This document shows positions 1-64,000 of a stretch of DNA of 64,000 nucleotides, one piece after another. Each line of letters opens with the position of its first letter. The first letter of the stretch is position 1. A program made the position numbers and the translations under genes. The stretch is taken from NCBI GenBank assembly GCA_012510495.1, contig JAAZHX010000095.1, positions 1 to 64,000 on the forward strand. Reading direction: 5' to 3'. The notes under the pieces were generated by a model that worked only from the letters and a program-made list of their open reading frames with translations, ran no database searches and had not been told where the DNA came from. Origin of the DNA: Smithella sp. GTDB lineage: Bacteria; Desulfobacterota; Syntrophia; Syntrophales; Smithellaceae.

Positions 1-1
1 C

Positions 2-214
2 CAGTCGGTGCCCTTTACCCTGGTGCTGGATAACGGCATGACGCTTCAGATGACCGCTTCGGTGACGGCCGACGGCGTCCTGGTGGTCTCGGCCCCGGAT
101 GCGGGCGGCAACATCGATGTCCAGCAGGCGATCCTCATAGGAGTGCAGGTCGTAAGGCAGGCGCTCAATGTGGAACTAAGCAACCTGTCCTCGGCTTTGT
201 TTGTAAGGAATTAA
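2..214 (+). CDS. C-terminal part of an unrecognised protein (cut by window edge)
   Basis: The frame is open to the left edge (codons for Q and S precede the first GTG at 8), so this is probably the tail of a longer gene rather than a 68-residue protein. The visible part ends in a TAA at 212-214. It has alternating hydrophobic and small residues and no cysteines, compatible with a beta-rich domain. No family is recognised. The following 147 bases before the next convergent gene show no gene and only a weak stem with arms CCCCT and AGGGG. Confidence 0.5.
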   Translation, partial: QSVPFTLVLDNGMTLQMTASVTADGVLVVSAPDAGGNIDVQQAILIGVQVVRQALNVELSNLSSALFVRN

Positions 215-361
215 TGGAAAGCAGCCATCTATGAAAGAGCTTTTCTAGTTAAAGCGCCCCTCAACCTTTATTGTTTTTCGAAAGGGGATAACGCCGCAAA
301 TGTGCAATCCTGGTGTATTGCGATTTGTTTTTAATTTTTTTTACACTTGTCCGGTCGCATA

Positions 362-1315
362 TCATCCCGTCCGGCAATGCTGAAACTCCGGCGGCTCCAG
401 AATCGTCAGTTGCCTGCGCCGCAGATATTCCGGAAATCCGTAAAGTTTTTTACCGCCATACTCCATCACTACGGCGTCCGCCGGGCAGTTGTTCAGGCAG
501 CCGAAGCAGGCCAGGCATTTGTCGTGATCGACCAGACGCTTTTCCGGGTGAATGGCGTCCACCGGACATTTTTTTTCGCAGGTCCGGCATAAAATGCACT
601 TCGATCCGTCCACGGTATGTCGGGTGATTGCTCTTTTGTTGAGCCACACCAGGGGCAGCATCCGCACGACTTCCCGAAGCGCCAGCTCGGAGGAATAGGT
701 CGCAACCCGGCCCTGCTTCACGGCTGCCAGGATTTCCCCGGCGAACTCCCGAACCCGGTGGTACGTGGCGTCGTCCGGCAGATGCTCTCCGGAGCGTTGA
801 TTGGCGCTGTCCCAGCTTGCCGGATAAGACGGAATGCTGCGAAAGGCCTCCATGCCGACGGGAATGCCTTCCTTCTCCGCCAGGAGATGAAGGATGTGAC
901 ACAAAGAATTGTGCTGATTGCCTTCCGGTCCGCCGAACGACACAAACGCCGCTACGGGGATTCCGGTAATCTTCGGAATCGCGGCAAGCCAATCGCTCAC
1001 ATTGGCGGGAGTGTCATAATAAAAAACCGGCGAGCCGACCAGGATCAGATCATAGCCGGTCAGGAGTTTCGGATCAAAGCCGCGCATATCGGCCAGGTCC
1101 ACCGCAAGCCCTTTCCCCTGAAGAACGCAGCCCATCAGCTTCCCGTAGCGGGAAGTAAATCCCGTCTGACTGTAACACAAAATCAACACGCGTTTCGGAT
1201 CGCGGATTTTGAATTCCCGGTGGATGGTCTGTCCGTTGGCAGTCCCCGGCAGCGGCAGGCTTAAGGCGGCGCAGACCACAACGCTTTTTTTGATGAAGTT
1301 TCTTCTGGTTTCCAT
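362..1315 (-). CDS. Tat-type EFR1-family flavodoxin/ferredoxin fusion protein
   Basis: 317 residues. The N-terminus has a twin-arginine-like signal (TRRNFIKK, residues 3-10) and a hydrophobic stretch ending near residue 28. Residues about 40-200 form a flavodoxin-like domain with an FMN-type loop SQTGFTS (49-55). The C-terminus carries two [4Fe-4S] ferredoxin motifs, cysteines 240/243/246/250 and 267/270/273/277, each followed by Pro. Family knowledge suggests electron transfer between FMN and iron-sulfur clusters. A Tat signal implies export already folded, unusual for a flavodoxin. It is the last gene of a minus-strand run, 35 bases after the acetyl-CoA hydrolase gene. The electron partner is unknown. 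Confidence 0.82.
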   Translation of the reverse strand: METRRNFIKKSVVVCAALSLPLPGTANGQTIHREFKIRDPKRVLILCYSQTGFTSRYGKLMGCVLQGKGLAVDLADMRGFDPKLLTGYDLILVGSPVFYYDTPANVSDWLAAIPKITGIPVAAFVSFGGPEGNQHNSLCHILHLLAEKEGIPVGMEAFRSIPSYPASWDSANQRSGEHLPDDATYHRVREFAGEILAAVKQGRVATYSSELALREVVRMLPLVWLNKRAITRHTVDGSKCILCRTCEKKCPVDAIHPEKRLVDHDKCLACFGCLNNCPADAVVMEYGGKKLYGFPEYLRRRQLTILEPPEFQHCRTG

Positions 1316-1350
1316 AGATTTTGATCCGTCCTTTTTGCGGCGTCTGAGGG

Positions 1351-3225
1351 TTATTCTTTCTTTTCTTCATTGCCGAAGTTGATCTTCAACTCATAGACTC
1401 CCGTATCCAGGTGCGTGGTCATCGGACAGCCGCACTTGGAAAATACCTGCATCATCGCCCGGTTGCGCGACAAAACATCCGCCGTAAAGCCTTCGATGTT
1501 CTTCTCCCTGGCAATGCGGATCAAATACCGCAGGAGGAAGGTGCCGATGCCCCGGCCCTGCCAGTCCTGGTGCGTGGTGAAGGCCACTTCGGCATAGCGG
1601 GTGTTCGGGTTGTTGGCGTAGTTTCCGATCGCCACGATCTTTTCCCTCCCCTCCGGCTCTTCTTTGCCGATGACCGCCACAATGGCCATCTTGTCGTCAT
1701 AATCGATGGCCGCCATCGGCATGGCCACTTTGTGGGAAAAGGATTTCAAATTGTGAAAGAACCGCGTATAGACATCCTGCTCCGGCAGATCGTAGATCAA
1801 TTCCTGGATGGCGCGCTCGTCCGTGACTTTTACGGGACGGAAAAACAGCGAGGTCCCCTTCTTGTCCACCCAGTTGATTTCATATTCCTTCGGATACAAC
1901 ACCACCGGCAGCGCCTGATCCCGGTAAATGTAGCCCTGGCGCTTGGCGGCCTCCAGGAGTTCGTCGCGGAACTTCGGATGGGCGATGTTGATGAGCATCA
2001 TGGCCCGGTCACGGATGGATTTCCCGTGCACGTAGGCAACGCCGTATTCCGTCACGACATAATGGATGTCTCCGCGCGTCACCACCACGCCGCTGCCGGC
2101 GGAGGGATACGGAACGATGCGGGAAATGGCGTTGTTATTCGTGGTCGAGGGCAGCACCATAATGGATTTGCCGCGATTGGACATGGCCGAACCGCGGACA
2201 AAGTCCACCTGCCCGCCGATGCCGCTGTAAAACTCGAACCCGAGGGAATCCGAACACACCTGCCCGGTGAGATCGACGGTCAGCGCGGAATTGATGGACA
2301 CCATCCGGTCGTTCCGGGCGATGACATAGGGATCGTTGACATACTGGCACGGGCGGAATTCAAAGAGCGGATTGTTGTGCACATAGTCATACAGACGACG
2401 GGTGCCCATGCAGAAGGACGCGACAATCTTTCCCGGATGCAGCGATTTTTTCCGGCAGGTCACGACGCCGCTTTCAATCAAATCGATGAGACCGTCGGTA
2501 AATGTTTCCGTGTGCACGCCGAGGTCTTTTTTATTGGCCAGATAGGGGAAGACGGAGTTGGGAATTTTGCCGACGCCCGTCTGAATGGTGGATTCATTGT
2601 CGATCAGATCGGCGATCAGCCGCCCGATCGACCGGGCAATGTCATCCGGCGCCTTCTGCTCGAATTCCAGAAGCGGCGCGTCGTTTTCCACAAACGCCGA
2701 AATCTCGCTCACGTGGATGAAACTGTCGCCCAGCGTCCGCGGCATGTTCGGATTCACCTCCGCCACCACGTAACGGGCCACACCGGCCGCCGTCTTGGTA
2801 ATGTCCACGGAAATCCCCAGGCTGACGTAGCCGTTCGTGTCCGGCTCAGACACCGTAATGAGGGCGACATCGATGGGCATGGCCCCCCGCTTCATCAGCA
2901 GGGGAACTTCGGAAAGGAAAATGGGCGTGTAGTCGGCGTGACCCTCTTTGATGGCCGCGCGGGCATTCGCGCCGATAAACAGCGCGTTGTGCCGGAAATG
3001 CTCCGTGTAAATTTCCGACGTGTAGTCGGTAAGCCCCAGATCGAGAAAGTGGATTACTTCCACATCGGCAAAGTTCCGCCCCATGTCCAGAAGGGTCTTG
3101 ACCAGGAGCTGCGGCTCTCCGCAGGCGGAAGCAATGAAGATGCGCGCTCCGCGACGAATCCGGGACAGCGCGCTGCGCGCGTCGGTGAGTCTTTCCTTGT
3201 AGGTATCCTGCCAGTTGAAAATCAT
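1351..3225 (-). CDS. Acetyl-CoA hydrolase/transferase fused to a GNAT acetyltransferase domain
   Basis: 624 residues. Residues about 1-450 match the acetyl-CoA hydrolase/CoA-transferase family (GIGGQVDFVRGSA and TEYGVAYVHGKS motifs). Residues about 470-620 form a GNAT domain with the acetyl-CoA-binding pattern QGRGIG. Family members move CoA between acetate and other acyl groups, or hydrolyse acyl-CoA; here this would be cytoplasmic acetate/acyl-CoA balancing. The GNAT domain may acetylate the same or another protein, but its substrate cannot be read from the sequence. The fused architecture is common in deltaproteobacteria. It follows the duplicated-domain gene by 85 bases in the same direction. 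Confidence 0.9.
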   Translation of the reverse strand: MIFNWQDTYKERLTDARSALSRIRRGARIFIASACGEPQLLVKTLLDMGRNFADVEVIHFLDLGLTDYTSEIYTEHFRHNALFIGANARAAIKEGHADYTPIFLSEVPLLMKRGAMPIDVALITVSEPDTNGYVSLGISVDITKTAAGVARYVVAEVNPNMPRTLGDSFIHVSEISAFVENDAPLLEFEQKAPDDIARSIGRLIADLIDNESTIQTGVGKIPNSVFPYLANKKDLGVHTETFTDGLIDLIESGVVTCRKKSLHPGKIVASFCMGTRRLYDYVHNNPLFEFRPCQYVNDPYVIARNDRMVSINSALTVDLTGQVCSDSLGFEFYSGIGGQVDFVRGSAMSNRGKSIMVLPSTTNNNAISRIVPYPSAGSGVVVTRGDIHYVVTEYGVAYVHGKSIRDRAMMLINIAHPKFRDELLEAAKRQGYIYRDQALPVVLYPKEYEINWVDKKGTSLFFRPVKVTDERAIQELIYDLPEQDVYTRFFHNLKSFSHKVAMPMAAIDYDDKMAIVAVIGKEEPEGREKIVAIGNYANNPNTRYAEVAFTTHQDWQGRGIGTFLLRYLIRIAREKNIEGFTADVLSRNRAMMQVFSKCGCPMTTHLDTGVYELKINFGNEEKKE

Positions 3226-3310
3226 ATCGGATATTTTCCCTGATTGGACAAACGGAGGAAATCAGCCGTTTCTAATATCCCGGCCGCAATCAAACGGCTT
3301 CCGAAACCCG

Positions 3311-3742
3311 TTAAAAGGCGCCGAGCTGACAGGGTTTGACCTTGATTTTCAGATTTTCGCAGGCGGCGCCGACCTCCAGGCGCTTGACGCCCAGTTCGCC
3401 CGCAATCGCCCAGGCAGAAGAGCAGGACAACCGGTCGTTGACCAGCGCTTTGCGGATGGCGGCTTCCAGCTCCGGGGCGACGGATGGCGCAGGCGGCACT
3501 TTTTGCGTGCCGCCCAATCCGAAAAGACCGATCTGGCATTGCGCAATATTGATATTGAGCATGTCAATGGCCACGCCGACATCGCCCAGCGAACAGCCGG
3601 CGGTCTGGGCAATCTTTTCCGCCGCCTTGCAGGAGATGTTGTTGTTTTTTGCGGACTTCTGAATCGCCTCTTTCAGGTTGTCGCTGACGGTTGTCCCCTC
3701 GGGATGTTTCTTGAAATATTTGCCTTTATCCTCATGTGCCAT
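3311..3742 (-). CDS. Unrecognised protein made of two repeats with conserved CQ(I/L)G motifs
   Basis: 143 residues, not assigned to a named family. The sequence is an internal duplication: residues about 17-75 and 87-143 align. Each copy has an SC dipeptide (ISC, LSC) in its first half and ends in a CQ[I/L]G motif (CQIGLFG, CQLGAF). Four cysteines are therefore conserved between copies, suggesting a redox or metal role, or a pair of small helix-rich binding domains. It lies 12 bases after the ACT gene and before the acetyl-CoA hydrolase gene, so co-expression is likely. Function unknown. Confidence 0.8.
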   Translation of the reverse strand: MAHEDKGKYFKKHPEGTTVSDNLKEAIQKSAKNNNISCKAAEKIAQTAGCSLGDVGVAIDMLNINIAQCQIGLFGLGGTQKVPPAPSVAPELEAAIRKALVNDRLSCSSAWAIAGELGVKRLEVGAACENLKIKVKPCQLGAF

Positions 3743-3754
3743 GGTTTGCCTCCA

Positions 3755-4210
3755 TCAGTATTTCATGTAATGAAACGGCTCCACCGCCGACAGCGCCTCC
3801 GTGTCCAGTGTCTTGAATCCGTTCTTTTCCACAAGTTTTTCCGTTTTTTCAATCTGGTCAACGTCCACCACAAAAACGGCTTTTTCCGCGCATTCCAGAA
3901 CAAAGCCGCAGGCGTTGTTGACGTTGATATTTTCCCTGTATAAAAGCTGCATCAACTTGTCCAGCCCCCCCGGCCGGTCGGGAATCAGCACGGCCAGAAC
4001 ATTTTTCAGATGAACGTTCAACCCCGCTTTGGTCAGCGCCTTTTTCGCTCTCTTGGGATCATCCACAATCAGGTTGATCACCCCGGATGTGCCGGCGGTC
4101 GAAATGGTTGTCGCCCGGATGCTGATGTCGGCTTTTGCCAGAACGCTTGTGACATTCGCCAACTGCCCCGGCTTGTCTTCCGCGAAAATACAAAGCTGAT
4201 AAGCAATCAT
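3755..4210 (-). CDS. Tandem ACT-domain amino-acid-binding protein
   Basis: 151 residues containing two ACT domains. The first (about 1-70) has the pattern DKPGQLANVTSVLA; the second (about 72-145) has PDRPGGLDKLMQLL. ACT domains bind amino acids or related ligands and act as sensors. Stand-alone ACT pairs like this are frequent beside acyl-CoA and aryl-CoA genes in anaerobic deltaproteobacteria. There is no enzyme domain, so it is likely a regulatory ligand-binding protein. It is closely linked to the duplicated-domain gene (12-base gap). The ligand is not determinable. Confidence 0.88.
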   Translation of the reverse strand: MIAYQLCIFAEDKPGQLANVTSVLAKADISIRATTISTAGTSGVINLIVDDPKRAKKALTKAGLNVHLKNVLAVLIPDRPGGLDKLMQLLYRENINVNNACGFVLECAEKAVFVVDVDQIEKTEKLVEKNGFKTLDTEALSAVEPFHYMKY

Positions 4211-4273
4211 TTTCTTCTCCTGATTTTCTTTGCCGTTCGGTCTTTTTTACAATGATGCCCGTGTTTAATCAAG

Positions 4274-5173
4274 TCAAATCTCGGATACGGCTTTCCGCCA
4301 GCGGCCGTCTTCGCAAAAGACTTTGCCCCTGTGCCGCAAATCGTCCAGATGCTTTCCGATCAGAACCCTTTCGTTGAATTCATACACCTCTTTCGGTTCG
4401 CGGGGCCTCCCGTAAATCAGCCAGGCCGCACAAATCTCGCCTTGCGTTTTCGGCCGGTCCAGAAAAGCCAGCAGCTTGTCTTCCCGCTCATAGATGATCT
4501 TTTCATACCGGTCCCAGAGCGGGCCGGGATTGGATTCATAAACGCCCTGATCATGCGAGGCCATCCAGCGGCGGGCCGGAACCGCTTTCAACCGGTGGAT
4601 GGAGGAAATCGTATCTGCGATGCTGGAAAAGACGTCGCCATACCAGGAGCCGAACGGCGTCAGATCGTAATCCCCCAGAAACAACAGCTCCTCTTCGGGA
4701 AAAAAGAACGACAGGTGACCGGGCGTGTGGCCGGGCGTGGGAAGGATCTGCACGGAAAGCCCGCCCAGATCCAGCGTCTCGTCATCCCGGAAAAAACACG
4801 CCGTTGAACGGGGACGGTAATCAAACGTCTCCAGCATTTCTTTTCTCCAGTAGCCGCGCGCCCTCTGATCTTCAATGCCGTACCAGTCCAGAAACGTTTC
4901 CAGATCGGCCAGCGGCGGAAAATCGCGTTCGGAGACCCAAACCGGATAATTTTCAAAAAGGTTCATGTAGCGGATGTGGTCTTCATGCCAGTGCGAAAGC
5001 CAGACAGAATCGACGCCTTCGTCCTTCAAGCGCGTCAGCTTTTCCAGCGAACAGGCGGGATCGATAACCACCCGCTCCTTATCGCCCTGCAGATAGAGCG
5101 AATGATTGAAAGGATACTTACCGCCGTTTTCACCGCAAATAAAACGAACCCTGCCGAACTGACGATCTTTCAT
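4274..5173 (-). CDS. MBL-fold metallo-hydrolase
   Basis: About 300 residues of the metallo-beta-lactamase fold. The metal motif HWHEDH is present in LSHWHEDHIRYMN, with later ligand candidates in TPGHTPGH and LGDYD. The start at 5173 is preferred over an in-frame start 17 codons upstream because GGGAG lies 8 bases before it and because the protein then begins directly with the first beta strands. The C-terminal third (about 220-300) resembles the helical domain of LACTB2-like hydrolases. The substrate (thioester, phosphoester or other) cannot be told. It is the first gene of the minus-strand run. Confidence 0.85.
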   Translation of the reverse strand: MKDRQFGRVRFICGENGGKYPFNHSLYLQGDKERVVIDPACSLEKLTRLKDEGVDSVWLSHWHEDHIRYMNLFENYPVWVSERDFPPLADLETFLDWYGIEDQRARGYWRKEMLETFDYRPRSTACFFRDDETLDLGGLSVQILPTPGHTPGHLSFFFPEEELLFLGDYDLTPFGSWYGDVFSSIADTISSIHRLKAVPARRWMASHDQGVYESNPGPLWDRYEKIIYEREDKLLAFLDRPKTQGEICAAWLIYGRPREPKEVYEFNERVLIGKHLDDLRHRGKVFCEDGRWRKAVSEI

Positions 5174-5263
5174 CGCTGAAACTCCCGGTATGGTGATGAT
5201 TGAATATAGAAAATATCCGGCCAAATTGCCATCAATAATTCCATACGCGAAAACTGACGCCCT

Positions 5264-5393
5264 CGTAAAAAGGCTCCATTGCCGTCATTCCCGCGAAGGC
5301 GGGAATCCATAACCCACTGTTATCACTGGATACCGGATTTCGCCGGCATGACGAAAAGGAGCCGAATTTGACTTTTTACGCCGCCGTCAAAAC
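5264..5393. repeat. Dispersed palindromic repeat, full copy
   Basis: The 380-base gap between the MBL and HAD genes holds no gene but carries a repeat. It contains a perfect hairpin (ATTCCCGC 5287-5294, GCGGGAAT 5299-5306) and then a segment ACTGGATACCGG...TTTCGCCGG...GACGAAAAG...TTTTTACG...CGTCAAA, which recurs at 6362-6441. It resembles the common intergenic repeat family built around GTCATTCCCGC...GCGGGAAT seen in many proteobacterial genomes. Confidence 0.75.
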
Positions 5394-5553
5394 TCGTTGA
5401 AACAAATTGTTTTTCCAGTTACTGTCTCTTGCGTCAGCTCCCTGACATGAGATCGTTGATTTTCCGCCGCAACGCATCAGATGAGGACAGACCGTGGCGG
5501 AAAAGGCGGGCGGCGGGCAGGGAAACAAGGTTGAGGAGCATCAGGTCAGGCCG

Positions 5554-6204
5554 ATGATCAAAGCGATTTTCTGGGATAATGACGGCGTTCTGGTCGAGAC
5601 GGAAGGCATCTTTTTCAGGGCCAATCAGGAGACGCTGGCGGATTTGGGTATTTCGCTCGGATGGGAGCAGTTTGAAGAAATCTCTCTTGTCCGGGGCGGG
5701 AGCGTGCTGCAACTGGCACAAAAGCCGGGGACGGAGGCGTTTTATAAACTGCGCGACAAGCGGGACGCTCTTTACGCCGATCTCCTGACGCGCGCGCCGC
5801 TGGTCATTGAAGGCGTCCGGGACGTGCTGGAGGCGCTGGCGGGAAAATACGTAATGGGAATCGTAACCGGTTCCGGACACGAGCACTTCGGGATCATTCA
5901 CCGGCAATCGGGGCTTCTGCCTTATTTTCAATTTGCCCTGACCATGAAAGACTGCCTGCATTTCAAGCCGCATCCCGAGCCGTATCTGAAGGCAATCGCG
6001 CTTTCCGGCTGCCGGCCGGAGGAGTGTCTCGCCATCGAGGATTCGCCGCGCGGTCTTGTCTCCGCCGTAAGCGCCGGGCTCCGGTGCATGGTGGTTCCGA
6101 GCCGATTCACCCGGGGCTGCGATTTTCCAGGCGCCTTTAAAATCATGAACAATATCAGGGAACTTCCAGCGGCACTGGATTCTGGTTTTCAACAGCGCGG
6201 CTGA
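5554..6204 (+). CDS. HAD-superfamily phosphatase (beta-phosphoglucomutase-like)
   Basis: About 216 residues. HAD motif I is FWDNDGVLVE near the N-terminus (DxD nucleophile and acid/base), motif II lies in VTGSGHEH, the lysine motif in HFKPHPEPYL, and motif IV in EDSPRG. This is the capped sugar-phosphate phosphatase/beta-phosphoglucomutase branch. The ATG at 5554 places motif I about 8 residues from the start as the family expects. A GTG at 5494 with GAGGA upstream would add 20 residues without homology and remains possible. Substrate unknown. Confidence 0.82.
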   Translation: MIKAIFWDNDGVLVETEGIFFRANQETLADLGISLGWEQFEEISLVRGGSVLQLAQKPGTEAFYKLRDKRDALYADLLTRAPLVIEGVRDVLEALAGKYVMGIVTGSGHEHFGIIHRQSGLLPYFQFALTMKDCLHFKPHPEPYLKAIALSGCRPEECLAIEDSPRGLVSAVSAGLRCMVVPSRFTRGCDFPGAFKIMNNIRELPAALDSGFQQRG

Positions 6205-6361
6205 AGCCACGCACTACATTGATCATTGTGCCAACCCGATGTAGGGCAGGTCTCGCGTGACCCGCAGGGTTATCAGACCCGTTAAATACAGCGGCACTGA
6301 AGCGACGCACTGCTTTGGACAGAGGTTCACCGGAAGGTTCTGTAAAGATTTCACGCCCTAA

Positions 6362-6441
6362 ACAAACTGTAATTACTGGATACCGGCTTTCGCCGGTAAG
6401 ACGAAAAGAGTGCGAAATTGATTTTTTACGAGGACGTCAAA
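6362..6441. repeat. Dispersed palindromic repeat, right-half copy
   Basis: This segment matches the right half of the repeat at 5264-5393, with ACTGGATACCGG, TTTCGCCGG, GACGAAAAG and a TTTTTACG...CGTCAAA tail in the same order. The 300-base gap before the GntR gene otherwise holds a short direct repeat (CTGAAGC[C/G]ACGCACT at about 6201 and 6297) and the operator described separately. Confidence 0.65.
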
Positions 6442-6475
6442 CAAAACTCTTGACCTTTTCAATGGATTGTATTAT

Positions 6476-6486
6476 TGGTCGGACCA
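6476..6486. promoter_or_regulatory. Probable GntR/FadR-type operator
   Basis: TGGTCGGACCA is a perfect 11-base palindrome (TGGTC-G-GACCA) that fits the TNGTNNNACNA pattern typical of FadR-subfamily GntR operators. It lies 43-52 bases before the regulator start and just downstream of a TTGACC box (6450-6455), so it would overlap the core promoter. It probably mediates autoregulation of the whole operon to 12265. Confidence 0.65.
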
Positions 6487-6527
6487 CCCAGCCAATCAGA
6501 CGGGAGGGAAAAGAAGCGTTGATTCCG

Positions 6528-7235
6528 ATGGTCCAGAAGAATTTCGCAAGTCCGGTAACCCGTTCGCGACTTCACGAAGAGATTGTCGTCGTGATCCAGA
6601 AGCAGATTATGTCCGGCCAAATAAAAGCGGGCGACAAATTACCCACGGAAAGGGAACTCTCGGAAAGTTTTCACGTCAATCGGGCCACCGTGCGCGAGGC
6701 GCTGCGCAAGCTTGAAAATCTCGACCTGCTGGAAATTCGCCACGGCGACGGATTGTATGCCAAAGATTATCTGGAAAGCGGAAACTTCGACCTGATCAAG
6801 GCTGCTTTTACGATGGACGGCGGCCAAAAGGTGATGATGAATATTCTGGAGGCGCGCCGCTATCTGGTGCCGCAGATAGCCTATCTGGCGGCGCGGAGGC
6901 GCACGACAAAGGATCTGGAAGACCTGAAGCGCGTCGTTGACGATCAAAAGATGAGCATGCTGGAAAAGGATATCAAGGTTCACCAGGTCATCGCCCGCTC
7001 CACCCAAAACCTGCTTTGCACGATCGGGTTGAACGTTTTCAATCAAATATTCCGTGATTACGGATATCTCTATTTCGACAACCCCAAAAACATCGAGCGC
7101 TCCCGGATATTTCACAGCGAAATCTACGAGGCCGTCAAAAATCAGGAGGCAGAGTCGGCCCGAAAAATCATGAGAGAGGTTCTCGTTTACGCGGAAAAAG
7201 CGGTTCTGGCAAGCATCAGGGACAAAAAGCTTTAA
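6528..7235 (+). CDS. GntR-family (FadR/FCD-type) transcriptional regulator
   Basis: About 235 residues. The N-terminal winged helix is clear (GDKLPTERELSESFHVNRATVREALRKL), followed by an all-helical FCD-type effector domain (about 90-230) containing EARRYLVPQIAYLAA. The start at ATG 6528 (or TTG 6519, which has GGGAGGG 10 bases upstream) is chosen because the frame further upstream runs through the palindromic operator and has no homology. It heads an operon with the glycerol-3-phosphate dehydrogenase, FAD enzyme and kinase genes, so it probably senses a metabolite of that pathway. Confidence 0.88.
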   Translation: MVQKNFASPVTRSRLHEEIVVVIQKQIMSGQIKAGDKLPTERELSESFHVNRATVREALRKLENLDLLEIRHGDGLYAKDYLESGNFDLIKAAFTMDGGQKVMMNILEARRYLVPQIAYLAARRRTTKDLEDLKRVVDDQKMSMLEKDIKVHQVIARSTQNLLCTIGLNVFNQIFRDYGYLYFDNPKNIERSRIFHSEIYEAVKNQEAESARKIMREVLVYAEKAVLASIRDKKL

Positions 7236-7249
7236 AAGGAGCGGCGGAC

Positions 7250-8896
7250 ATGGAACGGTTTATAGAAAAAAATAATCATGAAAAATTTGATGTGATCGTC
7301 ATCGGCGGGGGGATCAGCGGGGCGTCGGTTGCCTATGAAGCCGCCACCCGGGGATTGAAGGTGGCGCTGCTGGAAAAAAAGGATTTCTCCTGGGCGACTT
7401 CGGCGGCCACGTCCAAAATGATTCACGGCGGTCTGCGGTATCTGATCAATGGAGAAGTGAGACTGGTGCGGGAATCGCTGCGCGAGCGAAGAGTGCTGGG
7501 AAATATCGCTCCCAATTACGTCTATCCGCATCCGATCATGATGATGCATCATAAAAAGCCGCTGAAGAACAATAAACGGGTTGTGAAAGTGGGCATGCTG
7601 CTTTACGACGCCCTGTCCTATGACAAAAATCGCACCTGGGATTCCTGCAAGCGCATTCCGTCGCACAGAACGATTTCCCGCAAAGAGGTCTTGCGACAGG
7701 AGCCTCATGTGCGCCCCGAAGGACTGGCCGGCGCATCGGTCTTCTGTGACTGCATGAGCATTTTCCCCGAGCGCCTGACCCTGGCCTTCATCAAATCCGC
7801 CGTGGCCCATGGCGCGAAAGCGGCAAATTATGCCCAAGTGGAAGGTTTTCTCATGGACGCCGGAAGCCGGGTTGCCGGCGTGAAGGTCAAAGACCTGCTG
7901 ACCGGCAAAGTCCATGATATTGCGGGAACGGTCACGGTGAACTGCGGCGGACCGTGGGCGGATCTTCTTCTGAATCTGGCCGAACCGAACGGGAAAGAAA
8001 CGCCGCCGTTGCGCCGGTCTGAAGGAATTCACATCATCACCGCAAAACCGCTTCTTTCCGGCCAATACATTGTCGGTTCCATGACGCCGTCCGGCCGCCA
8101 TTTCTTCCTGATTCCCTGGCGCAATCACACGCTGATCGGCACGACGGACAAACCCTTCAACGGCAACCCGGACGATTATCGGGTGACCCGGGAAAGCATT
8201 ATGGAACTGATCGACGATGTCAACCGCTCCTTCGGCGACGGCAAGCTTTCCTATCAGGATGTAAAGCATACCTATGGCGGTTTGCGTCCTCTGATCGAAA
8301 AAGAAACCAGCGAAACCTATTTCTCATCGCGGAAATATGAAATCTACGACAACAAAGACGCCGGCCTGGACGGGCTGATTACGGTCGAAGGCGGCAAATA
8401 CACCACCAGCCGCCAGTTGGCGGAAAATTGCCTGAAGATCGTCGCCGTCAAACTGGGGCGCAATCTCGGCAAGAGCGTTACGAATAAAAAATTTCTGACC
8501 GGCAGCGAAATAAAGGATTTGAATTTCTTTATGAATGAAGCACTGGAGCAGGGCAATGGCATCAGCCGGACCACCCTGAAATATCTGGCGCGCAATTACG
8601 GAACCGAATACAAAGAAATCGTCAAACTGGCGCGTGCAGACCAGGCCTTGTCCGAAACCCTGAACGACGACGGCGAAATTCAGGCGCAGGTGGTTTATGC
8701 CGTGCGCAACGAAATGGCGCGCACCCTCTCCGATATCGTCATGCGGCGCACCGGCATCGGGACGCTCGGCAATCCCGGCGAAGAGGTATTGCGCAAGGTT
8801 GCCGCTGTTGCCGCTAAAGAGCTGCGCTGGGACAAAGAAAAAACAGAAAAGGAAATTGCGGCCGTCGTCCAACTGCTCAAAATACCGGTTGACTGA
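7250..8896 (+). CDS. glpD: FAD-dependent glycerol-3-phosphate dehydrogenase family protein
   Basis: 548 residues. The N-terminal FAD site VIGGGISGASVAYEA (about 17-31) is followed by the GlpD signature region with TSKMIHGGLRYL, and by the substrate/C-terminal domains (LIGTTDKPF, TVEGGKYTTSR). The family oxidises glycerol-3-phosphate to DHAP at the membrane and passes electrons to quinone. AGGAG lies 8 bases before the ATG. The gene follows the GntR regulator by 14 bases and precedes an alkyl-DHAP-synthase-like gene, so the DHAP product may feed the neighbour rather than glycolysis. Homologues acting on other polyol phosphates exist, so the exact substrate is inferred. Confidence 0.87.
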   Translation: MERFIEKNNHEKFDVIVIGGGISGASVAYEAATRGLKVALLEKKDFSWATSAATSKMIHGGLRYLINGEVRLVRESLRERRVLGNIAPNYVYPHPIMMMHHKKPLKNNKRVVKVGMLLYDALSYDKNRTWDSCKRIPSHRTISRKEVLRQEPHVRPEGLAGASVFCDCMSIFPERLTLAFIKSAVAHGAKAANYAQVEGFLMDAGSRVAGVKVKDLLTGKVHDIAGTVTVNCGGPWADLLLNLAEPNGKETPPLRRSEGIHIITAKPLLSGQYIVGSMTPSGRHFFLIPWRNHTLIGTTDKPFNGNPDDYRVTRESIMELIDDVNRSFGDGKLSYQDVKHTYGGLRPLIEKETSETYFSSRKYEIYDNKDAGLDGLITVEGGKYTTSRQLAENCLKIVAVKLGRNLGKSVTNKKFLTGSEIKDLNFFMNEALEQGNGISRTTLKYLARNYGTEYKEIVKLARADQALSETLNDDGEIQAQVVYAVRNEMARTLSDIVMRRTGIGTLGNPGEEVLRKVAAVAAKELRWDKEKTEKEIAAVVQLLKIPVD

Positions 8897-8941
8897 AAAG
8901 CACTTCATCTGTCAAAGAACATCAACAAAGGAGCCCTGCCG

Positions 8942-10627
8942 ATGAAATCCAATCCTTACCGTCCGGAGTGGACGGAAAAAGCGCCGCCCGCAGGAACCTA
9001 CCGGTCCATTTTCAAATACGGCGATCCCCACCGCTTCAAACATCCCAGCGATGCCTGGTTCAACATGATCAAACAGGAGTTTGGTTTAAGCGACTCGGAT
9101 TTCGCCTCCAGAAACAGGGAAGGACTGGAGCCGGTGTCTTTACAGCGTCCCCCAAACCTTTCTTCTCATCAGATTGAATTCCTGCAGAAGATCGTAGGCG
9201 GGGAAAACGTCGCCCTGGATGATTACAGCCGCGTCAAATACGCCTCCGGAAAGACCACGGAAGAAATGCTGGAAATGCGCCACGGCATGATCCGCGAAGT
9301 GGCGGATGTGGTGGTTCATCCCCGCGGCAAAGAGGATGTGCAAAAAATCGTGGACTACTGCAACCGGGAAAAAATTCCGATAACGGTTTTCAGCGCCGGT
9401 TCTTCCGTGAACTTCGGCTGCCGTCCTGTCCGTGGCGGCATTTCGCTGGTGGTCAGCACGCATATGAACAAACTGCTGGACGTGAACGAACTGAATCAGA
9501 CGGCGCGGGTTCAGCCGGGAATGTTCGGACCGGCTTATGAAAACGCGTTGAACCGGGCCCCCGAACTCTTCCAGACAAAACATCGCTATACCGGCGGACA
9601 TTTCCCGCAGTCCTTCGAGTATTCCACCGTCGGCGGCTGGATCGTCACCCTGGGATCCGGGCAGGCCTCAACCTATTACGGCGACGCTTACGATATCGTA
9701 TTCAGTCAGGAGTATGTCACGCCCGCCGGAACGTTCAAGACGCTGGATTTTCCGGCGACCGCCACCGGCCCCAAAGTCAACGACATCATGAAGGGGTCCG
9801 AAGGGACGTTCGGCATTCTGGTCGAAATCACCATGAAAATCTTCCGCTATCGGCCGGAAAACCGAGAACGTTTCAGTTTCATGTATCCCACCTGGGACGC
9901 GGCCGTTGACGCCAGCCGCGAAATCATGCAGTCGGAGTTCGGCAAGCCGGCCATTTACCGCATTTCCGATCCCGAAGAAACCGACCGGGGATTGAAACTC
10001 TACGGCATGCCGGGCTTCGTGGACAAGTTTCTCAAGTGGCGCGGCTTCAAGCCCATGCAGCGTTGTCTGTGTCTGGGCAATGTGGAAGGAGACCGGGATT
10101 ACACCAGGCTGGTGACGCGGAAAATCAAAGCCCTTGCCCGAAGGCACGGAGCGATTTCCCTGACCGGCTACGCGGCGCGGAAATGGGAGCACACCCGTTA
10201 CACGGAACCCTTCATGCGCGAGGATCTGGGCGACTATGACATTTTGATCGACACGCTGGAGGCCGCCGTGACCTGGGACAATCTTCACCGGCTTCATGAA
10301 GGCGTGCGGGCCTGTGTCAGGAGCCGTCCCGCCACCATGTGCATGACGCATGCTTCGCACTTTTATCCTCAGGGGACGAATCTCTATTTCATTTTTATCG
10401 TCCACATGAAAGATCCGGAAGAATTCCGGAAGTTCCAGCGCGGCATCATCGACAGCATTCAGAAGCACGGCGGCTCCCTGAGCCATCATCACGGGGTGGG
10501 AAGAATGATCGGACCCTGGATGGAAGGGCATCTCGGGAAAGAACAGATGGATGTCCTGCGGGCATTAAAAAAGCATTTTGACCCGCAGGGAATTATGAAC
10601 CCCGGCGGTCAGTTGGGGCTGGACTGA
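8942..10627 (+). CDS. FAD-binding oxidase of the alkyldihydroxyacetonephosphate synthase family
   Basis: 561 residues. It has a PCMH-type FAD-binding domain (PP-loop FSAGSSVNFGCRP near 150-162) and the C-terminal AGPS-type domain with THASHFYPQGTNLYFIF (about 470-486) and a triple-histidine motif SHHHGVGR near 514. In eukaryotic alkyl-DHAP synthase, the enzyme that exchanges an acyl for an alkyl chain to make ether lipids, an equivalent HHH motif is catalytic. The adjacent GlpD-type dehydrogenase (DHAP source) and kinase fit a glycerol-ether or related pathway. Other members of this fold oxidise D-lactate or glycolate, so the ether-lipid role is an inference. Confidence 0.8.
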   Translation: MKSNPYRPEWTEKAPPAGTYRSIFKYGDPHRFKHPSDAWFNMIKQEFGLSDSDFASRNREGLEPVSLQRPPNLSSHQIEFLQKIVGGENVALDDYSRVKYASGKTTEEMLEMRHGMIREVADVVVHPRGKEDVQKIVDYCNREKIPITVFSAGSSVNFGCRPVRGGISLVVSTHMNKLLDVNELNQTARVQPGMFGPAYENALNRAPELFQTKHRYTGGHFPQSFEYSTVGGWIVTLGSGQASTYYGDAYDIVFSQEYVTPAGTFKTLDFPATATGPKVNDIMKGSEGTFGILVEITMKIFRYRPENRERFSFMYPTWDAAVDASREIMQSEFGKPAIYRISDPEETDRGLKLYGMPGFVDKFLKWRGFKPMQRCLCLGNVEGDRDYTRLVTRKIKALARRHGAISLTGYAARKWEHTRYTEPFMREDLGDYDILIDTLEAAVTWDNLHRLHEGVRACVRSRPATMCMTHASHFYPQGTNLYFIFIVHMKDPEEFRKFQRGIIDSIQKHGGSLSHHHGVGRMIGPWMEGHLGKEQMDVLRALKKHFDPQGIMNPGGQLGLD

Positions 10628-10690
10628 AGAAAGCGACCGGGAAGCGGCATTGTCGATCATTAGAATAAATTAAAAAACAGGACGGTGCAT

Positions 10691-12265
10691 ATGTCACAAA
10701 AAATCAGAACAGAGGAATTAATCCTGTCTATCGATGCAGGCACTCAATCCATCCGTGCCGCGCTTATCGATGCGGAAGGGAAGATTCTGGAAATCGTGAA
10801 GACGCCCATTCAACCGTATTTTTCGGAAAATCCCGGCTGGGCCGAACAGCATCCCGATTACTACTGGGACATATTGTGCAAAACAACCAGTCAACTCCTG
10901 CAAAAACAGGAACCTCTGAAAAAGAACATCAAAGGCGTGACGCTCACGACGCAGCGCGCCACAATGATCAACGTCGATAAAAACGGCAAGCCGCTCCGGC
11001 CGGCGATTGTCTGGCTTGACCAGAGAAAGGCGGACTCACGGAAGATCGTGCCCGGCGCGCTCCTGCCCGTTATAAAGGCCGTCAAAATGCTCGAAACGCT
11101 CGAAGGCGCCATCCAGGACTGCGATGCGAACTGGATCCGCCAGCAGCAGCCGGAGATCTGGGAAAAAACCTATAAGTATTTGATGCTGTCCGGCTTCTTT
11201 ACGCACCGTCTTACCGGAGAGTTTATTGATTCGGTGGCAAATAATATCGGCTATATTCCGTTCAACAACAAGACCTATCAATGGGCGGGAAAATTCGATT
11301 TCAAATGGTGGATTTTCAAGATCGACAAAGAAAAACTTCCCGACCTCATCAAACCCTCTGAAGTGCTGGGTCAGATCACAAAGAAAGCTTCCGCGGAAAC
11401 GGGCATCCCGGAAGGGCTGCCCGTCTTTGCGGCCGGATCGGACAAGGGTTGCGAAATTCTCGGCTCCGGGTGTCTGACGCCTGAAATCGGATGCCTGAGT
11501 TTCGGGACCATTGCCACGTTTGATGTGGCCACGCCCAAATATGTCGAGCTGTATCCGATGATCCCGCCGTTTCCCGCGTCCGTGCCGGATGCTTATTATA
11601 CGGAAGTATCGATTTTTCGCGGTTTCTGGATGGTCAGCTGGTTCAAGGAAGAGTTCGGCCTTCAGGAGTGCATGCTTGCCGAGAAGACGGCTGAGCCTCC
11701 GGAGAAATTTTTTGATTCGTTGATTCAGAATGTGCCGGCCGGTTCCAAAGGACTGATGCTTCAGCCTTACTGGACGCCGGGCCGGGAAGTTGACGCTTTC
11801 GCAAAGGGATCGATTATCGGTTTCGGCGACGTGCACAACCGGGCCTATGTGTATCGGGCGCTGCTGGAAGGACTGGTCTATGGATTAAGAGAGGGCGGCG
11901 AACTGACCCAGCGCAAAACCAAAATCCCCGTGACCGGTATCAGGGTGTCGGGAGGCGGTTCGCAAAGCGACGCGGCAATGCAGATCACAGCGGACATTTT
12001 CGGCATGGCGGCGGAACGGCCGCATACTTTCGAGACTTCCGCACTGGGCGCGGCCATCGATGCCGCGATCGGTCTTAAACTTTATCCTGATTTTCCGGCC
12101 GCGGTTAAAGCAATGACCAGAAAGGGAAGAGTGTTTGAACCGATTCTGAAAAATCACCAAATCTACGATCATCTTTACAGGAGAGTTTACCTCAAAATGT
12201 ATGAACGGCTGCAGCCGCTGTATAAAGAGATCCGGGACATTACCGGTTATCCCGCGATATCGTAG
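10691..12265 (+). CDS. FGGY-family carbohydrate/polyol kinase
   Basis: About 524 residues. The N-terminal ATPase-fold motif SIDAGTQSIRAALID (about 12-26) and the C-terminal VSGGGSQSDAAMQITADIFG are typical FGGY kinase motifs (glycerol, xylulose, ribulose kinases). The ATG at 10691 is preferred over GTG 10685 because AGGA lies 8-12 bases before it. It is the last gene of the GntR operon, 63 bases after the AGPS-like gene. In this setting a glycerol- or alkylglycerol-like substrate is plausible, but substrate residues cannot be assigned by eye. Confidence 0.82.
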   Translation: MSQKIRTEELILSIDAGTQSIRAALIDAEGKILEIVKTPIQPYFSENPGWAEQHPDYYWDILCKTTSQLLQKQEPLKKNIKGVTLTTQRATMINVDKNGKPLRPAIVWLDQRKADSRKIVPGALLPVIKAVKMLETLEGAIQDCDANWIRQQQPEIWEKTYKYLMLSGFFTHRLTGEFIDSVANNIGYIPFNNKTYQWAGKFDFKWWIFKIDKEKLPDLIKPSEVLGQITKKASAETGIPEGLPVFAAGSDKGCEILGSGCLTPEIGCLSFGTIATFDVATPKYVELYPMIPPFPASVPDAYYTEVSIFRGFWMVSWFKEEFGLQECMLAEKTAEPPEKFFDSLIQNVPAGSKGLMLQPYWTPGREVDAFAKGSIIGFGDVHNRAYVYRALLEGLVYGLREGGELTQRKTKIPVTGIRVSGGGSQSDAAMQITADIFGMAAERPHTFETSALGAAIDAAIGLKLYPDFPAAVKAMTRKGRVFEPILKNHQIYDHLYRRVYLKMYERLQPLYKEIRDITGYPAIS

Positions 12266-12374
12266 AATGGCTTTGCCGGCTCAATTGCCGTCAATCATTC
12301 CACAAACGAAAACCGATTGAAACAATGGATCATTTTCAGTATAGTCATGGCAAATCAAAGAAGAGCCGGAACCT

Positions 12375-15131
12375 ATGCCGCTTGCCTGGAATGAAATCAA
12401 ATCGCGCGCCCTGGCCTTCTCCAAGGAATGGGCCGGGGAAAGCTCCGAAGACGCTGAAGCCAAAACCTTCTGGGACGGCTTCTTCAATATCTTCGGCATT
12501 ACCCGCAAACGCATCGCCAGCTTCGAAGAACCGGTCAAAAAACTCGGCAATCACTACGGCTACATCGATCTTTTCTGGAAAGGCGTTCTGATCGTTGAGC
12601 ACAAATCGCGCGGCAAAAGTCTGGATAAAGCCTACGATCAGGCTCTGGGCTACTTCCCCGGCCTGAAGGAACGCGATCTTCCCAAATATGTCATTGTTTC
12701 CGACTTTGCCCGAATCCGGCTCTACGATCTGGAAGAAAACCAGCAGCATGAATTTGAACTGAAAAACCTGCACAAAAACGTGCGGCTGTTCGGCTTTATC
12801 GCCGGCTACCAGACGCACAAAATTCAGGAGCAGGATCCCGTCAACATTAAAGCCGCCGAGCAGATGGGCAGGCTCCACGACCGGATGAAAGACGTGGGTT
12901 ACAGCGGCCACCCGCTGGAACTTTATCTGGTGCGACTCCTTTTTTGTCTGTTTGCCGAGGACACCGGTATTTTTGAAAAGCAGCAATTTAAAGAATATAT
13001 TGAAGAACGCACCGGTGAAGACGGCTCGGACCTCGGCCATCACATAAGCACGCTGTTTCAGGTTTTAAACACTCCCCGAGAAAAACGCCTGAAAAATCTC
13101 GATGAGCACCTGTCCGCCTTTCCCTACGTCAACGGTAAACTCTTTGAAGAACTGCTTCCGGCGGCCGCATTCGATTCCGCCATGCGCCAGGAGCTGCTGG
13201 AATGCTGCGCTCTGGACTGGAGCCGCATTTCCCCGGCCATCTTCGGCTCGCTTTTCCAATCCATCATGGACAAGCAGGCCCGGCGTAACCTGGGCGCCCA
13301 CTACACCAGCGAAGAAAACATTCTCAAGCTGATCAAACCGCTGTTTCTGGACGCGCTGTGGGAAGAATTTGAAAAGATCAAACACAACAGGAACAGGCTC
13401 TTTGAATTTCACAAGAAACTGCGGCAGCTCAATTTTCTCGATCCCGCCTGCGGCTGCGGCAACTTTCTGGTCATCGCCTACCGCGAGCTTCGGCTTCTGG
13501 AGCTGGAAATCCTGCGGGCCTCCCGCGCCGGCGAGCAGTCCTTTCTGGATGTCCATTCGCTCTTGCATCTGAACGTCGATCAGTTCTACGGCATCGAGAT
13601 CGAAGAGTTCCCCGCGCAAATCGCGCAGGTCGCCCTGTGGCTGATGGACCACCAGATGAACCTGCTGGTCTCCGAGGAATTCGGACTCTACTTTGTCCGC
13701 ATTCCGCTGCAAACCAACAGCACCATCGTCTGCGGCAACGCCCTCACCATCGACTGGAAAACCGTCGTCTCACCCTGGCGCGTTAGCTACATTTTGGGCA
13801 ACCCGCCGTTTGTGGGGAAAAAAGAGCAGACCAGCGAACAAAAAAAGGAGGTCGTAGGTATTTTTAATGATGTCAAAGGAAGCGGAGTTCTTGATTATGT
13901 GACCTGCTGGTACAAATTGGCAATCAGGCAAATGAAATCCAATGAGAATATTAAAGCAGCCTTTGTTTCAACCAATTCAATCGCGCAAGGCGAACAGGTG
14001 TGTGTATGGGGCAACTGGATGCGGTCACAGGGAGCCAAAATATTTTTTGCCCACCGGACGTTTCAATGGAGCAATGAGGCGCGTGGCAAGGCGGCAGTGC
14101 ATTGTGTAATAGTAGGCTTCAGTTTGCAAAACATCAGCAGTAAAATTATTTTTTACTATGACACACCCAAATCTGATCCCCAAACCGTAAAAGCTAAAAA
14201 TATCAATTCCTATCTCGCCGATGGGCCAGATGTCTATATTAAGAGTCGAACAATTCCTCTCAGTATGGATGTACCGGAAATGAAATATGGCAGCATGCCG
14301 ATCGACAACGGAAATTTGATATTATCAAAAGAGCAAATGGAAAAACTTCTCGCTGCTGAACCAGAAGCTAAAAGCTACATAAGACAATATATGGGTGGAG
14401 ACGAATTCATTAACAACCTTGAGCGTTACTGTCTTTGGTTAGTTGACTGCCCTCCCAGCCTTCTTCGCAAAATGAAGAAAGTTCGTGAAAGCGTTGAAAG
14501 AAATCGTAAATATCGTTTAGGTAGCGGTCGTGAGGCTACAAAAAAATTGGCGGAAAAAGCGGCATTGTTTGGAGAAATTAGACAACCTGATGGACCTTAT
14601 CTCATCGTGCCCAAAGTATCATCAGAAAACAGACATTACATGCCGGTCGGATTTTGTGAACCAAAAATCATTGCCAGTGGCACTACGCTGATAGTGCCTA
14701 ATGCAAAGATGTATCACTTTGGAGTTCTCCAATCGGAAATGCAAATGTCATGGATGCGTCAAGTATGTGGCCGGATGAAAAGCGATTACCAATATTCTGC
14801 CGGCATCGTTTACAACAACTTCCCCTGGCCGGAAAAGCCGACGGAGAAGCAAAAGCAGGCCATTGAAGCCGCTGCGCGGGCGGTGCTCGATGCCCGCGCG
14901 CAATTTCCCGGCTCGTCACTGGCCGATCTTTATGATCCGCTGACTATGCCGCCTTTGCTGCTCAAAGCCCACCAAACACTCGACCGCGCCGTTGATGCCG
15001 CTTACGGCAAAACAAACTTTAAAACCGAAGCCGAACGTGTCGCATTCTTGTTTGAATTGTATCAGAAATATACCAGCCTCTTTGCGCCGGAAAAACCCAA
15101 ACGCATTAGAAATGCAAGGACTGCTCCCTGA
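12375..15131 (+). CDS. MmeI-like type IIL restriction-modification enzyme (fused endonuclease and adenine methyltransferase)
   Basis: 918 residues. The N-terminus has a PD-(D/E)XK nuclease core: D65 in YIDLFWKG and E75-x-K77 in IVEHKSRG. A helical linker leads to an N6-adenine methyltransferase with motif I FLDPACGCGNFL (about 352-364) and motif IV NPPF (about 475). The region from about 620 to 820 would be the target recognition domain, and the tail resembles MmeI-family C-termini (YNNFPWP). One protein therefore cuts and protects DNA. From about 13850 to 14820 the base composition becomes clearly AT-richer than either side, suggesting an exchanged specificity region. PglX-like BREX methylases are an alternative but lack the N-terminal nuclease motif. 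Confidence 0.85.
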   Translation: MPLAWNEIKSRALAFSKEWAGESSEDAEAKTFWDGFFNIFGITRKRIASFEEPVKKLGNHYGYIDLFWKGVLIVEHKSRGKSLDKAYDQALGYFPGLKERDLPKYVIVSDFARIRLYDLEENQQHEFELKNLHKNVRLFGFIAGYQTHKIQEQDPVNIKAAEQMGRLHDRMKDVGYSGHPLELYLVRLLFCLFAEDTGIFEKQQFKEYIEERTGEDGSDLGHHISTLFQVLNTPREKRLKNLDEHLSAFPYVNGKLFEELLPAAAFDSAMRQELLECCALDWSRISPAIFGSLFQSIMDKQARRNLGAHYTSEENILKLIKPLFLDALWEEFEKIKHNRNRLFEFHKKLRQLNFLDPACGCGNFLVIAYRELRLLELEILRASRAGEQSFLDVHSLLHLNVDQFYGIEIEEFPAQIAQVALWLMDHQMNLLVSEEFGLYFVRIPLQTNSTIVCGNALTIDWKTVVSPWRVSYILGNPPFVGKKEQTSEQKKEVVGIFNDVKGSGVLDYVTCWYKLAIRQMKSNENIKAAFVSTNSIAQGEQVCVWGNWMRSQGAKIFFAHRTFQWSNEARGKAAVHCVIVGFSLQNISSKIIFYYDTPKSDPQTVKAKNINSYLADGPDVYIKSRTIPLSMDVPEMKYGSMPIDNGNLILSKEQMEKLLAAEPEAKSYIRQYMGGDEFINNLERYCLWLVDCPPSLLRKMKKVRESVERNRKYRLGSGREATKKLAEKAALFGEIRQPDGPYLIVPKVSSENRHYMPVGFCEPKIIASGTTLIVPNAKMYHFGVLQSEMQMSWMRQVCGRMKSDYQYSAGIVYNNFPWPEKPTEKQKQAIEAAARAVLDARAQFPGSSLADLYDPLTMPPLLLKAHQTLDRAVDAAYGKTNFKTEAERVAFLFELYQKYTSLFAPEKPKRIRNARTAP

Positions 15132-15135
15132 TCAG

Positions 15136-15252
15136 TACGGAACCAACGGGGAAATTAACAACGGCGTGTTCGGGGGAACACGCCCTACAGAAACACGAAA
15201 ATAGTGCGGTATTATGTCGGGATTGATCCCCAATCAATCCGAAAAAACAACG
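15136..15252. repeat. Direct repeat copy 1, two-hairpin element
   Basis: A segment of about 110 bases, nearly 90% identical by eye to 15664-15770. It contains hairpin A (GGCGTGTTC 15163-15171 with GAACACGCC 15176-15184) and hairpin B (GGATTGAT 15220-15227 with ATCAATCC 15233-15240). Both copies are in the same orientation and bracket the DUF433 gene. Confidence 0.8.
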
Positions 15253-15366
15253 GCGTGCTCAGGGAGGCAACAGTATATTTATTTGATATTATTATTTATT
15301 TATGATAAAAATCGCGCCGGATGCATCCAGAGCATTTGAGCGCGATAATGTGCAAGGAGGATATAT

Positions 15367-15615
15367 ATGAAAAAGATTGAATGGGGAAACTTTATACATT
15401 CAGATCCGGATGTCCTTTTGGGAAAACCGGTCGTAAAGGGCACCCGGCTCTCGGTTGAATTTATTCTCGGGCTCTATGCGCAAGGATGGACGGAAAATCA
15501 AATCCTCGAAAATTATCCTAATCTGACAAAAGAAATTCTGCTGGCCGTTTTTGCCTATACACACGATTGCATGCGCGAGGAATTCCTCTATCCGCTTTCG
15601 GCGGAGGCCCTCTAA
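15367..15615 (+). CDS. DUF433 (VapB-type) antitoxin-like protein
   Basis: 82 residues matching DUF433: a GKPVVKGTRLSVEFIL core, then a helix-turn-helix-like WTENQILENYPNLTKEILLAVFAYT. AAGGAGG lies 7 bases before the ATG. DUF433 proteins are usually paired with a DUF5615 (Mut7-C/PIN-like) toxin in the next overlapping frame, and exactly such a start overlaps the stop here (TAATG), but that toxin is truncated. The antitoxin may now be an orphan, possibly a DNA-binding regulator. Confidence 0.85.
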   Translation: MKKIEWGNFIHSDPDVLLGKPVVKGTRLSVEFILGLYAQGWTENQILENYPNLTKEILLAVFAYTHDCMREEFLYPLSAEAL

Positions 15616-15677
15616 TGGATTTTCTGGCCAACGAAAATTTCCCGCTCTTAAGAAGCGGGCACATACGGGAAAATTAA
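15615..15677 (+). pseudogene. Truncated DUF5615 toxin remnant
   Basis: The ATG overlaps the stop of the antitoxin (TAATG). The first residues, MDFLANENFPLL, match the N-terminus of DUF5615 PIN-like toxins (M-x-F-L-x-D/N-E-N-F-P). The frame then reads RSGHIREN and stops after 20 codons, against about 110 in the family. The break coincides with the left end of direct-repeat copy 2, so the toxin's remainder appears to have been lost there. Confidence 0.7.
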
Positions 15678-15770
15678 AAACGGCGTGTTCGGGGAACACG
15701 CCCTACAGAAACACGGAAATGGCGCGGTATTACACAGGGATTGATCCCCCATCAATCCGAAAAAAAACGG
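15664..15770. repeat. Direct repeat copy 2, two-hairpin element
   Basis: Second copy of the 15136-15252 repeat with the same two hairpins (GGCGTGTTC/GAACACGCC and GGATTGAT/ATCAATCC). Its left end lies inside the DUF5615 remnant and its right end merges with the terminator of the acyl-CoA synthetase gene. Confidence 0.8.
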
Positions 15771-15798
15771 AGAGCAAGGGGTTGCAACCCCTTGCTCT
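15760..15798 (-). terminator. Rho-independent terminator of the acyl-CoA synthetase gene
   Basis: A perfect 13-base stem (15771-15783 with 15786-15798, loop of 2) is followed on the minus strand by CCG and eight T residues. It begins 2 bases after the synthetase stop codon. Confidence 0.88.
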
Positions 15799-15799
15799 A

Positions 15800-17431
15800 T
15801 CAGCCTTCCGTTTCCGCTTCGACGAGGCTGCCGGAGAAATACTTCTCACGGAGCTTCGGCTTTTCAATCTTTCCGGTGGGATTGCGGGGCACGTTTTCAA
15901 AAAAGATTTTGCGCGGGCGCTTGTAGCGCGGCAGCGCCTCGCAAAACTTTCCCATTTCTTCTTCCGAACTGGAAAAGCCAGGCTTCAGCTCGATGACTGC
16001 CGCAACGATTTCACCTAAACGATGGTCGGGCAGTCCGATCACCGCCGCATCCTTGATCGCTTCATGCGTGCGTAAAAAGTCTTCGATCTGCACCGGATAA
16101 ATGTTCTCTCCGCCCGTAATGATGACGTCTTTCTTGCGGTCCACCAGATAGACAAAGCCGTCTTCATCCATCTTCGCCATGTCGCCCGTGTAAAGCCAGC
16201 CGTCTTTCAGGATTTCGGCCGTGGCCTCGGGATTGTTGTAGTAGCGCTTCATCACGCCGTCGCCTTTGACGCAAAGCTCTCCCACATCGCCCTGCTTCAC
16301 GGGGACGCCGCTTTCATCCACAATGCGGATTTCCCACCGGTAGCCAGCCTTTCCGATGGCGCCGACTTTGTGGATGTTTTCCATGCCCAGATGGACGCAG
16401 CCCGGACCGATGGATTCCGACAGGCCGTAATTGGTGTCGTAGTCGTGGTTGGGAAAATGTTCTTTCCAGCGTTTGACCAGACTGGGCGGCACCGGCTGCG
16501 CGCCGATATGCATCAGCCGCCACTGGCCGAGCCGATAGTCCGCCGGCTTGAGGTCGCCCCGCTCGATGGCGTCCAGAATGTCCTGCGCCCACGGCACCAG
16601 AAGCCAGACGATCGTGATCCGCTCTTCGGACACCGCCCGGAAGACCCACTCCGGCTTGACGCCGCGCAGCAAAACCGCACGGCTCCCAGCCAGGAAACTC
16701 CCGAACCAGTGCATCTTCGCGCCGGTGTGATACAGCGGCGGAATGCACAGGAAATTATCTTCGCGCGTCTGCCGGTGATGGTTCATTTCCACTTCACAGG
16801 CCATCATCAGGCTGCGGTGGTCATGAAGGATCGCCTTGGGAAAACCGGTGGTACCGGATGAAAAATAGATGGCTGCGTCGTCCGCGTCGGAAAGCGGAAT
16901 TCCGGGCGCCACGGAAGAGCAGCAGGCGGTGAGCGCGTAATAGCTTTCGGCAAACGAAGGGCAGTCCTGTCCCACAAACAGACGGAGTTTGACATTCGGC
17001 ATCTGTTCGCGGATCGCTTCGATTCGCTGGGTAAATTCCGGCCCGAAGATTAAAACGTCGCACTCGGCCAGATCCAGGCAGTATTTGATTTCATCTTCCG
17101 TATAGCGGTAGTTGAGCGGCACGGCAATGGCGCCCGTCTTGAGAACGCCAAAATAGACCGGCAGCCACTCCAGGCAGTTCATTAGCAATATTCCGATCTT
17201 GTGCCCCTTTTCCAGGCCTCTTTGTATAAGAAAATTGGCCAGCCGATTGGCCTTGTCGTCAAACTCGCGCCAGGTCATCTCCCGCCGGTAGTGGTTTTCC
17301 GGATTGGTTTCGACAAGATCATAATCCTTCCAGCTTGCCTTGACTTCTTTAATTTGGGGATTGATCTCCACCAGGCTGATTTCTTCGCCATACAGGGCGG
17401 CGTTTCGGGCAAGAATTTCGGTGATGGGCAT
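15800..17431 (-). CDS. Acyl-CoA synthetase (AMP-forming)
   Basis: 543 residues of the class I adenylate-forming family. The P-loop YFSSGTTGFPKA (about 198-209), WLYTGD and DRKKDVIITGGENIYP hinge region, and catalytic lysine motif PTGKIEK near the C-terminus are all present. The family activates a carboxylic acid with ATP and CoA, here probably a fatty or short/branched acid, in the cytoplasm. It stands alone on the minus strand with its own terminator. A degraded tail of a second synthetase lies at 28202. Substrate chain length cannot be read from the sequence. Confidence 0.9.
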   Translation of the reverse strand: MPITEILARNAALYGEEISLVEINPQIKEVKASWKDYDLVETNPENHYRREMTWREFDDKANRLANFLIQRGLEKGHKIGILLMNCLEWLPVYFGVLKTGAIAVPLNYRYTEDEIKYCLDLAECDVLIFGPEFTQRIEAIREQMPNVKLRLFVGQDCPSFAESYYALTACCSSVAPGIPLSDADDAAIYFSSGTTGFPKAILHDHRSLMMACEVEMNHHRQTREDNFLCIPPLYHTGAKMHWFGSFLAGSRAVLLRGVKPEWVFRAVSEERITIVWLLVPWAQDILDAIERGDLKPADYRLGQWRLMHIGAQPVPPSLVKRWKEHFPNHDYDTNYGLSESIGPGCVHLGMENIHKVGAIGKAGYRWEIRIVDESGVPVKQGDVGELCVKGDGVMKRYYNNPEATAEILKDGWLYTGDMAKMDEDGFVYLVDRKKDVIITGGENIYPVQIEDFLRTHEAIKDAAVIGLPDHRLGEIVAAVIELKPGFSSSEEEMGKFCEALPRYKRPRKIFFENVPRNPTGKIEKPKLREKYFSGSLVEAETEG

Positions 17432-17632
17432 TTTTTCTTCCTTGGTGCATTTTTGCGGGGGGAAGCATAGGAAACACGGTCATGGATGTCAAGAACATCT
17501 TCGCCGCGTTTTTAATGGAGCGAAAACCCCGGCTGCAAAATCGAAATCCAGCATCCGGGTCAAAAGACAAAAGGTCTCTGTCCTTATTTTCCGTTTGACG
17601 GGGCGGACCATACCGGTTGACGCCCGGCCACC

Positions 17633-17782
17633 TCAATGGAAAAGCACGTGATAAATCACGTAAACCCACGAGAGTATCCCATGGAAAATTGCCCACAGCA
17701 CCGAATGATTGTAGCTGTAACTGATGGTGATGGCCAGCGCTGTGCCTAACGTGATTCCTGTAGTAATAATATACTTCTGCAT
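17633..17782 (-). CDS. Small two-helix membrane protein
   Basis: 49 residues if started at the ATG at 17782, which has a perfect AGGAGG 6 bases upstream; a longer in-frame start has no such site. Two hydrophobic segments (about 3-22 and 27-47) are separated by SYNHS. It is a short integral membrane protein of unknown role. About 200 bases between it and the synthetase gene hold nothing recognisable. Confidence 0.7.
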   Translation of the reverse strand: MQKYIITTGITLGTALAITISYSYNHSVLWAIFHGILSWVYVIYHVLFH

Positions 17783-17949
17783 GGCAACCTCCTGTGATAG
17801 TGGAAAAGCTTCTTCTGATGGCGGTATTATAGAGACTCCTCCCTTCGCTGTCAAGAAGATACCTGGTGGCCTGTAAGGAGCAAATGATTTGTCCGGTATT
17901 GTAGCGCATAAACTGTCCGGTTGATAAGTTGCCTCAATGGAGGTGACGG

Positions 17950-18292
17950 ATGAGACGGACGGAGATGCTACAGGAGATCCGGAAGATGCGATTTGAAGAG
18001 ATGTATGTGGGATGGCAGAAAGGGCGATTTAGTCAGGAGGAGGCGGCAAGAGTATTGGGTGTGTGTCCTCGGACATTTCGGCGCCAGATATGCCGATATG
18101 AGGAGAACGGGCTGGAAGGGCTCGGCGATAAGCGATTGACGCAGGCCTCGCACCGGAGAGCGCCGGTGGATGAAGTCATGAAGGTTACCGACCGATACCG
18201 TTCGCGGTATCGAGGTTGGAATGTAAAGCATTTTTATTCCTGGTATGTTCGGGACGGAGGCAAACGGAGTTATACATGGGTAAAGAATGAAG
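17950..18292 (+). pseudogene. ISNCY-type transposase, N-terminal fragment
   Basis: The N-terminal helix-turn-helix region of an ISNCY-like transposase is present (EIRKMRFEEMY, FSQEEAARVLGVCPRTFRR, SHRRAPVDEVM, SRYRGWNVKHFYSWY, RSYTWVKN). The catalytic domain is missing because the left end of the IS3 element starts at 18293. The frame closes at 18300 inside that element. Confidence 0.85.
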
Positions 18293-18356
18293 TGGCATAG
18301 TAATAGCGGACACCTCGAAAAGGATGATATAGAGACTAACTAATTTGAGGTGATCT

Positions 18357-18614
18357 ATGCCAACACAAAGAAAGAGTTATTCAAGACAGTTTAAAATTGA
18401 TGCCGTGAAACTGGTGACCGATCATGGGTACAAGATTTCAGAAGCCGCCCGTAATCTTGAGATTAATCCGAATTTATTGGGAAAATGGAAAAACCAGTTA
18501 GCGGCGGAAAACGACCAGGCCTTTCCCGGCAAAGGCCATATGGCCCCAGAGAAAGAGGAACTCCACCGGCTTCGCATGGAAAATCAGCGTCTTCGCATGG
18601 AGCATGAAATCTTA
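18357..18614 (+). pseudogene. IS3-family OrfA, 5' part (split by IS110)
   Basis: The helix-turn-helix and coiled coil of OrfA are present (SRQFKIDAVKLV, ISEAARNLEINPNLLGKWKNQ, RMENQRLRMEHEIL). After EIL the expected continuation [12 protein letters not shown] is lost and the frame runs into the IS110 end, stopping at 18650. The missing end is found in frame at 20208-20246. GAGGTGATCT precedes the ATG. Confidence 0.9.
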
Positions 18615-18619
18615 AAAAA

Positions 18620-18835
18620 CCGTCCTAAAGGCGTCTACCTTTCTCTGTGATAATAGAAACTTTCTTTGATATACTTTACTTCGAGAGGAGAGGCCGTCGG
18701 CTTATTGGTGTTTTTTACCCGTTAAAAAACGTGGTCCAGGAATGAAAATGTGTTTGAAATTGGCGACACTCAGGTGATCCCGTTTAGGAAAGTGGAATTC
18801 TTTTCATTCTGCCTCTCAATCTTATTACTGGGAGG
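18620..18835 (+). ncRNA. Candidate IS110 bridge RNA region
   Basis: IS110-group elements encode a bridge RNA in the noncoding end before the transposase. This region shows a small stem AAAGG/CCTTT near 18625-18639, an 8-bp stem (GTTTTTTA 18710-18717, TAAAAAAC 18723-18730) and a 9-bp stem (GAATGAAAA 18740-18748, TTTTCATTC 18801-18809) enclosing a 52-base loop region, compatible with a 5' hairpin plus guide loops. The boundaries are estimates. Confidence 0.4.
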
Positions 18836-18840
18836 TTATT

Positions 18841-20199
18841 ATGCCATCAAAGAAAGGTTTTCCTGAATTTTCGATTGTTCATCCTCACGCTGCGGGTATT
18901 GATATTGGAGCTAAGTTTCACGTTGTTGCAGTATCGCCAGATTGTGATCCTACACCAGTTAGACAATTTCAAAGTTTCACCACCGATCTCCACAAGCTTT
19001 CGCAATGGTTGCAGGAAGTGGGAGTAAAATCAGTTGCGATGGAATCTACAGGGATTTATTGGATTCCTGTTTTTGAAATCCTCGAAGCAGATGGTTTTGA
19101 GGTAATTTTAGTGAATGCACGCGAAGTAAAGCAGGTACCTGGACGGAAGACTGATTATAACGATGCACAATGGCTTCAAAAGTTGCATCAATTTGGGTTA
19201 TTAAGGGCCAGTTTCCGTCCGAGCGAGCATATCGCCAGCCTTCGTGCCTATCTGCGTCACAGGGAAAGATTGATTGAATATTCAGCGGCTCATATTCAGC
19301 ATATGCAGAAAGCCCTTATGCAGATGAATTTACAGCTTCATCATGTCGTATCTGATATAACGGGGGTAACCGGTATGAAGATTATCCGGGATATTATAAA
19401 AGGAGAACGATGCCCTGCCAGATTGGCAACTCACAGAGATATCCGTTGCAAGAAGTCCGAAGGAACGATAGCCGCCGCTCTTACCGGAAATTATCGCAAT
19501 GAGCATGCTTTTATGCTGAAGCAAGCAGTTGAACTTTATGATTTTTATCAAGAACGCATCGGCGATTGTGATAAGCAGATAGAACAGGCCATGGCAAAAC
19601 TGAATCAAAGGAAAGTAATCCCTGATGCTCCCCTGCCCAAGGCACGGCACCGGACCAAGCAGCATAATGAACCTGATTTTGCCGTACGGAGTGCACTTTA
19701 TACATTGACAGGATTGGACCTGACACAGATCAACGGTATTGGCCCTTATACCGCTCTAAGGTTGATCGGCGAGTGTGGCGATGACATGTCGAAATGGGCA
19801 ACCGAAAAACATTTTGTTTCGTGGCTTTCGCTCTCACCCGGAAATAAAATCTCAGGTGGCAAGATTCTATCCAGTAAAACAAGACGAACAAAAAATAGAG
19901 CAACTACACTGTTGCGTATAGCTGCGGTCAATATTGGAAAAACCGAAACAGCATTAGGCGCTTTTTACAGAAGATTGGCAGGTAGGGTCGGAAAAGCGAA
20001 AGCCGTCACGGCTACTGCAAGGAAATTAGCCATCTTATTCTATTCAATAATGAAACATGGCAAAGCTTATGTTGAGCCAGGAGCGGCATATTACGAGACT
20101 CAATACCGCAATCGGGTATTATCAAACCTCAAAAAGAGAGCCAAACGGTGGGGATACGAGCTTGTTGCCAACCCTGCTTCCCAAAATGCTGCCTACTGA
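18841..20199 (+). CDS. IS110-family transposase/recombinase
   Basis: 452 residues, full length for the family. The N-terminal RuvC-like DEDD domain has D21 (AGIDIGAKFHV), E68 (AMESTGIYW) and D104/D107 (KTDYNDAQWL). The C-terminal Tnp domain has INGIGPYTALRL and the catalytic-serine motif SPGNKISGGK (serine near 338). GGGAGG lies 5 bases before the ATG. No frameshift is seen, so it may still be active. It uses an RNA guide rather than long terminal repeats, according to work on IS110 relatives. Confidence 0.92.
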   Translation: MPSKKGFPEFSIVHPHAAGIDIGAKFHVVAVSPDCDPTPVRQFQSFTTDLHKLSQWLQEVGVKSVAMESTGIYWIPVFEILEADGFEVILVNAREVKQVPGRKTDYNDAQWLQKLHQFGLLRASFRPSEHIASLRAYLRHRERLIEYSAAHIQHMQKALMQMNLQLHHVVSDITGVTGMKIIRDIIKGERCPARLATHRDIRCKKSEGTIAAALTGNYRNEHAFMLKQAVELYDFYQERIGDCDKQIEQAMAKLNQRKVIPDAPLPKARHRTKQHNEPDFAVRSALYTLTGLDLTQINGIGPYTALRLIGECGDDMSKWATEKHFVSWLSLSPGNKISGGKILSSKTRRTKNRATTLLRIAAVNIGKTETALGAFYRRLAGRVGKAKAVTATARKLAILFYSIMKHGKAYVEPGAAYYETQYRNRVLSNLKKRAKRWGYELVANPASQNAAY

Positions 20200-20207
20200 A
20201 GTTTCTT

Positions 20208-20246
20208 AGGAAAGCCGCGGCCTTCTTTGCGAAAGAGTCCATGTGA
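20208..20246 (+). pseudogene. IS3-family OrfA, 3' part
   Basis: Reads [12 protein letters not shown] and stops at 20244-20246, the expected C-terminus of OrfA displaced by the IS110 insertion. The orfB start overlaps it (ATGTGATC), as is usual for IS3 elements that use frameshifting. Confidence 0.85.
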
Positions 20247-21115
20247 TCTATGACTTTATCCGGCAGCAACAGAAGGCCTATCCTATTGCTGTTTTATGCG
20301 CGGTGATGGACGTCAGCCGGAGTGGCTATTATCAATACATAAAAGCAGATCGTGCGATGAAGATTGATAAGGATTTTGCATTGTTATCAGAAGTTCGGCA
20401 GATTCATGAAGAAACCAGAGGAGCCTATGGTTCTCGCAGAACAGCAGAGAGCCTCCGGGTGAAGGGTTACCCTGTGGGTCGGTATCGTGCGGGCAGTTTG
20501 ATGAAGAAAGCCGGCGTGTCTGTCGTGCAACGCAAAAAGTTCAAAATCACAACGGACAGCAAACATAACCTGCCTGTGGCGCCTAACCTTCTGAATCGCA
20601 ACTTTAATGTGGACCGACCGGATGCCGTTTGGTGCAGCGACATTACCTATCTGTGGACCATGGAGGGCTGGCTGTACCTGGCGGTGATCATCGATCTGTT
20701 CTCACGGAAAGTTGTCGGTTGGGCGATGAGCCACCACATGAAGGCGTCGCTGGTCATGGAAGCGCTTTCGATGGCTTACTGGCGACGGAAACCACCAAAG
20801 GGATTGATTCACCACTCGGATCGCGGCAGCCAATACGCCGGTGGTGATTATCAGAAGCTTCTGTCGATCTATGGTATGATTTGCAGCATGAGTCGCAAGG
20901 GCGATTGCTGGGATAATGCAGTTGCGGAAAGTTTCTTTCACAGTTTAAAAACCGAGTGGACTTCCGGGCTGCTTTATCGCGGCCGGTCTGATGCCAGAAG
21001 TGATGTGATCCATTACATCGAGATGTTCTATAACAGCCATCGCTTGCATTCTTATTTGGGATACAAAAATCCGAATGAGTTTGAAAAGAATTTTATGTCG
21101 GCAAATGCGGCTTAA
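20243..21115 (+). CDS. IS3-family OrfB transposase (DDE integrase domain)
   Basis: 290 residues, intact. An HTH_21-like region ([15 protein letters not shown]) is followed by the rve integrase core with the three acidic residues in [16 protein letters not shown] and NAVAESFF. Normally it is made as an OrfAB frameshift product; because orfA is split, a functional fusion transposase can no longer be formed, so the element is probably immobile unless helped in trans. Confidence 0.92.
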
Positions 21116-21140
21116 CTGAGTGTCCGTTTTTACTTGACCA

Positions 21141-21415
21141 GATCAGTTTACCCCGAAACGGTAAAATCTCTTAAAGAAAACGAGGAAGAACTTCTGGCTT
21201 TCTTTCAAATTAAAGATCCAAAGCTATGGACGCAGATCAGAACAACCAACGCTATTGAGCTTCGTTTCAGGGAGGTAAAACGCAGAACTCGACTTATGGG
21301 GGTCTTTTCCGATAAGACCAGCATGGAAAGAATCCTCTATGCCGTCTTTGCTTATGAAAATCTTAAGGAAAATACATGGACCCCTTCCCTTACCAAACTG
21401 ACACAAAACTCTTGA
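21141..21415 (+). pseudogene. IS256-family transposase, C-terminal fragment
   Basis: The last ~90 residues of an IS256 (mutator-type) transposase are open: YPETVKSLKENEEELLAF, WTQIRTTNAIELRFREVKRRTRLMGVF and ERILYAVFAYENL match the conserved C-terminal block. The N-terminus and most catalytic residues are gone, replaced by the IS3 right end at 21140. The following bases to about 21450 look like the outward end of the element. Confidence 0.88.
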
Positions 21416-21438
21416 CGTTACCGGTGCCCATAATCTTC

Positions 21439-21467
21439 TTGACACACAATTCACCGCCGCATATACT
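21439..21467 (+). promoter_or_regulatory. Sigma-70-type promoter of the Tat flavoprotein gene
   Basis: TTGACA (21439-21444), a 17-base spacer and TATACT (21462-21467) make a near-consensus promoter 54 bases before the flavoprotein ATG. The -35 hexamer lies in what appears to be the right end of the IS256 remnant, so the promoter may be IS-derived. Confidence 0.75.
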
Positions 21468-21520
21468 AACTCACGTAAAAAAACAGGTTCTTATCAATTC
21501 AACTTTATGGAGGATGCATT

Positions 21521-23005
21521 ATGGAAAAAAATAGTAAAAGACTATCAAGGCGCACTTTCATTAAAGGTACAGCCATCGGAGTGGGGGTGGGAATAACAGG
21601 GCTGAACTTGAAAGAAGTTTACGCGCTTCCGGCGCCCCAAAAATGGAACAAGGAAGTTGATGTTATAATTATAGGTGCAGGTGGGGCAGGATTTTGTGCC
21701 GCTATAGAAGCCTGTAAAGCCGGAGCTAAAACACTCATTTTAGAGAAAGAGCCTGTTACGGGTGGGTCCTCAGCAATATGCGGCGGATCCCTTGCATTCG
21801 CCCCCACTTCCATGCAAAAAGAAAAAGGCATCAATGATTCACCGAATCTGTTTTATGAAGACTTATTGAAGATAGGCAAAGGCCGGTGCGTCAAAGAGCT
21901 GGTCAGAACCTATGCGGACGAGTCTAATGCCTGTTATGAATTTCTGGTTTCACTTGGTGTCAAATTCCAGAGCGTTGAAATGCGTCCCGGTCTCAGTGTA
22001 CCGCGTGTTCACCGAACCAGCGCCGGCGACACCTTGAACATTCTGAAAAATGAATCCACAAAATTGGGTGCCGAGCTCCTGACACGCTCTCCCGCGAAAA
22101 GATTATACGCAAATCCGCAGGGCAGAATCATCGGTGTCAAGGCAAAGATCAAAAACAAGGACACGTCTATCAAAGCAAAAAGAGCTGTCATTCTTACAAC
22201 TGGTGGGTTCGCCATGAATAAGGATATGTTGAAGGAATACAGCCCTTTGCCCCTGGAAAGTATTATGGCTGTTTCGGGCCTCGGGACGACCGGTGACGGT
22301 ATTAAGATGGCCATGGAATACGGGGCAGCACCGTCACAAATGACGCTTGCGCTCAGCCCAATTACCGGTGTTGGTATTCCGATGGATGTGAATACGAAAA
22401 CAATTTCCCAACCCAATTATGCCGGCGCAGTGATTGTGAACAAGGAGGGGAAGAGGTTCGTTAATGAGTCTGTAGCGTACACAGACATAGCACTGGCTGG
22501 AATGTCTCAAACCGAGGCCCTAATTTTTCACATAGCTGACGAACAGGTATTTAATGCATACAAGGCTTCGACATATTCCCGCATGGATCGTCCCTTGAAA
22601 GCTGACACCTTGGAAGAACTTGCTTCCAAGGCCGGCATTGCCTCTGCTGCGCTGGTGGAGGAAATTAACAAATATAACGGCCATGTGGCAGCAGGTAACG
22701 ATCCGGATTTCGGGCGAAAAAGCCTAGTGGGTATTGCCGGAAAACCGACTCCTATCAAGACGGCGCCGTTCTATGCATATGTGACGAAACCTGGTCTGAT
22801 CGCCACAATGGGGGGAATAAAAGTAAATACGAAGACTGAAGTTATAAATGTCTTCGATGAAGCCATTCCGGGACTTTATGCTGCAGGCGAAGTTACCGGC
22901 GGAATGCATGGGGCCGGATACCATACCGGGTCTGGATTTGGCAAGGCTCTGGTTTTCGGTCGTATAGCGGGTAAGAAAGCTGCAAACGAGAAACCGCAGA
23001 GATAG
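21521..23005 (+). CDS. Tat-exported FAD-dependent oxidoreductase (fumarate-reductase/flavocytochrome c type)
   Basis: 494 residues. A Tat signal (SRRTFIKG, residues 9-16, then a glycine-rich hydrophobic stretch) precedes a GxGxxG FAD site (IIIGAGGAGFCAA). The FAD-binding_2 fold ends in TGGMHGAGYHTGSGFGKALVFGR. The family includes periplasmic reductases of unsaturated organic acids (fumarate, urocanate, acrylate-like) and ketosteroid dehydrogenases. No heme c motif is present, so an outside electron donor is needed. TGGAGG lies 7 bases before the ATG. Lower GC than the housekeeping genes and its place among IS remnants suggest recent acquisition. Substrate unknown. Confidence 0.85.
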   Translation: MEKNSKRLSRRTFIKGTAIGVGVGITGLNLKEVYALPAPQKWNKEVDVIIIGAGGAGFCAAIEACKAGAKTLILEKEPVTGGSSAICGGSLAFAPTSMQKEKGINDSPNLFYEDLLKIGKGRCVKELVRTYADESNACYEFLVSLGVKFQSVEMRPGLSVPRVHRTSAGDTLNILKNESTKLGAELLTRSPAKRLYANPQGRIIGVKAKIKNKDTSIKAKRAVILTTGGFAMNKDMLKEYSPLPLESIMAVSGLGTTGDGIKMAMEYGAAPSQMTLALSPITGVGIPMDVNTKTISQPNYAGAVIVNKEGKRFVNESVAYTDIALAGMSQTEALIFHIADEQVFNAYKASTYSRMDRPLKADTLEELASKAGIASAALVEEINKYNGHVAAGNDPDFGRKSLVGIAGKPTPIKTAPFYAYVTKPGLIATMGGIKVNTKTEVINVFDEAIPGLYAAGEVTGGMHGAGYHTGSGFGKALVFGRIAGKKAANEKPQR

Positions 23006-23046
23006 ATATAATAAAGAATACAACAAATATGAACGGTTGGAAATGA

Positions 23047-23097
23047 CACTGCCTCTTTTGTTTGTACGCCCGGTAGGGCGTACAAACTTTGGCAGTG
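23047..23097. repeat. Long nested inverted repeat after the flavoprotein gene
   Basis: An 11-bp perfect stem (TTTGTACGCCC 23061-23071, GGGCGTACAAA 23076-23086, loop GGTA) sits inside an outer 7-bp stem (CACTGCC 23047-23053, GGCAGTG 23091-23097). It begins 42 bases after the stop codon. It has no T-run, so it may be a processed or factor-assisted terminator, or a mobile-element end. Confidence 0.7.
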
Positions 23098-23187
23098 GAA
23101 GTCCGCACACACGAACCCTGACTTTTCTTCTACAGTTGTTTAATAGGTCTTCATCACATCTGTCCAAAACAAATAATATGAATTGAA

Positions 23188-23256
23188 AAGGGTGCATACA
23201 ATCAGTTAGTACTTTCTTCGCCAAAAGAAAAAATCCTGAAAGGAGGATGCACCCTT
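23188..23256 (+). promoter_or_regulatory. Inverted repeat that would pair over the IS4 transposase start
   Basis: AAGGGTGCAT (23188-23197) is the exact reverse complement of ATGCACCCTT (23247-23256). The second arm begins right after the AGGAGG ribosome site (23241-23246) and includes the first two bases of the TTG start, so transcripts reading in from outside could hide the start. Confidence 0.5.
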
Positions 23257-23512
23257 GAACAGATTTAACAGTATCTTTGGACAAATTCTACAACTTTTTT
23301 CGAAACGCGAGTTCTTTGAAACAGTTTATGAAACCCAGGCCGAGCGATGCGCCAAGGAATTCAGTTGCTGGGATCAGTTTGTTGCCATGCTCTTTTGCCA
23401 GCTTGGCCAGGCCCATTCATTACGGGAGATTTGTGGGAGGCTGGCATGTTATTTCGGTAAGGCAAAGCATCTCGGCCTCCAGAAAGCTCCCAAAAGATCG
23501 ACGCTGTCCTAA
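23255..23512 (+). pseudogene. IS4-family transposase, N-terminal fragment (DUF4372 region)
   Basis: 85 residues matching the N-terminal DUF4372 domain of IS4-type transposases (NRFNSIFGQILQLFS, CWDQFVAMLFCQL, AHSLREICG, KHLGLQKAPKRSTLS). The family is about 380 residues; here the sequence breaks after STLS at a stop codon at 23510-23512, where unrelated DNA begins. The start is TTG at 23255 with AGGAGG 8 bases upstream. Confidence 0.85.
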
Positions 23513-23795
23513 CCTGAAACAAAGCATCGCCGCGCTGCGCGAGCAGATGGAAAAATTGGAAGCAGCCCGGGAGGAGGCCGTGCAGAAAACCCTCCACGCG
23601 GCCCAGAACGAGATCACCCAGCTTCGCGCTTCCGTTGCCGTCATGCGGGATCAGTTGGAAAACACCTGCTATGAAAAGGATCGCGCGGCCCAGGAGGACA
23701 TGGCCGCCGCCAGACTCCGGCATGTTTCAGCCACCAGGTGGGGCACACGACAATATTTGAATATGGACAGATTGACAGAAAACCTTATGGCATAA
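23513..23795 (+). pseudogene. Coiled-coil protein fragment, origin uncertain
   Basis: Directly after the IS4 stub, another frame is open and encodes a heptad-rich coiled coil (SIAALREQMEKLEAAREEA, NEITQLRASVAVMRDQLEN) ending at 23795. There is no start codon of its own at the junction. It resembles the coiled coil of KfrA-like plasmid proteins but could be any long coiled coil. It is probably the remains of a gene cut by the IS4 insertion. The rest of the gap to 23976 holds only the hisC terminator. Confidence 0.4.
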
Positions 23796-23921
23796 GCGCC
23801 AACGGGACATGGAAGCGATCACCAGAACGCATCACAATGAGGCGGCGCAATTGCGCCGGTGCGAACATATGAAAAAAAATCCGCCGTCCGGCAAGTGGAA
23901 CGGCGTGTTCGTCATGACGTA

Positions 23922-23954
23922 AAAATAAGCGCGCCGGAAAAACGTTTCCGGCGC
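23922..23954 (-). terminator. Rho-independent terminator of hisC
   Basis: A 10-bp stem (GCGCCGGAAA 23931-23940, TTTCCGGCGC 23945-23954, loop of 4) is followed on the minus strand by GCTTATTTTTA. It lies 22 bases after the hisC stop codon. Confidence 0.75.
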
Positions 23955-23976
23955 AATGCGAGTCAAGCTCGTGGGA

Positions 23977-25050
23977 TCATAGGGCTTCGTTTTCGCAAAT
24001 TCGCGCAACGGCCTTCAGGAAAAGGTCCATTTCTCCGTCCGTTCCGATGCTCACCCGGAGGAAATTATCGATTCCGGGCTTGTCGAAAAAGCGCACGAGA
24101 ATGCCCTGCTCCCTCAGCTTTTGGAAAAGAATGCGGGCGGGTGTTTGCGGGTGGCTGACAAACAGAAAGTTGGCCTGCGACGGAAGAACCCGGAAGCCGA
24201 AATTCTCCAGCCGGGACGCCACCCGGTTGCGGGTCCGGACGATCTTCGATTTGATTTCCTGAAAATACGCATCGTCCCTGATGGCTTCCCGGGCGCCTGC
24301 CTGGGCCAGACGGTCAACGGTGTAGGAATTGACTGAATCTTTAACCCGGATAATTCCCTCGATCAGTTCTTTGCCGCCCAGCGCAAATCCCACCCGCAAT
24401 CCGGCCAGCGAATAGGACTTGGACAGCGTGCGCACCACCAACAGATTCGGAAAGCGGGCAATCAGGCCGACGGATGATTCACCCCCGAAATCGACGTAGG
24501 CTTCGTCCAGCACCACAACGTTGTTTTCATTGTAGCGGAGGATTTTTTCTATGGATTCGAGCGGCACTCCCATGCCGGTGGGCGCGTTGGGGTTGGCAAT
24601 GAGAATTCCCCCGTTTTCCTGAAGATAGTCTTCAACCGACAGATTGAACTGCGCATCCAGCGGCGCCAGACGGTAAGGGATCCGGAAAAGCTGCGCGTAC
24701 ACCGGATAAAAGCTGTAGGTGATGTCGGCAAAAAGTATTGGAAGACCTTCCGGCTCAAAAAAGGCCGGAAAGCAGAAAGCCAGGAGCTCATCCGAACCGT
24801 TGCCGATGTACACGTTTTCCCTGGCCAGACCGAAGGGCGAGGCGATGGCATCTCTGAGTGTGTCGCCCGACGGATCCGGATAAAGCCGCAGCGTTTCATC
24901 GGCCGCAAGCCGAATGGCCTCGAGAACCCTGGGAGAAGGCGGATACGGATTTTCATTGGTGTTGAGTTTGATGTACTTCCGGTCTTTGGGCTGTTCTCCC
25001 GGAACATAAGGCTTGATGTTTTTGGTTGTCTGGCTCCAGAATCGGCTCAT
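23977..25050 (-). CDS. hisC: Histidinol-phosphate aminotransferase
   Basis: About 357 residues of the fold-type I PLP aminotransferase family, HisC branch. Seen are KLNTNENPYPPSP, RLYPDPSG, GNGSDELL, ANPNAPTG, the PLP lysine motif TLSKSYSLAGLRVG and the substrate-binding C-terminus FLRVSIGT. It converts imidazole-acetol phosphate to histidinol phosphate with glutamate. The start at 25050 (MSRFW) is where the family begins; 37 upstream in-frame codons have no homology. It is not in a his operon here; hisF is also alone at 42807. Confidence 0.92.
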   Translation of the reverse strand: MSRFWSQTTKNIKPYVPGEQPKDRKYIKLNTNENPYPPSPRVLEAIRLAADETLRLYPDPSGDTLRDAIASPFGLARENVYIGNGSDELLAFCFPAFFEPEGLPILFADITYSFYPVYAQLFRIPYRLAPLDAQFNLSVEDYLQENGGILIANPNAPTGMGVPLESIEKILRYNENNVVVLDEAYVDFGGESSVGLIARFPNLLVVRTLSKSYSLAGLRVGFALGGKELIEGIIRVKDSVNSYTVDRLAQAGAREAIRDDAYFQEIKSKIVRTRNRVASRLENFGFRVLPSQANFLFVSHPQTPARILFQKLREQGILVRFFDKPGIDNFLRVSIGTDGEMDLFLKAVARICENEAL

Positions 25051-25191
25051 GGCTTTGCATCCGTAGAGTAGTTTTTTTCCAATTTGTAAATTCAATATAG
25101 GAAATGAGCCAAAATTGCCATGCTTATCTTTTCTTCTAACCCCTCTGCCCGTGGCGGGCACAACGAAGGATGATCATCACCCCCACCCTTC

Positions 25192-25213
25192 CCTCCCCCA
25201 TCGATGGGGGAGG
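25192..25213. repeat. Palindromic intergenic repeat
   Basis: A perfect 22-base palindrome (CCTCCCCCA-TCGA-TGGGGGAGG) sits between hisC and the UbiA gene. Related C-rich/G-rich hairpins occur at 59272-59292 and near 61705-61725. Confidence 0.7.
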
Positions 25214-25249
25214 AATACAGTGAGGGGGTGTTTTCACATAAAAGGGGAA

Positions 25250-26164
25250 TCATGTTACAAGCAAGATGCCGCTCAAAATGTATCCTGCCGCAATCAGCGC
25301 CTGGGTCGAGAGGACCAAAAGGACATTGGCGGACATGGCTTTGAGCAGTGTTTCCCTGTCGTCATACCGGAGCGCCCCCTGAATAACCCGGATCGCAATG
25401 GGAACGGTCAGGAGAGATAGAAGCGTGAAGGCGGGCATGGCGCCGCAAAAAACCGCCCCGGCCACCCAGCAATAGACCAGCACAGTGAAAAGGGAGAAGA
25501 TATGAGCCGCATTTTTCTTTCCGGCAATAATCGGCAGCGTCCGCCTTCCCACGGTGATATCCGCTTCCACGTCCGGAAATTCGTTGATCAGAAGCAGGTT
25601 GTGCACCAGGAAAAATGAAGGCATCGAGGCAATGAAGGCGCTCATCGAATATTCGCCGGTATGAACAAAATAGGCGCCCATGACGGGCAGAATGCCCAAT
25701 CCCAGGCCAGGCGACCACTCGGGGTATCCGGTTTTGAGAATAAAGGGGGTGTAAAAAACGATCAGGACGGCGGCCGCCACGAGCAGCGGCAGGAGCATCC
25801 AGCCCGCTTTCACGACAAAAAACCAGGCCATCGGAATCAGGATGACAAAGCAGGCAATCCCCAGCCACAAAATCTGGGCAACCATCAACTGGCCGGTCGG
25901 CGCCGCGCCGCTTCCGCCGCTGAAAGGGGTGCGCAGCGTTTTATAGTCCAGGCCGCTTTTGGCGTCGAAATAGTCGTTGAAAATATTCACTCCCGCATGG
26001 GCGACCAAAAGGCCGAACGTGGCCAGCGCCGCATACCCGAGGTGAAACGGCGAACCGAAGAGTCTGGATTCATGCCAGGCGACGGCGGCGCCCAGAACGC
26101 CCAGCGTGAGCGCCAGGATCAGAAAAGGGACGCGGATAACGGTGACGATTCCTTGAAGGGTCAT
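25250..26164 (-). CDS. UbiA-family prenyltransferase (MenA-like)
   Basis: About 304 residues with eight or nine hydrophobic helices. The two aspartate-rich motifs are NIFNDYFD (NDxxD type) and NEFPDVEAD. The family attaches a polyprenyl tail to an aromatic acid at the inner membrane; the sequence is closest by eye to MenA-like 1,4-dihydroxy-2-naphthoate prenyltransferases, which would make menaquinone. The start at 26164 (MTLQG) is chosen because the 25 upstream codons are hydrophilic and without homology. No other quinone gene is in view, so the aromatic substrate is inferred. Confidence 0.85.
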   Translation of the reverse strand: MTLQGIVTVIRVPFLILALTLGVLGAAVAWHESRLFGSPFHLGYAALATFGLLVAHAGVNIFNDYFDAKSGLDYKTLRTPFSGGSGAAPTGQLMVAQILWLGIACFVILIPMAWFFVVKAGWMLLPLLVAAAVLIVFYTPFILKTGYPEWSPGLGLGILPVMGAYFVHTGEYSMSAFIASMPSFFLVHNLLLINEFPDVEADITVGRRTLPIIAGKKNAAHIFSLFTVLVYCWVAGAVFCGAMPAFTLLSLLTVPIAIRVIQGALRYDDRETLLKAMSANVLLVLSTQALIAAGYILSGILLVT

Positions 26165-26338
26165 GGTTTTTTCGTTGATAATCCTTTTTGTAAAATCGGC
26201 CTGCTCTTTAGCAGAGAAACCCTCTTTTTGGCAAACCAATTCTCAGCGGTATCCGCCGGCGGCGACGCCCGGCCGAGCTTCTGCCGGGACAGGACAACTC
26301 CTTGCAAGACCCAGCGGCCGCGGAAGGGACCCATCCGG

Positions 26339-26956
26339 TCAAATGTCTGCCGGCTCCGAGACCATTTCTTCCGCCGGATAGGGTTTCAGGACACCGGCAA
26401 GAAGGGCGGGATCCTGAAGTTCCGGGTTCAACCACAGATCCCGCCCGGCTTTCGGCACGATGACCGGCATGCGGTCGTGGACGGCGGCCACTGCCTCGTT
26501 GGCCCTCGTGGTGATAATGGTGCAGGTGTCCAGCGGCTTTTGACCGGCGACCGTCCATCGCTCATAGAGGCCGGCAAAGACAAACGGCGCCCCGGATTTC
26601 AGGCCGAACAGGAACGGCTTCCTGAACATTCCTTCTTTTTTCCACTCGTAAAATCCGTCGGCGGGAATCAGGCATCTTCTCTTCCGGAAAGCGTTTTGAA
26701 AGGCGGGCTTTTGCGCGATCGTCTCCGCACGGGCATTGATAAGTTTCGCGCCGATGGACGGATCTTTCGCCCAGAAGGGAACCAGCCCCCATAAAAAAGA
26801 GGCCAGCATATTCCCTTGACCGGTTCGAATCACCGCGGGAATATGCCGGCCCGGATGGATGTTGCAATCGGGTAAAAAATGAAAGGAGACATCGGCCACG
26901 CCAAAGCTTTGCGCGACAGCCGATAAATCCGTGACCAATACGAACCTTCCACACAT
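26339..26956 (-). CDS. yedK: SRAP-family abasic-site-processing protein
   Basis: 205 residues. Cysteine 2 (MCGRF) is the residue that crosslinks to abasic sites after methionine removal. The conserved block LINARAETI, the PADGFYEW motif and the histidine in VHDRMPV are present. The family (YedK/HMCES) shields abasic sites in single-stranded DNA during replication. It stands 18 bases after the end of the 3-hydroxyacyl-CoA dehydrogenase gene on the same strand, but a functional link is not suggested. Confidence 0.93.
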   Translation of the reverse strand: MCGRFVLVTDLSAVAQSFGVADVSFHFLPDCNIHPGRHIPAVIRTGQGNMLASFLWGLVPFWAKDPSIGAKLINARAETIAQKPAFQNAFRKRRCLIPADGFYEWKKEGMFRKPFLFGLKSGAPFVFAGLYERWTVAGQKPLDTCTIITTRANEAVAAVHDRMPVIVPKAGRDLWLNPELQDPALLAGVLKPYPAEEMVSEPADI

Positions 26957-26974
26957 GGGCTTTTTACGCCTGCA

Positions 26975-28126
26975 TCACAGTTTGATCTTGCCCTCTTTCA
27001 ACGTATTCGTGGGCTTGAAGATGTCCAGAGGGAACTTTTTGTAGATTTCTCCCAGCTTGAACACCAGCTCCGCGTAACCAATGCCCTGGGCCAGCGCAAA
27101 GGGGCCGAAGGGCGAGCCGCCGCCGTTGGCCATTGCCAGATCGATCTCTTTGGGATCGTCCACAACGCCTTCTTCCAGAAGCTTCGTGGCTTCGTTGACC
27201 TGCAGAGCGATCAACTGGTTGATGTCGTATTCCTTGGTCGCCTTTCCCAGATCAATCGCGGGTCTTCCCGCGGACCAGTCATAAAATCCCCTGCCGGTTT
27301 TTTTGCCCAGATGGCCGACTTTCAGGTAGGACATCAGCGCCTCGGAAGGCTTGTAGTCCGGGGATAGAACCTGCGCGAAATATTCCAGCCCGTGCGCGGC
27401 CACATCGATGCCGACATAGTCCACCAGTTCGAACGGCGCCATCGCCATCAGGGGTTTGAACGCGGCATCAAACTCTTCGGGGGACGGATGGCCCGCCTCC
27501 AGAATCTTGGACAGCAAAACCAGCGTCGGTTCGTTAACCCGGTTGTAGATGAAGCCCGGGGAGTCCTTTTTGACGATCACGGGAACCTTGTTGATCTTTT
27601 TGGCAATGTCATAGCCGACCCGAGCGGATTCGTCGGACGTGCCCCTGCCCTTGATCACTTCCACCAGCTTCATCAAAACGGCCGGATTGAAAAAATGATA
27701 GCCGATGACCTTGTCGGACCTCTGTGTGGCGGAGGCAATCTCGGTGATGCTGATATTGGAAGTATTGGAAGCCAGAATGGCGTGCTTCGGCGCGTACTGG
27801 TCGATTTCGGCAAAAACGCTTTTCTTCAGCTCCAGCTTTTCCGGCACGGCTTCAATCACGAAATCCGCGTCCTTCACTGCCTCCCGAAGATCCACCATCG
27901 GAATCAGCCGCACCAGCGAATGGGCAAAGACATCCGGCGAAATTTTACCCTTATCTCTGAATTTCTCCAGGCTCTTGATAATCCCCGCGACGCCCTTGTC
28001 CACAAATTTCTGTTCGATATCGCGCAGCACCACCGTGTAGCCGCCCAGCAGGCAGGAAGCCGCGATCCCGTGCCCCATATCTCCTGCGCCGATCATGGCA
28101 ATCTTTTTTACATCTTCAGCTTTCAT
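26975..28126 (-). CDS. 3-hydroxyacyl-CoA dehydrogenase
   Basis: 383 residues. The N-terminal NAD site is IAMIGAGDMGHGIAASCL (about 9-26), followed by the catalytic region SNTSNISITEIA, the conserved HFFNPAVLMKLVEVI containing the catalytic histidine, and two C-terminal 3HCDH domains (SPGFIYNRVNEP; LGKKTGRGFYDW). It oxidises 3-hydroxyacyl-CoA to 3-ketoacyl-CoA, or runs in reverse, in beta-oxidation or butyrate-type pathways. AAGGAGA precedes the ATG. A decayed acyl-CoA synthetase tail lies just upstream, so it may once have been part of a fatty-acid operon. Confidence 0.93.
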   Translation of the reverse strand: MKAEDVKKIAMIGAGDMGHGIAASCLLGGYTVVLRDIEQKFVDKGVAGIIKSLEKFRDKGKISPDVFAHSLVRLIPMVDLREAVKDADFVIEAVPEKLELKKSVFAEIDQYAPKHAILASNTSNISITEIASATQRSDKVIGYHFFNPAVLMKLVEVIKGRGTSDESARVGYDIAKKINKVPVIVKKDSPGFIYNRVNEPTLVLLSKILEAGHPSPEEFDAAFKPLMAMAPFELVDYVGIDVAAHGLEYFAQVLSPDYKPSEALMSYLKVGHLGKKTGRGFYDWSAGRPAIDLGKATKEYDINQLIALQVNEATKLLEEGVVDDPKEIDLAMANGGGSPFGPFALAQGIGYAELVFKLGEIYKKFPLDIFKPTNTLKEGKIKL

Positions 28127-28201
28127 GTTGCATCTCCTTTTCTGAAATGAATGCTTATCTGATAATGCGGGAAACGATTTCCGCTTCCCGCCGTCCGTGC
28201 C

Positions 28202-28300
28202 TTACTTTTTCAACCCGGCAAGCTCTTCCTCCCGCAGGACTTTGCGCAGGATCTTGCCAGCGGCCCCGACTTTATTATAAGATAGCGGATTGGCATCGAA
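28202..28300 (-). pseudogene. Acyl-CoA synthetase C-terminal remnant
   Basis: On the minus strand, the frame ending in the TAA at 28202-28204 reads NKVGAAGKILRKVLREEE and then LAGLKK. This matches the C-terminal catalytic-lysine segment (GKILRK-x-LR) of AMP-forming acyl-CoA synthetases. The upstream part is degraded within about 30 residues and is followed by the divergent rsmB promoter, so only a tail of the gene survives. Confidence 0.7.
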
Positions 28301-28314
28301 AAGCAAGAAATATA

Positions 28315-28343
28315 TTGTGAATCAAACCAGGTTTTACTATACG
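28315..28343 (+). promoter_or_regulatory. Probable rsmB promoter
   Basis: TTGTGA (28315-28320), a 17-base spacer and TATACG (28338-28343) lie immediately before the rsmB ATG at 28351, which leaves almost no leader and no clear Shine-Dalgarno site. Confidence 0.45.
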
Positions 28344-28350
28344 AGACAGA

Positions 28351-29697
28351 ATGAAAAAAACCGTTCGACATCAGGCGGTGGAAATTCTGACCCGCGTTTC
28401 ACAAAGCGACGCTTTCGCCGGCGACCTGCTGGATTCCTGTCTTGAAAAGAAAAACCTTTCCCAAACGGCGGACGGCCGCCTGCTCACGCATCTGGTCTAT
28501 GGCGTTTTGAGAATGCGGGGACATCTGGACTGGATTCTGACCCGTCTTTATCGCGGGAACTACCCGAAAATGGAAGAAAATATCAAAAACATCCTGCGCA
28601 CGGGGCTTTACCAGCTCTCGTTCAGCGACCGGCTGCCGTCCTTTGCGGTCGTGGACGAAGCGGTCAAAATTGCCCGGTTCGTCCATCCGGCGGCGGGCGG
28701 GCTGGTCAACGCCGTATTACGTAGCTATCTGCGCGGCCCGGGACCCTGGTCTTTCCCCGACGGAAACACAAACCCGGCAGAATATATCGCGGCTTTTCAT
28801 TCTCATCCCCTGTGGCTGGTCGAAGAATGGCTGAATGTTTTCGGCCGGAAGGAAACTGAAGAGCTGTGCGCCGCCAATAATGAGCTGCCGCCCTTGACGA
28901 TCCGCGTCAACAGGCTGAAATCCGGCCGCCGGGAACTGAAGGAAAAACTGACCGGCGAAGATTTTCAGGCCGAAGAAACCCCGTTTTCTCCCGACGGAAT
29001 CCGTCTTTCTTCTTCCTCGCAGCCGGTTCATAAAACTCTTTTTTTTACCCGGGGGCTTTTTCGTCTTCAGGATGAGGCCTCCCAGCTGATTTCTTATCTG
29101 GTCAATCCCCGAAAAGGTCAAAAAATTCTCGATGCCTGCGCGGGAAGCGGCGGTAAAACCACTCATCTTGCCGCTCTGATGGAAAACAAAGGCCTGCTTG
29201 TCACCATGGACCGGGATACGGAAAAACTTGTGCAATTACAAAACGATGCCGCAAGAATGGGCATAACCATTATCGAAACAGCCGGGGTGGATCTGCAGGA
29301 CCCTCTATCGGCTCAATATCAAAATACATTTGACACGGTTCTCGTGGATGCTCCCTGCTCCGGAACCGGCACGTTGCGGCGCAATCCGGAAATCAAATGG
29401 CGACTAAAACCCAGTGATATCAACCGACATGCCGAGACACAACAATCCATTTTGCGAAACGCGGCCGCGGCCGTTTCCAAAAATGGTTTTCTGGTGTATT
29501 GCACCTGTTCTCTTTTGCCACAGGAAAATGACATGGTTGCCCGGCGGTTCCTGGCGGCTTGCCCGCATTTCTATCTTTTGCCGCCGGAATCCCCCGCTGT
29601 GCAAGGCCTCACGGATCGTCGTGGATTTTTCAGAACTTACCCTCATCGCCATTCGATGGACGGTTTTTTCGGCGCTGTTTTCCGGCGCCGGATTTAA
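28351..29697 (+). CDS. rsmB: 16S rRNA m5C967 methyltransferase
   Basis: 448 residues. An N-terminal NusB-like RNA-binding domain (about 1-140; VDEAVKIARFVHP) precedes the SAM methyltransferase with DACAGSGGKTTHLAAL, VDAPCSGTGTLRRNPEIKWR and the catalytic cysteine motif YCTCSLLPQEND. The two cysteines (PCSG and TCS) are those of m5C RNA methyltransferases. It modifies C967 of 16S rRNA in E. coli. The start is taken at the ATG where NusB homology begins, although the leader is very short. Confidence 0.93.
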   Translation: MKKTVRHQAVEILTRVSQSDAFAGDLLDSCLEKKNLSQTADGRLLTHLVYGVLRMRGHLDWILTRLYRGNYPKMEENIKNILRTGLYQLSFSDRLPSFAVVDEAVKIARFVHPAAGGLVNAVLRSYLRGPGPWSFPDGNTNPAEYIAAFHSHPLWLVEEWLNVFGRKETEELCAANNELPPLTIRVNRLKSGRRELKEKLTGEDFQAEETPFSPDGIRLSSSSQPVHKTLFFTRGLFRLQDEASQLISYLVNPRKGQKILDACAGSGGKTTHLAALMENKGLLVTMDRDTEKLVQLQNDAARMGITIIETAGVDLQDPLSAQYQNTFDTVLVDAPCSGTGTLRRNPEIKWRLKPSDINRHAETQQSILRNAAAAVSKNGFLVYCTCSLLPQENDMVARRFLAACPHFYLLPPESPAVQGLTDRRGFFRTYPHRHSMDGFFGAVFRRRI

Positions 29698-29759
29698 TTT
29701 GACGAATTCAGAGCGATCATGCTAGTTTATTTCCCCATATAATTTAAGGAGATTAAATT

Positions 29760-30389
29760 ATGTTTATTCAGCAAATGCAGGTGGGCCACATGGCGGTTTT
29801 TGCCTATCTGGTGGGGGACCCCGTCACCGGAGACGCGCTGGTCATTGATCCGGCCGACAACGCACATGAAATTCTCGCCCTGGCGGCAAAAAACAATCTG
29901 CGCATCAATTTCATTGTCAACACGCATGGCCACGTGGACCACATCGGCGGCAACGCCCAGATGAAAAAACTCACGGACGCCAAAATCGTCATCCATGAAG
30001 ACGACGCCTTCATGCTCACCTCGACGCCGGCCGGCATGCTCAAGATGTTCGGAGCCACGCAATCGCCGCCTGCCGACATTCTCGTTTCCGATGGGCAGAT
30101 CATTTCCGCGGGCAATGTCAATCTGAAAGTCCTCCATACACCGGGCCATTCGCCAGGCGGCATGTGTCTTTACACACCCGGCTATGTTTTTACAGGCGAC
30201 ACGCTGTTTGTGGAGGCCGTCGGCCGGACAGACCTGCCCGGCGGTTCCTGGCAAACCATGTATCAGGCCATCCAGGCGAAACTTTTCACGCTGCCGGACG
30301 ATACCAAGGTGCTGCCCGGCCACAACTATGGCCGTACCCCGACGTCCACCATCGGCCACGAAAAAATATATAACCCGTCCGTTCGGTAA
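29760..30389 (+). CDS. MBL-fold hydrolase (glyoxalase II-like)
   Basis: 209 residues. The metal-binding motif THGHVDHIGG (about 58-67) and later ligands in HTPGHSPGG, FTGDTLF and PGHNYG show a dinuclear-metal hydrolase of the glyoxalase II/YcbL type. Such enzymes hydrolyse thioesters such as S-lactoylglutathione analogues. AAGGAG lies 8 bases before the ATG. It lies between rsmB and the dnaJ gene pair but has its own spacing. The C-terminal helical domain of classical glyoxalase II is absent. Confidence 0.88.
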   Translation: MFIQQMQVGHMAVFAYLVGDPVTGDALVIDPADNAHEILALAAKNNLRINFIVNTHGHVDHIGGNAQMKKLTDAKIVIHEDDAFMLTSTPAGMLKMFGATQSPPADILVSDGQIISAGNVNLKVLHTPGHSPGGMCLYTPGYVFTGDTLFVEAVGRTDLPGGSWQTMYQAIQAKLFTLPDDTKVLPGHNYGRTPTSTIGHEKIYNPSVR

Positions 30390-30599
30390 AAGTAAAAGCG
30401 CCCTATGCGCAAAACGACCGCTCCGATACGGGGAAGAGCGCTCGCAGAAAAGCTTCGACAAGCAGTTTCCGCGGGATTATCTGTTTTCCGTTGCCCGGAA
30501 TCGAAAGCCCCTGCAGCCGAATTGCCGCCGGAAATTATCGCAAACCCCGGTTAAAGCACGAAAAAGCGTTTCCCCGCCTGGTAAAACAATACCAAGCCA

Positions 30600-30628
30600 T
30601 TGACAGACGCAGGTCCATTATTACATTA
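30600..30628 (+). promoter_or_regulatory. Possible promoter of the dnaJ gene pair
   Basis: TTGACA (30600-30605) is followed after 16 bases by TACATT (30622-30627). It lies about 45 bases before the TTG start at 30673. The rest of the 283-base gap after the MBL gene holds no recognisable gene. Confidence 0.4.
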
Positions 30629-30672
30629 TTCCGTGTTTATCCTTGCATCATCATTTTACGGGGAGGCATTCC

Positions 30673-31071
30673 TTGGTCGTAAGAAAGCTGCCGGATTACC
30701 GCTTCAAACAAAAAATATTGTATATTGATAAAATCTCTCCCGAATCGCTGATCAGTTACGGGGACCTGTATTGGGAAGCGGAAGCTCTTTCCGATGCGCT
30801 GGACTTTTATGCCCGGGCATCCCATGCGGCCGGCATAGAAAAAATTCGAAAGCGGGCGCTGGAAAACGGCGATGTTTTTCTGCTTCAGGGCGCAGCCAGG
30901 GCGCAGGGACTGGAACTTCAGGACGCCGACTGGGAAAACATCGCCCGGACAGCCGTCCGTCTTAAAAAATTATCCTTTGCCGGACACGCCTTGAAAAAAA
31001 TCGACGATGCCGAACGGGCAAACGCGCTCGCGGCCATGATCAAAGCGGAGGAAACAAAACAAAGCCCATGA
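30673..31071 (+). CDS. Unrecognised small protein upstream of dnaJ
   Basis: 132 residues if started at TTG 30673, which has GGGGAGG only 6 bases upstream; an ATG 30 bases earlier has no ribosome site. The sequence is hydrophilic and helix-rich ([43 protein letters not shown]), with a tetratricopeptide-like feel but no clear repeat. Its stop overlaps the dnaJ start (ATGA), so the two are translationally coupled. It may serve as a DnaJ cofactor or client-binding partner, which is only inferred from position. Confidence 0.7.
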
Positions 31072-32126
31072 CCAAGAGGGATTATTATGAAATTCTGGGC
31101 GTCGGCAAAAACGCCTCGGAAGAAGATCTCAAAAAAAGTTATCGGAAAATAGCCATGCAGTGCCATCCCGACAAAAATCCGGGAGACAGACAGGCGGAGG
31201 AAAGGTTCAAGGAAGCGGCCGAAGCTTACGAAGTATTGAGCGACAGGCAAAAAAGAGAAATTTATGACGCCTATGGACACGCCGGTTTGAGCAACACCGG
31301 CTTTCAGGGGTTCAGCGGCTTTGAGGATGTTTTTTCCAGCTTCGGCGACATTTTTGAAGACGTGTTCGGATTCAGCCGGGGACGAGGAAGGGGGCGGACG
31401 CGCACGGCAGCGCGGGCCGGCGCCGACCTGCGCTACGATCTGAAAATCTCATTTCTGGACGCCGCCTTCGGGCTGACCACCGCCATCGATCTGGAAAAAC
31501 TTCATTCCTGCCAGGAATGCGAGGGAACGGGCTCGGCGCCCGGCACAGCGCCTTCGACCTGTCCCGCCTGCAACGGCAGAGGCCAGGTGGTTCAGTCAAG
31601 CGGCTTTTTCACAATCAGCTCCACCTGCCCCCATTGTAACGGCTACGGCAAAGTCATCGCCAACCCCTGCTCTGCCTGCCGCGGCACAGGCAAGCAGAAG
31701 CAGCGTAAAACCGTCGAACTGAAAATCCCCGCCGGTGTGGAAACCGGTTCGCGGATGCGTCTGCGGGGAGAAGGCGAAGCGGGAGACCAGGGAGGCCCCA
31801 ACGGGGACCTGTATGTTTTTTTGCAGGTGGAAGACCACGAATTCTTTGTGCGACAGGAAGACGATATTGTGTGCAGCATCCCGATCTCTTTCGTGCAGGC
31901 TTCTCTCGGCGCGACGATTGAAGTGCCCACCTTAAAAGAAACGGAAAAAATAAAAATCCCCCGCGGAACGCAAACCGGCCAGATCTTCCGCCTGAAAGGC
32001 AAGGGGATCCCCCATCTGCAGGGATACGGACGCGGAGACCAGATCATTGAAGTCTTTGTCCGGATTCCAACACAACTGACCCGGAAGCAGGAAGATCTCC
32101 TGCGGGAATTTGAAAAGGCACGATAA
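31068..32126 (+). CDS. dnaJ: Chaperone protein DnaJ
   Basis: 352 residues. The J domain has the HPD motif (QCHPDKNPG), followed by a Gly/Phe region ([16 protein letters not shown]), four zinc-binding repeats ([32 protein letters not shown]) and the C-terminal substrate-binding domain. It stimulates DnaK ATPase and delivers unfolded clients. No dnaK or grpE is adjacent, so this may be a second DnaJ in the genome. The start codon overlaps the preceding gene's stop by four bases. Confidence 0.95.
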
Positions 32127-32206
32127 AATCCATCGACAATAAAGTTGCAATCCATCCCGCAATATGTTTACATGCCTTCAACTTGAACAGTCCGGAGGAA
32201 TGCACG

Positions 32207-32608
32207 ATGAAAAGCAAAATATGTCGCTTCGTGATTTGCGCGTTTGCCCTGATGTCCCTTGCGGGATGCGGCGCTCTGGTTGCCGGCGGAGCAGTGGTCG
32301 GCGCGGGTGCGGGAACCTACTTGTACGCCAACGGCGAGCTGAAGACGGACTACGCGGCCTCTCTCGACAGCGTCTGGAGCGCCTGTGAAAGGACGGTCGC
32401 CGAGATGCGCGGAACGCAGGTTCATCCCGTTCGGGAAATTTCCAAGGGAACCATTTCGGCCATAATCCATGACGAAAATGTGAAAATTGAAATTGTATAT
32501 CGGGCAAAAAATCAGACAACCGTCGGCGTTCGCGTGGGTCTGATCGGCAACAAGCTGTCTTCCCAGGTGATTCACGACAAGATAGCCGGCAAACTGGAAG
32601 AAAGCTAA
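32207..32608 (+). CDS. DUF3568-type outer-envelope lipoprotein
   Basis: 133 residues. A signal peptide with lipobox LAGC is followed by a glycine/alanine-rich stretch (ALVAGGAVVGAGAGTYLYANGELK) and the DUF3568 core. GGAGG precedes the ATG at 32207; an in-frame ATG eight codons upstream is less likely because it would lengthen the signal with charged residues. It is probably anchored in the periplasm by lipidation. Function unknown. It is followed 40 bases later by the flippase-like membrane protein. Confidence 0.83.
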   Translation: MKSKICRFVICAFALMSLAGCGALVAGGAVVGAGAGTYLYANGELKTDYAASLDSVWSACERTVAEMRGTQVHPVREISKGTISAIIHDENVKIEIVYRAKNQTTVGVRVGLIGNKLSSQVIHDKIAGKLEES

Positions 32609-32648
32609 GGTTCAGAGACGCCCCGACAGGGCCGGTGTTGGCATTTTC

Positions 32649-33635
32649 ATGAACAAGAAATTTCTTTTCGGCATCCTGCTGGGCGTTGTCCTGATTTATT
32701 TCTCACTTCGGGGTATTCACCTCAATGACACGCTTGCTTCCCTGAAGAACATTCTTCCGGGCTGGGCGGTTCTGTCCCTCTTCTTTATCGTATTCATGCA
32801 GGCTCTGCGTTCTTATCGTTGGGGCGTCATCCTGGAACCAATGGAAAAAATCCCCCAAGGAACGCTCTTTGCCGTGACCAGCGTCGGATTTCTGGCCATT
32901 GCCGCAATCCCGGCCCGAATCGGGGAACTGGCCAGGCCCTACCTCATTGCCCGGAAAAGCACCGTCAAAATGTCATCGGCGCTGGGCGCCATTGTCGTGG
33001 AGCGCGTGCTGGACAGCCTTGCCGTGCTGACCATTACCATCGTGGTTCTCATTGCGCAGGATGACCTGTCGCGCTGGATGGTTACCTCCGGAATGCTTTT
33101 CCTGCTTCTGACCCTGATGATGACCGCCTTCGTGGTGGGGCTGGTCTGGCGCAGAGAGACTGCCGTCTCCATTGTCGACTGGATACTGCGGCGTCTGCCC
33201 GGCACACTTGCGCAAAAAGTCAATCCCGTCATCCATCATTTCATCGACGGCTTCCAGGTCATCACCGACGTCAAACGGCTGCTGTACCTGCTGGTCCTGT
33301 CCGCTGTGGTCTGGCTGGTGGATGTCGCCGCCATTTACGCGCTGCTTTCCGCCTTCGGCTTTGATCTGCCGGCGCTGGCGGCTTTCGTGGTCATGGTAAT
33401 TTTGATCGCGGGCATCGCCATTCCCACCGCGCCGGGTTTTATCGGCAACTGGCATTACGCCTGCATCCTGGGATTGAGCCTGTTCGGGATTGCCAAACCG
33501 GAAGCCCTGTCCTTTGCGCTGGTCTATCATTTCCTGTCGATGATGGTTGTGGTCGTCCTGGGGGTGGTGTTTCTGCCGTTCAATAAATTTTCACTTTCGG
33601 AAATGACGAAGCAGATGAAGAAGACTGAAGTCTGA
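32649..33635 (+). CDS. Lysylphosphatidylglycerol-synthase-TM/UPF0104 family membrane protein
   Basis: 328 residues with about eight transmembrane helices. The signature block FLAIAAIPARIGELARPYLI and VVERVLDSLAV matches the UPF0104/LPG_synthase_TM family, which includes flippase-like and glycolipid-associated membrane proteins. There is no soluble synthase domain. It may act in export of lipid-linked material, but the substrate cannot be assigned. Its end is 11 bases from the convergent ntrX stop. Confidence 0.85.
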   Translation: MNKKFLFGILLGVVLIYFSLRGIHLNDTLASLKNILPGWAVLSLFFIVFMQALRSYRWGVILEPMEKIPQGTLFAVTSVGFLAIAAIPARIGELARPYLIARKSTVKMSSALGAIVVERVLDSLAVLTITIVVLIAQDDLSRWMVTSGMLFLLLTLMMTAFVVGLVWRRETAVSIVDWILRRLPGTLAQKVNPVIHHFIDGFQVITDVKRLLYLLVLSAVVWLVDVAAIYALLSAFGFDLPALAAFVVMVILIAGIAIPTAPGFIGNWHYACILGLSLFGIAKPEALSFALVYHFLSMMVVVVLGVVFLPFNKFSLSEMTKQMKKTEV

Positions 33636-33646
33636 AACTTTTATCC

Positions 33647-35014
33647 CTATTCCTTCGTCGCCACCTTCAAGCTCTTGAGCTTTTTGTGCAGATTGCTGCG
33701 TTCCAGGCCGATGGCTTCGGCGGTTTTGGAAATATTGCCGTCGTATTCTTCCAGCTTTTTCAAAATAAACTGTCTTTCGAAATCCAGACGGGCATCCCTC
33801 AGCGAATCTCCGGCCGCCGCGGGCGCTTCCTGCAAAGACTCATCCGGTTCGGTTTTGATGCTGAGTTCGGGAATGTCCTCCGCCTGTATTTCATTGGACG
33901 GCGTCAGGATAATCAGCCTTTCGATGATATTTTTCAGCTCACGGACGTTGCCCGGCCAGTCATGCGCCATCAACTTTTCCAGGGCGGCGACGGTCAGGGC
34001 CTTCGGCTGCTGCCCCTCCTTGGCGGCAAAGTCCTGCAGAAAACGCTCCGTCAGGTGAACGACGTCTTCTTTCCGGTCGCGCAGAGGCGGCACGCGAAGA
34101 GGAATGACGTGCAGGCGGTAGTACAGATCCTGCCGGAACCGGCCCGCCTCCATTTCTTTCTCCAGATCCTTGTTGGTCGCGGCCAGCACCCTTACATCCA
34201 TGTCGATCAGCTTGTTGCCGCCGACCCTCTCAAATTTTTTCTCCTGGAGAATCCGCAGAATCTTGGCCTGGGCCTTCAGGCTCATGTCCGCCACTTCATC
34301 CAGAAAAATCGTTCCCTCGTGAGCCAGGTCGAACTTGCCGCGTTTCTTTTCGGTCGCCCCGGTGAAAGCGCCTTTTTCGTGCCCGAACAGTTCGCTCTCG
34401 ATCAGTTCCTCGGGAATGGCCGCGCAGTTGACTTCCACGATGGGCTTGTGGGAACGGCGGCTCAGGTGATGGATGGAACGCGCCACCAGCTCCTTCCCCG
34501 TGCCGTTTTCGCCCATGATCAGAATCCACGCGTTGGTCGGCGCGACGATGCCGATCATTTCCTTGAGCTCGGCAATGACCGGGCTGGTTCCGGTCAGTTC
34601 GTACTGGTGCGATATTTTCTGCTTGAGCAGAATATTTTCTTCTTCCAGGCGAACCAGGCTCAACGCGTTGTTCACCAGGATCATGACTTTGTCCAGCGAC
34701 AAGGGTTTTTCAATAAAGTCAAAAGCACCCAGCTTTGTGGCTTTCACGGCCGTCTCGATGGTGCCGTGACCGGACATCATGATGATCAGCATGTTCGGAT
34801 GGGCGGCGCGGATGGCTTTGAGGGTTTCCAGGCCGTCCATGCCGGGCAGCCAGATATCCAGCAGGACCAGTTGGGGCATTTCTTCGGATACCACCCGGAG
34901 CGCCTCTTCGCCGCTGCCTGCTACGAGCGCCTGATAGCCTTCGTCTTCCAGGATGGCCTTCAGCGATTGACAGATGCTGTCTTCGTCATCTACGATCAGA
35001 ATGGTTTCGTTCAT
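33647..35014 (-). CDS. ntrX: NtrX-type sigma-54-dependent response regulator
   Basis: About 455 residues. The receiver domain has the phosphoacceptor aspartate in LVLLDIWLPG and the acidic pair VDDED. The AAA+ domain carries GENGTGKE, the sigma-54 contact loop GAFTGATEKKRG and Walker B GTIFLDEV; a Fis-type helix-turn-helix (ISKTAEAIGLERSNLHKKL) ends the protein. The ATG at 35014 with GGGTGA upstream is preferred to GTG 35023. It lies 31 bases after its cognate kinase gene. The pair usually controls nitrogen, redox or envelope functions. Confidence 0.93.
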   Translation of the reverse strand: MNETILIVDDEDSICQSLKAILEDEGYQALVAGSGEEALRVVSEEMPQLVLLDIWLPGMDGLETLKAIRAAHPNMLIIMMSGHGTIETAVKATKLGAFDFIEKPLSLDKVMILVNNALSLVRLEEENILLKQKISHQYELTGTSPVIAELKEMIGIVAPTNAWILIMGENGTGKELVARSIHHLSRRSHKPIVEVNCAAIPEELIESELFGHEKGAFTGATEKKRGKFDLAHEGTIFLDEVADMSLKAQAKILRILQEKKFERVGGNKLIDMDVRVLAATNKDLEKEMEAGRFRQDLYYRLHVIPLRVPPLRDRKEDVVHLTERFLQDFAAKEGQQPKALTVAALEKLMAHDWPGNVRELKNIIERLIILTPSNEIQAEDIPELSIKTEPDESLQEAPAAAGDSLRDARLDFERQFILKKLEEYDGNISKTAEAIGLERSNLHKKLKSLKVATKE

Positions 35015-35045
35015 GATTTTCACCCAATGCCGCGTCTTCTATAAA

Positions 35046-37265
35046 TTAAACTTCGTCCACGGGCAACTGAAAAGATACGATTGTTCCCGTGGGGTGGTTG
35101 TCGCTGACGGTAACGGTTCCCTTGTGGTCCGAGATAATGGAGCTGACAATGGCCAGTCCCAGCCCCGTCCCCGACTTCTTGGTTGAAAAGTACGGGTCAA
35201 ACACTTTTCGTCTGTAGTCGGCCGGAACCCCGACCCCATCGTCGGCGACGGCGACGGCCACCTGCCTGTGGCCCTCATCATACCGGATCACAATACCGAC
35301 ATGGCCTGCTTGCTTGTTTAAGGACGCCACGGCGTTGTCCAGCAGATTCACCATGACCCGGTTGATCTGTTCGGCATCCAGCAGGAACCTCGGCAATCCC
35401 TCCGCCGGACGGAATTCAAAGTGGATGTCTTTGTGCGCGTCTACGAAAAGCGTCACGGCCTCGGACACCACCGCGTTGAGGTCATTGGGGGCAAGCACCG
35501 TCGCCGGCATGCGCGCGTAGCGGGAAAATTCGTTCACCAGATTCTTCAGCACGTCCACCTGATCGATGATGATCTGTGTGCATTCCTTAAAGACCGAGCC
35601 TTCCTCGCCCAGCTTATCCCCGTATTTCCGCTGCAGCCTCTGCGCGGAGAGCTGCACTGGCGTAAGCGGATTCTTGATTTCATGCGCCATGCGCCGGGCC
35701 ACTTCCCTCCAGGCCGCGGCTCGCTCCGCCATCTGCAGTTTCGTCAAATCTTCAAACACCACGACAATGCCTGAGTCTTCGCCTTCTTCGTCCTCAATGG
35801 TCGTCAGGGTCAGCAAAATCGTCAACACCTTGTCCCGCAGCGTCAATTCCAGATGCTTTTCCAGAACCCGCATGCGGCTTTCCTTCATTTCCTGCAAAAA
35901 GGAATCGACCACGACGAGATGATCCTCGTGCAAAAGCTCCCGGTAATTCCGGAACAGGTAAGGAGAAGCGTCAATTCCGAACATGGCTTCCGCGGCGCGG
36001 TTGATGGTGGTGAGGGTTCCGTTCCGGTCAATGGAGATGATGCCCGCCGAGACATTGCGCAAAATGGCGGCTATATACTTGCGTCGCTCTTCCAGCGAGA
36101 TATTGGCCTCGATCAGGCCCATCTTGCTTTTGTGCAAATCATCCGTCATGGAATTGAAGGATTTGACTAGAATGCCGATTTCATCGTCGGCTTCAATGTC
36201 AATGCGGCTGGTCAGATCCCCCCGGGTAATGCGGTTGGTCGCCGTCACGAGGTCCTGGATGGGGCTGGTGATGCTCTGGGCCAGCGACAGACCGAACCAT
36301 GTCGCGAGAAAAATAATCGCGAGCGTCACGATGGACAGGGTCACGATGTAATTAAACTTGATCGGATTCTTCAGAAGCTTGATCTGTCCGTATTGTTCCG
36401 ACGCGTCGGCGATGCTCCTGAGCTTGTCCACCAGGCCTTGGGGAACGCTGTTGCTGACACTGACCCGCCCGATGACTTCCGTCGCCACGGCATAGGAGAA
36501 AACCGGCGCGACGCCGACGATGGCCTCTCCTTCCTCCGTGGCGGCCACCGTAGAGACTTCCTTGCCGGAGTAAATGTCCTCCAGCATTTTCGGCGACAAT
36601 TGCACGGCGGCGGACGCCGTTTTTTCGTCGTCGGTAAAGACGAGGCTTTGGTTGTTGAAATCAAAATACGCTTCCACGCGCGCTATCTTATAGTTCTCCC
36701 GGCGTTGAGAAAGAAAATTATTCAGATAATCGGCCCGGTCCACCTCGTAGAGGCGGTTTCGGGTAATTTCCGCGCTGATTTGACGCGCGTTGAATTTGGC
36801 CAGGTCCTCAGCCTGTGTGTAATACACCTGTGCGACTTCCAGCGACCGCGCCAAAGCGTCGCCGATTTTGATATTGAACCAAAACTCGATCGAATAGGAA
36901 AGAAAGTTGATGGCAAACAAAAAAAGCAGAATGGTGGGAACCAGAGACAGTCCCACAAACGCCGTAACCAGTTTGGTGCGCAGCTTCGATCCGATCAATC
37001 CCTTGCGCCGCTCGGAAAACAACTTAAAAACATTGCGGACGATCAGGAAAAGCAGAAGCAGAATCAGGATGACGTTGACGCTGGTCAGGCCGTAAACCAG
37101 AATATTGGCCGAAATAGGCAGGTCTTTGCGGTCGGACAACTGGCTGGCCAGAATAGTAAAAACGATTGCCAGGCAGCCAACCGCCAGCATGATGATACGC
37201 TCGCGCCGGCGCTTTCTCAACTCCCGCTCATCGAGATAGTTTTTTCCGACGTTCTTTTTCAACAT
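35046..37265 (-). CDS. ntrY: NtrY-type sensor histidine kinase
   Basis: 739 residues. Several N-terminal membrane helices (about 25-45, 55-80, 95-115) and a periplasmic region precede another helix near 310-335. HAMP, PAS (AAILRNVSAGIISIDRNGTL), HisKA with the histidine in ARRMAHEIKNPLTPVQLSAQ and a HATPase domain (NLLDNAVASL, GTGLGLAIVSSI) follow. It would phosphorylate NtrX at the inner membrane. It follows the DUF4390 gene by about 39 bases, an arrangement common in deltaproteobacteria. Confidence 0.94.
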   Translation of the reverse strand: MLKKNVGKNYLDERELRKRRRERIIMLAVGCLAIVFTILASQLSDRKDLPISANILVYGLTSVNVILILLLLFLIVRNVFKLFSERRKGLIGSKLRTKLVTAFVGLSLVPTILLFLFAINFLSYSIEFWFNIKIGDALARSLEVAQVYYTQAEDLAKFNARQISAEITRNRLYEVDRADYLNNFLSQRRENYKIARVEAYFDFNNQSLVFTDDEKTASAAVQLSPKMLEDIYSGKEVSTVAATEEGEAIVGVAPVFSYAVATEVIGRVSVSNSVPQGLVDKLRSIADASEQYGQIKLLKNPIKFNYIVTLSIVTLAIIFLATWFGLSLAQSITSPIQDLVTATNRITRGDLTSRIDIEADDEIGILVKSFNSMTDDLHKSKMGLIEANISLEERRKYIAAILRNVSAGIISIDRNGTLTTINRAAEAMFGIDASPYLFRNYRELLHEDHLVVVDSFLQEMKESRMRVLEKHLELTLRDKVLTILLTLTTIEDEEGEDSGIVVVFEDLTKLQMAERAAAWREVARRMAHEIKNPLTPVQLSAQRLQRKYGDKLGEEGSVFKECTQIIIDQVDVLKNLVNEFSRYARMPATVLAPNDLNAVVSEAVTLFVDAHKDIHFEFRPAEGLPRFLLDAEQINRVMVNLLDNAVASLNKQAGHVGIVIRYDEGHRQVAVAVADDGVGVPADYRRKVFDPYFSTKKSGTGLGLAIVSSIISDHKGTVTVSDNHPTGTIVSFQLPVDEV

Positions 37266-37304
37266 TATGCGCTCGCGATATCAACCACGCCCCTGCGTTT
37301 GCGA

Positions 37305-37889
37305 TCATTCATGGGGAAATTTGATCTTGTACAGGGGGGTTTCAAAATCCCACAGGGAAACAAAGAACAATACATATTCCATCTTGAACGGCAGCCGCAC
37401 CCGGTCGATTTTGACCCTGACCTGAACATAGTAGCGTTCGCCTTTGGACAGATCGGAAAGAGCCACCACGGGAATTCCGTCCAACTCCGCCATGGCTTTT
37501 TGCGCGCTTTCAAAATTCGTCAGGATCGCCGGCTGTCCCAGACCGTTTGTGGCAATCAGGAAATTCTTTTTCAAATTGTCGTATTTGATGGTGCGGCGGA
37601 TTTCTTTACGGAGGATATGTTTGTCCCACATATAGGACCTTTCCTGATAGACATCCAGTTCTATCGTGAAAACAGCGGGAACCCCCGCCAGAATGGCATC
37701 CTCCATTTCCTTCTTGAAACCATCCACCAGCCTTGCATACAAAAGTATTTCGCTCGTGCCGCTGGTCACCAGGATGTCCGTCATCCGTGGACCCATCTGG
37801 GCCCTGGCCTCCCCGGCGGCAACCGTCATGGTCATCATGCAGAACCCTGCGATGATGGCTATCCAGAAATAATTTTTATACTTTTTCAT
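37305..37889 (-). CDS. DUF4390 secreted protein
   Basis: 194 residues. A signal peptide (hydrophobic 8-25, cleavage likely after ARA) is followed by a beta-rich DUF4390 domain (ARLVDGFKKEMEDAILAGVP, YYVQVRVKI). It is probably periplasmic. DUF4390 genes commonly stand directly before ntrY as here, so it may provide a periplasmic input to the kinase; that role is inferred from position only. Confidence 0.85.
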   Translation of the reverse strand: MKKYKNYFWIAIIAGFCMMTMTVAAGEARAQMGPRMTDILVTSGTSEILLYARLVDGFKKEMEDAILAGVPAVFTIELDVYQERSYMWDKHILRKEIRRTIKYDNLKKNFLIATNGLGQPAILTNFESAQKAMAELDGIPVVALSDLSKGERYYVQVRVKIDRVRLPFKMEYVLFFVSLWDFETPLYKIKFPHE

Positions 37890-37980
37890 ACCCGCCCGTT
37901 TTCCGTAAGAATACGGGTATCCTAGGTAACCTATCGATAAAAATCAAGGTTAATTTGGGAAAGTCAAAACGGGGATAAAA

Positions 37981-38910
37981 TCAGATTTGTACGGCGTCCA
38001 GAATCGTGAAGGATGGGAGGTTGCAGGACATGGATTGATCCGATTGCCGCGGAAGATCTTTGCTGATGATCTCCCAGCCGGCCTCTTCGCGCATCAGTTC
38101 CCGCAGCAGAAGATTGTTGAGCCGGTGGCCGGACCGGTGCGCTACAAAATGGCCGATGATCGGCATGCCCAGCAGAAACAAATCGCCTACCGCATCCAGG
38201 ATTTTGTGCTTGACGAATTCATCGGGCATGCGGAGGCCTTCCTTGTTGATGATTTTATCGTCGTCGAGAATAATCGCGTTGTCCAGGGATCCGCCCAGTC
38301 CCAGGCCTCTGGCCTGCAAAAATTCGACTTCTTTCAGAAAGCCGAAGGTCCTCGCGCAGCAGATGTTGTCCTCGTAGTTTTTATCGGAAAACAGAAAGCT
38401 GTAGGACTGCCGGCCGATGATTTTATTTTTGAAATCGATGTCATAGGTGATTTTAAATTCATTCGACGGGAGCAGCATGGCGCTTCCCTCGCCTTCCGTC
38501 ACGCAGACCGGCTTTTTGATGACCAGCATTTTTTTGAATTTTCCCTGCGGCCGCGTGCCGACTTTCTTGAGCATATTGACAAACGGGCGGGCGCTACCGT
38601 CCATGATGGGTACTTCAAAGGAATCGATTTCCACAACGGCATTGTCCAGCCCCATGCCGCAAAACGCCGACATCAGATGCTCGATGGTCGAAACCGTATT
38701 GCCGTTATCACCGATGGTTGTGGCCAGCGTCGTGTCGCAAACCGACTTAAAGTCCGCCGCAATCGGCCTTGCATCCGGCAGATCCTTCCGGACAAAAACA
38801 ATGCCGGTGTCCGTGTCAGCCGGCTTGATTTGCATATTGACCTTGCGGCCCGTGTGCAGTCCGATACTGGAACAAAATATTTCTTTTTTTAAAGTACGCT
38901 GTAAGTGCAT
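37981..38910 (-). CDS. lpxC: UDP-3-O-acyl-N-acetylglucosamine deacetylase
   Basis: 309 residues. The zinc ligands and active site are visible: TIEHLMSAFCGMGLDNAVVE, DGSARPFV, KHKILDAVGDLFLLG and the HRSGHRLNN motif. It performs the first committed step of lipid A synthesis, which shows a lipopolysaccharide-bearing outer membrane. It stands alone between the NtrYX genes and ruvB. Length is normal for the family. Confidence 0.95.
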   Translation of the reverse strand: MHLQRTLKKEIFCSSIGLHTGRKVNMQIKPADTDTGIVFVRKDLPDARPIAADFKSVCDTTLATTIGDNGNTVSTIEHLMSAFCGMGLDNAVVEIDSFEVPIMDGSARPFVNMLKKVGTRPQGKFKKMLVIKKPVCVTEGEGSAMLLPSNEFKITYDIDFKNKIIGRQSYSFLFSDKNYEDNICCARTFGFLKEVEFLQARGLGLGGSLDNAIILDDDKIINKEGLRMPDEFVKHKILDAVGDLFLLGMPIIGHFVAHRSGHRLNNLLLRELMREEAGWEIISKDLPRQSDQSMSCNLPSFTILDAVQI

Positions 38911-38974
38911 ATCACCCCTTTTCTAGCTGTACTCTGTTAGCAATAAGCATACCAGAGCATAACCGGAGGGATTT

Positions 38975-39136
38975 GTGCCGCAACCTGCCGTCTTTATTAA
39001 TCTTGTTGAGAAGTCTTTCCGGAAAGGATGGCCGGCTGGCCTGCCTTTTGTGGTTAAAACAACACACCCGGCCCGCATCAGGGTCATGCATTGTAAGGCA
39101 GTGTTTTATTTAAGGAATCTTTATCTTTTTCGCTAA
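38975..39136 (+). CDS. Possible small ORF between lpxC and ruvB
   Basis: A GTG at 38975 is preceded by GGAGG at a 5-base spacing, and 53 codons follow to a stop at 39134-39136, overlapping the convergent ruvB end. The product would be basic, with no recognised motif. The ribosome site is good, but codon use is not distinctive, so this may be chance. Confidence 0.22.
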
Positions 39137-40161
39137 AACAGTTCCTTTTGGGCTCTCGGCGTTTTCAGACCAAAATGCTCGTATGCCTTGGAGCAGGCGA
39201 CGCGTCCCCGCGCCGTCCTCTGCAGGTAGCCTTCCTGAATTAAATAGGGTTCGTAAACATCTTCAATGGTGACCCGCTCCTCACCGATGGCCGCCGCGAG
39301 ACTTTCCACACCTACCGGGCCGCCGTTGAATTTTTCAATCAACGTCAAAAGCAGCTTGCGGTCCATCTGATCAAAACCCTTTTGATCGACATCGAACGCG
39401 TCCAGCGCCCGGCGGGCCAGATCACCGTCAATGGTTCCGTCGCCTTTGACTTCCGCGTAATCCCGGACGCGCTTGAGCAGGCGGTTGGCAATCCGCGGTG
39501 TGCCGCGCGCGCGATGGGCCAGCTCCCGCGCCCCGTCCGCCGTCAGTTTCACGTTCAGAATGGAGGCGGAGCGCGCCAGAATCACGGCCAGCTCCTGCGG
39601 CGAATAGAATTCCAGCCGGAAATGCATGCCGAAGCGGTCGCGCAGCGGCGAGGTGAGCGATCCGGCGCGCGTGGTCGCGCCCACCAGCGTGAATTTCGGA
39701 ATGTCGAGTTTCATCGACCGGGCCGACGGCCCCTGGCCGATCAGAATATCGATATGGAAATCCTCCATCGCCGGGTAGAGAATCTCTTCGACGACGTGCG
39801 AAAGCCGATGAATCTCGTCGATAAAAAGGACTTCGTGCTCGTGCAGATTGGTCAGAATCGCCGCCAGATCGCCGGGACGCTCGATCACCGGACCGGACGT
39901 GACCTTGATATCGACCCCCAGCTCCCGGGCGATAATATAGGCCAGCGTGGTTTTCCCCAGACCCGGCGGCCCGTACAGAAGGACATGATCCAGCGACTCG
40001 CGCCGTTTGCGGGCGGCTTCGATGAAAATGGACAGATTGCTTTTCACCTTGTCCTGGCCGACATAATCGGCCAGCTTCGGCGGACGCAGCGAATTTTCCA
40101 GCGCTCCTTCGTCTTCGGCGCAGACCGGATCCATCAGCGGATTTTTCAAATGAGCATCCAT
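39133..40161 (-). CDS. ruvB: Holliday junction branch migration ATPase
   Basis: 342 residues. AAA+ motifs are complete: [23 protein letters not shown], sensor region [10 protein letters not shown], the arginine finger region [14 protein letters not shown], and a C-terminal winged helix ([19 protein letters not shown]). With RuvA it drives branch migration of Holliday junctions. It is the last gene of ruvC-ruvA-ruvB on the minus strand, 27 bases after ruvA. Confidence 0.96.
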
Positions 40162-40188
40162 GCGTTTCTACCCACAAACCGGCCGGCC

Positions 40189-40797
40189 TCAGCCCGCCAG
40201 AATTTTCAGCGCTTTTTTCAAAAGCTGGTCCATCGCCGGATCTTCCTGCAGATCGCGGGCGGCTTTATCCAGAGCATCTCGGGCCGCGCCGGTCTTATAC
40301 CCCAAATTCATCAGGGCGGAAAGCACATCCTCGCGCATCTTCTCCGCCTGTTTTTGTTTCGCGTCCGCCGCCGGAATTGCGTCCGCAGCCATTTTTTTCA
40401 AGACCTTTTCTTTCAGCTCCAGAATCAGCCGCTCGGCCATTTTCCGGCCTATTCCGGGAATGGTCATCAGCCTGGTCAGGTTACCCGCGGAAATCGCTCC
40501 GAGCAGCTCCGCGGAGGAAATCCCCGAAAGAATGTTCAGCGCGACTTTCGGCCCGATGCCGTTAACGGAAATCATCAGTTGAAAAAGCTCCCGCTCCTCA
40601 CGCGTGTAAAAACCGAACAGATGAATCGCGTCATCTTTGACCGATGTGTGGATATGCAGGGTAATCGCCTGGTCTTCATCCGGGAGCGCATAAAAAGTGG
40701 TGAGTGGAATAAAAACGCGATAGCCGACGCCCTGCGCGTCCACCACAACATGAGAAATTCCCTTATAGGCGATTTTACCGGAAAGCATGGCAATCAT
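40189..40797 (-). CDS. ruvA: Holliday junction branch migration protein RuvA
   Basis: 202 residues. The N-terminal OB domain (IAYKGISHVVVDAQGVGYRVF), two helix-hairpin-helix motifs (VNGIGPKVALNIL, IPGIGRKMAERLILELK) and the C-terminal RuvB-binding domain (DVLSALMNLGYK) are present. The tetramer binds four-way junctions. Its ATG directly abuts the ruvC stop (TGA-ATG), so translation is coupled. Confidence 0.96.
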   Translation of the reverse strand: MIAMLSGKIAYKGISHVVVDAQGVGYRVFIPLTTFYALPDEDQAITLHIHTSVKDDAIHLFGFYTREERELFQLMISVNGIGPKVALNILSGISSAELLGAISAGNLTRLMTIPGIGRKMAERLILELKEKVLKKMAADAIPAADAKQKQAEKMREDVLSALMNLGYKTGAARDALDKAARDLQEDPAMDQLLKKALKILAG

Positions 40798-41277
40798 TCA
40801 GATCGGCTGCTCCTTTCCGAAATTGGCCTGGCAGATCGCCGCGGCCAGGGCGTCCGCCGCATCCGACGGCGGCAGGAAATCGAGTTTCAAAATCGCCTTG
40901 ACCATGATCTGCACCTGCCGCTTTTCCGCCCGGCCGTAGCCGACTACCGCCTTTTTGACTTCCAGCGGCGAATATTCAAAAACCGGAATCCCCTTGTCCG
41001 TACAGGCGTGAATCACGACTCCCCTCACCTGAGCCTGCCTGATCAGGCTGCGGACATTTTTCCCGTAAAAGATGTTTTCCAGGCTGACCACCTGCGGATT
41101 GTTTTCAGCGATAACAGCGCCGAGCTTGCGGAAAGTGTCTATCAGCACTTCAGAAAGCAGGGAATTCCTGCGGGCCTTGATTTCACCGTGGGCCACATGA
41201 CGCAGGTAGTTACCGCTTTGATCAATCACGCCGTAGCCGGTCACATGAGATCCGGGATCGATACCTAAAATTCGCAA
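40798..41277 (-). CDS. ruvC: Crossover junction endodeoxyribonuclease RuvC
   Basis: 159 residues. The acidic active site of the RNase H fold is complete: D in LGIDPGS, E in SLENIFYG, and the C-terminal DAADALAAAICQ pair. It resolves Holliday junctions after RuvAB migration. It is the first gene of the ruv set, 34 bases downstream of the yebC gene on the same strand, an order typical for bacteria. Confidence 0.95.
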   Translation of the reverse strand: MRILGIDPGSHVTGYGVIDQSGNYLRHVAHGEIKARRNSLLSEVLIDTFRKLGAVIAENNPQVVSLENIFYGKNVRSLIRQAQVRGVVIHACTDKGIPVFEYSPLEVKKAVVGYGRAEKRQVQIMVKAILKLDFLPPSDAADALAAAICQANFGKEQPI

Positions 41278-41311
41278 ATTACCTGCTTTCGCTTCCAGCC
41301 GTTTTGGCGGA

Positions 41312-42061
41312 TTAACTCAATTTCTCCATGACCTCTTCGTCAATGTCGAAATTGGAATAAACGTTCTGGACGTCGTCGTTGTCTTCAAGCTTTTCCATCA
41401 GTTTCAGCATGGACTCAGCCTTACCCGCTTCCAGCTTGACGGTGTTGGAGGGAATCATGCTGATGCGCGCCTCCAGGTGTTTAATACCCCTGTCGTCAAC
41501 CGCCTTCTTCACTGCTTCAAAGGCTGACGGCTCCGTGATGATTTCGTATTCCGAATCTTCCGTTTTGACATCTTCCGCTCCCGCGTCAAGAGCGAGTTCC
41601 ATCAGTTGGTCTTCACCGATCGCTTTTCTGTCAATGACGATGCTGCCTTTCTTGGCAAATATCCAGGCCACACAGCCGTTCTCGCCCAGATTCCCGCCGT
41701 GCTTGGAAAAGATATGCCGGATCTCCGCCACCGTCCGGTTTTTATTGTCCGTCATGATTTCCACGATGACTGCCGCGCCGCCGGGTCCGTAGCCTTCGTA
41801 GGTAAATTCTTCATAAGCGTTTGCGCCGTCACCGCCGCCCATGCCTTTCTTGATGGCCCGCTCGATGTTGTCCTTGGGCATGTTCTCTTCCTTGGCCGCC
41901 ATGACCGCCTGCCTTAAGCGGGCATTGCCCTCAATATCGCCGCCGCCCAAACGCGCTGCCAGTGTAATTTCCTTGATGATTTTGGTAAAAATCTTGCCTC
42001 TTTTGGCATCGATCGCCCCTTTTTTTCTTTTGATGGTGCTCCATTTGGAATGGCCGGACAT
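41312..42061 (-). CDS. yebC: YebC/PmpR-family regulatory protein
   Basis: 249 residues, full length. The conserved start [55 protein letters not shown] and [13 protein letters not shown] are typical. Members act as transcriptional regulators and/or translation-associated factors that help at proline-rich stretches. Linkage to ruvCAB is widely conserved and is seen here. Confidence 0.95.
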
Positions 42062-42169
42062 AGGATGTTCTCCTGATAAAAAAGTTGATCTTGCATATTT
42101 TTCTACCTCATAGCATAAGGCGATAAGCTTGTAAAGTTAATTACATATTTGAACCGGAGGTTTTGTCTT

Positions 42170-42589
42170 ATGAAGTCCTGTCGCGAAGAATTATGGTTTG
42201 ATATTCCCCGGAGAAGGGCTTTTGTCAACATCACCGGCAGCGTCGAAAAAATACTGAAAAAAAGCGGCATTCAGGAAGGCCTCGTCCTGGTCAACGCCAT
42301 GCACATCACGGCGTCCGTGTTCATCAACGACGACGAACCGGGGCTCCACGCGGATTATGAAGACTGGCTGGAACGGCTGGCGCCTCACGCGCCGACGTCG
42401 TTTTACCGGCATAACCGCACCGGCGAAGACAATGGCGACGCGCATCTGAAACGGCAGATCATGGGACGCGAAGTCGTTGTGGCCGTCACCGGAGGAAGGC
42501 TGGATTTCGGCCCATGGGAACGGATCTTCTACGGCGAATTCGACGGCGGAAGAAAGAAGAGGGTGCTGGTGAAAATCATCGGGGAGTAG
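42170..42589 (+). CDS. yjbQ: YjbQ/UPF0047 family protein
   Basis: 139 residues. The family core is clear: [52 protein letters not shown] and [31 protein letters not shown] broken by conserved glycines. E. coli YjbQ is linked to secondary thiamine-phosphate synthase activity. The ATG at 42170 is chosen for its GGAGG site 8 bases upstream. The 217-base gap before hisF shows no gene, only two GGGACA-type motifs. Confidence 0.88.
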
Positions 42590-42806
42590 AAAAGGAAAAG
42601 CAGGTCAGGGACAGTCCGCCCGAATAACATTGGCAACGTCTTTTACGCCGCGACAATTTCCCTTCCTGATTTTGAGCCAGGCGGCGCAAACGGTTGTCAA
42701 ACGTGAAGCAGAACCAGCGGGGACAAACCCCATGCCTGCGAAAAAAAATAATGTCGCCCAGCTTGCTCACGACACCTCCCGTCGTTTCCATTCTGCCGCC
42801 CGGAGT

Positions 42807-43568
42807 TCAGGCAACGGCAAGTCCCTTGCTTTTAAGAAAGTCTTTTACATCCTTGATTTTGAGAAGCCGGAAATGAAAAACGGACGCAGCCAATAGAACA
42901 GACGCTCCTCCGTCCACAACCGCTTCGTAAAAATCCTCCAGCTTTCCCGCGCCGCCGGACGCCACCACCGGCAGGCTGACAGCGGAGGAAATCGCTTTGG
43001 TGAAAGGAATATCGTATCCCGCCTTTGTGCCGTCTCCGTCCATGCTGGTGGGCAGGATCACGCCCGCGCCCAGTTCCTGGCATTGTCTGGCCCACTCGAC
43101 CGCGTCTTTCGCGATGGGCAGTGTGCCGCCGGAAACCACCAGCTCAAAGCCCGACGGCAGGGCCGGATTTCTTTTGGCGTCGATGGCCACCGTAATTTTT
43201 TCCGGACCGAATTCTGCCGACGCCAGCTTCACCAATTCGGGATTTTTCACCGCGGCGCTGTTCATGGACACTTTGCCCGCACCCGCGCCCAGCACCATTT
43301 CAATGTCCTTAAGCGAGGAAATGCCGCCGCCGACCGTCAGCGGAATGCTGATTCGCTGTGCAACTTTTTTTACCCATTCCAGCCGTGTCTTGCGGTTTTC
43401 GAGCGTGGCGGCAATGTCCAGCATGGCCAGTTCATCCGCGCCTTCGGCCTGATAGAACACGGCATTCTCGACCGGGTCGCCCGCTTCCCTGATGTCAACA
43501 AAATGAACCCCTTTAACCACCCTTCCGTTTTTCATATCCAGGCAGGGCATGATTTTAATCGGCGCCAT
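42807..43568 (-). CDS. hisF: Imidazole glycerol phosphate synthase cyclase subunit
   Basis: 253 residues of the HisF TIM barrel. Phosphate-binding and catalytic regions are present: IMPCLDMKNGRVVKGVHF with the first catalytic Asp, LTVGGGISSLKDIE, TSMDGDGTKAGYD with the second Asp, and PVVASGGAGKLEDF. With HisH it makes imidazole glycerol phosphate and AICAR. No hisH or other his gene is adjacent. Length is normal. Confidence 0.93.
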   Translation of the reverse strand: MAPIKIMPCLDMKNGRVVKGVHFVDIREAGDPVENAVFYQAEGADELAMLDIAATLENRKTRLEWVKKVAQRISIPLTVGGGISSLKDIEMVLGAGAGKVSMNSAAVKNPELVKLASAEFGPEKITVAIDAKRNPALPSGFELVVSGGTLPIAKDAVEWARQCQELGAGVILPTSMDGDGTKAGYDIPFTKAISSAVSLPVVASGGAGKLEDFYEAVVDGGASVLLAASVFHFRLLKIKDVKDFLKSKGLAVA

Positions 43569-43769
43569 GAAAATCTCCTTTCCAACATAGACAATAACGA
43601 CGTTGCCGTTAAACGGTGCTGTTTTCTAAACCGAACCTGCCAAATTTACAATCGAAATATTGAAGCCGCCCCGGGCAAACGAGATTGTTTTTGATCTTAA
43701 TGCTTGAAACGCGGGGGGTTTTCATTTAAACAAGCAGCAACCTAATTTTAGCGCAAAGGAGCCGTCAAG

Positions 43770-44735
43770 ATGAAGATGAAGGAAATCAAAGCCAGTACCA
43801 TGAATGTGGAGAAATTTATTGACGACAAGGTCCGGGACATCCGCAAAGCTGTGGGAGACGGGCTCGCCGTCAACGCGCTCTCGGGCGGCGTGGACTCCTG
43901 CGTCGTCACCGCTCTGGGACACAAGGCGCTGGGCGATCGCTTGAAAACCTACATAATCGACAACGGCATCATGCGGGAAGGAGAACCTGCCTGGGTGCAG
44001 GCTGCCTTCAAAAAACTGGGCATCCATGTGGAAGTCATCAACGCCTCCAAAGCCTTCTTTGCCGCTCTTAAAGGCCTGACCGATCCCGAGGAAAAAAGAG
44101 AAGCCATCACCCAGACCTTCTACAAAAACGTCTTCGGCAAACTCGTCGTTAAAAGCAAAGCCCAATATCTTCTGCAGGGTACGATTCTCACCGACGTGGA
44201 CGAAACCATCGCCGGCATCAAGCGTCAGCATAATGTCTTCGAACAATTGGGCATCGACCCGCAAAAAGCTTTCGGCTACAAGATTCTGGAGCCGCTCATC
44301 GAGCTGCGCAAGGATGGCGTGCGCAAAGCCGGCTCCGGTCTGGGCCTGCCTTCCGCCATGTTCGACCGGATTCCTTTCCCGGGACCGGCGCTGGCCGCCC
44401 GCGTCATCGGCGAAGTCACGCCCGCAAAAATCGCCCTGGTGAGGAAAGCGACCACCATCACCGAAGCGGCGCTCAAGAACACGAAGGCGTTTCAGTATCT
44501 GGCGATCCTGCATCAAGACCGCGTCACCGGCATGCGCGACGGCAAGCGCGTCTTCGGTAATCAGATTGAAATCCGCTCGTGGGACAGCACCGATGCGCGC
44601 AAGGCAAGACCCTCCCGGTTGTCCTTTGACGTGCTCGAAAAGATCGCCGTAAAGATCACGAAAGAGATTCCGGAAGTCGTGAGTGTCACCTACAACATCA
44701 CGACGAAGCCGACTTCCACTATCGAGGCGATTTAA
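43770..44735 (+). CDS. Stand-alone GMP-synthase-like ATP-pyrophosphatase
   Basis: 321 residues with the PP-loop ALSGGVDSCVVTAL (about 37-50) and the GuaA C-terminal landmarks IPFPGPALAARVIGE and SVTYNITTKP. There is no glutamine amidotransferase domain, unlike the usual ~510-residue bacterial GuaA; it resembles the separate ATP-PPase subunit of archaeal GMP synthases. The C-terminus reads TSTIEAI where bacterial GuaA has PGTIEWE. It could need a separate GATase subunit, use free ammonia, or work on another substrate. AAAGGAG precedes the ATG. Confidence 0.8.
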   Translation: MKMKEIKASTMNVEKFIDDKVRDIRKAVGDGLAVNALSGGVDSCVVTALGHKALGDRLKTYIIDNGIMREGEPAWVQAAFKKLGIHVEVINASKAFFAALKGLTDPEEKREAITQTFYKNVFGKLVVKSKAQYLLQGTILTDVDETIAGIKRQHNVFEQLGIDPQKAFGYKILEPLIELRKDGVRKAGSGLGLPSAMFDRIPFPGPALAARVIGEVTPAKIALVRKATTITEAALKNTKAFQYLAILHQDRVTGMRDGKRVFGNQIEIRSWDSTDARKARPSRLSFDVLEKIAVKITKEIPEVVSVTYNITTKPTSTIEAI

Positions 44736-44795
44736 CGATCCCCGCCCCGGCGGGGTTGAGAACGGATCGTCCGGCACAAAAAGAGAGAGCGGGTT

Positions 44796-45105
44796 TCATG
44801 AATCTTTCTTCAGCGTGCCCTGGCCGACCGGGGAATTCGGCGGAATGGGGTTGGAAGGCGCCGTCAAAGCGGGTTTCAAAAAAGAACTGGCGGCCATTGA
44901 GGATCCGCAGAAGCGTGAAGAATTCTACGAATCACTCGTGGCGCAGCTCTACGAAATCGGCAAAGCCATCAACATGGCCGCGCACCTTGAAATCGACGCC
45001 GTCATCGATCCGGCGGACACCCGCCAGTGGATCATGCGGGGGATCAAATCCGCGCCCACCCGGCAACCGGCGGATGCCTGTCATGCTTTTGTCAACCCGT
45101 GGTAA
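44796..45105 (+). pseudogene. Carboxyltransferase (acyl-CoA carboxylase beta type) C-terminal remnant
   Basis: The frame reads SVPWPTGEFGGMGLEGAVK, then FKKELAAIEDPQKREEFYE, INMAAHLEIDAVIDPADTR and ends at 45105. This is the C-terminal end of biotin-dependent carboxyltransferases (propionyl/methylcrotonyl/glutaconyl-CoA type), normally about 510 residues. Nothing of the N-terminal part precedes it, only the end of the GMP-synthase-like gene 60 bases before, so it is a stranded tail. Confidence 0.8.
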
Positions 45106-45136
45106 AAACAGACCGCCGGGACGGTTTCACCGTCCC
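45104..45136 (-). terminator. Probable terminator overlapping the transglycosylase stop
   Basis: GGGACGGT (45118-45125) pairs with ACCGTCCC (45129-45136) around a 3-base loop. On the minus strand, TTTTT follows about 10 bases further on. The stem includes the transglycosylase stop codon. Confidence 0.45.
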
Positions 45137-46035
45137 AATTCTTCGTAGAGCATCATCACCGTATTCACATACACACGGCTGCGATTGTAATGCCAAACCG
45201 CTCTGCGTTTTTGTTCAACGGAGGCGTCCTCCGCCCAGCCGAATTCTTTGAGATAACGCCCCATGCTGAACTTGGCATCCGTCATGTTCGAGGGGTCGGC
45301 CATACCGTCTCCGTCGCCGTCCATTCCGAAAACCCAGAAAGACGAGGGAATAAACTGCGCCGGGCCCATCGCGCCGGCAAAAGATCCCGAGATGCTCAGC
45401 GGATCAATTTCCAGATGATCGGCAATCTGAGCCAGGTGATAAAGCTCCCGCACCGCCCACTTCGCTTTTCTTTTCGCGCGGGCGGCCGTCGCATCATCCC
45501 GAATCTGCGGATAGGCGTCCGCATAGCGGTTCTGGATTTCTTTCCAGTAGGCCTGATCCAGCACAAAAGCCAGGTTGGCGTAAGCGTTGACTACATTATA
45601 CGGCATGGGATAGGTCCCCAGCCGTGATTCGACGATGAGAATCGCCGTAATAATCCTCGGCGACACGCCAAAGCGCTGTTCCACGGCGGACAAAACAGCC
45701 TCGTTTTCTGTCATGAAATCCCTGCCCCGTTCAATCTGACGGGGATCAATCTGCATAACGTCAGGCTTTTGCACAGACCCCCTGGGCGTGGAATAGAAAA
45801 GATTTTTCAGAACAATATCCGGGCAGATGGATATGCGGCTGTCCTGCAACATGCTGCTCACTCTGGCTGGCTCAAGCCCTTCAGCGACCAGCAGCTCCCC
45901 GACAAACGATCGTGGATCATCGCCGGCCATTGCCGCGGGCGAAAGCCAGATCAGAAAAAAAACAATGAAAACAAGACAAGGGCTCTGCCTGCTCACGCAT
46001 CTACCTTTGTGTTTTTTTTGCCGTTGATGGCGCAC
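45127..46035 (-). CDS. MltB-type lytic murein transglycosylase
   Basis: Up to 302 residues. A signal peptide (hydrophobic LVFIVFFLIWLSPAAMA) is followed by an SLT_2 domain with the catalytic glutamate in AILIVESRLGTYP, and AMGPAQFIPSSFWVFG and DGDGMADPSN blocks. It would cleave the peptidoglycan glycan strand in the periplasm with 1,6-anhydro products. The start is uncertain: GTG 46035 or GTG 45996, the latter with AAAGGT upstream and a shorter, more typical signal. No lipobox cysteine is visible at a cleavage site. Confidence 0.88.
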   Translation of the reverse strand: MRHQRQKKHKGRCVSRQSPCLVFIVFFLIWLSPAAMAGDDPRSFVGELLVAEGLEPARVSSMLQDSRISICPDIVLKNLFYSTPRGSVQKPDVMQIDPRQIERGRDFMTENEAVLSAVEQRFGVSPRIITAILIVESRLGTYPMPYNVVNAYANLAFVLDQAYWKEIQNRYADAYPQIRDDATAARAKRKAKWAVRELYHLAQIADHLEIDPLSISGSFAGAMGPAQFIPSSFWVFGMDGDGDGMADPSNMTDAKFSMGRYLKEFGWAEDASVEQKRRAVWHYNRSRVYVNTVMMLYEELGR

Positions 46036-46143
46036 TTTACCCTTTCGCCCCGATGGAATGCAAGCGAATTTCTTCTTGATATCAATGTTTTAGCAATACT
46101 TGCAGCAGTCCGGAGAAAATATCGTCAGGAGGGCTGAATTGTA

Positions 46144-46172
46144 TTGACAAAAAGAAGCATTTTGTCTATAAG
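46144..46172 (+). promoter_or_regulatory. Strong sigma-70-type promoter of rplU-rpmA
   Basis: TTGACA (46144-46149), 17-base spacer, TATAAG (46167-46172). It lies 32 bases before the rplU ATG, the expected place for a ribosomal protein operon. Confidence 0.85.
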
Positions 46173-46204
46173 TCTCAATCTTAACGCTAACGAAGGATAA
46201 GGTT

Positions 46205-46516
46205 ATGTACGCAATCATAAAAACAGGAGCCAAACAACACAAAGTCAGCGAGGGCGATGTATTATCGGTTGAAAAACTGCCCGGTGAAAAAGGGGCCGAA
46301 ATTGTTTTTAGTGAAGTGTTAATGGTATCGGACGAGGCCGATGTGAAAATCGGCAAACCCTTCGTTGAGGGTGCCAAAGTCATCGGCGAAGTGATTGCCC
46401 AGACCAAAGGTCCGAAACTGATCATCGGCAAATATAAAAGGCGCAAGGGATTTCGCAAAAAGACCGGCCATCGTCAGGAATTGACGAGTATGAAAATCAA
46501 GAAGATTTCGATATAG
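46205..46516 (+). CDS. rplU: Ribosomal protein bL21
   Basis: 103 residues, standard length. [18 protein letters not shown], the [18 protein letters not shown] block and the basic C-terminus [16 protein letters not shown] define bL21 of the large subunit. AAGGAT precedes the ATG. Followed by rpmA after 12 bases. Confidence 0.97.
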
Positions 46517-46528
46517 GCGGAGGACATC

Positions 46529-46786
46529 ATGGCACACAAAAAAGGTCAGGGAAGCTCCCGCAACGGCAGGGACTCCAATTCGCAACGGCGCGGCGTTAAA
46601 GTGTACGGCGGCCAGAATATCCACGCTGGTTCCATTATCGTACGGCAGGTAGGAACAAAAATTCATCCCGGCAACAACGTCGGCATCGGCAAGGATTTCA
46701 CCCTTTTCTCGCTCATCAACGGCGTGGTCAAATATGAAAGGCTGGACAAGACCCGCAAAAAGGTCAGCGTCTATGCAGCGGCGTAA
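46529..46786 (+). CDS. rpmA: Ribosomal protein bL27
   Basis: 85 residues. [20 protein letters not shown], the [19 protein letters not shown] block and [14 protein letters not shown] are canonical bL27. Its N-terminus lies at the peptidyl transferase centre. There is no Firmicutes-type cleaved N-terminal extension. GGAGG precedes the ATG. Confidence 0.97.
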
Positions 46787-46808
46787 ACCGTCCGTTCCAA
46801 CCCGGATT

Positions 46809-46847
46809 TAAAAGGCGCTTGAGACTTTAAGCGCCTTTTTATTTTTT
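46809..46847 (+). terminator. Rho-independent terminator abutting the obgE start
   Basis: AAAGGCGCTT (46811-46820) pairs with AAGCGCCTTT (46829-46838) and is followed by TTATTTTTT. The T-run ends exactly at the obgE ATG (46848), so it works as a terminator for rplU-rpmA and as an attenuator for the genes after it. Confidence 0.88.
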
Positions 46848-47864
46848 ATGAAATTTGTTGACGAAGCCAAAATATTTGTCAGGGGCGGACACGGCGGCGC
46901 GGGCTGCGTGAGTTTCCGGAGGGAGAAGTTCGTCCCCAAAGGCGGTCCGGATGGCGGGGACGGCGGCAAGGGCGGCGACGTCATTTTCCGGGCGGCCCAA
47001 ACGCACCACACCCTGCTGGATTTGAAATACCGTCAGCATCAAATCGCCAAAAACGGCGGACACGGCTCAGGCAACAACCGCACCGGCCGCAGCGCGGAGA
47101 ATCTTGAAGTTGTCGTACCGCCCGGAACGCTGGTGAAAGACTTTGAAACCGGCGAGGTTCTCGCGGATCTGGCCGCGGCGGGACAGACCTTTGTCGCGGC
47201 CCGCGGCGGCAAGGGCGGCAAAGGAAACGCCCATTTCAAGACCTCCACCCACCAAACGCCGCGATTCGCCCAGGAAGGCATGGAAGGAGAGGAACGCATC
47301 CTGCTCCTGGAGCTGAAGCTGCTGGCGGACGTCGGGCTGGTGGGATTCCCCAATGCGGGCAAATCCACCTTCATTTCCCGCGTATCGGCCGCCAGGCCCA
47401 AAATCGCGGACTATCCTTTTACCACGCTTTCACCACATCTGGGAGTGGTGAAGCACAAAGACAGCCCGGCTTTTGTCGTCGCCGACATCCCCGGCCTGAT
47501 CGCCGGGGCTTCAGAGGGCCTCGGCATGGGCATCCAGTTTCTGCGCCATGTGGAGCGCACCCGCGTGCTCGTCCATCTGATCGACATCTCTGAAGAAACG
47601 CGCACCGGCGCCTGGAAGAACTTTACCGCCATCAACCGGGAGCTGGAAAACTATAATCCACAGCTTTTGGACAAAGAGCAGCTCGTCTGCCTCAACAAAA
47701 TCGACCTGCCCGCCGTGCGGGGAAAGGTCAAAAAAATCGTTGCGCAATTTTCTAAAAAAGGGATAATGCTGCATCCGTTTTCCGCCGCGACCGGCGAAGG
47801 ATTACAGGATATTTTAGGAAAGATCGTGACCCTTTTAGACAACACGAAAAACTTTGAGCCATGA
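46848..47864 (+). CDS. obgE: Obg-family GTPase
   Basis: 338 residues. The glycine-rich Obg domain (MKFVDEAKIFVRGGHGGAGC onward) fixes the start; the G domain has GFPNAGKSTF, the switch region DYPFTT, DIPGL and NKID. It functions in ribosome assembly and stress control. The C-terminal OCT domain is absent. The start codon has no Shine-Dalgarno site because a terminator stem and T-run lie directly before it. The stop overlaps the proB ATG by four bases. Confidence 0.95.
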   Translation: MKFVDEAKIFVRGGHGGAGCVSFRREKFVPKGGPDGGDGGKGGDVIFRAAQTHHTLLDLKYRQHQIAKNGGHGSGNNRTGRSAENLEVVVPPGTLVKDFETGEVLADLAAAGQTFVAARGGKGGKGNAHFKTSTHQTPRFAQEGMEGEERILLLELKLLADVGLVGFPNAGKSTFISRVSAARPKIADYPFTTLSPHLGVVKHKDSPAFVVADIPGLIAGASEGLGMGIQFLRHVERTRVLVHLIDISEETRTGAWKNFTAINRELENYNPQLLDKEQLVCLNKIDLPAVRGKVKKIVAQFSKKGIMLHPFSAATGEGLQDILGKIVTLLDNTKNFEP

Positions 47865-49009
47865 ATAATATCCGTCTGGAAACGCTCGCATCCGTCAAAA
47901 AAATTCTCATCAAGGTCGGCTCCGCGGTGCTCACCGGATCGGACGGGCTGGATTTGAAAATCATCGAATCCCTCGTGCAGGAAATGTCCGACCTGACGAA
48001 GCGCGGTTTTTCCATCGTCCTGGTCACGTCCGGGGCCATCGCTTCGGGCAAGCACCGCCTGAATATCTCCGGCAAACTCAAAAGCATGCCGGAAAAACAG
48101 GCGGCGGCGGCGGTCGGCCAGGGCCGGCTCATGCGCATCTATTCCAAAGCGTTTGAGAAAAACAACCTCTACGTCGCGCAGATTCTGCTCACCATGTCGG
48201 ATCTGACCGACCGGCAGCGCTATCTCAACATCCGCAACACGCTTTCCACGCTGACGGAATGGCACGTCACGCCGATCATCAACGAAAACGACACCGTCTC
48301 CTTCGATGAAATCAAATTCGGCGACAACGACAACCTCGCCGCCATGATTGCCAATATCGTCGAGGCCGACTTGTTTGTCAATCTGACGGCGACCGACGGA
48401 CTTTTCGACTGCAATCCCGCCCAATCCAAAAAAGCGAAGCTGATTCCCCTGGTGTGCGAATTCACCGACGCTATCGAAGCCGCCGCCACGGAGGAAACCT
48501 CCGCCGTCGGCACGGGCGGCATGAAAAGCAAAATCGCCGCCGCCAAAAAAGTCACCTCCATCGGCATTCCCTGCATCATCGCACCGGGCAAAAAAAAGAA
48601 AGTGCTGTCCGACATCATGGCGGGCAGGGAAATCGGCACGCTGTTTCTGCCGCAGACCGCGAGACTGGCCAGCCGCAAGTACTGGATTGCTTTTACGCTG
48701 CGCCCCAGCGGACGCCTGATCCTCGACGACGGAGCCAAGAAAGCCCTGCTCGAAAAGGGCAGGAGCCTGCTGCCCTCGGGCATCACCGCCGTCGAAGGGG
48801 AGTTTGAGCAAGGAGATCCCGTCGCCTGCGTGGACCGCGAAGGAATTCTGCTGGCCAAGGGGCTGGTCAACTACAGCGCCGGCGACGTTCGCCGCATCAT
48901 CGGCCTGAAGACATCGCAGATTTACTCCGTACTGGGGCACAAAGACTATGATGAAGTGATTCATCGCGACAATCTGGTCGTCACCGGCGAAATCAGAAAA
49001 AGCAGGTGA
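47861..49009 (+). CDS. proB: Glutamate 5-kinase
   Basis: 382 residues. The amino-acid kinase domain begins with KKILIKVGSAVLTG and includes VTSGAIASGKHRL, the NENDTVS motif and GTGGMKSKIAAAKK; a C-terminal PUA domain (about 290-380) is present. It phosphorylates glutamate in the first step of proline synthesis. It overlaps obgE by four bases, a common order. Length is normal. Confidence 0.95.
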   Translation: MNNIRLETLASVKKILIKVGSAVLTGSDGLDLKIIESLVQEMSDLTKRGFSIVLVTSGAIASGKHRLNISGKLKSMPEKQAAAAVGQGRLMRIYSKAFEKNNLYVAQILLTMSDLTDRQRYLNIRNTLSTLTEWHVTPIINENDTVSFDEIKFGDNDNLAAMIANIVEADLFVNLTATDGLFDCNPAQSKKAKLIPLVCEFTDAIEAAATEETSAVGTGGMKSKIAAAKKVTSIGIPCIIAPGKKKKVLSDIMAGREIGTLFLPQTARLASRKYWIAFTLRPSGRLILDDGAKKALLEKGRSLLPSGITAVEGEFEQGDPVACVDREGILLAKGLVNYSAGDVRRIIGLKTSQIYSVLGHKDYDEVIHRDNLVVTGEIRKSR

Positions 49010-49253
49010 TGATCCAATCATTCGGGATTGTCATCCCTTTTTGACCCCGCGTTTTTCATCTTCATGGTCATGGCCATCGTCATCCTGTCCGCCAGCATCT
49101 ACAAGATGCACACCCTGAAAAAAGGCGCTGCCGCCGTTTATCCGGCTATCGCCTCTGCCGGATGCCGCCTGATCCGGCAAGTTCCCGCAAGTTCCAAAAT
49201 ATGAATTTCTTTAAAAGATTGCCAAGACCCATGGCCTGTGTTAAAGCCTGCCT

Positions 49254-50573
49254 ATGTCCATCTGGCAGAAGAAAAACAGGATATTGATCACGTGCCCGAA
49301 GGGGGTCGTTCCCTATCTGAAGGCAGAAATCGAGGAGCTGGGATTCCCCATTTTGCAGGAAATCGACACGGCCGTTTCCACCGAAGGAACCCTGGCCGAC
49401 ACAATGGTTTTGAACCTGCAACTGCGCACGGCCCAGCACGTTCTGTATCAACTGCAAATCTTCAAAGCCATCACCGCCGGCGTTTTTTACGAGCGCTTGA
49501 ACGCCATTCCCTGGGAGACACTTCTGCAGGACTCCGGCCCCGGCGCTTACGTTTGCGTCACCTCCGTAGTCGATCACCCGGAGATCACCGACTCGCGTTT
49601 TGCCAACCTCAGGGCCAAGGACGCCATCGTCGATCGCATCCGCGAAAAGACCGGCGCGAGACCGGATTCCGGGCCGGAAAGAAACCGGGCGGTCATTCAT
49701 ATTTACTGGCGCAATGACCAGGCCATGGCATACATTGACACATCCGGGGAGAGGCTTTCGCTGCGCGGCTACCGCAAGATTCCGCTGGCGGCGCCGATGC
49801 AGGAAACACTGGCGGCCGCCCTCATCAAGGCCACAGGATGGCAGGGCCGGACGCCGCTGATTAACCCGATGTGCGGCAGCGGCACCCTCGCGATCGAGGC
49901 GGCCCTGATGGCGCTGCAACGCGCTCCGGGGCTGGGCCGCGGCAATTATGGCTTCATGCATATCAGGGATTTTCCCCATGACTCCTGGCAGGAGCTGCGC
50001 AGGAAAGCCCGCAACGATTCTTTGAAAGCGCTGCCGTCAACCATTATCGCTTCGGATATCGATCCGCAAGCGGTGGAGGCCGCGCGCCGCAACGCGCAGA
50101 CGGCCGGCGTTGACCGCCTGATTGAATTCAAGGTCTGCCCCTTCGAAAAAACGCCCACACCGGGGGGAAAGGGCGTCATCGTCATCAATCCGCCTTACGG
50201 TGAACGGCTGGAGTCTCTAAAGATCCAACCGACGCGATCCGAGCGAAAAAAGGAAATCGCGCCGGGGCAAAAAGTCATCCTCCGCAAGGCTGCCGATCTT
50301 GTCCACAAAAAAGCTCCGGCCAATGCATTGCAGCGACTGGAAGCGCTTTATGAAGGCTGCGGCAATTGGCTGAAAAGCATCGGCCGCGGCTACCATGGAT
50401 ACCTCTTCACCGGAAATCTGGAAATGATCAAGAAAGTGGGCCTGCGCACGAAGCGCCGGGTGACCTTTTACAACGGGGAAATCGAATGTCGGCTGCTGGA
50501 ATATGATCTCTACGAAGGCAGCAAAAAGAAAAAATACATCCAAGAACAACCGGATCATGCGGATATCCCATAG
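49254..50573 (+). CDS. THUMP-type class I RNA methyltransferase (RlmL-like)
   Basis: 439 residues. An N-terminal ferredoxin-like/THUMP domain (about 8-170) precedes the methyltransferase with NPMCGSGTLAIEAALMA and the catalytic NPPYGERL motif, as in RlmL (m2G2445 of 23S rRNA) and relatives. Between NPPYGERL and LEALYEGCGNWLKS there is an unusual basic insert of about 40 residues (IQPTRSERKKEIAPGQ onward) that typical members lack. The RlmK half of E. coli RlmKL is missing. No strong ribosome site is seen at the ATG. The gap before it (49010-49253) holds no convincing gene. Confidence 0.87.
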   Translation: MSIWQKKNRILITCPKGVVPYLKAEIEELGFPILQEIDTAVSTEGTLADTMVLNLQLRTAQHVLYQLQIFKAITAGVFYERLNAIPWETLLQDSGPGAYVCVTSVVDHPEITDSRFANLRAKDAIVDRIREKTGARPDSGPERNRAVIHIYWRNDQAMAYIDTSGERLSLRGYRKIPLAAPMQETLAAALIKATGWQGRTPLINPMCGSGTLAIEAALMALQRAPGLGRGNYGFMHIRDFPHDSWQELRRKARNDSLKALPSTIIASDIDPQAVEAARRNAQTAGVDRLIEFKVCPFEKTPTPGGKGVIVINPPYGERLESLKIQPTRSERKKEIAPGQKVILRKAADLVHKKAPANALQRLEALYEGCGNWLKSIGRGYHGYLFTGNLEMIKKVGLRTKRRVTFYNGEIECRLLEYDLYEGSKKKKYIQEQPDHADIP

Positions 50574-50626
50574 CGGCTGGCTTTATGTGCGCATTTTAAC
50601 GGGTCTGACGGTCCGCACTGCATCGA

Positions 50627-51007
50627 TTATTCTTTCTCTTTTTTCTTCGCTTCTTTTTTGCGGGCTTTGACCATCGCCTTCAGGGCTTTTTTATCCGGTG
50701 CAACGGAGGACGACGCCGGCCGGGAAATGAAATCCGGCGCGGGGACTCCGGCCGGCAAACCCGGCGTTTCCTGCACGGGGCCGGAAAACCCGCTTTCCGG
50801 GATTGCGTCTGCGCTCAGGGCTTTCGTCTCTGCCGGCTCCGGCCGGCCGGCCGCTACCGGATTCTTTTTCGCGCGGCGAAGGCGGATCTTATTCGCTATG
50901 GCCTCCGCCATCATCCGGCCAAACTGGCCGATAAAGCCCGCGATCAGGACCAGAACGACCCACTTGAGCGCTGACCAGGTGCTGATATAATCCAGAATGT
51001 CCGTCAT
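50627..51007 (-). CDS. Small single-pass membrane protein with a Lys/Pro-rich tail
   Basis: 126 residues, started at ATG 51007 because AAGGAA lies 7 bases upstream; the longer upstream frame is without homology. One membrane helix (about 16-33, WVVLVLIAGFIGQFG) is followed by a basic region, a proline/alanine-rich linker and a very lysine-rich C-terminus (MVKARKKEAKKKEKE). No family is recognised. The tail probably faces the cytoplasm (positive-inside rule). Confidence 0.65.
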   Translation of the reverse strand: MTDILDYISTWSALKWVVLVLIAGFIGQFGRMMAEAIANKIRLRRAKKNPVAAGRPEPAETKALSADAIPESGFSGPVQETPGLPAGVPAPDFISRPASSSVAPDKKALKAMVKARKKEAKKKEKE

Positions 51008-51211
51008 GAAGCTTCCTTTCCGACAGGCGCCTGCAGCGGCGTTCCTTCTTCCACACCTCCACGGCACAGGCCCTGCACTGCCCTTATACAGGAAAACACC
51101 CGGCCGTGACAAGGACTGTTCTGCCCTGGCCGATGGTTGAATTCGTTCAACCATCGTGGTACAAGTTATACCGAATCATTCACAAACACCGGATCGGGAG
51201 AAGTTTGATTC

Positions 51212-52303
51212 ATGCACAAGGCCATCGCGATAATTGTTACGCTGCTTTTCATCGCCCCGGTTGCTGCCTGCACACTGCCGCCTCTGCAAAAAAAAGATGA
51301 GAAGGTTGCCGCGGCCCTTGCCGATCCTCAGACCTCCTTTTTTGAAGCTTCCCGCAAAGGGAACGTCGTCCTGGTCATGCGCCTGGTGGAGGAAAAGCAA
51401 ATCGACGTCAACCAGACAGACGCTTACGCCTGGACGGGCCTGATGTATGCCGTTCAAAACGGCCATTCGGGCCTTGCCGAATATTTTCTTCTCCGGAAAT
51501 CGCAAATCAACCGGCAGGACGCGGACGGGCTGACGCCGCTGATGATTGCGGCAAACGAACGGCAACCGGACATTGTGGAACTGCTTTTGGCGTTCGGCGC
51601 GGATCCGCTGATGCAGGACCAACACGGCTTCACGGCGTTGATGTGGGCTATTTACAACAAGAGCTGGGACTGCATCGAGCCCTTGCTGGCGACGGGAAAG
51701 GGCATCGATTTGCAAAACGGCTTCGGGGAAACGGCGCTGCACCTGGCGCTGGACTACCGTTGTTCCGACATCGCCGCGATGCTGATTCAACGCCACGCCA
51801 AGGTGAACCTTGCAGACGGCAGAGGCAGAACTCCGCTTCATCTGGCGGCGAAAAAGGGCGACCGCGACAGCATCTTGCTTTTGCTTGACGAAGGCGCAGA
51901 CACCGAAGCCCGCGATGAAGCGGGCGAAAATCCGTTGATGAAAAGCATCCGTAACGGCCGCGCTTCCACCGCCATGCTGCTTTTAGATCAAACCGGAAAC
52001 CTTCAGACGACCAATCAGGAAGGCCAGACGGCGCTGCACCTGGCCGCCGCCGGGGATCTGCCGGACGTCGCAGCCGCCCTCATCCGCCGGAAGGCCGACC
52101 CGAACCACCCCGACAGGCAGGGTTATACCCCGTTGATGCGCGCCGTCGAGTCGGGAGCGGAAAGAACAATTGTCCTGCTGGCAGAGCGGGGCGCCGATCT
52201 GAAGGCGAAGAACAAAGAAGGAGAAACCGCGCTCGATCTGGCCAGGGGAAAACGGCTCGGCAACGTCATCGGGTATCTGGAAAGAAAGATGGGGAAGCCA
52301 TGA
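51212..52303 (+). CDS. Ankyrin-repeat lipoprotein
   Basis: 363 residues. A signal peptide with lipobox VAAC (cysteine about 20) is followed by eight or nine ankyrin repeats (for example GLTPLMIAANERQPDIVELLL and GRTPLHLAAKKGDRDSILLLL patterns). Periplasmic lipid-anchored ankyrin proteins usually bind partner proteins. Its stop overlaps the start of the lipase-like gene (ATGA), so the two are probably made together and may interact. Confidence 0.85.
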   Translation: MHKAIAIIVTLLFIAPVAACTLPPLQKKDEKVAAALADPQTSFFEASRKGNVVLVMRLVEEKQIDVNQTDAYAWTGLMYAVQNGHSGLAEYFLLRKSQINRQDADGLTPLMIAANERQPDIVELLLAFGADPLMQDQHGFTALMWAIYNKSWDCIEPLLATGKGIDLQNGFGETALHLALDYRCSDIAAMLIQRHAKVNLADGRGRTPLHLAAKKGDRDSILLLLDEGADTEARDEAGENPLMKSIRNGRASTAMLLLDQTGNLQTTNQEGQTALHLAAAGDLPDVAAALIRRKADPNHPDRQGYTPLMRAVESGAERTIVLLAERGADLKAKNKEGETALDLARGKRLGNVIGYLERKMGKP

Positions 52304-53592
52304 AGAGACGCCTGCTCGATTTCCGATGGATGCTTGCCGCGGCGCTGATCATGATGACCGCCGCCCTGACAGGCTGCCGGTATCTGAGCATCCCGGCCCA
52401 GGACAATGTCGTGCCTGCTCTCCTTCCCTCGAAAGGAGAAAAGGCGACGCCCGCTCACAATTCAGCGGTGATCAAGGGGCGCGTCACCGGCCCCGGATGG
52501 CGGGGGAACTCCACGCTCATCGTGGCCTGCAGCTCCACGGACAAAAAAAATGAATGCGCCGAATACGTGGCCACCGGCTTGAATCAGGATACGTTCATGC
52601 TGTACCTGCCCGAGGGGCGCTACCGGCCTTTTGCCGTCACGGACTACAATCACGACGGAAAGTACGAAAAAAATGAAGCCTCCGGCGTGTACGGATCGGG
52701 AAGCCGGGCGCTTGAAATTGCCGTCCGGGAAGGCGAACTGATCACCGGTGTGGAGATCCGGACCGCCGCAGCCGATGAACATCCGGTGCAACTGCCCCGC
52801 GAATGGCGCCGGCAGATCGAAGAGCCCATCATCCGGCAGACAACCGGCAACGGAGAGGTTCTGAAAATTTACCATGAATATTTTTCTTTGGAAAACGCCC
52901 AGATCGGCTACTGGAATCCGTCATCCTTCATGAAAATGTTCGGCGCGCATATCTATCTTACGCAGGCCTACGATCCCCGGAAAATCCCGCTACTCTTCGT
53001 GCACGGCACGGAGGGAAGCCCGTGGAACTGGATCTACTTTGATATGCGTCTGGACCGCGGCAAATACCAGCCCTGGTTTTTTTATTATCCTTCGGGAATC
53101 CGCCTGAATCTGGCCGCGGCGCTGCTTCAGGAAGAACTGCGGGAGCTTCACGAAAAATACGGCTTCCGGGAAATGGCCCTTGCCGCGCACAGCGTCGGCG
53201 GCCTGGCCGCAAGATCTTTTCTGATCCGCCACGGATCGGAAAAAAGGCCTCCCTCCATTCGGCTGTTTGCATCTTTCGCCACGCCCTGGAACGGATTCGG
53301 TCTGGCCGACCTGTCCCTGACGCTGCCGCATAAAATTATTCCGGTGTGGCTGGATCTGGGAACACATAGCGAATTTATTTCCGCCACGATGAACGCCAAA
53401 CTGCCTTCCTCGGTTCACCACTATCTTTTTTACGGCAGAGCCGACAAACTTACGGGAGGTGCGGCTCCGGACAGCCGGGCGGCCGCCGGCTGCGCCGGCG
53501 TATATGGGTTCGACTGTACGCACGACGGCATCCTGATCGACCGCAAGATATTTTTCCAATTCAACGCCATTCTGGAAAAGGAAATGTTTTAA
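52300..53592 (+). CDS. Lipase-like alpha/beta-hydrolase lipoprotein
   Basis: 430 residues. A signal peptide with lipobox LTGC precedes a beta-rich region (about 50-170) and then an alpha/beta-hydrolase domain: LLFVHGTEGSPWNW (oxyanion region) and the nucleophile elbow AHSVGGLAA (GxSxG type). The C-terminal part contains a likely catalytic His in CTHDGILID. It would hydrolyse an ester at the cell envelope; the substrate is not known. It is translationally coupled to the ankyrin lipoprotein by a 4-base overlap. Confidence 0.83.
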   Translation: MKRRLLDFRWMLAAALIMMTAALTGCRYLSIPAQDNVVPALLPSKGEKATPAHNSAVIKGRVTGPGWRGNSTLIVACSSTDKKNECAEYVATGLNQDTFMLYLPEGRYRPFAVTDYNHDGKYEKNEASGVYGSGSRALEIAVREGELITGVEIRTAAADEHPVQLPREWRRQIEEPIIRQTTGNGEVLKIYHEYFSLENAQIGYWNPSSFMKMFGAHIYLTQAYDPRKIPLLFVHGTEGSPWNWIYFDMRLDRGKYQPWFFYYPSGIRLNLAAALLQEELRELHEKYGFREMALAAHSVGGLAARSFLIRHGSEKRPPSIRLFASFATPWNGFGLADLSLTLPHKIIPVWLDLGTHSEFISATMNAKLPSSVHHYLFYGRADKLTGGAAPDSRAAAGCAGVYGFDCTHDGILIDRKIFFQFNAILEKEMF

Positions 53593-53593
53593 G

Positions 53594-54400
53594 ATGAAAA
53601 TTGTCCGATTTGTTTCCAAAAGACAAGGCGCCCTATACGGTGTTTACGATCCCCGCCGACCGGAGACGGCCAAACCCATTGAAGGAGAGCCCTGGAACCC
53701 CCGGAGCGTCGGCGACCGCGAAGAGCAAATTGAACGGCTGCTGGCGCCTGTCTCGCCCGTCAACATTCTCGCGCTGGGCATCAATTACCGAAAGCACGGT
53801 GACGAAATCGCCCTGTCCGCCCCTTCGGCGCCGATCCTGTTTCTCAAAGCCACCAGCAGCGTCACCGGGCCCGACCACCCCATTCTGCTCCCCACCGCCG
53901 GTCCCGATCAGGTGGACTACGAAGCGGAGCTGGCCGTGGTCATCGGGAAGACGGCAAAAAACATCACGCCCGCGGAAGCGCCGGAGTATATTTTCGGCTA
54001 CACCTGCGCCAATGACGTCAGCGCGCGCGACTGGCAGTTTGACCGGCAGAAAGGCCAGTGGGCCCGGGGAAAAAGCTTTGACACCTTTTGCCCCCTGGGA
54101 CCGTGGATCGTCACGCGGGATGAAATTAAAAACCCGAACGATCTGGTCATCCGGGCCGTTCTCAACGGCCGGACTGTGCAGGAATCCCATACGTCGGAGA
54201 TGATTTTCGACATTCCCTCAATCGTCAGCAATCTCAGCCATTCCATGACTCTGTTCCCCGGCACGGTGATTCTGACCGGAACGCCGGAAGGCGTGGGATT
54301 TACCCGCCGGCCGCCTCTCTTTCTCCAGCCCGGCGATGAGATTCGTGTTGAAATCGAAAAAATAGGAACGTTGAGCAATCGGGTGATCCGGGAAGCATGA
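53594..54400 (+). CDS. Fumarylacetoacetate hydrolase family protein
   Basis: 268 residues. The FAH fold is shown by ALGINYRKHGDE, the metal ligands in VDYEAELAVVIGK and FGYTCANDVSARDWQ, then KSFDTFCPLGPWIV and a C-terminal TGTPEGVGF block. Members are C-C bond hydrolases, decarboxylases or isomerases in aromatic-ring degradation (2-hydroxyhepta-2,4-diene-1,7-dioate type). It begins one base after the preceding stop and overlaps the next gene by four bases, so it sits inside an operon. Confidence 0.92.
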   Translation: MKIVRFVSKRQGALYGVYDPRRPETAKPIEGEPWNPRSVGDREEQIERLLAPVSPVNILALGINYRKHGDEIALSAPSAPILFLKATSSVTGPDHPILLPTAGPDQVDYEAELAVVIGKTAKNITPAEAPEYIFGYTCANDVSARDWQFDRQKGQWARGKSFDTFCPLGPWIVTRDEIKNPNDLVIRAVLNGRTVQESHTSEMIFDIPSIVSNLSHSMTLFPGTVILTGTPEGVGFTRRPPLFLQPGDEIRVEIEKIGTLSNRVIREA

Positions 54401-54711
54401 AAATTATTCGCACACGCCTGATGCCGGGCCGCAAGCTGGCGGCCATCAACCTGTTCGGAATCGTGTTTGCGCCGAAAAGCGGAGGCCTCCTGCAGAAAAC
54501 CATCAACCATGAGGCGATCCATGCGGCGCAAATGAAGGAAATGCTCTTCATCTTTTTTTATCTGTGGTATGCAGCGGAATGGCTGGTGCGTTTATTCGGG
54601 AAAGGAAACGCCTACCGGAACATTGCCTTTGAAAAAGAGGCCTATGCTCATGAACAGGACAAACATTATCTGAAGCGCCGCAGGCCCTATGCATGGCTCA
54701 AGTGGGTGTAG
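54397..54711 (+). CDS. Small membrane protein with an HExxH zinc-protease-like motif
   Basis: 104 residues. An HEAIH motif lies at 38-42, followed by a membrane helix (about 48-66, MLFIFFYLWYAAEWLV) and a C-terminal FEKEAYAHE block (79-86) that could supply the third zinc ligand (a glutamate), as in gluzincins. The size is very small for a protease. Its start overlaps the FAH gene's stop by four bases. It is a predicted metal-binding envelope protein; proteolysis is unproven. Confidence 0.7.
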   Translation: MKIIRTRLMPGRKLAAINLFGIVFAPKSGGLLQKTINHEAIHAAQMKEMLFIFFYLWYAAEWLVRLFGKGNAYRNIAFEKEAYAHEQDKHYLKRRRPYAWLKWV

Positions 54712-54745
54712 TCTGCCGCTGATCAATAAAACGGGGGTGAGGAAA

Positions 54746-55312
54746 ATGGATGCTGTCTGGAAATCGCAGGGGGAAAAACTGCACACGCGAAACATTGCAA
54801 TATCAACCTACGAATGCGACGAAAACAGAATCATCGTGGAAGGTTTTCTGAAAGATGACCGGCTTCAGGAAACATTTGCGGTTACGGGCGAAACGTTTCC
54901 GGCCGGCGTGATTCACCACATGGGCATCCGTCTGCTGGTCAACTGCTCCACTTTTTTGATCGAGGATGTTGACGTTGATCTGGTCTCGGTTCCGCGGGAC
55001 GTCTGCCGGGAAACGCTCGACAGTCTTGCTCCCATCAGGGGTCTGACCATTACCCGAGGATTCACCTCCAAAGTCAAAAAACTGGTTGGGGGAACAAAAG
55101 GCTGCGCCCATCTGCTGGAGCTGCTGCTGGCCATGGCCCCGGCTGCCGTCCAGGGATTTGCCGCGCACCGGTTGAGAAAGCCACACGATTTTGATCCCCA
55201 GCAGGAAAAGCTTATACTGAAATTCCTGATCAACACCTGCCACGCCTGGCGCGAAGACGGCCCGTTCGTTCAAACGTACAGGGAAATGATCCAAAAGGCG
55301 CTGAAGCCTTAA
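54746..55312 (+). CDS. DUF2889 family protein
   Basis: 188 residues. The DUF2889 core is recognisable (LHTRNIAISTYECDENRIIVEG, then GGTKGCAHLLELLLAMAPAAVQG with a conserved Cys-His pair, then INTCHAWREDGP). The ATG at 54746 is preceded by GGGGTGAGG. The function is unknown; the Gly-Cys-x-His and Cys-His motifs suggest a metal site or catalysis. It is the last gene of the plus-strand run from 51.2 kb. Confidence 0.82.
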   Translation: MDAVWKSQGEKLHTRNIAISTYECDENRIIVEGFLKDDRLQETFAVTGETFPAGVIHHMGIRLLVNCSTFLIEDVDVDLVSVPRDVCRETLDSLAPIRGLTITRGFTSKVKKLVGGTKGCAHLLELLLAMAPAAVQGFAAHRLRKPHDFDPQQEKLILKFLINTCHAWREDGPFVQTYREMIQKALKP

Positions 55313-55551
55313 GAATATTTCCGGTAAAAAACGTCAATGCCGCGGACATGCTCGGTATGCTCGTGGGAGATGAAGACACCCCGCAATTTGGACAAAGAAA
55401 TCCCTGGCCGGTCCATCCTCTCCACGATCTGCTTTGTGATCACGCCTGCGTCGATCAAAATGGCATCCTCGTCATTTTCAACATAATAGCAGTTGCCATT
55501 GCTGCCGGAAGCAATAGCCTTCTTGTTCTTTTCTGACAGGGTTGTTCCCAT
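55309..55551 (-). pseudogene. MBL-fold hydrolase, N-terminal fragment
   Basis: The N-terminal ~70 residues of a YycJ-type metallo-beta-lactamase protein are present (SGSNGNCYYVEND, ILIDAGV, GVFISHEHTEHVRGI), then the frame stops at 55309, overlapping the DUF2889 stop. Complete members have about 260 residues. The metal motif reads HEHTEH with Glu in place of the usual Asp, a further sign of decay. Confidence 0.75.
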
Positions 55552-55798
55552 AATTCACCTCATTGGAGACAGAACGTGTTTTCTGTTTTACCGTCCGGCA
55601 TTGATTTAGGCTGCGAACAGCGCGGAGAAGTTTTGGCGGCAATGATGCTTGTTGGATGACAATATGTCCGTACTACCACAATCGACTCATACGACCGGCT
55701 AAGCTCTCTTTTGAGTATGTGAGACATTAATTAAGTTTATCCAGCATCCCTTTCGCGCCCAATAAGGTGTGGCGGCCGCAAATCGGTGGCAATTGGCT

Positions 55799-56278
55799 TT
55801 AACGGCGGGTTAGACATTTTTCTATCTTCTCCCATTTCTCTTTGTAAGCCTGAACATCCGCGGATTTTATTCCCATACCCACGAAACCATCCCGCCAAGT
55901 TGGGATGTTGGTGCTGGAAATAGTGACTTTCCCTGTCTTCACATGGCCTGTTTGTACGCAGCGCACATCAATGACCTGTGCCCAATCGTTGGAATTAAGA
56001 ATATAAAAATCAGGTCTTGAATATTCTGGCTTCCTTTCAAAGTCCACCAGAACGAGCACTATATCTTTACCAAAAATACCTTTGATAGCGGGCCACTCTT
56101 TTTTTTGCTTGCTTTTTACCTGAATACGCAACATTGAATCGTCAGTCTCTACCAGTAAATCTGTCCGTTTCCGATTTCCAAGAGTGAGCTGTGCATAAAT
56201 ATCAAGTTTGCAAAGCTCACTGGCCACAGCATATTCACCTGCCAATCCTAACGTTTCTTTTGAAAGATATTTTTTCAT
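55799..56278 (-). CDS. PD-(D/E)XK nuclease-like protein in a cassette-like setting
   Basis: 159 residues. E15 (LAGEYAVASEL), D40 (RTDLLVE) and Q53-x-K55 (IQVKSK) fit a PD-(D/E)XK nuclease fold like that of intron-linked or group-I-endonuclease-like proteins. GAGGAGA lies 6 bases before the ATG, and an inverted repeat with attC-like cores (56294-56360) lies 16 bases upstream; GTCTAAC overlaps the last codons. AT-richer than the housekeeping genes. It probably binds or cuts DNA, but the partner is unknown. The 247 bases after it (55552-55798) show no gene. Confidence 0.75.
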   Translation of the reverse strand: MKKYLSKETLGLAGEYAVASELCKLDIYAQLTLGNRKRTDLLVETDDSMLRIQVKSKQKKEWPAIKGIFGKDIVLVLVDFERKPEYSRPDFYILNSNDWAQVIDVRCVQTGHVKTGKVTISSTNIPTWRDGFVGMGIKSADVQAYKEKWEKIEKCLTRR

Positions 56279-56293
56279 TTATAATCTCCTCAT

Positions 56294-56360
56294 GCCTAAA
56301 GCTCGGATTCAAACACGGCGATACGCTACCGACGACTTTGTTTGGCACCCGTAGTTAGCT
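56294..56360 (-). repeat. attC-like inverted repeat
   Basis: GCCTAAA (56294-56300) and GTTAGCT (56354-56360) form imperfect outer arms resembling integron core sites. Inner arms CGG/CCG and CAAACA (56310-56315)/TGTTTG (56339-56344) continue the stem around a 23-base loop. Total length 67 bases, normal for attC. It sits between the stop of the ERCC4 gene and the start of the PD-(D/E)XK gene. Confidence 0.4.
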
Positions 56361-56447
56361 GTACTTTGTTTTCGATTGAAACTCAAAAACTCCTCATGAC
56401 TGGTTTTGAATTCTTAATGGCAATGATATATTTTAAGGAAACTTATT

Positions 56448-57035
56448 TTACAAATCCCCCTCCTGCAGAACGCGGCCGAATCCATTTTCTTCCAGATACC
56501 AGTATGTAAAATGCTTGGATAACCAGCTTGCGGCCTTTTCTTCCGCCAAGGGGCGAAAGCGCGAAGTGTAAATCACCGGAATACCGTAGCGGGCTTCCAG
56601 GGCGTCGAGCGTTCCGGAGACGGCGTTCGGGTGGGCCAGCGTTTCGTATTCATCCTGATCATACGGAGTCTTGATGTCCTCATAGCTTGCTTCAATCAGC
56701 AAGGCTTTCCATCGGTATTTTGACATTTTCTCACATTGTTTGAAAAACCGAATGCGTTGTTGAATAACAGTTGTGATCAAATCGGTCAGCGTTTTACGCT
56801 CCAGAATCAGCAATTCCTCCATGCCTTCCACGCTGTAATCTCCGGCCTTCAGTGCCTGGCTTTTTGATCCGGCAATCCAGTTTGGAAACCGGCTGAAGTC
56901 AAATGGATGCTTTTCCCGTGTGTCGATCAGAACTACGGGTTTTGGAATCTGTCGTGTAATGCTGTGGCCGTTTCGCTTAACGATCAAACGGCCCGTTGGC
57001 GGCGCTGCCGGGTACCATTCCTGTTCTTCTGTCAT
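56448..57035 (-). CDS. XPF/ERCC4-type nuclease domain protein
   Basis: About 195 residues. The ERCC4 nuclease motif is complete: VVLIDTREKHPFD, then AGDYSVEG and LILERKTLTDLI (the ERKxxxD signature), with a conserved downstream helical region. XPF-family nucleases cut branched or single-strand/double-strand junction DNA. In bacteria, such short ERCC4 proteins occur in phage and defence regions. The ATG at 57035 is preferred to GTG 57041 because AGGTG lies just before it. An 8-bp inverted repeat (GATTTAGT/ACTAAATC, 57063-57094) lies upstream. Confidence 0.85.
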   Translation of the reverse strand: MTEEQEWYPAAPPTGRLIVKRNGHSITRQIPKPVVLIDTREKHPFDFSRFPNWIAGSKSQALKAGDYSVEGMEELLILERKTLTDLITTVIQQRIRFFKQCEKMSKYRWKALLIEASYEDIKTPYDQDEYETLAHPNAVSGTLDALEARYGIPVIYTSRFRPLAEEKAASWLSKHFTYWYLEENGFGRVLQEGDL

Positions 57036-57076
57036 GTTCACCTACCACCACCACAAAAAGATGATTTAGTATCGTG

Positions 57077-57217
57077 TCATCGAGGGACTAAATCTCCGGA
57101 GAATCCAAGAAGGCGTAAATCTTTTCCGAAGCTCCCTTGACAATTTTCATAAGGTCTTTTTTCCGCTTTATTCAGGCTGAGTAATACGGCAAAAAACAGA
57201 TCACGTTCTTTTTCCAC
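57077..57217 (-). CDS. Possible small overlapping ORF
   Basis: From GTG 57217 an open frame of 46 codons reads EKERDLFFAVLLSLNKAEKR and ends at 57077. It overlaps the last 17 bases of the coiled-coil gene in another frame, with GAAAGG about 9 bases upstream. No family is recognised. It could be a real small gene coupled to its neighbour or chance. Confidence 0.25.
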   Translation of the reverse strand: MEKERDLFFAVLLSLNKAEKRPYENCQGSFGKDLRLLGFSGDLVPR

Positions 57218-57515
57218 GAAGAGACCTTTCAATTTCTCTGAAATTTTTCTTCACTTGTTGGAGTTTAGCCTGATATTCTTTTCTCTGTTTCAATTTTGCG
57301 CAAAGGGCCTTCCGTTCTTCAGGGACATCTTTTCCGATATAATCAAAGACAACCTTTTTGTCTTTACGATACGCAAGATAAATATATTTTTGGCCGCCTC
57401 TTTCTTTTATCGATATGGCACCCTGTGGACATTCCAAAATCTTTTTCTCGTAAAAAACGATTAGATTTTTCAGCCGTTCATGTTCTTCTTCCAGAATGCC
57501 TCTAATGATGCTCAT
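57201..57515 (-). CDS. Small coiled-coil protein of unknown function
   Basis: 104 residues. The N-terminal helix (GILEEEHERLKNLIVFYEKK) and C-terminal basic coiled coil (RKALCAKLKQRKEYQAKLQQ) flank a short beta region with IYLAYRKDKKVVFDYIGK. The start at 57515 has AAAGGTGG directly before it, adjoining a perfect 10-bp inverted repeat with GCCTAAC/GTTAGGC cores. AT-rich. It lies in the nuclease island; the role is unknown. Confidence 0.65.
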   Translation of the reverse strand: MSIIRGILEEEHERLKNLIVFYEKKILECPQGAISIKERGGQKYIYLAYRKDKKVVFDYIGKDVPEERKALCAKLKQRKEYQAKLQQVKKNFREIERSLRGKRT

Positions 57516-57523
57516 AAACCACC

Positions 57524-57566
57524 TTTGCCTAACATAATGGGGAAATATTATATATTGTTAGGCAAA
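57524..57566 (-). repeat. Short inverted repeat with canonical attC core sites
   Basis: TTTGCCTAAC (57524-57533) and GTTAGGCAAA (57557-57566) are exact reverse complements separated by 23 AT-rich bases. GCCTAAC and GTTAGGC equal the consensus integron R'' and R' cores, but the 43-base total is short for attC. It could otherwise be a structured transcript end. Confidence 0.5.
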
Positions 57567-57613
57567 TACTGGAAATAATTGTTCCGGATATTTTATTGTC
57601 CACCTGTCAGCTA

Positions 57614-58612
57614 TTAATTGCCAATCAAGTGTTGTGCCGCTGGAACGTCCTGTGAAACTGAGAATGCATTCTGTAAAATACCATACTTGTAGCCAATTGT
57701 TTTATTATGAAAATATTCCACCATCACTTGTTTGTCACGGCTGTCTGGTGCATCTTCCACTATGTAATTGTATATTCCTTCCCAAGTTATACGCTTAAAC
57801 TGTCGTTGTCCGTCAACTTGTATAATATGGGGGATAAACCGTTCTTCAATGTCTTTATCTCTTTCAGACAGGACAATATTAATCAGGTAAAAATTCCGAT
57901 TCATTTCTTTCGCAAGCCAACTGCCAAGCAGCCAAAAGCGAAACAACTCGTATTTCTTTGCTTGTATCGCTACTGTATCAAAATCCGATCTGAATACTTG
58001 TTTATACCAGCCGTTGCCGCCTGTTAGATATTTTTTGCGATTATTTTTATCGCTTGGTGAGGTATTATTTGTGGCTGTCAATTTCGCTTCAATAAAATAG
58101 AGTGCTTTATCGGTTAATGCTATCAAATCGGGCTCAGAGCCGCGTGCCGGGTTTTCTCCAAATTCCTTCCTGGCTGTTTTTAATTCCTGCCATACGCCTT
58201 TCAATTTTGGCGAGTATGACCAATATATCAAATCTGCTTCAATGTAACTCACATGCCCAAAATGAGACAACAGGCTGGCTAATTGGTTGGTATTCTCTAG
58301 ATATCGAAAGACGTTCCAAGTTAGAGAGTCCTCGCTATTATCACGTTCAATGCGGCTTTCTCGCTTGTCTTTTTTTATTTCTTCCAGTAAATTCAAATCT
58401 GTTTTATTTTGCCATAACAAATTATCTTTCTCGTTGTTATATTCAAAGGTGGAAGGTGAGATATAGATTTTATGTTCGGGACACAGAAATCTTGCTTCGC
58501 GTCTGAATGAGCGACGTTGCCTTTCGACTATGCAACTACAACCCTTGACCGGACATTCAACTGTTGTTTGAGTTATGGTTATTATTTGCTTCAAATCTTT
58601 TATGCCAAACAT
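57614..58612 (-). CDS. Zinc-motif PD-(D/E)XK nuclease-like protein
   Basis: 332 residues. The N-terminus carries a zinc-binding candidate: C20, C25, C27, C44 and H47 (VECPVKGCSC and FLCPEH). The C-terminal part has a PD-(D/E)XK core, E95 in SEDSLTWNVFRYL, D162 in SEPDLIAL and E175-x-K177 in YFIEAKLT. This combination resembles restriction-like endonucleases. AAAGGAG in the end of the HD gene serves as its ribosome site, so the two are coupled (14-base gap). AT-rich relative to neighbours. Target unknown. Confidence 0.78.
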   Translation of the reverse strand: MFGIKDLKQIITITQTTVECPVKGCSCIVERQRRSFRREARFLCPEHKIYISPSTFEYNNEKDNLLWQNKTDLNLLEEIKKDKRESRIERDNSEDSLTWNVFRYLENTNQLASLLSHFGHVSYIEADLIYWSYSPKLKGVWQELKTARKEFGENPARGSEPDLIALTDKALYFIEAKLTATNNTSPSDKNNRKKYLTGGNGWYKQVFRSDFDTVAIQAKKYELFRFWLLGSWLAKEMNRNFYLINIVLSERDKDIEERFIPHIIQVDGQRQFKRITWEGIYNYIVEDAPDSRDKQVMVEYFHNKTIGYKYGILQNAFSVSQDVPAAQHLIGN

Positions 58613-58626
58613 AAGGAACTCCTTTA

Positions 58627-59253
58627 TTAGATTTGTTTATCTCGCCCCTCTTCATAGATATGCGCTGTCCAGTAATCTGCCCAATGAAGAAGCAACGTCA
58701 GCGGTTCCTCTTTGTGGGCCACAACTTTGTTGTCATCGATGTATTGGCCGTCATGGTAGGCAATGGCCTGTGCTTCGGTTTCAGAAAGAGAAATATATTG
58801 CGAAATGAGATAGAGACTACGGACGGCCAGGCCCATCGTAACGACGTCCGGGTTTGTTTTGTAGCATATACCCCGGTTTTTCACCATCCCCTCGTTGTCA
58901 TTGGGCAAATAGTAAGGTTTTCCCGGCGCACCCAGTTTGCCGACATCATGAAACAGCCCGACGATGACACAGCTTTCTTCGCTGATCTTTGGCGCAAGAA
59001 ATCCCCGAAACCGCAAAAGAGTTTCCGCAACGCCTACGCTGTGCTTCAGCAAACCGCGCTCCTGAGCCAGATGAAACCGCGTGCTGGCCGGGGCAGTAAG
59101 CCACGTTGTCTCATTCTCCAGCATAGCGACGAAGCGTTCAAACGGTTCCTTACGATCCATGATTTTCAGTTTCAATGCATTATAGTGATCTGATAATTCC
59201 ATGATCTTTTCTTCCTGTTCCTGAATAGGACAGATTCTTGATTTTATTGACAT
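58627..59253 (-). CDS. HD-domain hydrolase
   Basis: About 208 residues. The HD metal motif is GLFHDVGKLG, with an upstream histidine in RGLLKHSVGVAETLLRF and a later Asp in HWADYW. HD proteins hydrolyse phosphoesters of nucleotides or (oligo)nucleotides. The start at 59253 is chosen because GGGGGAG lies 9 bases upstream; an inner ATG at 59202 with GGAAG is possible. A CCCCTCTTT/AAAGAGGGG hairpin lies just before the ribosome site. The substrate could be a nucleotide signal or dNTP. Confidence 0.83.
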   Translation of the reverse strand: MSIKSRICPIQEQEEKIMELSDHYNALKLKIMDRKEPFERFVAMLENETTWLTAPASTRFHLAQERGLLKHSVGVAETLLRFRGFLAPKISEESCVIVGLFHDVGKLGAPGKPYYLPNDNEGMVKNRGICYKTNPDVVTMGLAVRSLYLISQYISLSETEAQAIAYHDGQYIDDNKVVAHKEEPLTLLLHWADYWTAHIYEEGRDKQI

Positions 59254-59262
59254 TCTAAAAAT

Positions 59263-59292
59263 CTCCCCCAACCCCTCTTTCAAAAAGAGGGG
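59263..59292. repeat. Palindromic intergenic repeat
   Basis: CCCCTCTTT (59272-59280) pairs with AAAGAGGGG (59284-59292) across a 3-base loop, preceded by CTCCCCCAA. It belongs with the C-rich/G-rich hairpins at 25192-25213 and 61690-61725 and lies between the AAA+ and HD genes. Confidence 0.65.
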
Positions 59293-59404
59293 AGCTTGAT
59301 GCTTAATTCAACGACATTGATTCCTGCTTTATAAATTTTGTATCGTAATTGCCTTCAGTGTTATTTACTTGACGAGTTTTGATTATGAACCTCTTTATTG
59401 TCTT

Positions 59405-61666
59405 TTATTTTCCACCGAATAACACCGGCGCTTTATTCTTTCCCCGGTACTTTTCAATGACGATCTTCACTGTTTCCATCGACGGTGAATAGGGCTTCCC
59501 TTCAATCATTGACCGGATGGATGCACGGTGGACAATGCTGTCGATTTCCGCAATGTGCATTGGATATCGCTCGACCAATTCAACAAGACTCTCGTCGGTT
59601 GACGTGCCCGGCATCAGATGTTTTTCCCATTGCCGGATTTGCATGTCTTCCGACGGATAATCCAGTTTGAAATGGGCGTGGAATTCCAGCGGGATGACGG
59701 TTTGAGGGCATTCGTGCAGGACGAGGCAGCAAAGACCCCGATATTCGCGCAGTTTATTTAAAAGTTCCGCCACAGCATTTCTTACGGACAGGCGGCTGTC
59801 CATGTCATTTTGTTTTCCTGTATCCTGCCATGCAATAACCCCGTTGTAGTCAACAATCATCAGCAGGTGAGATTCTTCCGTTGTCTGACCAAACGCGTAG
59901 TCTATCAATCTCGTTTTTTCCTGCGATACCATGTCAATCGTTTCATTATCATTTGTAAAATTGTCCATATCGCCAAATTTGAAACTTTTGATTTTCAGTT
60001 TGCACTCGGCGGCCAGCGCCTCCGCGGCAGAGATGCCGGTTTCAATATTTGTTCCGCTTATCAAAAGATTCAGTCCGGTTTCATTTTCCCGCGAGTACTG
60101 AAACGCTTTGGCGATATTCTTCAATTCAAGACGCTGCCTGGCCGCCAGCGGAAGCCTATCGATTATTTTTTCCGGTCTGTAAATCCTGCAGTATTTATGG
60201 TTTTGCGACATCCGGTGTGTTTGCAAATCCGCGGATTGTTCGAGGAGCGCCTGTGTGATGACGGGGCTGCCGCTTTCATCCGGTTCTGCGGCGTTGGCGG
60301 CGAGTAAAATGGTGTTTTTGATCAGGCCGCCGCTGAAAGGATAGCGCGCGTTGAGAGCCTCCAGGTTCACATCCGACGCCAGTTTGATAAAACCGGGCAG
60401 CAGCGCCTGCCAGATTTTCATTCTTTGAGATGCATCGGGCAGCGGAAAGTGAATTTTCATGGATAGACGCCGCTCCAGGGCCGGATCGAGGCCCCCCGCC
60501 TTATTGGTGGCCAGGATCACAACGCATTTTGCTTTTTCAATCCGGATGAGCAGCATTCTGGAAAGATGGGATCCTTCCCTGAAGATGTCGTCGGCTTCAT
60601 CGAAGAAAATGAAGCCGTTGAGCAGGGCGGCTTCCCGGAAAGCCTGAATCATGATGGCCTCCGTTTGCCATCTGTAGGATGCGTCGCTTAGGTTAACGGT
60701 TATGAGAGGCCGGTTGAAATGATGCGCCAGCGCTCTGGCCATCATCGTTTTACCGGTCCCGGACGGTCCCTGGAAAAAGAAGGTCAGCGCCGTGCCATAT
60801 TCCAGAAAGTCATCCAGCCGGGACCATTCCCTCCTTTCTTTCCGGCACCGATACCTGGCAATGTGGTCAACCAACGGTTTTTTCACATGTGCGGACATGA
60901 CGACGCTTTCCAGATCAATGGTGCTCTGCTCAATGCTGATTTCGTCATAGGTGCTCTTGTACAGGCGGTTGTCGCCGACAATGACGCGGACGTGACGCTC
61001 ATTGATGGTCACGATTTCATCCATGACGTGCGAACTTCTTCTTTCATAATCGCTTTTGAAGAAAATGATCTCTCGGGCGACCAGCGGCGCTGTTCTGCTG
61101 AAATGCCTTCTTTTCTCCAACTGTTCCCCATAGTCCATGCTGAGGATGAAAAGAATGACGCGGATGATTATGCCCCTGTTGTCATAGTCCAAGCCACAGG
61201 GGAGGAAAGCCTTGCGGAAGGTCTCACTGGTGGCGTGCATGAACAGAAGCAGAAGAATTTTTTCATCAAAGTCATCCAGGTGGTTTTCCCGGCAAAACAT
61301 CGGAAAGAAAAGCCTGACTCCGGAGAGCAATGTTTTGTTTTGGCGCGACCTGTTGATGCTGCGAACTCGGGCCAGCTCTGTTTCTATGTGCTCCCGAGTG
61401 ATATTTTGCGGCGTCAGGTTCAGACCGGCACAGAGCCGGATCCCTGCGCCGTCGTTTTCCAACCAATCGGTTTTCCCCGAACGGACCGCTGACAGAACAA
61501 GCATCAGCAGAGCCTCTTTCTCCAGAGCGGCAAGGTATTCATAATTGTCGGCAAAAGGTTCTTCATTCATGCCCGGATTCGATTCGTGCACAATAGACAG
61601 CAATTGACTTGCTTGCTCCCCGCACAAAGCCTGATCGTGTTCGGCGATACTTTGCATAGTGCTCAT
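59405..61666 (-). CDS. Large AAA+ ATPase with one active and one degenerate ATPase module
   Basis: 753 residues. Residues 1-280 have no recognised domain. The first AAA+ module has Walker A GPSGTGKT (300-307), Walker B FIFFDEADD (352-360), sensor 1 ATNK (387-389) and an arginine pair ERR near 399. A second module (about 510-720) keeps the fold but lacks Walker motifs (SGTNIETGIS in place of a P-loop). Such a pattern fits a hexameric remodeller or unfoldase. It follows a ClpP-like gene on the same strand, so it may feed the protease. No clear ClpX-type IGF loop is seen. Confidence 0.82.
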   Translation of the reverse strand: MSTMQSIAEHDQALCGEQASQLLSIVHESNPGMNEEPFADNYEYLAALEKEALLMLVLSAVRSGKTDWLENDGAGIRLCAGLNLTPQNITREHIETELARVRSINRSRQNKTLLSGVRLFFPMFCRENHLDDFDEKILLLLFMHATSETFRKAFLPCGLDYDNRGIIIRVILFILSMDYGEQLEKRRHFSRTAPLVAREIIFFKSDYERRSSHVMDEIVTINERHVRVIVGDNRLYKSTYDEISIEQSTIDLESVVMSAHVKKPLVDHIARYRCRKERREWSRLDDFLEYGTALTFFFQGPSGTGKTMMARALAHHFNRPLITVNLSDASYRWQTEAIMIQAFREAALLNGFIFFDEADDIFREGSHLSRMLLIRIEKAKCVVILATNKAGGLDPALERRLSMKIHFPLPDASQRMKIWQALLPGFIKLASDVNLEALNARYPFSGGLIKNTILLAANAAEPDESGSPVITQALLEQSADLQTHRMSQNHKYCRIYRPEKIIDRLPLAARQRLELKNIAKAFQYSRENETGLNLLISGTNIETGISAAEALAAECKLKIKSFKFGDMDNFTNDNETIDMVSQEKTRLIDYAFGQTTEESHLLMIVDYNGVIAWQDTGKQNDMDSRLSVRNAVAELLNKLREYRGLCCLVLHECPQTVIPLEFHAHFKLDYPSEDMQIRQWEKHLMPGTSTDESLVELVERYPMHIAEIDSIVHRASIRSMIEGKPYSPSMETVKIVIEKYRGKNKAPVLFGGK

Positions 61667-61689
61667 TTGTTTTTTCCTTTCATTGTTTG

Positions 61690-61725
61690 GTTCCCCCTCC
61701 CCTCAATCCCCTCCCACAAGGGGAA
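61690..61725. repeat. C-rich palindromic repeat
   Basis: CCCCTCCC...CAATCCCCTCCCACAAGGGGAAG in the gap between the ClpP-like and AAA+ genes contains a short TCCCCT/AGGGGA stem and resembles the repeats at 25192 and 59263. Confidence 0.45.
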
Positions 61726-61823
61726 GATACGAAAGACAACGGCCGGCATTGTCTGTCCTGAATCACCATCTCCAGGGACAGGAAGATGATCAGGCGACGT
61801 AGGCCAAAAGATACCGGACCGGA

Positions 61824-62390
61824 TTAATGCTTCTTCCTTATGGGTTCGACAACGTCCACAATGCCCATCCGGATTGCCTCTTCCGTGGTGAGCCAGGTGT
61901 CGACATCTCTTAAGAGGTATGCTTCCAGTTCGTTGCGGTCCTTGATGCCGGAATAGGTCATGTAATGATTCAGGATGCGCTCGTGCAGCATGTCTTCTTC
62001 CCGCCGTCCCGCGATGAGCTGGCTGTGATTGCCGAAGTTCATGGCCGAGAAGCGATGCGATAATATGGATGTCCGTGGCGTGACGACGCGGTGCCCTTTT
62101 TCGCCGGTCATGAAGATCAAAAGCCCCATGGAAGCGATCATCCCGATTCCGGTTGTGTAGATGGGAATGCTCGACCATTCCATGATGTCGATGATGGAGA
62201 AGCCGGCTGTGCAGGGGCCGCCCGGTGAATTGATCACCATCTGCACCTGGTTGATGCTGCCCTTGATGTTGAATTCGATGATCTGTTTGCAGACTTCCTC
62301 GGCCTTTGCCTCTCCGATCGCCCCGGACAGATAAATGATGCCGTAATCGATCAGTCCCCTTTCTTCCCTTTCTTTTTCTTTTGTGGCCAT
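61824..62390 (-). CDS. ClpP-like serine protease
   Basis: 188 residues of the ClpP fold. The catalytic triad is complete: S87 (IASMG), H112 (ILSHRFS) and D164 (RDVDTWL), with Ser-His spacing of 25 as in E. coli ClpP; the oxyanion loop NSPGGPCTAG is present. No N-terminal propeptide is seen. GGGAGG lies 6 bases before the ATG. It is not next to clpX or tig, as a housekeeping clpP would be; it leads the minus-strand set that starts opposite the WYL regulator, which suggests a specialised protease used with the downstream AAA+ protein. Confidence 0.88.
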   Translation of the reverse strand: MATKEKEREERGLIDYGIIYLSGAIGEAKAEEVCKQIIEFNIKGSINQVQMVINSPGGPCTAGFSIIDIMEWSSIPIYTTGIGMIASMGLLIFMTGEKGHRVVTPRTSILSHRFSAMNFGNHSQLIAGRREEDMLHERILNHYMTYSGIKDRNELEAYLLRDVDTWLTTEEAIRMGIVDVVEPIRKKH

Positions 62391-62416
62391 GCCAAACCTC
62401 CCGCCTTGATTTTAAT

Positions 62417-62427
62417 GTCATCATGAC
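62417..62427. promoter_or_regulatory. Candidate operator between clpP-like and WYL genes
   Basis: GTCATCATGAC is a perfect 11-base palindrome. Two further GTCAT half-sites follow at 62438 and 62448 in the 161-base divergent promoter region. They are plausible binding sites for the WYL regulator. Confidence 0.4.
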
Positions 62428-62551
62428 GCGCGGGAGTGTCATTTTTGGTCATTTTGAAAAAAATATTTTGCGTTTGGAGGCGATTGTCGGTAAAGTTCAC
62501 ATCATTATTGCGTTTATCGCGTCAAAAAAATCGACTTTAAGGTGAAAAATC

Positions 62552-63571
62552 ATGAGACTGAGACTGCTTCGAAAGCTTGTCGATGCCATTACCCTGCTGG
62601 CGCAGCCGACGGGAACGACCATTTCCGCTATTTGTGAAAGGCTTGCGATCGATAAACGGCAGGCCTATCGGGTGATTGAGGAAATCCAGAGTGAATTCAA
62701 GATCATGATTGACAAGGAAAAACCGCTGCCCGACGGCGAAATCCGGTATCATCTGGACAGGGAGTTCATCCGGCGGCTTTCTGACATCAAGGTGGCCGAC
62801 ATAAACCTGACATTCCCGGAAATCTTGAGTCTTTATTTCATTAAAGGTCACGCCCGCCTTTACCGCGGAACGGACATCGAGGAGAATATCGAAAGAGCCT
62901 TTGGCAAGCTGGATGTCTTCTTTCCGGAAGGATTTGCGAGAAACCTGGAAAGAATCAAGTCGCTTTTTCTGATGGCGGACAAACTCACCAAGGATTACAC
63001 CGGCAAGGAAAAAACAATTGAAAAACTGACGGACGCCTTCCTGCGGCAGAAAACATGCCGCATTGAATATCATTCCTATTCCTCAGGGAAAGTCAGCCGC
63101 TTCGATATCGATCCGCTGAAGCTTTTTGAATGGAACGGCGGCCTTTATATATCGGCGCGTATTTCTAAAGATGACATGATCCGCACGCTGGCCGTGGAAA
63201 GAATCAGCAGTATCTCTCTATCCGAAAAAGATTTTTCTTATCCCGAGGATTTCAATCCGGATGAAATCCTGGAAGACGCGTTCGGCATCATTTACGACGA
63301 TCCGGTGGCCGTCAAAATTCGCTTCAGCCCGAAACAGGCGCCCTACATTCAGGAAAGAAAATGGTGCAAAAATCAAGACATTGAAAAGTGCGCGGACGGA
63401 TCACTTCACCTGACCCTGCGCACATCCGGCTGGTATGATGTTCAAAAATGGATTCTTTCCTTTGGCGCGGACGCCGAGCTTTTGGAGCCTGAGGACAAGA
63501 GAAAGGAAGTCATGGAAGAGATCAGCCGGACGGCCGCGCTTTACCGCCTGGGCAGAAAACCGTCAGGATGA
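62552..63571 (+). CDS. WYL-domain transcriptional regulator
   Basis: 339 residues. An N-terminal helix-turn-helix (TISAICERLAIDKRQAYRVIEEI) is followed by a WYL domain (CRIEYHSYSSGKVSRFDIDPLKLFEWNGGLYISAR) and a WCX-type C-terminal extension (VAVKIRFSPKQAPYI...GWYDVQKWILSFG). WYL proteins bind nucleic-acid or nucleotide ligands and often control defence operons. It is divergent from the ClpP-AAA+-HD-nuclease set and probably regulates it. AAGGTG precedes the ATG. Confidence 0.9.
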   Translation: MRLRLLRKLVDAITLLAQPTGTTISAICERLAIDKRQAYRVIEEIQSEFKIMIDKEKPLPDGEIRYHLDREFIRRLSDIKVADINLTFPEILSLYFIKGHARLYRGTDIEENIERAFGKLDVFFPEGFARNLERIKSLFLMADKLTKDYTGKEKTIEKLTDAFLRQKTCRIEYHSYSSGKVSRFDIDPLKLFEWNGGLYISARISKDDMIRTLAVERISSISLSEKDFSYPEDFNPDEILEDAFGIIYDDPVAVKIRFSPKQAPYIQERKWCKNQDIEKCADGSLHLTLRTSGWYDVQKWILSFGADAELLEPEDKRKEVMEEISRTAALYRLGRKPSG

Positions 63572-63688
63572 CGAGTTGAAAAATAACGCACCCTCTCCTC
63601 GCGCGCAGCAGCTCTCATTACCTCACCGCGGCTGAAGTCCTTCATCCGTCACACGCTGAGCCATCAGGAAGAAAGGATCCTCTTCGAT

Positions 63689-64000
63689 TCATCCTTCAAG
63701 ACAGGATTCGGTTCTGATCAACAACACGGGTACGCAGGCCTCGTGCAGGACTTTGATAGCCACGCTGCCCATCAGCTTTTTCCCGGAGCCCCGATCGGGT
63801 CCGATGCGCCCTGTATAACCTCGGGTAGCGATCACAATCAGATCGATTTCGTTGTTTTGCGCATAATCGGAAATAAGGCTGGCCGGCCGATTGCCCTCCA
63901 GGAGCGCGATGTCCGTGTTGATGCCCTCGGTATACAGGTTTTCTTTGATGTTTGACAAATATTGCCGGGCCTCGTTTTCGGCGCCTTTTCTCAGTTCGAC
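63689..64000 (-). CDS. UspA-family universal stress protein (cut by window edge)
   Basis: The frame is open to the right edge of the window (EARQYLSNIKENL), so the gene continues beyond 64000. The C-terminal UspA part has the AQNNEIDLIVIATRGYTG block and the GxxGx9GS nucleotide-binding pattern (GRIGPDRGSGKKLMGSVA), ending in PVLLIRTE. It would bind ATP or similar in the cytoplasm under stress. The 117 bases between it and the WYL gene hold nothing recognisable. Confidence 0.85.
   Translation of the reverse strand, partial: VELRKGAENEARQYLSNIKENLYTEGINTDIALLEGNRPASLISDYAQNNEIDLIVIATRGYTGRIGPDRGSGKKLMGSVAIKVLHEACVPVLLIRTESCLEG

What the first reader, a model, noticed from the sequence alone, without database searches (positions are those of the whole stretch)
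55799..63571. Candidate undescribed module: WYL regulator, ClpP-like protease, dual AAA+ ATPase, HD hydrolase and three nucleases
Seen: a WYL gene diverges from a same-strand set encoding a ClpP-like protease with intact S87/H112/D164, a 753-aa AAA+ protein with a degenerate second module, an HD protein, two PD-(D/E)XK proteins, a coiled-coil protein and an ERCC4 nuclease. Known: WYL proteins often control defence loci, and protease, ATPase and nuclease parts recur in anti-phage systems. Inference: the AAA+ protein unfolds or senses a target for the ClpP-like protease, with the HD and nuclease proteins as effectors. I do not recognise this gene set as any named system.
Basis: partly seen in the sequence, partly recalled or inferred. 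Interest (0 to 1): 0.8.

Follow-up and report, generated by a model that had tools for sequence, protein, structure and literature searches.

The report
Dedicated ClpP–AAA+ protease in defence islands
A bacterium carries a spare protein-shredding machine (a ClpP-type protease whose gene always sits beside that of its own unusual ATPase, under a switch-like regulator) that recurs among anti-virus genes in distantly related bacteria and probably destroys proteins when a virus attacks.

Summary
The core is a ClpP-fold serine protease plus a 753-aa AAA+ protein. They are adjacent in 17 of 17 loci whose contigs cover both, in the window's family, in other families of its phylum and in one Synergistota genome. 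A WYL regulator precedes them in 13 of 15 testable loci. ClpP has an intact triad and forms a family well separated from housekeeping ClpP. The ATPase belongs with injection-system-loading ATPases (Pvc15), but with activity reversed: first AAA active, second degenerate. Its flexible C-terminus carries an invariant L-F-G in 15/15 ClpP-linked proteins and 0/32 bacterial relatives without ClpP: a candidate ClpP-docking tail. A dyad (TGTC-N7-GACA) lies at −65 to −69 of clpP only beside the window-type WYL. Neighbours include McrBC, type I RM, Zac, HEC-07 and DUF2779. HD, REase and ERCC4 form a separable cassette, found in one relative behind WYL plus ARPP-1 without ClpP. The coiled-coil gene is the orphan of a broken nucleotidyltransferase pair. 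Best reading: a WYL-controlled AAA+–ClpP protease acting in phage defence, analogous to IetAS but not a member. Docking and function are untested.

The parts
62552..63571 (+). WYL/WCX regulator with N-terminal HTH, divergent from clpP; 'window-type' WYL (54-77% identical in 5 other module loci)
62436..62476 (.). conserved intergenic block; contains the dyad TGTC-N7-G(A/T)CA (62437-62451), candidate WYL operator, 65 bp upstream of the clpP start
   Evidence: present at -65 to -69 in 6 loci with window-type WYL, not found in the 9 other loci tested; 0 expected by chance in the window
61824..62390 (-). ClpP-fold serine protease, triad S87/H112/D164 intact; distinct from the genome's housekeeping ClpP
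59405..61666 (-). AAA+ protein: N-terminal variant winged helix (33-237), active AAA D1 (Walker A G300-T307, Walker B D356-E357, sensor N388, R399/R400), degenerate AAA D2 (about 494-743), disordered tail with P-x-LFG (747-751)
58627..59283 (-). HD-domain hydrolase; accessory cassette gene
57614..58612 (-). REase-ARP (PF22558) PD-(D/E)XK nuclease; accessory cassette gene
57201..57515 (-). 104-aa coiled-coil protein, orphan partner of an NTP_transf_8 nucleotidyltransferase whose gene is internally deleted in the window (remnants about 57091-57217)
56448..57041 (-). ERCC4 nuclease; accessory cassette gene, 82-91% identical in the family
55799..56278 (-). PDDEXK_5-like protein (below Pfam cut-off); not seen in the related module loci, membership unlikely

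Best explanation
The core is a self-contained AAA+ protease: a ClpP-type barrel plus a dedicated two-module AAA+ ring derived from the family that loads contractile injection systems. The first AAA module hydrolyses ATP. The second, degenerate module faces ClpP, and its flexible C-terminal P-x-L-F-G tails plug into the apical pockets of ClpP, as ClpX's IGF loops do. The winged-helix N-domain recognises a substrate or invader signal. The WYL protein binds the TGTC-N7-GACA dyad between the two divergent genes and holds the operon down until it binds its ligand during infection. The protease then degrades phage proteins, or cell proteins so that the infected cell stops (abortive outcome). HD, REase-ARP and ERCC4 form an independent nuclease cassette sharing the island and probably a WYL-type control. 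Shown: gene pairing, intact active sites, conserved tail, conserved dyad, defence-island setting. Inferred: docking, unfolding, substrate, repression, defence function.
For: ClpP and AAA adjacent in 17/17 loci with both covered, across Smithellaceae/Syntrophaceae, Geomobilimonas and other Desulfobacterota families, and Synergistaceae at 25% AAA identity; in the phylum sample every strong module-ClpP hit had the AAA. The ClpP model is bimodal: module hits E <= 1e-95, housekeeping 4e-16 to 3e-21. S/H/D triad invariant. L-F-G invariant in 15/15 ClpP-linked AAA proteins with an intact end, the only run of three invariant residues in positions 490-753, inside a tail predicted disordered (pLDDT < 50 at 743-753); absent from 32/32 bacterial relatives without ClpP. 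ClpX docks by a flexible loop with (L/I/V)-G-(F/L) (PMC8745299). Apical-pocket residues differ from housekeeping ClpP, as expected for a private partner. Dyad at a fixed distance only with window-type WYL. Neighbours: McrBC, type I RM, ZacA/ZacC, HEC-07, PDC-M27/M57, NERD-UvrD, DUF2779. Sparse spread: 5/395 phylum, 1/181 Synergistota, 0/398 Pseudomonadota.
Against: No experiment. The pore-loop position of D1 has no conserved aromatic (p97 alignment), so threading is not assured. LFG is not the same order as IGF, and an archaeal single-AAA family without ClpP ends in PPxx[ML]F[AGSIV] (3 of about 31 end exactly in LFG), so the tail motif is not exclusive to ClpP partners. Two module loci (G292, G424) lack WYL nearby. 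Defence-island location is association only. The gap between clpP and the AAA gene in the window is 157 bp, whereas most relatives have a few to 20 bp or an overlap. Pocket mapping rests on one housekeeping ClpP and on remembered pocket positions.
Confidence: 0.55

Rival explanations
1. All eight genes are one defence system in which ATPase and ClpP sense or unfold, and the HD and nuclease proteins are the killing effectors.
For: In the family the order clpP-AAA-HD-REase(-ERCC4) recurs, with small insertions, in the window, L022, L023, L027 and L028, all on one strand.
Against: HD-REase-ERCC4 occurs in G034 behind WYL/ARPP-1 without ClpP/AAA; HD or ERCC4 apart from the module in G075, G076, G008, G074. 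Module loci outside the family lack the cassette. The coiled-coil gene is an orphan.
Confidence: 0.15
2. A stress or protein-quality protease of the host, ClpXP-like, that happens to sit in genomic islands.
For: ClpP plus AAA+ is the standard plan for quality control; the folds match p97 and ClpP.
Against: Sparse, patchy spread; defence neighbours; WYL control; a housekeeping ClpP is present in the same genome.
Confidence: 0.2
3. The AAA protein is a chaperone or loader like Pvc15 and does not feed ClpP; ClpP cleaves or is gated on its own, the two being linked only by regulation.
For: The closest characterised relative, Pvc15, loads effectors and has no reported protease partner (PMC11495950); no conserved aromatic pore loop.
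Against: No contractile injection genes seen next to the module loci; obligate ClpP neighbour; ClpP-linked C-terminal LFG and degenerate D2.
Confidence: 0.08
4. Phage-derived head-maturation protease remnant.
For: PHROG hits to head maturation proteases; large-phage ClpPs are 40-44% identical.
Against: No capsid, portal or terminase genes noted near the module loci examined; AAA partner present, whereas those phage ClpPs lack the AAA.
Confidence: 0.02

Closest known systems
ClpXP / ClpAP AAA+ proteases
   Same: ClpP-fold serine peptidase with its own AAA+ ring; hydrophobic tripeptide in a flexible segment as likely dock
   Different: The AAA is of the vWHD/Pvc15-type lineage, not ClpX/ClpA; motif is L-F-G at the C-terminus, not I-G-F in a loop; ClpP is far from housekeeping ClpP (59.7 against 357 bits in the same genome)
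IetAS (AAA+ IetA plus subtilisin-like IetS, anti-phage)
   Same: AAA+ ATPase paired with a serine protease; the D1 region matches IetA models at 2.7e-19
   Different: NCBIfam IteA score 63.7 against cut-off 510; protease is ClpP-fold, not subtilisin (IetS from my own knowledge); extra winged-helix domain and degenerate second AAA; WYL control
Pvc15/Afp15 ATPases of contractile injection systems
   Same: N-domain, then two AAA modules; PF22977 winged helix shared with a relative of that layout
   Different: In Pvc15 D1 is degenerate and D2 active (PMC11495950); here D1 is active and D2 degenerate; LFG tail and ClpP partner
Large-phage ClpP proteases (jumbo and T4-like phages)
   Same: 40-44% identity, closer than housekeeping ClpP
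   Different: No AAA gene of this type within 8 kb
ARPP-1/REase-ARP gene sets
   Same: HD, REase-ARP and ERCC4 genes are shared with G034 behind WYL plus ARPP-1
   Different: No ARPP-1 in the window; there ClpP-AAA stands in its place

Membership tests
ClpP peptidase family | ClpP fold with Ser-His-Asp triad | tested here: met
ClpP peptidase family | tetradecameric barrel | not testable with these tools
   no multimer prediction available
ClpX/ClpA/ClpC unfoldases | ClpX/A/C-type AAA domain with internal (L/I/V)-G-(F/L) loop | tested here: not met
   ClpX model 17.5 bits against cut-off 370.75; tripeptide is C-terminal LFG
IetAS | IetA above the curated cut-off | tested here: not met
   63.7 against 510 bits
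IetAS | subtilisin-like partner IetS | tested here: not met
   partner is ClpP
Pvc15/Afp15 eCIS ATPase | inactive D1 and active D2 | tested here: not met
   reverse arrangement
Pvc15/Afp15 eCIS ATPase | lies in a contractile injection gene cluster | tested here: not met
   no such genes noted beside the module loci read; neighbours were not all scanned by profile
WYL-regulated defence module | WYL gene adjacent, divergent or upstream | tested here: met
   13 of 15 testable loci
WYL-regulated defence module | protects against phage | not testable with these tools
   needs plaque assays
Known PADLOC defence system | core proteins hit a named system model | tested here: not met
   ClpP no hit; AAA only partial IetA/TRIP13-type hits

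The most novel reading that the evidence does not exclude
An undescribed anti-phage AAA+ protease in which an ATPase of the injection-system-loading lineage has swapped its active and inactive rings and gained a C-terminal L-F-G tail that docks on a private ClpP. This would be C-terminal-tail docking on a ClpP barrel, a mode known for proteasome and HslV partners but not, to my knowledge, for ClpP.
Probability: 0.4. Interest if true: 0.8.

Novelty: new variant of a known kind. Interest (0 to 1): 0.6.

Why it matters
If true, bacteria use a dedicated ClpP-type protease with its own motor in phage defence. Known protease-based defence pairs such as IetAS use other proteases. The invariant tail gives a one-step test (remove seven residues) of whether ATPase and ClpP work together, and would extend the rules of how AAA+ rings dock on ClpP. 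It also raises why large phages carry the nearest ClpP relatives without the ATPase.

Tried and rejected
Single-protein pattern scans with the AAA in viral and genome collections found nothing; the six-member alignment found 60 loci. Plasmid hits to the AAA cover only the D1 part or N-D1 part and are not the module; plasmid ClpP hits are about 31% identical. The ClpP tree with phages does not settle the direction of transfer (long branches, weak support). The HD fold prediction failed (mean pLDDT 40) and HD has no PDB match, so its chemistry (nuclease or nucleotidase) is open. A search for an empty insertion site beside the DUF2889 gene gave no clean site. No Rfam RNA or tRNA in the window. 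Head-maturation protease considered and rejected. Literature searches found no paper naming this gene pair; the library holds open-licence papers only, so a subscription paper could have been missed.
Full report
OBSERVATION. On the minus strand from 62390 down to 55799 are ClpP, a 753-aa AAA+ protein, HD, REase-ARP, a coiled-coil protein, ERCC4 and a PDDEXK_5-like protein; WYL runs the other way from 62552. No core protein belongs to a named PADLOC system. The region is lower in G+C (0.42-0.44 at 56-60 kb) than most of the window, 0.52-0.59. The genome is that of a Smithellaceae-type bacterium, judging from the titles of close relatives.

RECURRENCE. Strong relatives of the AAA protein were found in 10 of 155 class genomes, and by alignment in Geomobilimonas luticola, other Desulfobacterota and a Synergistaceae genome, with two further families in a phylum sample. 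A ClpP of the same family sits directly upstream in every locus whose contig covers both: window, G016, G019, G014, G008, G013, G078, G072, G074, L037, L038, L039, L040, L041, L042 (= G454), G292 and G424, i.e. 17 of 17. Searching with the ClpP alignment gives two separate classes: module ClpP at E <= 1e-95 and housekeeping ClpP at 4e-16 to 3e-21. Frequency: 5 of 395 phylum genomes, 1 of 181 Synergistota, 0 of 398 Pseudomonadota. A WYL gene lies upstream, divergent or co-oriented, in 13 of 15 testable loci; none was found near G292 and G424. There are two WYL types, window-like and L023-like.

THE PAIR. ClpP keeps S87, H112 and D164 in all 11 homologues down to 51% identity. The AAA protein has an N-terminal winged-helix domain (PF22977), an active first AAA module (Walker A 300-307, D356-E357, N388, R399/R400) and a degenerate second one. 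AlphaFold gives mean pLDDT 78.5, an AAA-like second domain, and a disordered tail from 743; the nearest solved folds are p97/Cdc48/Rix7. In 15 of 15 ClpP-linked proteins with an intact end the tail holds L-F-G, usually P-x-L-F-G, 0-8 residues from the terminus, at AAA identities down to 25%. It is the only run of three invariant residues in positions 490-753. Of 63 AAA relatives without the ClpP, none of 32 bacterial ones has it. Three archaeal single-AAA proteins end in LFG, and their family ends in PPxx[ML]F[AGSIV], which looks like the HbYX tails of proteasome ATPases (my comparison). ClpX docks on ClpP through a flexible loop with (L/I/V)-G-(F/L) that enters hydrophobic pockets (PMC8745299; PMC12383707). 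Several positions that I place in the pocket are changed in the module ClpP relative to the genome's own housekeeping ClpP (for example FFYLNSPGG there and QMVINSPGG here). These data fit a private docking pair; none shows docking.

ORIGIN. The nearest characterised relative is Pvc15 (N-domain, inactive D1, active D2; PMC11495950); the relation was made through plasmid hits in injection-system hosts and shared domain layout, not by a direct alignment to Pvc15 itself. A relative of that layout, L094, has PF22977 at 21-242 and its active AAA at 532-657, while in the module protein the active AAA is at about 296-409. The activity of the two rings has been exchanged. The nearest ClpPs outside the module are those of large phages, 40-44% identical, with no such AAA gene in the 8 kb on either side; the tree does not resolve direction.

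REGULATION. Between divergent clpP and WYL, four family loci share a block of about 40 bp amid diverged sequence. The core TGTC-N7-GACA (one mismatch in the window) lies at -65 to -69 from clpP in six loci with the window-type WYL (window, L022, L024, L026, L037, L040) and was not found in nine others. This is a candidate operator.

SETTING. Neighbours across loci: McrBC, PDC-M57B and HEC-07 (L041); type I RM (L027, L023); ZacA and ZacC (L023); PDC-M27A/B/C (L025); NERD-UvrD (L107); RtcR/CARF regulator (L027); DUF2779 nuclease-like genes in 8 loci. This is a defence-island setting.

WHAT DOES NOT BELONG. In the family, HD (81-94% identical) and ERCC4 (82-91%) often follow the pair, and REase-ARP is present in five loci. 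But HD-REase-ERCC4 stands in G034 behind WYL plus ARPP-1 with no ClpP or AAA; HD follows WYL and ARPP-1 in G008 away from its module; HD follows WYL and a CDC48-type AAA in G021; ERCC4 with the coiled-coil/nucleotidyltransferase pair occurs in G075 and G076. Far relatives of the module lack the cassette. In the window the nucleotidyltransferase gene is internally deleted, with only about 22 first and 26 last codons left, so the coiled-coil gene is an orphan. The WYL-fronted loci therefore look like a mosaic: a front module (ClpP-AAA, ARPP-1 or a CDC48-type AAA) with exchangeable cassettes.

VERDICT. A dedicated AAA+-ClpP protease under WYL control in defence islands: it works like ClpXP and IetAS but is a member of neither. 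Pairing, intact active sites, tail, dyad and setting are shown; docking, unfolding, target and defence function are inferred.

Noticed in passing
window 57091-57217 (-): Internally deleted NTP_transf_8 nucleotidyltransferase gene; intact copies beside the same coiled-coil and ERCC4 genes in G075 and G076 (L176, L177).
   Followed up: yes
window 55309-55551 (-): N-terminal 80-aa fragment of a metallo-beta-lactamase-fold gene at the left edge of the island, overlapping the end of the DUF2889 gene by a few bases.
   Followed up: partly
L109-L123, L132, L133: Large phages carry ClpPs closer to the module ClpP than to housekeeping ClpP, without this AAA gene nearby.
   Followed up: partly
L043-L086 (archaeal loci): A single-AAA archaeal protein family ends in PPxx[ML]F[AGSIV], resembling HbYX proteasome-docking tails; no ClpP nearby in the nine loci read.
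   Followed up: partly
L025:5767-8022: An extra CDC48-type double-AAA gene between WYL and clpP in G008; a similar, apparently split gene stands behind a like WYL in G021 (L174) without clpP.
   Followed up: partly
L106:2920-3864: A 315-aa FtsZ-like gene directly upstream of clpP-AAA on a WYL-less contig.
   Followed up: no
L037 and L040, between WYL and clpP: Small ORFs between WYL and clpP in Geomobilimonas and SKS4.bin43, one of them (91 aa) nearly identical in both.
   Followed up: no

Follow-up and report, generated by a model that had tools for sequence, protein, structure and literature searches.

A ClpP-like serine peptidase and a tandem classical AAA ATPase are encoded next to each other in the window, a 64,000-nucleotide stretch of Smithella sp. 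DNA. The pairing of these two genes is real and extends across several phyla. A sequence-only reading of the window had suggested that the ATPase, if the pair works together, would be a new kind of ClpP partner, and genomic and sequence evidence now supports a joint function of the two proteins. Taking the explanation as a whole, we consider it probable that the two genes encode a single accessory, tail-docked, two-component AAA+ protease, of which we infer the assembly, docking, threading, substrates, regulation and role. To our knowledge, the only ATPases that serve ClpP are those of the Clp/Hsp100 group, via an IGF loop. Classical AAA unfoldases serve the proteasome via C-terminal tails. 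A ClpP-paired ATPase of the classical AAA type whose C-terminus bears a conserved tail would bridge both docking schemes, and would make a change of peptidase by a ring ATPase directly testable. We found no description of this pair in the open-access PMC literature.

Table 1. Features of the Smithella sp. locus, in window coordinates.
Feature	Position	Strand	Remarks
ClpP-like serine peptidase (S14)	61824-62390	-	188 aa; triad S87/H112/D164, short N-terminus, rebuilt IGF cleft
WHD-AAA-AAA(degenerate) ATPase	59405-61666	-	753 aa; proposed unfoldase partner of ClpP
PF22977 variant winged-helix domain of the ATPase	60956-61570	-	residues 33-237; may read substrates or adaptors
AAA module 1 of the ATPase	60185-60946	-	residues 241-494; full catalytic set, P-loop GPSGTGKT at 300-307
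AAA module 2 of the ATPase	59438-60184	-	residues 495-743; without Walker A; model aligns to D2 of Rix7/NVL/Cdc48
C-terminal LFG motif of the ATPase	59414-59422	-	residues 749-751; candidate ClpP-docking tail
Divergent WYL-domain regulator	62552-63571	+	recurrent neighbour of the pair
HD-domain protein	58627-59283	-	accessory; adjoining or near in Syntrophales-type loci only
REase-ARP-like (PF22558) putative nuclease	57614-58612	-	accessory
ERCC4-type nuclease	56448-57041	-	accessory gene that recurs; its cluster covers 10 loci, of which some duplicate one contig

The ClpP-like protein matches PF00574 with an E-value of 2.8e-31 (109 bits, cut-off 20.2), and about 180 residues of its predicted structure (pLDDT 85, pTM 0.81) align with solved ClpPs, at Z about 26. 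Its catalytic triad, whose spacing the sequence-only reading had likened to that of real ClpP, is in register and invariant in an alignment of 36 family ClpPs (36/36). By its PF00574 score, its triad and its modelled fold, the protein is a member of the ClpP family. The Smithella genome (2.8 Mb, 332 contigs) contains a separate, stronger ClpP (L001, 284 bits), so that the window ClpP is an extra copy. Compared with this housekeeping protein, for which we chose the start ourselves, about 11 residues fewer precede the first core strand of the window ClpP; in pairwise alignments, the handle region is free of large indels. V163 is invariant in the family (36/36), at a position where canonical ClpP has an Arg that supports the double ring; a tetradecamer is therefore not assured. 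A sister clade of ClpPs, with 36-43% identity, occurs in phages (L082-L084, L184 and L185, including the jumbo phage Phosso and BUCT-ZZ01), where this ATPase does not lie beside it. Viral contigs L085-L092 share another ClpP-like gene (about 30% identity) in a well conserved gene neighbourhood.

To identify related loci, GTDB contigs were scanned with ClpP patterns only, which gave 38 loci. The sequence-only reading had staked the partnership on adjacency of the two genes in relatives, and in 35 of the 38 loci the ATPase gene does follow clpP directly, with both genes on one strand; among loci with an intact ClpP, the count is 33 of 34. Two of the loci lacking the ATPase (L079 and L080) are ClpP fragments, and the third (L069) has an intact ClpP and no AAA match in what remains of its contig (629 nt). 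Among the 35 paired loci, the AAA gene is broken or short in three (L050, L057 and L081) and cut by the contig end in five more. The distance between the two genes is -41 to +47 nt in 32/35 paired loci. Seen from the ATPase, ClpP is found upstream of every AAA match of at least 480 bits for which upstream DNA exists. ClpP and ATPase distances are strongly correlated (r = 0.92, 27 loci), a value reached in none of 5000 permutations, and shared descent may partly contribute to this co-divergence.

The 38 loci span Smithella and other Syntrophales-type MAGs, relatives of Geobacter (with Geomobilimonas luticola and Geobacter sp. OR-1 as named strains) and Desulfobulbales-type MAGs, with further loci in MAGs labelled Nitrospiraceae, Synergistaceae, Dependentiae and Rhodobacterales; these labels are those of the records themselves, and MAG binning can be wrong. 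The ATPase is carried by 10 of 155 genomes in the order of the window, the window genome included; an eleventh match in this order (G095) lacks ClpP and differs in its tail. Strong matches were obtained in 11 of 141 genomes, plus two fragments, in the order of Geomobilimonas, and in 2 of 149 genomes in the phylum of the Synergistaceae MAG. The copies are patchily spread, and some are decayed.

The ATPase sequence matches Cdc48/p97, and PF00004 covers its residues 298-409. Each of the 28 aligned ATPases has a single P-loop, located in module 1, and a module 2 without Walker A (28/28 in both cases), as expected from the earlier suggestion of one active and one dead module. The Walker B residues D356/E357, together with N388 and R399/R400, are invariant in module 1 (28/28). 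The predicted structure has a pLDDT of 79 and a pTM of 0.49; its residues 236-747 align with Rix7 at Z 20.1 over 442 residues (rmsd 6.5), with NVL at Z 18.9 and with p97 and Cdc48 at Z about 18, the whole set of tandem matches lying at Z 17-20. Since these are tandem classical AAA ATPases, the alignment indicates that module 2 corresponds to a D2-like ring part and that the architecture is Cdc48-like rather than Clp-like. As modelled, the protein is a tandem classical AAA ATPase of the Cdc48/Rix7 type with two consecutive modules, although, unlike in Cdc48, the second module has no Walker A. The sequence-only reading was right in setting the ATPase apart from ClpX, ClpA and ClpC: it scores 17.5 bits against the TIGR00382 clpX model, for which the cut-off is 370.75, and we rejected a ClpX/A/C identity. 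The same reading had called the N-domain unknown, and here it has to be corrected, as this region is a variant winged-helix domain (PF22977, 5.1e-22, 79 bits, cut-off 27). The pair thus resembles ClpXP, ClpAP and ClpCP in its ClpP fold and triad and in a ring-type AAA+ partner proposed to feed ClpP. It differs from them by a classical, tandem Cdc48/Rix7-like AAA ATPase with a winged-helix domain and no conserved IGF loop, and by a ClpP with a shorter N-terminus and a rebuilt IGF cleft.

The missing IGF loop, already remarked upon in the sequence-only reading, was sought as a [ILVMPF]G[FLYW] column in the 28 ATPases. No such column is conserved, the best (13/28) being an FGY just before Walker A. 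The C-terminal or loop docking motif that the sequence-only reading had proposed to look for has a candidate in an LFG tail, present in 27 of the 28 aligned ATPases, or in 28 of 29 full-length members when L063 is counted, located 0-11 residues from the end of the protein. Residues 495-753 contain only seven columns conserved in at least 26 of the 28 ATPases, and three of these are L, F and G. Two Dependentiae-labelled ATPases, the rest of whose module 2 is hardly alignable, end exactly in LFG. The exception, the ATPase of L073, ends in SLF without the G. In contrast, no LFG end is present in eight complete WHD-AAA proteins without ClpP, nor in 23 weaker AAA relatives without ClpP (0/31 in total); the 23 all have their own stop, 3'-cut rows, a duplicate and a small second piece having been left out, and we attach no probability to the comparison because the rows are related. 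The last nine residues of the Smithella ATPase are predicted to be disordered, with a tail pLDDT below 50. A penultimate Tyr, as in the HbYX type, is absent among the ATPase tails listed. At L073 (8562-10148), the ATPase also lacks the winged-helix N-domain and still adjoins an intact family ClpP.

The counterpart of this tail may be found on the peptidase. The hydrophobic IGF-binding cleft (Y60, Y62, F82 and neighbours) is not kept in the window ClpP family, which has Q50 (36/36), V, I or L at position 52, W72 (36/36), T80 (34/36), T104 (35/36) and E182 (33/36); the corresponding residues of the housekeeping ClpP are F, Y, Y, V, L and V. Beyond Y62 and F82, we take the compared positions to be those of the IGF cleft of canonical ClpP. 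The importance of Y62 and F82 for the cleft is described in an excerpt of PMC11005422. Q50 and W72 are lacking in all five sister phage ClpPs (5/5); combined with the LFG controls, this indicates that the tail and cleft features go together with the pairing.

In ClpX, six IGF loops occupy six of the seven ClpP clefts (excerpt of PMC10638403), whereas the HbYX tails at the C-terminus of proteasomal ATPases dock into pockets between subunits (excerpt of PMC5476697). To judge from the sequences, the ATPase and ClpP are probably joined by the conserved tail at the end of the ATPase and not by the usual loop. By analogy, we propose that the proteasomal tail scheme is used here on the IGF-loop site of ClpP. 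Like PAN, Rpt and Mpa, the window ATPase has a classical AAA fold and a short, flexible, hydrophobic-aromatic C-terminal motif with proposed docking into the inter-subunit pockets of a seven-fold peptidase; as opposed to these HbYX proteins, its motif is LFG without the penultimate Tyr, and the peptidase is ClpP instead of the 20S proteasome. The tail is not the only possible way to dock, since an actinobacterial Cdc48-like protein binds the proteasome without an HbYX tail (excerpt of PMC6017811). The LFG tail could also bind something other than ClpP.

In the two-component protease that we favour, the ATPase would form a hexameric ring in which module 1 would burn ATP and pull on the protein, and module 2 would act as a non-catalytic D2 ring facing the peptidase. 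Substrates would be selected by the winged-helix N-domain or by a partner bound to it. The flexible LFG tail of each ATPase subunit would insert into the clefts between ClpP subunits, at the site used by the IGF loops of ClpX, ClpA and ClpC, and these clefts (Q50, W72, T80, T104 and E182) may have co-evolved with it, such that this ClpP would accept its own ATPase and exclude the housekeeping Clp ATPases. Once unfolded, the substrate would be threaded into the chamber of ClpP, where S87/H112/D164 would cleave it. In many copies, expression would be controlled by the adjoining WYL regulator, and the most likely use of such an accessory, patchy system would be to degrade specific invader or regulatory proteins.

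Could the two proteins have separate functions? The nearest sequence relatives of the ATPase that lack ClpP are eCIS ATPases, adjoined by Pvc16_N, and eCIS-type relatives on plasmids are annotated in the gene order tape-measure, AAA, DUF4255. The window ATPase could likewise be a chaperone or remodeller in its own right, as these relatives may be, with a ClpP served by housekeeping ClpX/ClpA and genes that are only co-transcribed; the presence of a housekeeping ClpP in the genome is compatible with this. However, the window ClpP differs at conserved positions of its IGF cleft, the two genes stay together in different phyla and the LFG tail is restricted to ClpP-linked members, which makes this explanation quite unlikely. 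The window ATPase has PF22977 WHD and AAA domains in common with the eCIS ATPases, and differs from them by its LFG tail, its adjoining ClpP and its setting apart from injection-system genes. None of the 10 window proteins scanned (54.7-63.6 kb) is a tape-measure, DUF4255/Pvc16 or DUF4157 protein, and we rejected an eCIS identity as the required neighbour genes are absent. Another AAA relative, L139 (G397:C565; 356 bits, cut at its 3' end), has no ClpP in 1.37 kb upstream and is possibly an intermediate between eCIS-type and ClpP-linked ATPases.

The sister clade in phages raises the alternative of a prophage remnant, consisting of a phage head-maturation ClpP and an unrelated ATPase. The window ClpP does match a PHROG head maturation protease (phrog_94, 2.9e-26), and its HD and ERCC4 neighbours match PHROGs too. 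However, capsid, portal and terminase matches are absent among the window genes scanned and among the 25 of 73 families listed for 92 neighbour proteins, and in two complete phage records whose ClpP is related, nothing matches this ATPase family strongly (at most 48.7 bits). As no structural phage gene was found among those scanned, we rejected the head-maturation reading, which we regard as highly improbable.

A further alternative comes from IetAS and SgiAT. In IetAS, the AAA ATPase IetA is accompanied by the subtilisin-like protease IetS. The best NCBIfam match of our AAA core is the anti-phage ATPase IetA/IteA (NF042959), with 63.7 bits over residues 243-525, and the best PADLOC match of the ATPase is also IetA (67.8 bits). 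For SGI1 and pTiC58, the terms toxin and antitoxin are applied to the IetS-like partner and the IetA-like protein, respectively (excerpt of PMC5006074). In a toxin-antitoxin-like pair of this kind, ClpP would be self-harming and the AAA protein would restrain it, up to the moment when an invader enters or the element is lost and ClpP is released; the patchy, sometimes decayed copies would agree with this. We find it unlikely. The IetA cut-off (510 bits, equivalog) is missed by far, and we rejected an IetA identity on this basis; the partner is ClpP and not the IetS protease; and the intact ClpP of L069 stands without an AAA match. The cleft and tail also point to docking, although an inhibitory ATPase would suit them too. 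Our pair resembles IetAS/SgiAT in its AAA core and in the location of its AAA gene, on accessory DNA and next to the gene of a protease, but differs by its ClpP protease, its extra WHD and its second AAA module. No IetS protease adjoins it, and ClpP is the only peptidase family among the window neighbours scanned.

The favoured two-component protease possibly has an accessory role in defence or element stability, similar to IetAS; the distribution of its copies fits such a role, whereas its neighbourhood is defence-like only in part. It would extend the AAA-plus-protease systems that have links to phage defence and element stability to one based on ClpP. A WYL regulator is present in the fetched flanks of 22/38 loci. 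Among the 25 of 73 families listed for the 92 neighbour proteins scanned, DUF2779 (9), ERCC4 (4), REase-ARP (3) and SIR2 (2) recur, mixed with housekeeping genes, and PADLOC matches are few (25 of 55 families listed). For these reasons we reduced the claim of a defence island to a possibility.

A bolder scenario strikes us as quite possible, if less probable than the protease itself. An ATPase of Cdc48 architecture, kin of injection-system ATPases, would have captured ClpP; LFG-tail docking would be convergent with HbYX docking and the second AAA ring would have become a dead docking adaptor. The pair would be a mobile, WYL-controlled defence or element-stability protease present in several phyla, and a new class of ClpP machine.

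Several loci show additional features. In Geobacter sp. OR-1, the ATPase gene is split over the ends of contig BAZF01000012 (G395:C52; 166,031 bases), at 1-1182 and 164982-166031. The two pieces join exactly (profile positions 3-390 and 391-741), so that this contig is probably circular; a conjugative plasmid was rejected, as the genome has no PF02534 T4SS coupling protein. At L040:5767-8025 (G008), the gene that immediately precedes clpP, in the same orientation, specifies another AAA protein, which has two PF00004 stretches. Related large proteins follow the pair directly or at a short distance at L059:10773-14069 (1,098 aa, WD40 repeats) and L057:11187-15284 (1,365 aa). The clpP-ATPase gap of the Smithella window (61667-61823, 157 nt) exceeds that of 32/35 relatives and contains a purine-rich stretch, similar to one upstream of the HD gene. 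Finally, an 80-aa metallo-beta-lactamase remnant lies at 55309-55551 (minus strand) of the window; a full-length metallo-beta-lactamase gene is found near the pair in L061, and a related gene, by clustering, in L076.
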